This document shows positions 1-21,617 of a stretch of DNA of 21,617 nt, in pieces (position 1 is the stretch's first letter; every line of letters begins with the position of its first letter). Origin of the DNA: a virus. The position numbers were made by a program, and so were the translations under genes. The notes beneath the pieces are model-generated. The model made no database searches. It was not told where the DNA came from and was given only the letters and a program-made list of their open reading frames with translations. Location: positions 1-21,617 of the IMG/VR virus record IMGVR_UViG_3300025641_000053; one strand, written 5' to 3'.

Positions 1-1
1 T

Positions 2-625
2 CAAACAACTCAGGGCACTTACGCTGTAGCTGTTGGCCGTGAGGCTGGTGAGACAACTCAGGGCTCTAATGCTGTAGCTGTTGGTAACCAAGCTGGCGAA
101 ACAACTCAGGGTGGCAATACCGTAGCTGTTGGCGCTCAAGCTGGTCAAACATCTCAGGGCGACTTTGCTGTCGCTACTGGCTACCTAGCTGGTACTAACA
201 CTCAGGGCGCTAGTGCTATAGCCACTGGCTACGCTGCTGGTCAAACAACTCAGGCCGCTAATGCTATCGCTGCTGGCTACTATGCTGGTAATAGCAATCA
301 GGGCGCTAGTGCTATCGCTGTTGGCTACCAAGCCGGTCAAACAACGCAGGGCGTTGCTGCTGTAGCTTCTGGCTACCTAGCTGGTAATAACACTCAGGCA
401 GGCTATGCTATTGCTGTTGGCCCCCAAGCTGGTCAAACAAATCAGGGCACTCAGGCTATAGCTGTTGGCAACTTGGCTGGTGAAACAACTCAGGGCGGGT
501 ACGCTGTAGCTGTTGGGCGTTGGGCTGGTAGAACAACTCAAGGCGCTAGTGCTGTAGCAGTCGGAGATTTAGCTGGCAAAGAAACTCAGGGCGCTTACTC
601 TGTTGCTGCTGGCTATGCTGCTGGT
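2..625 (+). repeat. Thirteen tandem 48-bp coding repeats
   Basis: Thirteen in-frame units of 48 bp encode 16 residues each; a degenerate fourteenth unit follows (VTNQGANGVIIS). Conserved positions are the ACTCAGGGC (TQG) and GCTGTAGCTGTTGGC (AVAVG) blocks and the GCTGGT (AG) at the unit end; the two residues before AG vary most (RE, NQ, AQ, YL, YA, YY and so on). The array probably continues left of the window. Unit-length recombination would keep the frame and change fibre length. Confidence 0.9.
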
Positions 626-1135
626 GTAACAAATCAAGGCGCTAACGGAGTCATCATCAGTGCTACTGGTGCGGCTCTGGACGACACCTCTACAGGTCAC
701 ATCCATGTTGCATCAAGTGAAGGTGAGCTAAAGTTCACCAGTGCTGGCGGCTGGGAGATGATCGACGGTGGCGTTACGAACCTGACGGTTAGCCCTGCTG
801 GTAATTTAACTGCGGTCGGGAACGTCACTGCTTATTCTGATATTAAACTCAAAGATAACATTGAGCTAATTTCAGATGCGGTCTCTAAGGTTCAACAATT
901 GCGCGGTGTAACATTTGATAGAAATGATTTTGTGCCAGACGCTGAAACAGGCGTTATGCCAGAAACTAGACAGGCAGGTGTTATTGCTCAAGAAGTACAA
1001 AAGGTTCTTCCAGAAGTTGTATTCGAGGCAGATGACGGCACACTTACTGTAGCTTACGGAAACATGGTCGGCTTGTTAATCGAAGCAGTCAAGGAACTCA
1101 AGGCAGAGATAGACGAGCTTAAGGGTCAGCAGTAA
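2..1135 (+). CDS. Tail fibre with 16-residue repeats and C-terminal S74 chaperone domain (5' end cut off by window edge)
   Basis: The reading frame is open from the first bases, so the true start lies to the left; 377 residues are visible. Residues 1-208 are thirteen 16-residue repeats with the core AVAVGxxAGxTTQG, a pattern like the beta-roll head repeats of trimeric adhesins and some fibres. After a linker, residues 279-377 form a peptidase S74 intramolecular chaperone domain: YSD(I)KLKDNI carries the family's Ser-Lys dyad (Ser279, Lys284), followed by GVIAQEVQKVLPEVV and a C-terminal helix ending LKGQQ. In known S74 proteins this domain trimerises the fibre and then cuts itself off just before the serine, which would release about 99 residues here. 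The stop overlaps the next start (TAATG). The product is most likely a receptor-binding fibre; the S74 call is firm, the beta-roll fold is inferred from the repeats. Confidence 0.88.
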   Translation, partial: QTTQGTYAVAVGREAGETTQGSNAVAVGNQAGETTQGGNTVAVGAQAGQTSQGDFAVATGYLAGTNTQGASAIATGYAAGQTTQAANAIAAGYYAGNSNQGASAIAVGYQAGQTTQGVAAVASGYLAGNNTQAGYAIAVGPQAGQTNQGTQAIAVGNLAGETTQGGYAVAVGRWAGRTTQGASAVAVGDLAGKETQGAYSVAAGYAAGVTNQGANGVIISATGAALDDTSTGHIHVASSEGELKFTSAGGWEMIDGGVTNLTVSPAGNLTAVGNVTAYSDIKLKDNIELISDAVSKVQQLRGVTFDRNDFVPDAETGVMPETRQAGVIAQEVQKVLPEVVFEADDGTLTVAYGNMVGLLIEAVKELKAEIDELKGQQ

Positions 1136-1215
1136 TGCCGCTACCAACTAGTGGACAAATTAGCCTAAACGATCTTCACGTAGAAGACGACGGAACAAAG
1201 GAACGTATTAAATGA
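1135..1215 (+). CDS. 26-residue mini-gene, relic of a fibre N-terminal module
   Basis: The ATG overlaps the stop of the upstream fibre (TAATG) and the stop overlaps the start of the next fibre (ATGA). The peptide starts MPLPTSGQISLNDLHVEDDG, matching the start of the glycine-rich protein at 1838 (MALPTSGPLTLDDIHVEAGG), and then ends after ERIK. The PTSG...L.D.HVE module is a common N-terminus of phage tail tip and fibre proteins. I read it as a truncated copy left by a module duplication or by insertion of the downstream fibre. Its AAAGGA near 1197-1202 sits at a suitable distance to serve as ribosome binding site for the start at 1212, so its translation may couple the two fibres even if the peptide has no function. 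Confidence 0.5.
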   Translation: MPLPTSGQISLNDLHVEDDGTKERIK

Positions 1216-1838
1216 CCACTATTAAATTAAAGAATGGATCAGGCGCACCAGTAGTAGGTGACCTTGTTCAAGGAGAGCCAGCGTTAGATTTGACCAATAA
1301 GCGTCTGTACACAGAAGATGCTGGTGGTGTTGTTATTGAAGTAGGTACTAATCCTACTAGTTTAACTACGGGGGCTATAACATCGACAGGCGTTGTCACC
1401 GCTACCTCTTTTGCGGGTGATGGCTCTGCCTTGACGGGCCTTGGCCTTGGTATTGACGACAATGCTGTCGCCACGTCTATCACGATTGATGCTGCTGGGC
1501 TTGTAGGTATTAACGCCCCGGTGCCTACAGAGGTGCTTAACGTAGGCGGTAATATCCTAGCCACTGGTGACATCACAGCCTACTCAGACGAGCGCCTAAA
1601 GTCAGACATCAACACACTAGATGGCTCTAAGGTGTACGCCATGCGCGGAGTAAGCTTCACTAAAGATGGTGAAGCTAGCTCAGGTGTCATCGCTCAAGAG
1701 ATTCAGAAGGTTGCACCCGAGTTGGTGAATGAGTCTGGTGAATACTTATCAGTGGCTTATGGAAACCTAGTCGGTTATTTGATCGAGGCCGTGAAGAGCC
1801 TTAAGGAAGAAGTAGACCAGCTTAAGGGGCAGCAGTAA
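1212..1838 (+). CDS. Second, short tail fibre with S74 chaperone domain
   Basis: The 208-residue protein has three parts. Residues 1-45 (IKLKNGSGAPVVGDL...GEPALDLTNKRLYTED) are a widespread phage fibre N-terminal module. Residues 46-120 are a Thr/Gly/Ala-rich shaft with an ATSFAGDGSALTGL segment often seen in such shafts. Residues 121-208 are an S74 intramolecular chaperone domain with dyad Ser125 and Lys130 (YSDERLK), GVIAQEIQKVAPELV and a C-terminal helix ending LKGQQ. The domain is clearly paralogous to that of the upstream fibre, sharing AYSD, GVIAQE, VAYGN, LIEAVK and LKGQQ. Self-cleavage before Ser125 would leave a mature protein of only about 124 residues, so this is probably a small accessory or branching fibre. 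The start is the ATG overlapping the preceding TGA, and the stop overlaps the next ATG. Confidence 0.85.
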   Translation: MTTIKLKNGSGAPVVGDLVQGEPALDLTNKRLYTEDAGGVVIEVGTNPTSLTTGAITSTGVVTATSFAGDGSALTGLGLGIDDNAVATSITIDAAGLVGINAPVPTEVLNVGGNILATGDITAYSDERLKSDINTLDGSKVYAMRGVSFTKDGEASSGVIAQEIQKVAPELVNESGEYLSVAYGNLVGYLIEAVKSLKEEVDQLKGQQ

Positions 1839-2806
1839 TGGCTTTACCAACGAGCGGGCCTCTAACCCTTGACGATATCCATGTGGAAGCTGGAGGAACT
1901 ACAGCCACTACAGCCTCAATAAACGATGCAGACATAAGAGGACTACTAAGCCCTGTGCCAGCTTCTGGGTCTACAATGGACTTTTCGGACTGGTATGGCG
2001 CTTCAAACGCCGCACCCATTCAAGCAACTGGAGGTACGATCACCACCATCAACGGCTACAGATACCACGATTTCAAATCAGGTGGCACATTTAATATCAG
2101 CGCGATAGCTAGCGGAACCTACTCTAACACGCTTACCATTTTCTTGGTGGCCGGGGGTGGCGGAGGTGCTGGAAAGGGTGGCGGCGGGGGCGGCGGCGCA
2201 GACTGCTTGCTTACCAGTGTTGCGGCATCTACTGGAAACAAGACCGTAACTATAGGGGCTGGAGGGGCTGGCGTTTATGCTGCTTTCCCAGACACAGGAA
2301 TTGGCGGCACGGGAGGTACCACCTCAATAACAGGGCTGGGTGTGGCTAGTGTCACGGGCGGTCTAGGAGGAGTTAACCAATACGCCTCTTCAAGTATTCG
2401 CCAGCACGGAGGCGACAGCGGAAACGGCAATATCGGCGGGTCGAATGTATACATCTACTCCTCCTCATGCTCGACTGGAGGCGGCGCAGGTTACTCAGGA
2501 GGCGGCCAAAATGCTGTTGATGAGTTTAACGCGGCTAGAGGCGGAAACGGGTACACCCTCGCCGGGTTTAGCGATGCCATAAATAACGTGAAGATGGCAG
2601 GAGGAGGCGGCGGGGTTGCTTGGGCAGGTAATATATATCAAGATAGCGGGGAGGGTCGATTTGGCGGCAGTGACGGTTCTGACAACCTAGGCGGCCAAGG
2701 CCCAGCAGCAAACCCTAACCGAGGCGGCGGTGGCGGTGGTAACTACAACGGGACTGGCGGCGACGGCGGCAGCGGTAGAGTAATAATTAAGTACGAGTAC
2801 TCATAA
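1838..2806 (+). CDS. Glycine-rich tail tip/adhesin-like protein
   Basis: The 322-residue protein begins with the phage module MALPTSGPLTLDDIHVEAGG, followed by SINDADIRGL and MDFSDWYGAS, a typical attachment region of tail proteins. From about residue 100 it becomes a glycine-rich domain with long Gly runs (VAGGGGGAGKGGGGGGG, AGGGGG, RGGGGGG) and ends GGSGRVIIKYEYS, the usual closing strand of phage glycine-rich tip domains. Such Gly-rich sandwiches form variable receptor-binding surfaces on T4-type adhesins and other phage tips. It is the third of a run of host-recognition genes joined by TAATG overlaps. The DNA is visibly richer in GGC/GGA codons than the tail genes further right. The role as a tip adhesin is inferred from domain type and position. 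Confidence 0.75.
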   Translation: MALPTSGPLTLDDIHVEAGGTTATTASINDADIRGLLSPVPASGSTMDFSDWYGASNAAPIQATGGTITTINGYRYHDFKSGGTFNISAIASGTYSNTLTIFLVAGGGGGAGKGGGGGGGADCLLTSVAASTGNKTVTIGAGGAGVYAAFPDTGIGGTGGTTSITGLGVASVTGGLGGVNQYASSSIRQHGGDSGNGNIGGSNVYIYSSSCSTGGGAGYSGGGQNAVDEFNAARGGNGYTLAGFSDAINNVKMAGGGGGVAWAGNIYQDSGEGRFGGSDGSDNLGGQGPAANPNRGGGGGGNYNGTGGDGGSGRVIIKYEYS

Positions 2807-2821
2807 GGGAGAGTAAGGCGC

Positions 2822-3475
2822 ATGGAATATTCATATGAATTTGTAAAGGTAAAACCAAAGCAACTGTACGCACAAGTACGTTACTTTGCTGTAGGTCATC
2901 CCGATGTGTTTAAAAACATAATCGTTGAAGAGGTGTCTGAGGAGTCCCTTAATGCTGCTGCTCAGTCATACGCGGCTTCAGTTGTAGCAACGTGGCAAAA
3001 CATAGCAGCGGCTCCAGAAGAGCTTGTACTAGCTGCTCCAGTGCAGTCGGCTGTTTACACACCCGCCACCCCTCCGCTGCCTAAGGAAACTGTCCAAGAC
3101 CCCGTTCCTGATTTTGATCCTTACACTCAAAGGATCGAGCGAACTTACACGGAAACGGAAACGGAATATCGACACGGATGGGAGGTCATTGCGTTAACCG
3201 AAGAGGAGCAAGCGGCCTACCTCGTGATCAAAGCTGAACAGACGGTAGTAACTATGCGACAAGCTCGACTAGCATTGTTTCAGGCAGGTCAACTGGAGGC
3301 AACTGAAGTGGCACTGAACGCGCTACCAGAGCCTGACAAGTCTGCCGCATTGATCGAGTGGGAGTACGCCTCTACGGTTGCACGTACCTCGCCTTGGGTA
3401 ATACAGTTAGGCCCTGCGCTGGGACTTGATGAGGTAGAATTAGATGAACTATTCGAAGCAGCATCAGAGCTTTAG
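2822..3475 (+). CDS. Tail-fibre-linked protein of unknown function, possible fibre assembly factor
   Basis: This 217-residue acidic protein has an AGGGAG ribosome binding site at about 2807-2812. The first 60 residues are a mixed region; residues 75-110 are Pro/Thr-rich, ending in a TYTETETEYRHGWEV segment. The C-terminal 90 residues read MRQARLALFQAGQLEATEVAL, then ALPEPDKSAALIEWEYAST, SPWV and LGLDEVELDELF. That C-terminal pattern (MRQARLAL..., IEWEYA, LGL...LD.LF) is familiar from small proteins placed directly behind phage tail fibres, some annotated as tail assembly chaperones. Position after three fibre-type genes fits such a role, but no catalytic motif is visible and the function is not established. 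Confidence 0.7.
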   Translation: MEYSYEFVKVKPKQLYAQVRYFAVGHPDVFKNIIVEEVSEESLNAAAQSYAASVVATWQNIAAAPEELVLAAPVQSAVYTPATPPLPKETVQDPVPDFDPYTQRIERTYTETETEYRHGWEVIALTEEEQAAYLVIKAEQTVVTMRQARLALFQAGQLEATEVALNALPEPDKSAALIEWEYASTVARTSPWVIQLGPALGLDEVELDELFEAASEL

Positions 3476-3521
3476 TGGCGAGGCTTTTTGGCCGAAATAA
3501 CAGCACTCAAAGAGGCATAAC

Positions 3522-3908
3522 ATGGAATACCAATGGGAAATATCAGGGCTAGACTATCAAGTGTCATTGAACGGCTTGTCCAACGTCGTCACTGTAGCGC
3601 ATTGGCGAGCGTCTAGGGAAGATGAAAACGGCAACAAAGGCTCTGTGTATGGCACTCAATTATTGCCCGAACCTGACCCTAACAATTTTATAGAATGGGA
3701 TGCTTTAGACAAGGCCGGTGTGCTGTCTTGGGTAACTGACGAGATGAATCGAGTGCCTGAACCAGTAGCAATTGACAATACGCTAGAAGCTGATGGAGAT
3801 GCGCCACCACCTGTCGATAAGGTTACTACCGCAGACATCGAGGCAGCTATTGACGCGCAGATTGCTGAGAAAGCCAACCCAACTCGCGGCTCAGGGGTTC
3901 CTTGGTGA
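3522..3908 (+). CDS. Conserved phage protein of the DUF7936 type
   Basis: The 128-residue protein starts WEISGLDYQVSLNGLSNVVT, followed by AHWRA and YGTQLLPEPDPNNFIEWDAL, and ends GSGVPW. This pattern (W.I..LDY...LNGL..VVT..HWR, then a GxPW C-terminus) recurs in small proteins of marine T7-like phages that I recall as DUF7936; no function is known to me. The gene has an AAAGAGG ribosome binding site before ATG 3522. It lies between the fibre-linked gene and the lysis-like genes, and its stop falls 11 bases before the next likely start. A role in the virion is possible because many neighbours are structural. Confidence 0.7.
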   Translation: MEYQWEISGLDYQVSLNGLSNVVTVAHWRASREDENGNKGSVYGTQLLPEPDPNNFIEWDALDKAGVLSWVTDEMNRVPEPVAIDNTLEADGDAPPPVDKVTTADIEAAIDAQIAEKANPTRGSGVPW

Positions 3909-3919
3909 GAGAATTAATA

Positions 3920-4180
3920 ATGACAGCAATAGTAAATTATTTAATTAGGGTCGGTGACGCGATTAGCCAGCTTATCAACGTAGCGTTTTTGTTTGGTCAA
4001 AGTGCGAATGAAAGCATCTCTGGCAGGGCATGGCGACAGCGAAACACACATCGCAGTTGGGGTATAATGCGAATATTAATTGATTGGATTGCTTCACCGT
4101 TAGAGTCAGATCATTGTGAAAAATCCTATAACAATGACGTAGTGCGAGCGGCACTACTGCTAAAAAATAAAGAGATGTAA
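3920..4180 (+). CDS. Small conserved phage protein of the lysis region, unknown function
   Basis: I chose ATG 3920 because a GGTGAGAGAA stretch lies about 8 bases upstream; TTG 3902 or GTG upstream would overlap the previous gene. The 86-residue product has a hydrophobic N-terminal helix (AIVNYLIRVGDAISQLINVAFLF is its general region, residues 3-25) and then NESISGRAWRQR, a W, ILIDWIASP and DHC. The sequence of ESxSxRAWR, IDWxxxP and DHC motifs resembles a family of short proteins often found beside holin and endolysin genes of phages and given many unreliable names. Function is unknown; position directly ahead of two membrane protein genes suggests the lysis module. Confidence 0.65.
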   Translation: MTAIVNYLIRVGDAISQLINVAFLFGQSANESISGRAWRQRNTHRSWGIMRILIDWIASPLESDHCEKSYNNDVVRAALLLKNKEM

Positions 4181-4181
4181 T

Positions 4182-4397
4182 ATGGACATGATTGACTTGG
4201 TTTTGCGCTGGATCGTTGCTCCCATTGCGGCAGTCGTTATCATGCTGTACCGACAACAAAATCGACACAATACCCTGCTCGCGGTTTTGCAGAATCAAGC
4301 TGATATTGTTAGGCATAACCACGACAGAGAAATCCGAGACATCAAAGATATGCTGCACAAAATACTCGAAAAGCTCGATGACAAGGCTGACAAATAA
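4182..4397 (+). CDS. Small membrane protein with coiled-coil tail, possible lysis protein
   Basis: The 71-residue protein has one N-terminal membrane segment (residues about 5-24, LVLRWIVAPIAAVVIMLY) followed by RQQNRH and a charged, probably coiled-coil helix (residues 38-71, ending LDDKADK). Acidic residues precede and basic residues follow the membrane segment, which by the positive-inside rule would put the C-terminus in the cytoplasm. Size and context resemble small holins or holin partners; an inner-membrane spanin subunit is less likely because the tail is short and the predicted orientation is wrong. The gene starts 1 base after the previous stop and its stop overlaps the next start (TAATG). 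Confidence 0.65.
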   Translation: MDMIDLVLRWIVAPIAAVVIMLYRQQNRHNTLLAVLQNQADIVRHNHDREIRDIKDMLHKILEKLDDKADK

Positions 4398-4774
4398 TGT
4401 GGGCTGCTTTAATTTCTCCTGTTGCTGAGCTTATTAAAGTCTGGTTGGGCAATGTTAAAAACAAGGCAGAAGCTAAACATGAAGCTCAGATGAAGTTAAT
4501 TCAAACGACAGCTTCATGGGAACAGCTTATGGCAGAACAAGCGAGAACCTCTTGGAAAGATGAGTGGTTTACGTTATTGCTTTCTGCTCCCGTAGTAGCT
4601 CTTATGTACGGTGTCACGTTTGATAATTCAGATGTAGTTTATCGCGTTGGGCTGGCATTTAACCAGCTTGATAAGCTTCCTGAGTGGTATCAATATCTAT
4701 TGTTTGTAGCTGTTACGGCATCTTTTGGTATTCGTGGTGCAGATAAACTACTGGCAATTAAAGGTAAGAAATAA
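4397..4774 (+). CDS. Putative holin with two C-terminal membrane segments
   Basis: The 125-residue protein has a short hydrophobic start (residues 2-17), a charged helix with many Lys, Glu and Gln (residues 20-50), then KDEWFTLLLSAPVVALMYG (membrane segment, about residues 54-73) and YQYLLFVAVTASFGIRG (about residues 98-114), ending with a basic tail IKGKK. The KDEW followed by a membrane segment and a second one ending in G-I-R-G is the layout of GTA-type/three-segment phage holins. A holin would form lesions in the inner membrane to time lysis. The start overlaps the preceding stop, so expression is coupled to the small membrane protein. Holin identity is inferred from topology and place. 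Confidence 0.6.
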   Translation: MWAALISPVAELIKVWLGNVKNKAEAKHEAQMKLIQTTASWEQLMAEQARTSWKDEWFTLLLSAPVVALMYGVTFDNSDVVYRVGLAFNQLDKLPEWYQYLLFVAVTASFGIRGADKLLAIKGKK

Positions 4775-4807
4775 AGAAGCACATTTGATTTTTAGAAGGT
4801 AAAGCAA

Positions 4808-6310
4808 ATGGCAACTAAACAAGAAGTCTATAATACAGATCCTATGTTGTGGAGAAATTTTGTTGACGGTACTGAAAGAGAAAACTACGAAGGTACTGAT
4901 CAAGGCCGAGCATTACAAGACTTAGAGCAGCGTAGAATTAATAGGATTCTTTCTGCTTTAGAGGTTCTTGAGCGTGATCCTTCAACCGTACCCTATGATC
5001 GTTTTGAATCCGATTTAGATAAAGGTCAGATTTATGACTTTTTTGAAAGCGGCGGCTTAGATGCTTCAAGACTAATTCCAGATATAAACGATACTGCTGA
5101 GTTTTCTTCTTATACAGGAGGAGCCGCGCCAGTAAATGAAACAGTACGTTTGTTAGAGTCAGGAGAGGTAAGCTCTTTAGAAGAGCTAGAAAGTAAATAT
5201 CCAGATGTTCATTCTTCTCTTATGGATTACTACGAAGGTGTTGGTGGAGAAGTTAATGATTTAGATGAAAATGCTGATGAGCTAGCTAACGGAGACTCAG
5301 ATCTTTTAGCGGATAACTTAGAAGAAAATCAAACCGATCCAAGTATAGACACTGACGTAGACCTTCCTCCTTTATTACCGGGTCAAGGTATAGTAGATAA
5401 AGCAACAGATGCGGTTACTGGCGTAGTAGATAAAGCAAAAGATGCAATTCCTAGAGATCCTAAAGAGTTCGGAGATTTAATAAGGGCAATTCTTGAAGGA
5501 GGTGGTGTTGGCTTACCTAATGCAGATCCCGAATCAATTTTAGATGGCGGGTTCGGAGGACGTTATGAATTCCCTGCTGGCACATTTAACCCTAATGATA
5601 TTATTGTGCAGGTTCCCGGTGTTCCAGTAGGTGGGCCTCCAAACTCAGTAGACATAGGAACAATTGGAGAGATAATAAACAGCCCCGGAGAAGTATTTGA
5701 TAACGCAATTGATAACATTAAAGATGTTCTTACAGACCCTACTAAAATTGTTACTGGGGCAATTTCAGCAGGAACAGATCTTCCTCCAGATTTAATTAAA
5801 GCTATTCTTGCTGGAACATATGGGCAAGATGTTCTTGATTGGCTTAAGGGTAAAATAGATAACGTAGAAAACTCAATAGATCCACCCATAAGCGGAGAAA
5901 CAGAAGAAGAAACAACAGAGCCTACAAGCCCACCAGAGACTGCTGGAGGAGAGACAACACAAGAGGGTGATCTTACTGTCAATGGTATAGATCCTCGCAA
6001 TGAAAAGCAAGAAACGGTACAAGACCCTTTTACTTTTGGACATGAAAATAGTGACAACCCTGAAGAGCTAACAACAGAAGTTACTTTTTCTGGTTCAGAT
6101 GATCACTTTATTTATGGTGACCCTAACAACGCACAAGAAGAAAATTATTTAAGTGGTGCATCAGGAGCCTTTAGTGGCGGGGGCGGCGGTGGAGCATTTG
6201 ATCCATCTGGCGTACAACTAGGATCTCTAGGAGACCCACAGTTACTGGCGAGATCAGAGTTCCCTATTACTGATTTCTTAGCTGGCATATTTACTGGGAT
6301 AAGAAGATGA
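4808..6310 (+). CDS. Large acidic protein of unknown function, probable virion or tail component
   Basis: I do not recognise this 500-residue protein. The N-terminal 180 residues are strongly acidic and helical, with clusters such as SLEELESKYPDV and DLDENADELA. Around residues 196-216 lie two related stretches (VDKATDAVTGVVDKAKDAI). Residues 215-355 are rich in Pro, Gly, Ile and Asp with repeated DPxxI...AI.G patterns, residues 355-440 are low-complexity Thr/Glu-rich, and residues 456-461 are a Gly run. The tail ends LLARSEFPITDFLAGIF. An AGAAGGT ribosome binding site precedes ATG 4808 and the stop overlaps the start of tail tubular protein A (ATGA), so it is expressed with the tail genes. 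A structural role is inferred only from position; base composition is more AT-rich than in the fibre genes. Confidence 0.7.
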   Translation: MATKQEVYNTDPMLWRNFVDGTERENYEGTDQGRALQDLEQRRINRILSALEVLERDPSTVPYDRFESDLDKGQIYDFFESGGLDASRLIPDINDTAEFSSYTGGAAPVNETVRLLESGEVSSLEELESKYPDVHSSLMDYYEGVGGEVNDLDENADELANGDSDLLADNLEENQTDPSIDTDVDLPPLLPGQGIVDKATDAVTGVVDKAKDAIPRDPKEFGDLIRAILEGGGVGLPNADPESILDGGFGGRYEFPAGTFNPNDIIVQVPGVPVGGPPNSVDIGTIGEIINSPGEVFDNAIDNIKDVLTDPTKIVTGAISAGTDLPPDLIKAILAGTYGQDVLDWLKGKIDNVENSIDPPISGETEEETTEPTSPPETAGGETTQEGDLTVNGIDPRNEKQETVQDPFTFGHENSDNPEELTTEVTFSGSDDHFIYGDPNNAQEENYLSGASGAFSGGGGGGAFDPSGVQLGSLGDPQLLARSEFPITDFLAGIFTGIRR

Positions 6311-6990
6311 CATATTTAGATTTAGTAAATAACGTTCTTAGGCGTATGCGTGAAGAAGAAGTCTCTACTGTAAGCGAAAGCACTTATAGTAAAATGGTAG
6401 GTGATTTTGTTAATGACTCTAAAAAACTTGTAGAAACAAGTTGGGACTGGTCAGCACTGCGTACAACTTTAACTATAGAAACAACGGAAAACATTTTTAA
6501 CTATGTTCTTACAGGAAGCAAAGACAATATTAAAGCTCTTGATGTCATCAACGACACTTCTAATTTTTTTATGGAGTATCGTAATTCTTCATGGTTTGAC
6601 GATAAATACCTCAATGAAACACCGCAAACAGGAACGCCTTCATATTACACCTACAACGGAGTTGATTCCAACGGAGACACACAAATAGACGTGTACCCTA
6701 AGCCAGACGGTGTTTATGTTTTAAGGTTTAACGCGGTTAATCGAGGTACTATTTACGGCGAAAACCAAACTGTTCTTAGGCCAGAAATTTTGTCTGCCGA
6801 CACTGACCAATTGTTAATTCCTTCTTCTCCTGTAATCCATCAAGCGATAGCTATGTTAGCGCGTGAGCGTGGTGAAACTGGAGGAACATCTGCGGCAGAG
6901 TACTTCGGTATTGCTCAGCAGTACTTGTCTGATGCTATTGCTTTAGATGCTCAAAAGCATCCTTATGAAACTGATTGGTATGCACCATAA
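6307..6990 (+). CDS. Tail tubular protein A (T7 gp11-like)
   Basis: The 227-residue protein opens with MTYLDLVNNVLRRMREEEVS and continues KMVGDFVNDSKKLVE, ETSWDWSALR and later IDVYPKPDGVYVLRF. The YLDLVN.VLRR.RE start, the VND.K..VE..WDW motif and the P.PD...LRF segment are hallmarks of podovirus tail tubular protein A. It is close in size to T7 gp11 (196 residues). In T7 this protein forms the dodecameric ring (gatekeeper/adaptor) between portal and nozzle and carries fibre attachment sites. It is followed by tail tubular protein B, as in T7, with a TAATG overlap at 6988-6992. The identification rests on both sequence pattern and gene order. Confidence 0.85.
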   Translation: MTYLDLVNNVLRRMREEEVSTVSESTYSKMVGDFVNDSKKLVETSWDWSALRTTLTIETTENIFNYVLTGSKDNIKALDVINDTSNFFMEYRNSSWFDDKYLNETPQTGTPSYYTYNGVDSNGDTQIDVYPKPDGVYVLRFNAVNRGTIYGENQTVLRPEILSADTDQLLIPSSPVIHQAIAMLARERGETGGTSAAEYFGIAQQYLSDAIALDAQKHPYETDWYAP

Positions 6991-8507
6991 TGGCACAACA
7001 ACTAAAAAGTATTAACTTAGTTGCTCCTGCGTTTAAGGGAATCAATACAGAAGATTCGCCTTTAGCACAAGATCCGTCGTTTGCTGAAATAGCTGATAAC
7101 GCTATTATTGACAAGCGTGGTCGTATTGCTGCGCGTAAAGGACTCTCTGTCATAACGACAGACAAAAGTGAGTTAGGCGCAGACCACATTCACGAGATGC
7201 ATTATTTTTACGATGATGCAGGAAATACAAAACTGTTTAGCGCGGGTAACAACAAGATACTTTCTGGAACTACAACGCTTGTAGACGAAACACCCGGTTC
7301 CTATACTATCGCCGCTAACAACTGGAAGATGGTTACTTTTAATGATAAAGCTTACTTTTTTCAGAGAGGACAAGAACCTTTAGTATACGACGACGCTACG
7401 GGTTTACGAACTTTAGGTACAGTAACAGGAACACCAACAGACGTTATCTTTTATTGTCACGAGGCTCTTTCTGCTTACGGTCGTTTGTGGATAACAAACA
7501 ATGAAACTGACTCTCAAACTGTTTTCTGGTCTGACTTGCTTGACGGTACAGACTTCTATGGTGGTTCATCCGGTTCGCTTAATGTTTCTAAGGCTTGGCC
7601 TAATGGACACGACGAAATACGTGCGTTAGCTGCTCACAACAACCTCTTAATTATCTTTGGTAATCACAGCATTGTTGTTTATCAGAATGCATTTAGTCCT
7701 GCTTTTATGTCTATGGTAGACACTGTGGCGGGTATAGGCTGCGTGTGTAGAAACTCTGTTCAGCACATAGGCACAGACGTTTTATTCTTGTCGCACTCTG
7801 GGTTACGTTCGTTCGGTAGAACCATACAAGAAAAATCTATGCCTATTGGAGACTTAAGTGCAAACATTAAGACTGAGTTTATTGAAGGCGTTGCGGATCG
7901 AACAGCGCCAACATCTTCTGTGTATAGTCCAGAGAATTCTTTTTACTTAATAACTTTAACTGACCAAGAAACTACTTATTGTTTTGACTTAAAGGGCCGA
8001 CTAGAAAACGGAGCTTATAGGGTTACGCGTTGGCCTTCTAATTCCTTTAAAGCTTACGAGCGTTTGCCTGACGGTACCTTATACATAGGGAGTGCACAAG
8101 GCGTTGGAGAACACGCTGGGTATCAAGATAGTGGTGAGAGCTATCGTTTTAGGTACTACAGCCCCGGTCTTACTTTTGGTGATGCTTCTAAGCTAAAGAT
8201 ACTAAAGAAGCTGCGCCCTACTGTTGTTGGTGCTAACGACGCTACTGTATTTATTAATTGGGCTTATGATTTAGAAACCGCTTACAAAACTCAAGCGTAT
8301 ACTGTAGGCGACCAAATACCAGCTTTTTACGGTGTTGGTGAATATTCTGTTTCTGAGTTTACGGGCGGTGAGCTAACCTCTCGTCGCGCAGTTAATACTA
8401 CCGGTGACGGCACAATTGTTACAATAGGCATGGAAACAGATGTTGATGGTTTTCCACTATCTCTACAGGAAATTAACGTACTAGCACTAATAGGTAAAAC
8501 ACTATGA
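6990..8507 (+). CDS. Tail tubular protein B/nozzle-like protein (T7 gp12 position)
   Basis: I chose ATG 6990, which overlaps the previous stop; an in-frame ATG at 6975 lies inside tail tubular protein A and is less likely. The 505-residue protein starts LKSINLVAPAFKGINTEDSP and has ADNAIIDKRGRIAARKGLS, a pattern (N....G.L..R.G) typical of the first blade of nozzle proteins. The rest is beta-rich with W/Y/F-spaced repeats (LWITNNETDS, VFWSDLLDG, ALAAHNNLLIIFG, FLSHSGLRSF), consistent with a beta-propeller-like platform. It is shorter than T7 gp12 (794 residues). In T7 the nozzle hexamer closes the tail tube and contacts the cell surface. The stop overlaps the start of the next gene (ATGA). Confidence 0.8.
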   Translation: MAQQLKSINLVAPAFKGINTEDSPLAQDPSFAEIADNAIIDKRGRIAARKGLSVITTDKSELGADHIHEMHYFYDDAGNTKLFSAGNNKILSGTTTLVDETPGSYTIAANNWKMVTFNDKAYFFQRGQEPLVYDDATGLRTLGTVTGTPTDVIFYCHEALSAYGRLWITNNETDSQTVFWSDLLDGTDFYGGSSGSLNVSKAWPNGHDEIRALAAHNNLLIIFGNHSIVVYQNAFSPAFMSMVDTVAGIGCVCRNSVQHIGTDVLFLSHSGLRSFGRTIQEKSMPIGDLSANIKTEFIEGVADRTAPTSSVYSPENSFYLITLTDQETTYCFDLKGRLENGAYRVTRWPSNSFKAYERLPDGTLYIGSAQGVGEHAGYQDSGESYRFRYYSPGLTFGDASKLKILKKLRPTVVGANDATVFINWAYDLETAYKTQAYTVGDQIPAFYGVGEYSVSEFTGGELTSRRAVNTTGDGTIVTIGMETDVDGFPLSLQEINVLALIGKTL

Positions 8508-8737
8508 GCAACTACACAGTAACAACAAATTTTGCTGCTAAAGATACACTGCCTTCTGGTAGTAGTGGTAAAATCATTAGAGGCTCTGAGTTTACTACAG
8601 AGTTCACTAATATTGCAACAGCGATTCTGTCTAAGGCAGACTTAAGCAGTCCTCAGTTTACAGGAACGGTATTTATACCTGCCTTAACTTTTACGGGGAC
8701 GTTAACGACAGGAACTATTGATGGGGGTGTTTACTAA
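8504..8737 (+). CDS. Short fibre-N-terminus-like protein (77 residues)
   Basis: The sequence MSNYTVTTNFAAKDTLPSG, IIRGSEFTTEFTNIATAI and SKADLSSPQFTGT matches the head of many T7-like fibre proteins, where an N-terminal virion-binding region with KD.L..G...K.I.G.EF..EF..I leads into SKAD...P.FTGT shaft repeats. Here only about one and a half shaft repeats follow (FTGTVFIPALTFTGTLTTGT) before GGVY and the stop. It is therefore either a truncated fibre or a dedicated adaptor or collar piece on which separate fibres sit. It overlaps tail tubular protein B at its start and the next gene at its stop (TAATG), suggesting it is made with the tail and is not just debris. Confidence 0.75.
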   Translation: MSNYTVTTNFAAKDTLPSGSSGKIIRGSEFTTEFTNIATAILSKADLSSPQFTGTVFIPALTFTGTLTTGTIDGGVY

Positions 8738-9507
8738 TGAGTTGGCTAAGTGATTTACTAGGCGATGTTACTGGTGCAATAATACCATCAGATATTAAAG
8801 ATATATACACAAACCCGCTTACGCAGATTGAAGCACCTGACATTAGGTTTCAACCGTTTACTGTTACTGGGCCTACGGGTACAACAACAACAGGAGCAGA
8901 CGGTAGCACTAGTTATGCTTTAAACGCACAACAACAAGCACTGCAAGATATGTTGTTCGGAGGCGCAAGTAATTTCTATCAACAGGCTCAAATGCCTACG
9001 GCAGAAAGAGAGGCTGATGTATACAATCGCATAAGGTCTACGCAGCTTAACGAAGAGATGCGCCAGAGCCAGCAGCTTGAAGAGCGTTTAGCCTCTCAAG
9101 GACGTTTAGGAGTTACTACTAACCAATACGGAGGTACTCCAGAGCAACTAGCAATGGCTAAAGCGCGAGCAGAGGGAATGAACACAGCCAGTTTAAGTTC
9201 TATACAACAGGCTCAAGCAGAGCAGCAACAACAAGCAAATTTAGCTGGGCAGTTTATGCAACAAGGATACGCACCTCAAGCGTCTCTTTTGTCTGCTTTG
9301 TCTCCTGCTCTTAATGTTGCAGGAATGGCTGACGTAGCGCGTAGACAGCAAGGCGAGTTCGATTTAGAAGCTATGATGGCTAACTTATCAGGTGAGATGG
9401 GTCAAATGACGGGACTGGCTGGTTTGTACGGTAACGTCTACGGCGGTTTGCTAAGCGGCATAGGTGGTGTGTTCGGTGGTGATAAACCTTGGTGGTTAAG
9501 ACCGTAG
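8737..9507 (+). CDS. Internal virion/ejection-type protein (T7 gp14-like position)
   Basis: The 256-residue protein begins MSWLSDLLGDVTGAIIPSDI, has a Gln-rich helical middle (residues about 65-180, with QQQALQDMLFGG, QSQQLEERLASQGRLG and QAEQQQQANLAGQF) and a hydrophobic glycine-rich end (LAGLYGNVYGGLLSGIGGVFGG, before the final KPWWLRP). The segment LASQGRLGVTTNQYGGTPEQ is a recurrent motif in the short ejection proteins of marine podoviruses. A small protein with a glycine-rich membrane-active end located after the tubular proteins corresponds to T7 gp14, which is ejected into the outer membrane. Homology to gp14 itself cannot be shown here; the role is inferred from layout and composition. 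Confidence 0.65.
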   Translation: MSWLSDLLGDVTGAIIPSDIKDIYTNPLTQIEAPDIRFQPFTVTGPTGTTTTGADGSTSYALNAQQQALQDMLFGGASNFYQQAQMPTAEREADVYNRIRSTQLNEEMRQSQQLEERLASQGRLGVTTNQYGGTPEQLAMAKARAEGMNTASLSSIQQAQAEQQQQANLAGQFMQQGYAPQASLLSALSPALNVAGMADVARRQQGEFDLEAMMANLSGEMGQMTGLAGLYGNVYGGLLSGIGGVFGGDKPWWLRP

Positions 9508-9538
9508 ATGTTATGAGTGCAAAATAGAGGGATAAATA

Positions 9539-10366
9539 ATGGCTAACATGAGTGCAGTCGCTGGTATGCTGGCGCAGTCTGGGCAAAACATTGGGCAAGT
9601 AATTGGTGCTCCTATTCAACAGTTAGGACAAAACGTGGGAGGTATGCTTTCTCAACGTGCTAAAGACAGACGTACAAGTCAGAAAGAGGCAGAAGCTAGG
9701 GCTTTGCTTGAGCAATACGGAGAAAACCCCGATAAACTGAGGGCTATAGCTCAGGAGTACGCAATTAAGAAAGATCCTTTAGCTAATGTGTTTGCTGGTG
9801 CTGCTCAGGCCGCTTTAGCAAGGGCTTCAAAAAGAGTAGACGTTATGAACGCTTCTAGGGCACGTGCTGATGCTCGATCAGAAGCGGTAGGTACTCGTGT
9901 GGACGCTATGGGTACTGAGTTAGAGCGCACAAGGCTAGAGCAGAACGCCATTAAAAAGGCTGGAGCGACAGGAGACGAACACATTGTTGAGGGTTTAAGA
10001 GGCGCTGATTCTGCTACTTTGCGTAGTTACTTGATGAAAAAGCCAAAACAGTACAAAGGACCAACACGACAAATAGCTTATATTCCTAAAGGAGGAAAGT
10101 ATAGTTTTGAAACAGGTTCTGTTGATACTAAAACTATCAATGCTCCTGTAGATCCTGAAACAGGAGAAATACAAAAAGAATGGTTAGCTGATTTTCTTAA
10201 GTACAGTGCTAAAGGAATAATAGGTATGGGTAATTTTCCACCGGAGGACAACAAAAAGGATGGTGGAGACGGCCAAGTAAACGGTCAACCTTCTTCAGGT
10301 AATGGCACAGGCGCTGTAACGCCTAGGAAGTTACTTAATAATTTTTCTTCTACCGCAGGTAGGTAA
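9539..10366 (+). CDS. Probable internal virion protein, Ala/Gln-rich
   Basis: An AGAGGG ribosome binding site precedes ATG 9539. The 275-residue product starts with a Gly/Gln-rich helix (AGMLAQSGQNIGQVIGAPI), continues with charged helical stretches (DRRTSQKEAEARALLEQYG, and residues about 105-145 with DARSEAVGTRVDAMGTELE, likely coiled coil) and ends in a flexible Gly/Asn/Pro-rich tail. Position between the gp14-like and the two large ejection proteins suggests a virion core or ejection component. I do not recognise a named family. The next gene starts 5 bases after the stop. Confidence 0.6.
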   Translation: MANMSAVAGMLAQSGQNIGQVIGAPIQQLGQNVGGMLSQRAKDRRTSQKEAEARALLEQYGENPDKLRAIAQEYAIKKDPLANVFAGAAQAALARASKRVDVMNASRARADARSEAVGTRVDAMGTELERTRLEQNAIKKAGATGDEHIVEGLRGADSATLRSYLMKKPKQYKGPTRQIAYIPKGGKYSFETGSVDTKTINAPVDPETGEIQKEWLADFLKYSAKGIIGMGNFPPEDNKKDGGDGQVNGQPSSGNGTGAVTPRKLLNNFSSTAGR

Positions 10367-10370
10367 ATTT

Positions 10371-12740
10371 ATGGTTGCTTCTGAACAAGAATTATTGCCG
10401 ATTCAACCTACAGAAGAACGTAGGGAACAAACTCCTGATATAGAAACAGCAGAGGTTGATCTATATGATTTAATTTCTAATCCTAACAGTGTGATAAAAG
10501 AAGGTGCACAGAACTTTTATACCAGTTGGTTTAACAAATGGGGCGATACTCCTGTAGAAGAAATACCACAAGAAGAAGCCGCAAAGATGGCTGGTATTTT
10601 TTTTAATTCGTACATAGATACACCTGTTGATGAGATACCAGAGAATATACGTCCTCTTGTTATGCAGACTCTTATACAGGTAACAGCAGAAGATACTAAA
10701 GGAACGTATGAGCAATGGGCTAACTCTATCCCAAAGCCAACTAACACATCAGAGGCTGCTGTTTATTCTCTTCTTAACGCTATTCCTTTTTATAACCCTA
10801 CGCAAGAAACAGTATCTCAAACAGCTTACATGGCAGGTTCTTCATTAAAAGGTAACTTGTTAGACAGAAACACTTTACAAGAAGAGTTCAACTACAGGGT
10901 TAGGCGTGAACAAGCGGATGCTGGTATTGTTACTGCTCCTGAAATGCTTGGCGCAATTGCTGATCCTGTTGGTATTGTGGGCGGTGCGTTTACTAAAGGT
11001 TTAGTAGCGGCTGGTAAACTTCCTGTTACTCCTGCTATTATCGCTGGAGGAGGTTTTGAAGGCGGTAGCTTTGGTGCTCTTATGCCTGTTTATCCAGAGT
11101 TCGGGGATAGCCGTCTTCTTAATACAGGGGTAGGAACACTTTTTGGTGCGGGTCTTACATCAGCTTTAATGTCTCCTGCTATTGCTGCGGATGCTGCTAG
11201 AGCCGCTGCGCGTAAAGCTGTTATTGTTCCTCCTAGACAACAGACTGGACCGTTAGAGGGTGCGCCTGTATCTACTTTTGATACTAGAGTTCAAGGGGAA
11301 GTAGAAGAAATACTAGAGGAGATCTCACCAAAAAACCAACAACCTTCTACTGAACAGCCTACGCAGCCTACTGCAATAGGTGGTACAACACAACCTACCC
11401 CTGTTTCTTATAATGTTAAACCTTTTGTAAACCGTGTCTCTAAAACTATATCTCCCATAGAAGCTCGTTCTGTTCTTATTAATAGTAATACTACTATAAG
11501 GGTACTCGACGAACAAATAAAACAACTAGAAGATAAAGCAGCTACAGTAAATATAAGAAAAAAGAAACCTTTAGAGGCAAAGATAAAAGAGCTAAAGGCA
11601 GTTCGAGAAAAAAGAATAGACGTTATTGACTCTAAGGTTTCTACTAACAACAAACAAATTCAACGTCTTAATAAAGTTGTAGAAGAGAGCGTAAAAAATC
11701 CTTCTGTTAGTGGTGTTATTCCTCGTGGTGTTAGGGCAAAGCGTAGAGCATTAGAGTTAGAAAAAGAAAACGTTCTTCACTTAACTAATGGAAACGCTTT
11801 AGTTGACTGGGCTGATCCTGTTCAAGTAAAAGCTTTTAGAACATTTGTAGATACTGCTAACTATAAGTACACAAAGCCTCCTGAGCCAGTACCTACAGGT
11901 AATAAAGTAGAGGATGCAATTGCTCAAGTTAACTACACAATAAGCACAGGAAGAATTAAAGAAACTGTTGAGGCTCCTGTTGAAAAAGACTTCATTGGTT
12001 TTGAGCCACGTGAGTCTTTGTCTTCTGCGGGTGTTCGTCCTTCTGTTCAATACGCAGCAGACTTAGCAGATCAAGGTTACGGCCCATCTAGTAAACCGGG
12101 TTTTGATGTTAGTCCTTCTACTGCTCGTCGTGTATATAACAAAGATCCAGAAGCTTTCTCTGGCGTGGCCCCTGAGTTACGTACTAAAGAGCAGATGGGT
12201 AGGGAAATACTTAACGAAGAAGCTACTGCTGTTCAACGTGCTATAACGCAAGGAGAACTGGCTGGTTATTCTCCTGAAGAAGTTGCCAGTGATATGGTTA
12301 ACTTTACTTATAGGGTAGAAGGTGGTTGGAATAACCTAGAAAAATTAGCTGTTAAAATACGAGAAGAAAATATAAATCAAGGCTATAATAGCATGGTTGA
12401 TTTTGTTATGGACCCTGCTAACACCACTAAGCTTATGTCGGGTGAGTTCACAGAAGCCCTTCAGCCTTTGTGGATAATGGCAGAAAACAGAAGAATGCAG
12501 TACGGTTCTCGTATGCTTGATCTACAACAACAAGGCTTAGTTAACAGCGAAGCATATGTACAAGCAACAGGTGAGTACTTACTAGCTACAAAAATATCTG
12601 ATGTGTACAAAGCAATAGGTTCAGCCAGAGGTAGGGCACTTAATCAACTAAAGAAAACACGGCAGTTAATGCAAGCTAATGCCCGTAAGACAGCTAAGGG
12701 CGTAATCATCGACAATCTTTTTGGAGTTAAATGTGGCTAA
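10371..12740 (+). CDS. Large internal virion protein, first of a pair (gp15/gp16-like role)
   Basis: The 789-residue protein has an acidic N-terminus, a region VRREQADAGIVTAPEMLGAI followed by ADPVGIVGGAF and a hydrophobic Gly/Ala-rich stretch (residues about 192-280, with IAGGGFEGGSFGAL and GTLFGAGLTSALMSP), a Pro/Gln/Thr linker (about 320-345), a Lys/Glu coiled coil (about 375-440, LEAKIKELKAVREKR) and a long helical C-terminal half. ADP(V)G followed by Gly/Ala membrane-like segments near the N-terminus is common in giant podovirus internal proteins that cross the envelope during DNA ejection. Length is close to T7 gp15 (747 residues). No lytic transglycosylase motif is evident. The last 8 bases overlap the next gene. 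Confidence 0.65.
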   Translation: MVASEQELLPIQPTEERREQTPDIETAEVDLYDLISNPNSVIKEGAQNFYTSWFNKWGDTPVEEIPQEEAAKMAGIFFNSYIDTPVDEIPENIRPLVMQTLIQVTAEDTKGTYEQWANSIPKPTNTSEAAVYSLLNAIPFYNPTQETVSQTAYMAGSSLKGNLLDRNTLQEEFNYRVRREQADAGIVTAPEMLGAIADPVGIVGGAFTKGLVAAGKLPVTPAIIAGGGFEGGSFGALMPVYPEFGDSRLLNTGVGTLFGAGLTSALMSPAIAADAARAAARKAVIVPPRQQTGPLEGAPVSTFDTRVQGEVEEILEEISPKNQQPSTEQPTQPTAIGGTTQPTPVSYNVKPFVNRVSKTISPIEARSVLINSNTTIRVLDEQIKQLEDKAATVNIRKKKPLEAKIKELKAVREKRIDVIDSKVSTNNKQIQRLNKVVEESVKNPSVSGVIPRGVRAKRRALELEKENVLHLTNGNALVDWADPVQVKAFRTFVDTANYKYTKPPEPVPTGNKVEDAIAQVNYTISTGRIKETVEAPVEKDFIGFEPRESLSSAGVRPSVQYAADLADQGYGPSSKPGFDVSPSTARRVYNKDPEAFSGVAPELRTKEQMGREILNEEATAVQRAITQGELAGYSPEEVASDMVNFTYRVEGGWNNLEKLAVKIREENINQGYNSMVDFVMDPANTTKLMSGEFTEALQPLWIMAENRRMQYGSRMLDLQQQGLVNSEAYVQATGEYLLATKISDVYKAIGSARGRALNQLKKTRQLMQANARKTAKGVIIDNLFGVKCG
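12723..12726 (+). promoter_or_regulatory. Ribosome binding site deciding a GTG start
   Basis: GGAG at this position sits 6 bases before GTG 12733, inside the end of the upstream gene. It supports GTG 12733 as the true start of the second large virion protein in preference to the in-frame TTG 12721, which would lie upstream of the site, or ATG 12748. Confidence 0.6.
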
Positions 12741-15123
12741 TCCTGTAATGACAGAAGCTTGTGCTCAAGCAGCTATCAGAATGATTTCGTTCCAAGAGCA
12801 GATGGCACAGAACGGTGTTTCTCCTGCTACTATATCTGAGCTTATATCAAGTGGTGTTGTTGTCGGAGAAAAACGGCCTATTACTACTAAGCTTTTAGTA
12901 GCGGCTACTGTTCTTTTGCCTAACTCTTTATTGGCTTCTTCAGGTATGTTAGTAGCTAACGTTATGAGTGCCAGTGCTCAACTTCTTCTTAGAGGTACTA
13001 GAGAAACTGTTAAGGGAACTGTTAGGGGAGCACGGACAGGAGACTTTACTGATTTAAAAGCACACTATCGTGCTACGTTAGGTCTTTTAGCTGGTGGTGG
13101 TAGTGACGCTCAGGTATACAGAAACGCTGCTCGTTTTATGTACTCTACTTTTGTAGAAGGCAGGGCTTCTGACATAAATTCTAATGTTGCTTCTATTGCA
13201 AGAGAGCGAGGACTTAAAAAGTCAGACGTTATTAAATCAGCAAAGAATCTTTTATGGACACGTTTTTCTGAACAGAATAAATTAAATGCTGATACTCCTG
13301 ACATTAAACAAATTGAAAAAGCTTTTAAGGCTTCTTTTAATACAGAAGGTTCTATTGAAATAGATAGAGCGGCTCAAGATTTATTTGCTTCTAGCTATGA
13401 CTTCTCACCTAAACACGCTATATTCCACGATCCCGGATCTGTAGGTAAAGTTAACTCTATTGCAAAAGCTATTGACTTTACTCTTACTGTTCCTTCTCGT
13501 CTTGCTATAGGCGTGGATGAAACGGCTAAAGTATTCTTTAGGCATCAGATAATTTCCGAGCAACTGTATGTAGACGCTATTAAAGCTAACAAAACAGATC
13601 CTAGTAAAAGTGTAGGTGAGTATTATCAAGAGTACTCTCAAGAATTATATGGTGAATTCTGGAACGGCTACAACAGTATCCCTAAAGGACCAAACAAAAA
13701 TAGATACCACAACATAACCAAAGGCTTAAGGATGCTTGAAGGTAAGTTCGACTCTATGTTTTTAGAGCGTGGTGTTTCTTTTAATGATTTAAGAGAACAA
13801 GCCCTTCAAATGACATTCCAGAATCAGACTTCTGCTTTTGTTAAAAATGCAGATCGTAGCTACAAAGTATCAGATGAGGGTAGCTTTATACGTAAACCTA
13901 GTTTTACGGATAAAATAGCAATGGCAAAAAACCAAATTGGCCCTACTTCTACTTTAGGAGAAAAAGTTATTGCGGTAGGCGCTAGTTCGCTGGCCCCTTT
14001 TGTTAAAACACCCGTCAACATTGTTATTGAAGGAATGTCTTATGTTCCGTTAGTTGCTCCTTTGTTGTTTAATAAAAGTATGAGACAAAAACTTAAGGTG
14101 CGTGGTTACGATACTGAAGATATGCTGGTTAGATCTGCTATGGGCTTTACAGTTCTTGCTTCATTGTTTGCTTGGATGAGTGAAGATGATGGTACAGGTA
14201 TGCCTAAGATGACAGGTATACCTATTTCTTATGATGAACGTGAGCGTTGGAGGCTTGCTGGTATACCTGAGCAGTCTATAAGAATAGGTGACACATGGGT
14301 TCCTTACGGACGTGTAGAGCCTGTTGCTGGTCTTTTTGCTGGTCTTGCTAATGCTCATTATCACTTTTACAAAGGTAATGAAAAAGAGTACGACGACGCT
14401 CTTATTGCTACGGTGTGGGGCTTAACAGCAGACAAAACGTACCTAGGGGCTATAGATTTTTTAGATAACTTTGCTTACGGTAGTCCTTCAGAAGGTGTTC
14501 AAAAAGCTATGAATGACTACATTAAGTCTTATGTCCCTACTGCATCAGCGGACATAGCTAGAGCAGGAGATTCAGAAAGGATTGCTTTGACATCAGCAGA
14601 AAAAATACAACAACGCATTCCGGGCTTACGTCAAGAGTTAGCTCCTGACTATGCTTCTATTGCTGAAGCAGATAAACAAATAAAGGGTTGGGAAGTCTTT
14701 TTAAAAATGAAATTCCCTGAAGCTTCTTGGACCAACTTACAAAGAGAAATATATAAGACAGGCGTTGACATAAACAAACCTAATAGAATGTTTCAGGGTG
14801 TTGAGCTTAACTCTAAAGAGTTGTCTTTACTTAGAAAGGTATCTCAAGACAAGGTGACTCATGGTCTTTCTTGGCTTATAGAAACAGATTACTACAAGAG
14901 TCTTCCTGTTGAAGAAAGAGGTCCATTTTTAAAACAGAACGTTAACAGTATAAGAGCGGCTCTTGGTCCTATTTATTTTAGAGAAGCCAGCAAAAGAGAA
15001 AACTTCGGATCAACTTATTTCGGTGGTTTTATGGCACGTAAACGTAACGTAGAGATTATTAAACGTGGACAAGAAGGAAGAAGAGGATTACTAGAAGAAC
15101 CAGAATACTCACCTACTAAATAA
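12733..15123 (+). CDS. Large internal virion/ejection protein, second of a pair
   Basis: With the GTG start the protein has 796 residues. A hydrophobic segment follows the N-terminal region (about residues 48-80, LVAATVLLPNSLLASSGMLV and beyond), then RGTRETVKG, GLLAGG, a region ending TVPSRLAIGVDETAKVFF, and SLAPFVKTPVNIVIEGMSYV. The pattern of a NSLL...N.....P/R..RE segment, P.R.....DE..K..F and PFV.TP.N is shared by the large internal proteins of many podoviruses. Further on come a second hydrophobic stretch (MGFTVLASLFAWM) and a helical C-terminus. It probably joins the periplasmic ejection channel like T7 gp16, although the size of gp16 (1318 residues) is matched only by both large proteins together. 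An intrinsic terminator overlaps the stop codon. Confidence 0.7.
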   Translation: MANPVMTEACAQAAIRMISFQEQMAQNGVSPATISELISSGVVVGEKRPITTKLLVAATVLLPNSLLASSGMLVANVMSASAQLLLRGTRETVKGTVRGARTGDFTDLKAHYRATLGLLAGGGSDAQVYRNAARFMYSTFVEGRASDINSNVASIARERGLKKSDVIKSAKNLLWTRFSEQNKLNADTPDIKQIEKAFKASFNTEGSIEIDRAAQDLFASSYDFSPKHAIFHDPGSVGKVNSIAKAIDFTLTVPSRLAIGVDETAKVFFRHQIISEQLYVDAIKANKTDPSKSVGEYYQEYSQELYGEFWNGYNSIPKGPNKNRYHNITKGLRMLEGKFDSMFLERGVSFNDLREQALQMTFQNQTSAFVKNADRSYKVSDEGSFIRKPSFTDKIAMAKNQIGPTSTLGEKVIAVGASSLAPFVKTPVNIVIEGMSYVPLVAPLLFNKSMRQKLKVRGYDTEDMLVRSAMGFTVLASLFAWMSEDDGTGMPKMTGIPISYDERERWRLAGIPEQSIRIGDTWVPYGRVEPVAGLFAGLANAHYHFYKGNEKEYDDALIATVWGLTADKTYLGAIDFLDNFAYGSPSEGVQKAMNDYIKSYVPTASADIARAGDSERIALTSAEKIQQRIPGLRQELAPDYASIAEADKQIKGWEVFLKMKFPEASWTNLQREIYKTGVDINKPNRMFQGVELNSKELSLLRKVSQDKVTHGLSWLIETDYYKSLPVEERGPFLKQNVNSIRAALGPIYFREASKRENFGSTYFGGFMARKRNVEIIKRGQEGRRGLLEEPEYSPTK

Positions 15124-15145
15124 GGGCTTTCGCCCTTATCTTTTT
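15120..15145 (+). terminator. Intrinsic terminator at end of the tail/ejection operon
   Basis: A perfect 8-bp stem (ATAAGGGC, 15120-15127; GCCCTTAT, 15132-15139) closes a TTTC tetraloop and is followed by CTTTTT. It begins inside the stop codon of the large virion protein. Read from the other strand the stem carries a GAAA (GNRA) tetraloop and is followed by TTAGTAGG, a weak U-tract, so it may also stop transcripts arriving from the replication arm. Confidence 0.85.
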
Positions 15146-15190
15146 AGATCTCGCAAGCGCAGGAAGATAACCATCAAAAGGAGAAGAACA

Positions 15191-15376
15191 ATGAAAGACC
15201 AAACAGAATACATGTCAATGGATCACTACATGAAATCAGATAAAGAGAAGAAGCGGTCTATCAAGATGGCAGAAATGGGGATGCAAACGTGTGCCACCCC
15301 CAGTAAAAGTAACGAAGAGATCCAAGAGCGTGAACAAAAGATGCGAGAAGGTTTAACCGGCTTTTTCTACGGATAG
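15191..15376 (+). CDS. Small hydrophilic protein of unknown function (61 residues)
   Basis: A perfect AAGGAG ribosome binding site (15178-15183) lies 7 bases before ATG 15191, which is the main reason to accept this short gene. The product is highly charged and Met-rich (MKDQTEYMSMDHYMKSDKEK, later EEIQEREQKMREG) and ends GFFYG; it has one Cys and no membrane segment or recognised motif. It lies behind the tail operon terminator, so it needs read-through or its own promoter; I see no convincing promoter in 15146-15177. Its stop is only 4 bases from the stop of the convergent pseudopilin gene. Confidence 0.65.
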   Translation: MKDQTEYMSMDHYMKSDKEKKRSIKMAEMGMQTCATPSKSNEEIQEREQKMREGLTGFFYG

Positions 15377-15380
15377 CACC

Positions 15381-15893
15381 CTATTTACAGGCGCTGTGCC
15401 AGACCTTTTTTTGGTTAGGCTTCTCAGGACATTGTGAAGCGCATTCACCAGTTTCTACAAACGTAGATCCATCTGGCTCTAGATAAATACAGAGAGAGCA
15501 TTCGTTGTGTGTTAAACTAAAACTCTGACATGCGTTACGTGTGTTTCTACCCCAAGAAGAATAACGAACGTGGAGTGGCCCTTCTACATGTACATGTTTA
15601 TTTAATGAGAAGTCCCCAACAACGTGTCCATCAGAGATAACTTCCCAGCCGTTGTCCCACTCTGCTTCTTTTGGTTGTAGTATAGCTGCCTTCGCAGTAA
15701 GTATTGCTTCACTTCGTGTCAGCATCAAAGCTGCCCGGATGTCTGACGAAGTAGCGCGAAGCTTTTGTTTTATAATCATTGATTGATATGGTGGCGCAGA
15801 TAGCGAGATGAGCACCGCTACCATCAACAGTGCCAGCAACATTTCTATAAAAGTAAACCCGGCTACCCATGCCCATCTATATTTTGTCGACAT
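15381..15893 (-). CDS. Type IV pilin-like minor pseudopilin (FimT/GspH type) encoded by phage
   Basis: The 170-residue protein has a complete class III (prepilin) signal: a 12-residue basic leader ending in Gly12, then FTFIEMLLALLMVAVLISLS with Glu at mature position +5 (Glu17) and Pro34-Pro35 after the hydrophobic helix. Prepilin peptidase would cut Gly12|Phe13. Residues 51-64 (DIRAALMLTRSEAI) match the LARSEAI signature of the FimT/GspH group, followed by W79 and NGW(81-83)EVISDG, the start of its beta domain. Six cysteines (122, 132, 135, 151, 155, 169) lie in the C-terminal part, which would be periplasmic. FimT-type proteins are minor pilins of type IV pili, some binding DNA in natural transformation; GspH is a type II secretion pseudopilin. 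The gene is 15 bases behind the ribonucleotide reductase. Pseudopilin identity is strong; what it does for the phage is unknown. Confidence 0.88.
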   Translation of the reverse strand: MSTKYRWAWVAGFTFIEMLLALLMVAVLISLSAPPYQSMIIKQKLRATSSDIRAALMLTRSEAILTAKAAILQPKEAEWDNGWEVISDGHVVGDFSLNKHVHVEGPLHVRYSSWGRNTRNACQSFSLTHNECSLCIYLEPDGSTFVETGECASQCPEKPNQKKVWHSACK

Positions 15894-15900
15894 TATCGTA

Positions 15901-15906
15901 CTCCTT
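15901..15906 (-). promoter_or_regulatory. Ribosome binding site of the pseudopilin gene
   Basis: On the minus strand AAGGAG lies 7 bases before the ATG at 15893, between the reductase stop (15909) and the pseudopilin start. A perfect site indicates that the pseudopilin is translated efficiently in its own right and fixes the start that gives the 12-residue prepilin leader. Confidence 0.75.
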
Positions 15907-15908
15907 AG

Positions 15909-17780
15909 TTATATTTCGCACGAATTGCCTACACAGGCGAGTGTCTGAGAACCTTCTGTTTTATCTTCGTGTTCTACGATGTCCCAGTCGATCACCGTGG
16001 GTATGTCCTTCACTAGTTTGTCATAGGTGGCACTGTCGATCTCCTCGTAGGGTGCCTGTTGATACGTATGCTCAGAGTACGGCAGGAAGCTAATACCAGA
16101 TACGTCGTCAAAATTATTATATAGCCACTGCCCTACTTCCATGAACTCAGAGTCCTTGTAATAGACGGTGATGCTCGGCTTGTGCTCACACCAGTTATCT
16201 TGATAGATCTTCCACAGGCGTAGCTGCTCCATAGCACCCACCTCAGACGTGCACACAGCGCCCTCTGGAGCCTTTTGAACGAAGCTGAATACCTTGGTAT
16301 TGGGTGACATCACATCGTTCTCTACGGGCACACCAGCGGCCTCTAAGACACCACAAAGGGGGTCATCAGCAGAACCTCTTACTCGTCGGATGTATTGCTT
16401 TGCGAAGCGAGGGTGTATTCCCGAAGCAGAATCAACAAGCTGGCTGACAGTACCAGAGGGCTTAACAGCAGTAACAGCAGTAGAAGGGTTAATCCCAAGC
16501 TTTTTAGCCCACTCCTGATTGGTCTGTATAGCCTCATCGCGCATTTCGCTAAGCCATTTCTTAAGCTGCTTCTCATCTTTAGCTCCTGATAAAACTGGGT
16601 GATCCATAATCCCTGTGAGAGACACACCTAATAAAGCTTCCTCTTCAGTATTCTGCTTCCAGATCTTACGAAGGTAACGGAAGTCTGTCAGTGTTGCTTG
16701 GAGCGTACCTAAGATCGCAGCAACTCGTACCTTTCTTTTGAGATCCTTCAGCGTATCTTCTGATCTAACAACAACTTCAGACAGATTACAAAACTGATAG
16801 GGACGTAAGATTATTTCGCTGCACGGGTTAGTGCCGAATTCCCAATCTGCATCGCGACGACCGTTCTTTGCAGCTTGCTTCTGACTTGCGACTCGGCTGA
16901 ACATTCCGCGTTCACCTGAGAAAGATTCGTACAGGCTCTTCCACTCGTTTAGAAACGCAGGGAAGTCAGGCTTCTCTGTGTAACAGGCTGAGTTATTTGC
17001 TAGACCCCGCTGCGGGTTGTCTATCCACCACTGTCCTGTCTTAGCTCGTCGGATTCGATCATCGGTAAGGTTACTAAGACTGATGAGTGCGCTTCGTCGG
17101 ACTCCTCCAACAACGACGACCTGTGCAATCTTACAGCAGAGATCGTGACATTCGATGGAACTAAGCTTTCGTCCATAAGCTGAGAGAAAGACTTCAACGG
17201 TGAATTTGAACAAATCTTCAAGAGGTTCTGGGCCAGACGCTCTGCCGCCAAAGGTTCTGAGCGCGGCACCAGCAGGTCGTACTCCGCTTGTATCCCACTT
17301 TGGCACTTGACCCGAATAGAGCATGGCAATAAGCTCTCGGTATGCTTTCGCCCATCCAATTTTACTGTCTGCGACATGTATAACACTCTCGGTTTCATGG
17401 AAGTGCTCCGCTATCTCTGGTAATTTAGAAATGTACTGTCGTTCGACGCTGAAGCCCACCCCTGTTCCGCACATAAGCACAAACATAAGCTCGTCAAACG
17501 CTTTGGGGTGGTCAATAGGTAGGTAAGAGCAGTTGAACCCTGCAACGTTATCCCGGTCGAGTGCTGAACCTGCTGTCATTAACGCTCTCATTGAAGGCAT
17601 GACCTCCAGATTCGTGATGGCCTCAGTGACAACAGATACATCCTCACCCTTCAAAGCTTCACGGTCAATCCAGAATTGCACATATCTATTAACCGTCTCT
17701 TCCCATGTCTCTCTCCGCTGCTCTTCTGGTAGGTATCGTGCGTAACGTGATTTTGCTATATATTGTTGATATGCGTCCAT
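15909..17780 (-). CDS. Adenosylcobalamin-dependent (class II, monomeric) ribonucleotide reductase
   Basis: The 623-residue enzyme would reduce ribonucleotides (triphosphates in the family's model enzyme from Lactobacillus leichmannii, 739 residues) to deoxyribonucleotides using coenzyme B12 to make the radical. All five key cysteines can be placed: Cys84 (GFNCSYLP) and Cys331 (FCNLSE) form the active-site pair, Cys320 in NPCSEI carries the thiyl radical with Glu322 beside it, and Cys616/Cys621 form the C-terminal CX4C shuttle (CVGNSCEI). Other family blocks are VLMCGTGVGFSVE, GVRRSALISLS and AVKPSGTVSQLVDS. It is shorter than the model enzyme, as is usual in phages. The start codon follows the previous stop directly, with GGAGG upstream inside that gene. 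Dependence on B12 means the host must make or import cobalamin. No thioredoxin or glutaredoxin gene is visible. Confidence 0.95.
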   Translation of the reverse strand: MDAYQQYIAKSRYARYLPEEQRRETWEETVNRYVQFWIDREALKGEDVSVVTEAITNLEVMPSMRALMTAGSALDRDNVAGFNCSYLPIDHPKAFDELMFVLMCGTGVGFSVERQYISKLPEIAEHFHETESVIHVADSKIGWAKAYRELIAMLYSGQVPKWDTSGVRPAGAALRTFGGRASGPEPLEDLFKFTVEVFLSAYGRKLSSIECHDLCCKIAQVVVVGGVRRSALISLSNLTDDRIRRAKTGQWWIDNPQRGLANNSACYTEKPDFPAFLNEWKSLYESFSGERGMFSRVASQKQAAKNGRRDADWEFGTNPCSEIILRPYQFCNLSEVVVRSEDTLKDLKRKVRVAAILGTLQATLTDFRYLRKIWKQNTEEEALLGVSLTGIMDHPVLSGAKDEKQLKKWLSEMRDEAIQTNQEWAKKLGINPSTAVTAVKPSGTVSQLVDSASGIHPRFAKQYIRRVRGSADDPLCGVLEAAGVPVENDVMSPNTKVFSFVQKAPEGAVCTSEVGAMEQLRLWKIYQDNWCEHKPSITVYYKDSEFMEVGQWLYNNFDDVSGISFLPYSEHTYQQAPYEEIDSATYDKLVKDIPTVIDWDIVEHEDKTEGSQTLACVGNSCEI

Positions 17781-18032
17781 CTATTCTTCTCCTCCTAGTA
17801 TACTTTCCATGATGGAGTCTTTCCCCATCGAGAGAAGCATGTATGCGCCGTCAGGATAATTAACAGTGGACGCTACAGCGAGTGCCTCACCCTCTATAAA
17901 TGTTACCACCACAGCCTGAATTTCTGCGCCTGTCCCTTCTTCTTCTAAGCAGTAAGCAGCTAACGTTTCAAATAACTCAGAAGCTTTATTCTCTGATGTT
18001 GACTTCCCAAAATTACCTTCGACAACTTTCAT
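17781..18032 (-). CDS. Small acidic protein of unknown function upstream of the reductase
   Basis: The 83-residue protein starts MKVVEGNFGKSTSENKASEL and continues FETLAAYCLEEEG, then a hydrophobic strand AVVVTFIEGEALAVASTV, and ends MESILGGEE. An N-terminal MKVVEGNFG followed by a helix and two beta strands is a pattern I have seen in small early proteins of marine phages, without known function. Its start overlaps the DUF3310 gene stop (ATGA) and its stop touches the reductase start, and the reductase ribosome binding site lies within its last codons. Tight coupling suggests a role in nucleotide metabolism or replication, but no motif proves it. Confidence 0.7.
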   Translation of the reverse strand: MKVVEGNFGKSTSENKASELFETLAAYCLEEEGTGAEIQAVVVTFIEGEALAVASTVNYPDGAYMLLSMGKDSIMESILGGEE

Positions 18033-18364
18033 AAAAGTTCCTTAATCAATTTATTTAAATACCAACGTGCTTTACGTAAGTCTTCGACTGGTTTACCTTT
18101 GTAATTATATCTCCAAATATATTTCTCTAGGTTACCTTTCAAGTATCCTTTGAATTCTGTTTGTGACATAGACGCTTTGATAGCATCTATACACTCGACT
18201 GAGCCAGTGTTGTAGTGGTCCGGACGTGCGACGACATCGAACTGTTTTTCTTTTACAGGCTCTTCAATAACTAAATCAGATGGGTGCACCGTAAAAGCAG
18301 TAGTTGCTGCGTCCCATTCTTCTGGCGTAGCGTCATCTATTGAATTACCAAATTTAGAAGTCAT
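18029..18364 (-). CDS. DUF3310 protein, T7 gp1.7 nucleotide-kinase-like
   Basis: Residues 48-110 form a DUF3310 domain: RPDHYNTG(48-54), ECIDAI, FKGYLKGNLEKYIWRY (71-86) and EDLRKARWYLNKLI. The same domain occurs in T7 gp1.7, a nucleotide kinase acting on dTMP and dGMP, and in many other phage proteins whose activity is untested. Residues 1-45 are an acidic, probably disordered extension. The gene sits among DNA-metabolism genes next to the reductase, which fits a role in supplying deoxynucleotides. A GGAGG lies 9 bases before the ATG. The domain call is strong; kinase activity is inferred from T7. Confidence 0.85.
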   Translation of the reverse strand: MTSKFGNSIDDATPEEWDAATTAFTVHPSDLVIEEPVKEKQFDVVARPDHYNTGSVECIDAIKASMSQTEFKGYLKGNLEKYIWRYNYKGKPVEDLRKARWYLNKLIKELL

Positions 18365-18527
18365 CGATATCTTCCTCCAAGCCGTTAAACTTTTTCATAT
18401 TATTCTTTATTCGATCAGCAAAAGCTATAACAATATCCTCTGAGTTTATTTCTAGTACTTCCAGTAACGTAATCTCGTCGATGTTATTACCGATAAGTTC
18501 TAGCATTTCATCAAATGTTCTAGGCAT
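18354..18527 (-). CDS. Small acidic helical protein (57 residues), unknown function
   Basis: I chose ATG 18527 because GGAGGAAG lies just upstream; the frame is open further up to 18620 but that part overlaps the metallophosphoesterase gene and has no such site. The product MPRTFDEMLELIGNNIDEIT then LLEVLEINSEDIVIAFADRI is a compact acidic helical protein, resembling small phage proteins with an EITLLEVLEIxSEDIV segment. It overlaps the upstream gene by 8 bases and the DUF3310 gene by 11 bases. No function can be assigned. Confidence 0.65.
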   Translation of the reverse strand: MPRTFDEMLELIGNNIDEITLLEVLEINSEDIVIAFADRIKNNMKKFNGLEEDIDDF

Positions 18528-19284
18528 ACTTCCTCCGAAGATACGACATAGATATAGGCATCTCGTCAAACGCTCCGTCTTGGACTTCGTTAAACATCCA
18601 GAGTCCAGACCATGATCCATTCGTTTGTGGGTTCAGGTACTCTTCGTTATGTTGGTAAAATATACCAGCAAACAAAGTTGTCATTCTTTTTCCTGATGCG
18701 TCTCGGTCGAAGGCAATGTCTCTGTCTTGAACGTGTCCCATGACGGCTGACATGTGTTTCTTTTGGAGTAGAAGCTTTGCATTGCTGACTGGCCTACCCA
18801 TGACCCCGCTAGTAAAGTAATGGCAATAAGCAACACCGTCAATAATAACTGGCTGAAGAAACGGATAAACTTCCCAGCCCTTGAGGTTAAGATCTTCATA
18901 ACTCATGAGTCCTTCTAGTTTAGCGTCATTCTCTACTGCTCTGTTGATGCGGTATTCGTGGTTACCTATAGTAAATACCATACGAGGCTTCCACAGTTTA
19001 CGCTTACCTTCACGTAACCGTTTCTGTTCTTCTTTTATTACGGACATAAACATAGCCATAGCTTCGTTACCTGCTGCTACATCCTCAGAATAACGACGAC
19101 CCTCGAATGATTTCTTTCCTACATCATAGCTAGACAACGATTGCATATCCCAGTGATCCCCTAGATGAATAATCACATCGGGCTTTGTTGCAGCGGCATA
19201 ACGTGCTGCCCATGTCATGTGCTCTGCTGTTTGGTTAGGTTTTATCTGTGTGTCAGGGATTACAAGATGTCTAGTTCCGGTCAT
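18520..19284 (-). CDS. Calcineurin-like metallophosphoesterase
   Basis: The 254-residue protein shows the metal-binding motifs in order: PDTQ (Asp11, Gln13; the family often has DxH), GDHWD (41-45, GDxxD), GNHEY (106-110, GNHE), a His at 154 (YCHYF) and GHVQD (182-186, in place of GHxH). These bind two metal ions and hydrolyse phosphate esters. The replacement of two metal-binding His positions by Gln (Gln13, Gln185) is seen in phage-type members. Substrate is unknown; placement between endonuclease VII and nucleotide genes suggests nucleic acid or nucleotide processing. The start overlaps the endonuclease stop (ATGA). Confidence 0.88.
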   Translation of the reverse strand: MTGTRHLVIPDTQIKPNQTAEHMTWAARYAAATKPDVIIHLGDHWDMQSLSSYDVGKKSFEGRRYSEDVAAGNEAMAMFMSVIKEEQKRLREGKRKLWKPRMVFTIGNHEYRINRAVENDAKLEGLMSYEDLNLKGWEVYPFLQPVIIDGVAYCHYFTSGVMGRPVSNAKLLLQKKHMSAVMGHVQDRDIAFDRDASGKRMTTLFAGIFYQHNEEYLNPQTNGSWSGLWMFNEVQDGAFDEMPISMSYLRRKYA

Positions 19285-19616
19285 TGTTTTCTCCTACGCT
19301 TTCGCTTTACAGGTCTACCGTGTGTAGGGTGAATAGGATTAGAAGTATAGTCCTTAGCCCAGTACTTCAATAAGTTAGTAAGAAAAGCAACAGGGTCATC
19401 GCCTCTGCTCCGTTGTTTAGCCCAGTGAAGTATCTTACCTTCCGCTGCGTTACACGATCTGTGCAGTACCTTGCGTACATGTCCTGTGCTATGGCAGTGG
19501 TCAAGTGCTGACTCTTCAGGCTCACACCGTTCTTTACACAAAGGGCAGATGTATCTTTGCCTTCGTAGTTGACGTAGCCTGTAGTCTCGTATCTCACTCT
19601 GTTTCATTTGGGACAT
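19281..19616 (-). CDS. Recombination endonuclease VII family (Holliday junction resolvase-like)
   Basis: The 111-residue protein carries the endonuclease VII core: CPLC (Cys24, Cys27), LDHCHSTGHVRKVLHRSCN (38-56) and AAEGKI. Asp39, His40 and Asn56 correspond to catalytic residues of the His-Me finger in T4 endonuclease VII. The zinc site appears to be Cys24, Cys27, His52 and Cys55, with His in the place of the usual third Cys. The C-terminus is very basic (KRKRRRKQ), suitable for DNA binding. It would cut branched DNA during recombination and before packaging, the job done in T7 by gp3. The first 23 bases overlap the exonuclease gene; AGAGGA lies 11 bases before ATG 19616. Confidence 0.9.
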   Translation of the reverse strand: MSQMKQSEIRDYRLRQLRRQRYICPLCKERCEPEESALDHCHSTGHVRKVLHRSCNAAEGKILHWAKQRSRGDDPVAFLTNLLKYWAKDYTSNPIHPTHGRPVKRKRRRKQ

Positions 19617-20286
19617 TGTATTTATCGTCCTCTGAACGTAAAAGATACAGTAGAGTCAAGCTTTCTACCAGCCTATCTCTATCTAAGTCGTTTTCTTCGT
19701 ATGTTTTTAGACATACATCAAAGGCTTCAGACTCAGAAGTGCAGGGATCAATTAGTTTGTCTGCTTTCTTTGGTCCTATTCCTTTTACACCTAGTATGTT
19801 ATCAACACGATCACCCATTAAGGCTTGCTTATATATCCATAGTTCTGCTTCCTCTTGGTTAACTGTGGTTAACTTCTTCTTAGTGTAATCATAAAGATGG
19901 CACGGAATCTGTTTGAAGTCTTTGTCTAAAGAACAGATGATGCAGTCGTAATCTACTGTAGCAGCGGCTATTGCAATGTCATCATCTGCCTCTTTATTCT
20001 CAGACACAGACGCGCCCCATTCATTCACCAAGCAATCCCGTAGAGCATCCTTGTGCACAGGCTTACGTGAAGGGCGGTCTCCTTTGTAAGGCTGAGAAGT
20101 AGCAACTTCGTCCCTGAAATTGCTACTTCCGGTGAGGAATACTCTGTGTTTAAGGTAGTGGTCTGCTAGATCAGTAAGCATTTCTGAGATGTAGTTACCC
20201 ATAGTACGGGTAGCTGTCTTCTCACTCTCTTCATCACAAGCAAAACCAATACGATAAACGAGCATATCACCGTCAATGAGTATCAC
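19594..20286 (-). CDS. 5'-3' exonuclease/flap endonuclease (T7 gp6-like)
   Basis: The 230-residue enzyme has the FEN/5'-nuclease layout: LIDGDMLVYR with Asp5 and Asp7, KEADDDIAIAA (98-108) with three acidic metal ligands, CSLDKDFKQI (118-127) with Asp121 and Asp123, and a helix-three-turn-helix DNA-binding segment GDRVDNILGVKGIGPKKADK (158-177) including Asp159 and Asp162. It would remove RNA primers and degrade host DNA, feeding nucleotides to the reductase pathway. The start codon is GTG (20286), overlapping the upstream stop as GTGA; no better in-frame start exists before the catalytic aspartates. Confidence 0.93.
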   Translation of the reverse strand: MILIDGDMLVYRIGFACDEESEKTATRTMGNYISEMLTDLADHYLKHRVFLTGSSNFRDEVATSQPYKGDRPSRKPVHKDALRDCLVNEWGASVSENKEADDDIAIAAATVDYDCIICSLDKDFKQIPCHLYDYTKKKLTTVNQEEAELWIYKQALMGDRVDNILGVKGIGPKKADKLIDPCTSESEAFDVCLKTYEENDLDRDRLVESLTLLYLLRSEDDKYNVPNETE

Positions 20287-20726
20287 AAAGCATTCTCTAC
20301 TTCATAGCTAGGTGAGTACTCTACTAGGTCTTCGATTATAATACGGCGTAGTGTAGCCGACCGACCTTTCTTATTGTTGTATTCCCAGTCATAGTACGAT
20401 ACAAGGCACTTAGCCTTAGAGCCGTTGCCTACAACAACACCTGACTCAGTGTCATCTGTGTCGCTGGTTGCAGTGCGTCCCTTAAGACCGATCTCACGAC
20501 CATCAATCTCGAATGCCTTGTATTTGTTTTTAGACTTACACGTAATGTAGTAGCCACGGTCATCGCCTTTGTTGTTGACGTTGAGTCCCATGTCTTCTAA
20601 TGCAGTCACTGCTGCCTCTGATAAACAAGCTAAGTCTACTGTGTACTTTTCAGCCATCTGATTCTTATGGGTAAAAAAAGGATAATACAACTCACAGGCG
20701 ACCATTACGTTAGCTTCGTTACTCAT
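20283..20726 (-). CDS. Single-stranded DNA-binding protein, T7 gp2.5-like
   Basis: The 147-residue protein has an OB-fold-like beta pattern: ACELYYPFFTHK, KYTVDLACLSEAAVTALEDM, GYYITCKSK and GSKAKCLVSYYDWEYNNKKG followed by LRRIIIEDLVEYSP, with an acidic C-terminus (EVENAL). The elements G.GS.AK..V..Y.(W)E(Y)...KKG...L..I.I.DLV.Y are characteristic of podovirus SSB proteins of the gp2.5 type. Such proteins coat single-stranded DNA and contact polymerase and helicase. Position between the polymerase and exonuclease genes supports this. A clean AGGAG (20735-20739) and an extended -10 promoter precede it. The acidic tail is less pronounced than in T7 gp2.5. Confidence 0.75.
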   Translation of the reverse strand: MSNEANVMVACELYYPFFTHKNQMAEKYTVDLACLSEAAVTALEDMGLNVNNKGDDRGYYITCKSKNKYKAFEIDGREIGLKGRTATSDTDDTESGVVVGNGSKAKCLVSYYDWEYNNKKGRSATLRRIIIEDLVEYSPSYEVENAL

Positions 20727-20758
20727 AGTTACTTCTCCTAGTTTGTTTTACCACTACT

Positions 20759-20767
20759 ATTATACCA
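20759..20767 (-). promoter_or_regulatory. Extended -10 promoter before the SSB gene
   Basis: On the minus strand TGGTATAAT is a perfect sigma-70-type extended -10 element (TGn then TATAAT). No good -35 is present at 17 bases upstream (about CTAGAA), which an extended -10 can tolerate. It lies in the only gap of notable size in the replication arm (57 bases), with initiation predicted near 20752, about 25 bases before the SSB start. It would let host RNA polymerase transcribe the SSB-to-pseudopilin genes. Confidence 0.55.
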
Positions 20768-20783
20768 CGGATTTTAGATTGTT

Positions 20784-21617
20784 CTAGTGGGTGTCTGCCC
20801 AACTATTACCAATCTTGAATTCACCGTCCAAAGGACAGTTAAGTTTCAGGGATTGACCAGCAAACACCATAGCATTTACACAGCTACGTCCAACGAATTC
20901 TGCCTCCTCTGGATTACACTCTATCTGCCATTCATCATGCACCTGAGCCACCAGTTTAAAGTCAACATTGGAAAGTAGATCGTAAAGTATAACGATTGCT
21001 TCTTTCATTACAACAGCACCTGCCCCCTGTAGCAGACTGTTCAAAGCGGAATGTGCTGAGCGTACCCTCAGTACTCTTCCGTCTAAGCCTTTTATGTAAC
21101 CAGTCTCAGCCTCCTTAGTTACCTTGTCTTTTAGATTCTTCAAAGAAGGTACTCTTTTTAAGAATTTGTTTCTTATCTTATTACCTTGCGACATTGCGGA
21201 CTTACTTTCAGAATCAGGGTCCAGTATTCTTCCTATCTTTTCAGCACCAGCGCCATAAAGAAAAGCATAGATAAATGTCTTTGCTTGCGCTCTTGTTTGT
21301 AGACCAGCCAGTTCTTGGTTAAGCGTGTGTATGTCTCCATCAAGAAGTTCTTTTGTGTAGTCTTCACTGTCCATGTAGTGCGCCAACATACGAAGCTCTA
21401 GACCACTGGCATCAGCACCTACTAGTACTTTGCCTTCTGATGCTTTGAACAAAGACCTACACTCTTTACCGTACTCAGCGCCTACAGCAGGGACTTGAGC
21501 CAGATTGGGATTTGAATGTGACATCCTCCCAGTGACTGCACCAATGTGCCTGACTCGTCCGTGGATAAGTCCATCTTCGGTAACTGCTTTAAGCCACGAG
21601 TCAACTTGGCTGGCTCT
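20784..21617 (-). CDS. DNA polymerase, family A, T7 gp5 type (C-terminal part; 5' end beyond window)
   Basis: The frame is open through the right edge; the visible 277 residues are the palm/fingers part. Motifs in order: GAVTGRMSHSNPNLAQVP (27-43), motif A VGADASGLELRMLAHYM (66-82, metal ligand Asp69), motif B RAQAKTFIYAFLYGAGAEKI (109-128; Lys113, Tyr117) and motif C AQVHDEWQIE (224-233, His227-Asp228-Glu229). The motif B spacing is very close to T7 polymerase (AKTFIYGFLYGAG), and Tyr117 corresponds to T7 Tyr526/E. coli Phe762. This is the replicative polymerase of the phage. The 3'-5' exonuclease domain expected in the N-terminal half is outside the window. The stop lies 17 bases from the promoter of the SSB operon. 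Confidence 0.96.
   Translation of the reverse strand, partial: RASQVDSWLKAVTEDGLIHGRVRHIGAVTGRMSHSNPNLAQVPAVGAEYGKECRSLFKASEGKVLVGADASGLELRMLAHYMDSEDYTKELLDGDIHTLNQELAGLQTRAQAKTFIYAFLYGAGAEKIGRILDPDSESKSAMSQGNKIRNKFLKRVPSLKNLKDKVTKEAETGYIKGLDGRVLRVRSAHSALNSLLQGAGAVVMKEAIVILYDLLSNVDFKLVAQVHDEWQIECNPEEAEFVGRSCVNAMVFAGQSLKLNCPLDGEFKIGNSWADTH

Follow-up and report, generated by a model that had tools for sequence, protein, structure and literature searches.

How does a gene for a pilin-like protein come to close the replication module of a marine podovirus, and what could its product do for the phage? The window, the whole stretch of 21,617 nt analysed here, belongs to a T7-like phage and carries at 15381..15893 (minus strand) an ORF that an earlier note, made from the letters of the sequence, had read as a FimT/GspH-type pseudopilin with a possible role in superinfection exclusion, DNA uptake or secretion.

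Family and predicted fold of the window pilin

The ORF has an ATG start and encodes a 170 aa protein that is confirmed as a full-length minor pseudopilin of the GspH/FimT family and as a genuine phage gene. It is the last leftward gene of the phage replication module, as had been proposed, and the next ORF (15191..15376, plus strand) is convergent. A gap of 15 nt separates its start from the stop, at 15909, of a class II (B12-dependent) ribonucleotide reductase gene (phrog_367; 15909..17780, minus strand), and a Shine-Dalgarno sequence, AAGGAG (15901..15906, minus strand), lies 7 nt ahead of the ATG. The prepilin leader, MSTKYRWAWVAG (15858..15893, minus strand), runs up to a predicted cleavage site between Gly12 and Phe13, followed by Glu17 at +5 and by the hydrophobic N-terminal helix of the mature pilin, alpha1-N, which is placed at 15792..15857 (minus strand) by both sequence and model. 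The motifs LTRSEAI (residues 58-64) and NGW (residues 81-83) are mostly kept in the alignment across cellular FimT and FimU proteins. All the features that the earlier note had listed, namely the leader, Glu at +5, the helix, both motifs, the ribosome binding site and the 15-base gap, are present in the sequence.

The HMM search proposed at that time places the protein just above two cut-offs, with 21.3 bits for Pfam GspH (PF12019; cut-off 21) and 16.8 bits for NCBIfam TIGR02532 (IV_pilin_GFxxxE; cut-off 16.3), each marginal taken alone, and below the cut-off of Pfam N_methyl (14.3 bits). The homologue encoded by T4-like phages scores higher (GspH 25.4, N_methyl 22.6), and a two-sequence viral profile retrieves cellular GspH/FimT proteins at E = 1.7e-19 to 1e-12 from the class to which a Porticoccaceae genome belongs (gammaproteobacteria). 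Gly-1, Thr, Glu+5, Pro, RxEAI, W..GWxV and a C-terminal Gly and Cys are kept in the alignment of viral and cellular sequences. The cellular searches found no close cellular copy of the window pilin, and a profile search of PDB sequences returned chiefly N-terminal helix matches to other pilins.

An AlphaFold model of the window pilin, built from 12 rows (pLDDT 81), comprises an alpha1 helix in two parts together with beta-sheets. The first seven Foldseek matches are FimU (five chains, E ~3e-8 to 6e-7), an Xcp pseudopilus chain and EpsH, and VIA-align superimposes the model onto FimU with a Z of 15.4 over 120 residues (rmsd 2.2 A), compared with 10.8 for GspH, 10.5 for EpsH and ~5.5 for major pilins. 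By its predicted fold the product is therefore a FimU-like minor pilin, and the identification as a FimT/GspH-type pseudopilin is borne out by the GspH score, the cellular profile matches and a model that resembles pseudopilins, FimU of P. aeruginosa best by a clear margin. FimU (PDB 4IPU, 4IPV) is the closest structural match despite only 13% identity. It differs in its setting, as cellular FimU belongs to a minor pilin operon with pilVWXY1E whereas the phage gene sits in a replication module and no further pilus gene was recognised in the window. The type II secretion proteins GspH, EpsH and XcpU share the family and the fold (Z ~10 to 11) but are structurally more distant than FimU, and nothing here ties the phage pilin to secretion.

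The phage protein also differs from FimU in an extra C-terminal segment with cysteines, SQCPEKPNQKKVWHSACK (15384..15437, minus strand), which is kept in the T4-like homologue and has no counterpart in the cellular relatives aligned here. The alignments make the viral forms ~18 residues longer than their cellular relatives, adding two cysteines. Six cysteines are common to the window and T4-like pilins; in cellular FimU a D-region disulphide closes the C-terminus. The DNA-uptake minor pilin FimT of Legionella belongs to the same Pfam family (PF12019), but DNA-binding FimT carries a C-terminal GRxR motif (PMC8897410) and a positive charge, and the phage pilin lacks both. The aligned site reads GSTF in the window pilin and GSSF in the T4-like pilin, and the C-terminal 50 residues carry a net charge of -2 and -4, respectively. 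On motif and charge, a reading of the predicted protein as a DNA-uptake FimT is rejected.

The insertion slot beside the reductase

The genomic setting was assessed by comparing the 80 closest IMG/VR relatives of the reductase (78-97% identity), 73 of which have at least 600 nt of sequence downstream. None of the 80 has a pilin beside the reductase, and the T4-like pilin lies away from the reductase gene, which contradicts the expectation of a conserved reductase-pseudopilin pair; a functional link between the two genes was dropped on the same count. This bears on the suggestion that the pilin promotes DNA uptake and thereby feeds the reductase and exonuclease with nucleotides, or, in a variant, that it raises the minor-to-major pilin ratio and stimulates pilus dynamics. 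The neighbouring reductase gene is in keeping with such a role, and in V. cholerae the four minor pilins, when overexpressed together, make pili more dynamic and increase DNA uptake (PMC13249403). Set against this are the absence of the pairing from all 80 relatives, the missing GRxR motif, the acidic C-terminus and a fold nearest to FimU, which in P. aeruginosa does not bind DNA (PMC8897410), so that nucleotide scavenging is a very improbable function.

The slot into which the pilin gene falls is bounded on its left flank by the reductase gene and on its right flank by the convergent ORF, a conserved 61 aa frame. Two contigs whose reductase genes are 94.5% identical to that of the window at the nucleotide level (L135, L136) and a third at 87% (L137) have the reductase followed directly by this same convergent ORF, of 60-62 aa. 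The BLAST alignment with L137 delimits an inserted segment, 15387..15908, that is missing there, the reductase stop of L137 abutting sequence that matches window position 15386 with no gap. In a fourth relative, L134 (reductase 93.7% identical at the nucleotide level), the slot is occupied by an endonuclease gene with HNH_3 and AP2 domains (L134:4888-5517), a make-up that we take to be that of a free-standing homing endonuclease.

The BLAST homology between the window and L134 passes beyond the reductase through the intergenic sequence, the shared Shine-Dalgarno sequence, the ATG and the opening codons, as far as position 15859. The start of the window gene, ATGTCGACAAA and ATATAGATGGGCATGGGTAGCCGGG on either side of a 3-nt gap, agrees with ATGTCGACAAATAAATATAGATTTGTATCGGTAGACGGC of L134 at 30/36 aligned bases by hand count, this being the only gap, and the encoded starts are MST-KYRWAWVAG and MSTNKYRFVSVDG. 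The simplest reading of these sequences, drawn from this one sister locus, is an in-frame fusion at the glycine of the cleavage site, by which pilin sequence was joined to the beginning of an endonuclease gene and came to use its translation start. The opposite direction, from pilin to endonuclease, is less likely in view of the ordinary leader (MTTQRG) of the T4-like form. The window leader thus appears to be chimeric, unlike that of the T4-like pilin, and the earlier description of a full prepilin leader needs qualification, as the Gly12/Phe13 site is present but MSTKYRWAWVAG seems to have come from the 5' end of an HNH endonuclease gene. If read correctly, the locus shows that a coding sequence is able to displace an endonuclease gene and take over its translation start. 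From these comparisons the window pilin is a mobile accessory gene, or moron, that was recently inserted into the slot.

A more trivial origin would be a host gene fragment misassembled onto the phage, and it is true that a second record of the locus (L003) and one of the T4-like contigs (L002) both break off within the pilin gene, the usual behaviour of contigs at shared sequence. L003, however, represents the same phage in a different metagenome, with 100% identity over 6,067 nt that span the reductase-pilin junction, which is accordingly found in two metagenome records. In near-identical phages the two flanks adjoin each other, which places the pilin inside one phage genome, and the existence of a homologue in T4-like contigs, together with the lack of a close cellular copy, likewise speaks against misassembly. 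The gene is phage-borne, and the probability of an artefact is close to negligible.

T4-like copies and other phage pilins

A scan of IMG/VR with the window pilin yields three loci, L003 and two T4-like contigs (L001, L002) whose pilins are 67-68% identical to that of the window. The T4-like markers of these contigs are NrdA/NrdB, PhoH and an RNase H-like protein, with a gp41-like helicase recognised by eye. Their pilin gene lies between an exonuclease gene (phrog_298) and iscU, with one small ORF before iscU, and the reductase is encoded elsewhere. The iscU gene (NifU_N) and an IscA-like gene beside it (L001:10845-11538) are host-derived iron-sulphur assembly genes. In a further T4-like contig, L297, whose exonuclease is 81% identical, only 'MTTQRGFTFIEL' of the pilin is retained, followed by a short unrelated tail before iscU, which means loss or replacement of the pilin in this contig. 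L001 and L002 are ~25-30% divergent up to L001:9783 and then 99.9% identical to the end of L002; the near-identical stretch (L001:9784-10477) takes in the pilin gene and the end of the exonuclease gene, and the switch may reflect either recent recombination or an assembly chimera at the contig end. Taken together, the comparisons indicate a pilin gene that is gained and lost in both phage types, the podovirus and the T4-like phages, and provide evidence of gene movement between unrelated phages with a clear empty site.

Between the window podovirus and the T4-like pilin, dN is 0.20 and dS 1.14, giving a dN/dS of ~0.18, which indicates purifying selection over the shared podovirus/T4-like history of the gene though not necessarily in the window phage since the insertion. 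This matters for the view that the pilin is a selfish or near-neutral passenger, a recent cassette that arrived by recombination at a homing-endonuclease site and has little effect on the phage. The insertion is indeed recent, with no counterpart in the near relatives examined, the pilin appears to use the beginning of an endonuclease gene, and the pilin gene is easily lost, as L297 illustrates. Conversely, the low dN/dS, the intact ORF with its full predicted fold and good ribosome binding site, and the occurrence of same-family pilins in other phage lineages (L075/L076, JBD68, L082) all count against this view, and a mere passenger seems rather unlikely.

The closest functional precedent is P-FimU, encoded by the temperate Pseudomonas phage JBD68 and reported to be built into pili where it replaces the host FimU (PMC12826054). 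P-FimU leaves the pilus working and is thought to stop later infection, i.e. to confer superinfection exclusion (PMC12826054). Like P-FimU, the window protein is a phage-encoded minor pilin of the GspH/FimT type with a prepilin N-terminus and the tip of the host pilus as likely target, and like a P-FimU-type moron it occupies an accessory position, its slot being empty or HNH-filled in near-identical phages. The differences lie in size and setting: P-FimU has 213 aa and is found in temperate siphophages, its gene located between those for the major tail protein and the tape measure, whereas the marine pilin occurs in a T7-like podovirus and in T4-like phages, adjoins replication genes and is polymorphic. 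The earlier note had held a pilin-like mimic to be different in kind from the known phage tricks; P-FimU already is one (PMC12826054). The kind is thus known, and what is new is the phage type, the mobility and the genomic mechanism, since phage-encoded minor pilins, so far a feature of temperate Pseudomonas siphophages, now also come from T7-like and T4-like phages whose hosts are uncultured. Tip and Aqs1, which inhibit PilB, and pVII of Pf4 are further cases of phage interference with type IV pili and superinfection exclusion (PMC11436027, PMC12826054), but these small proteins are unrelated, target the pilus motor or its partners and are not copies of pilins.

With the window, T4-like or L076 pilin proteins as queries no match was found among isolated phages. 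Generic pilin queries detect a gene in JBD68, F10, Ostro, LESphi2 and LESphi3, as well as in records labelled Acinetobacter phage MD-2021a and in one Salmonella Infantis record. In F10, JBD68 and Ostro it directly follows the major tail protein gene, and the JBD68 gene (L078:2992-3633) is taken as P-FimU because it is the gene of pilin type detected in that genome. Aligned by hhalign, P-FimU shares only 54 N-terminal columns, the N-terminal helix, with the viral profile. In a tree of phage and cellular pilins the phage rows are scattered and P-FimU stands apart from the window pilin, most branches being weakly supported, and independent captures of pilins by phages are suggested.

Other contigs encode pilins of their own. 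L075 and L076 (both at 5986-6567), which contain podovirus-like structural modules, have a GspH-family gene (29-32 bits) that runs counter to the tail genes on the other strand, and their pilins are 80% identical with a dN/dS of ~0.11. A further IMG/VR scan produced 49 contigs with pilin N-termini. L082/L083 encode a FimT-type protein of 179 aa adjoining a phage integrase, and five contigs (L112, L115, L124, L126, L128) encode pilin-like proteins of 64-65 aa with a prepilin N-terminus and one cysteine pair, which may be decoy mini-pilins. One pilin family is common to a group of viral contigs of up to 125 kb (L091, L087, L086, L089, L090, L093-L096, L101, L102, L104-L106, L110, L111 and L117). 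Within it, L091:2929-4836 holds three consecutive genes with N_methyl above the cut-off; ahead of them lie another pilin-like ORF and a separate ORF whose product, judged by eye, looks like the N-terminal domain of a PilB/GspE-type ATPase, with no support from Pfam. The neighbours in L087 are a DNA primase, an SbcC-like protein and a Holliday resolvase. T4-like contigs with runs of three pilins may be a more novel find than the window pilin. Literature searches found no paper on pilins in marine phages.

Proposed action on the host pilus

The best reading of the window protein is a FimU-like decoy that would remodel or poison the tip of the host pilus. In its fuller form, that of a mobile FimU-like minor pilin (moron) which alters the pilus tip and excludes rival pilus-dependent phages, it is given about an even chance. 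We infer each step of the mechanism: after infection the product would enter the host inner membrane, where the host prepilin peptidase (PilD) would cut the leader, and the phage-expressed pilin could then compete with the host FimU (or GspH) for entry into the tip-initiation complex of type IV pili. These would acquire an altered tip or be assembled less, and other pilus-dependent phages would fail to adsorb to the already infected cell. Among the roles first put forward, superinfection exclusion through the host pilus is accordingly the best supported, the precedent being P-FimU (PMC12826054). Counting against this reading are the unusual chimeric leader, with which, as with an N_methyl score below the cut-off, cleavage by PilD is not assured, and a kinship with P-FimU limited to the 54 N-terminal columns. 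A changed minor-to-major pilin ratio alters pilus dynamics in V. cholerae (PMC13249403), and by analogy changed dynamics are another possible outcome of the phage pilin.

The pilin might instead join the initiation complex of a type IV pilus or type II secretion system and block assembly, so that the effect would be jamming rather than substitution of the tip. The GspH/FimT-family evidence serves this poison subunit equally well, the long cysteine-bearing C-terminal extension and the lost cellular C-terminal motifs could spoil contacts, GspH and EpsH are the next structural matches (Z ~10.5), and minor pseudopilins of type II secretion systems can cross-complement the competence pilus of V. 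cholerae (PMC13249403). As P-FimU, the one phage minor pilin found here that has been studied, leaves the pilus functional (PMC12826054) and the fold is nearer to FimU than to GspH, jamming is considered unlikely.

If the reading of a FimU-like decoy at the pilus tip is true, pilin-carrying phages would shield the cell that they have infected against competing pilus-dependent phages, either exchanging or poisoning a subunit of the tip. More broadly, pilins may be a mobile currency of marine, probably lytic phages and host-pilus remodelling a general, largely undescribed strategy, a tentative proposal held at somewhat less than an even chance. It draws on the transfer between T7-like and T4-like phages, the homing-endonuclease slot, the pilins that other phage groups have of their own and the T4-like run of three pilins.

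No integrase was present among the scanned proteins of the window and L003, in which the genome is incomplete, and the window phage is apparently lytic; the benefit of superinfection exclusion is less obvious for such a phage, with its short infection, than for a prophage. A further point against the decoy reading is that the window reductase and polymerase are nearest to those of phages of marine alphaproteobacteria (roseobacter, SAR11), in contrast to the pilin, whose best cellular relatives found are gammaproteobacterial. At the other end of the window, positions 2-1135 encode a tail protein with many degenerate 'AVAVGxxAGxxTQG' repeats and then, by eye, a chaperone-like end of the intramolecular type (SDIKLKDNIE...), and a second chaperone-like end is encoded at 1212-1838.
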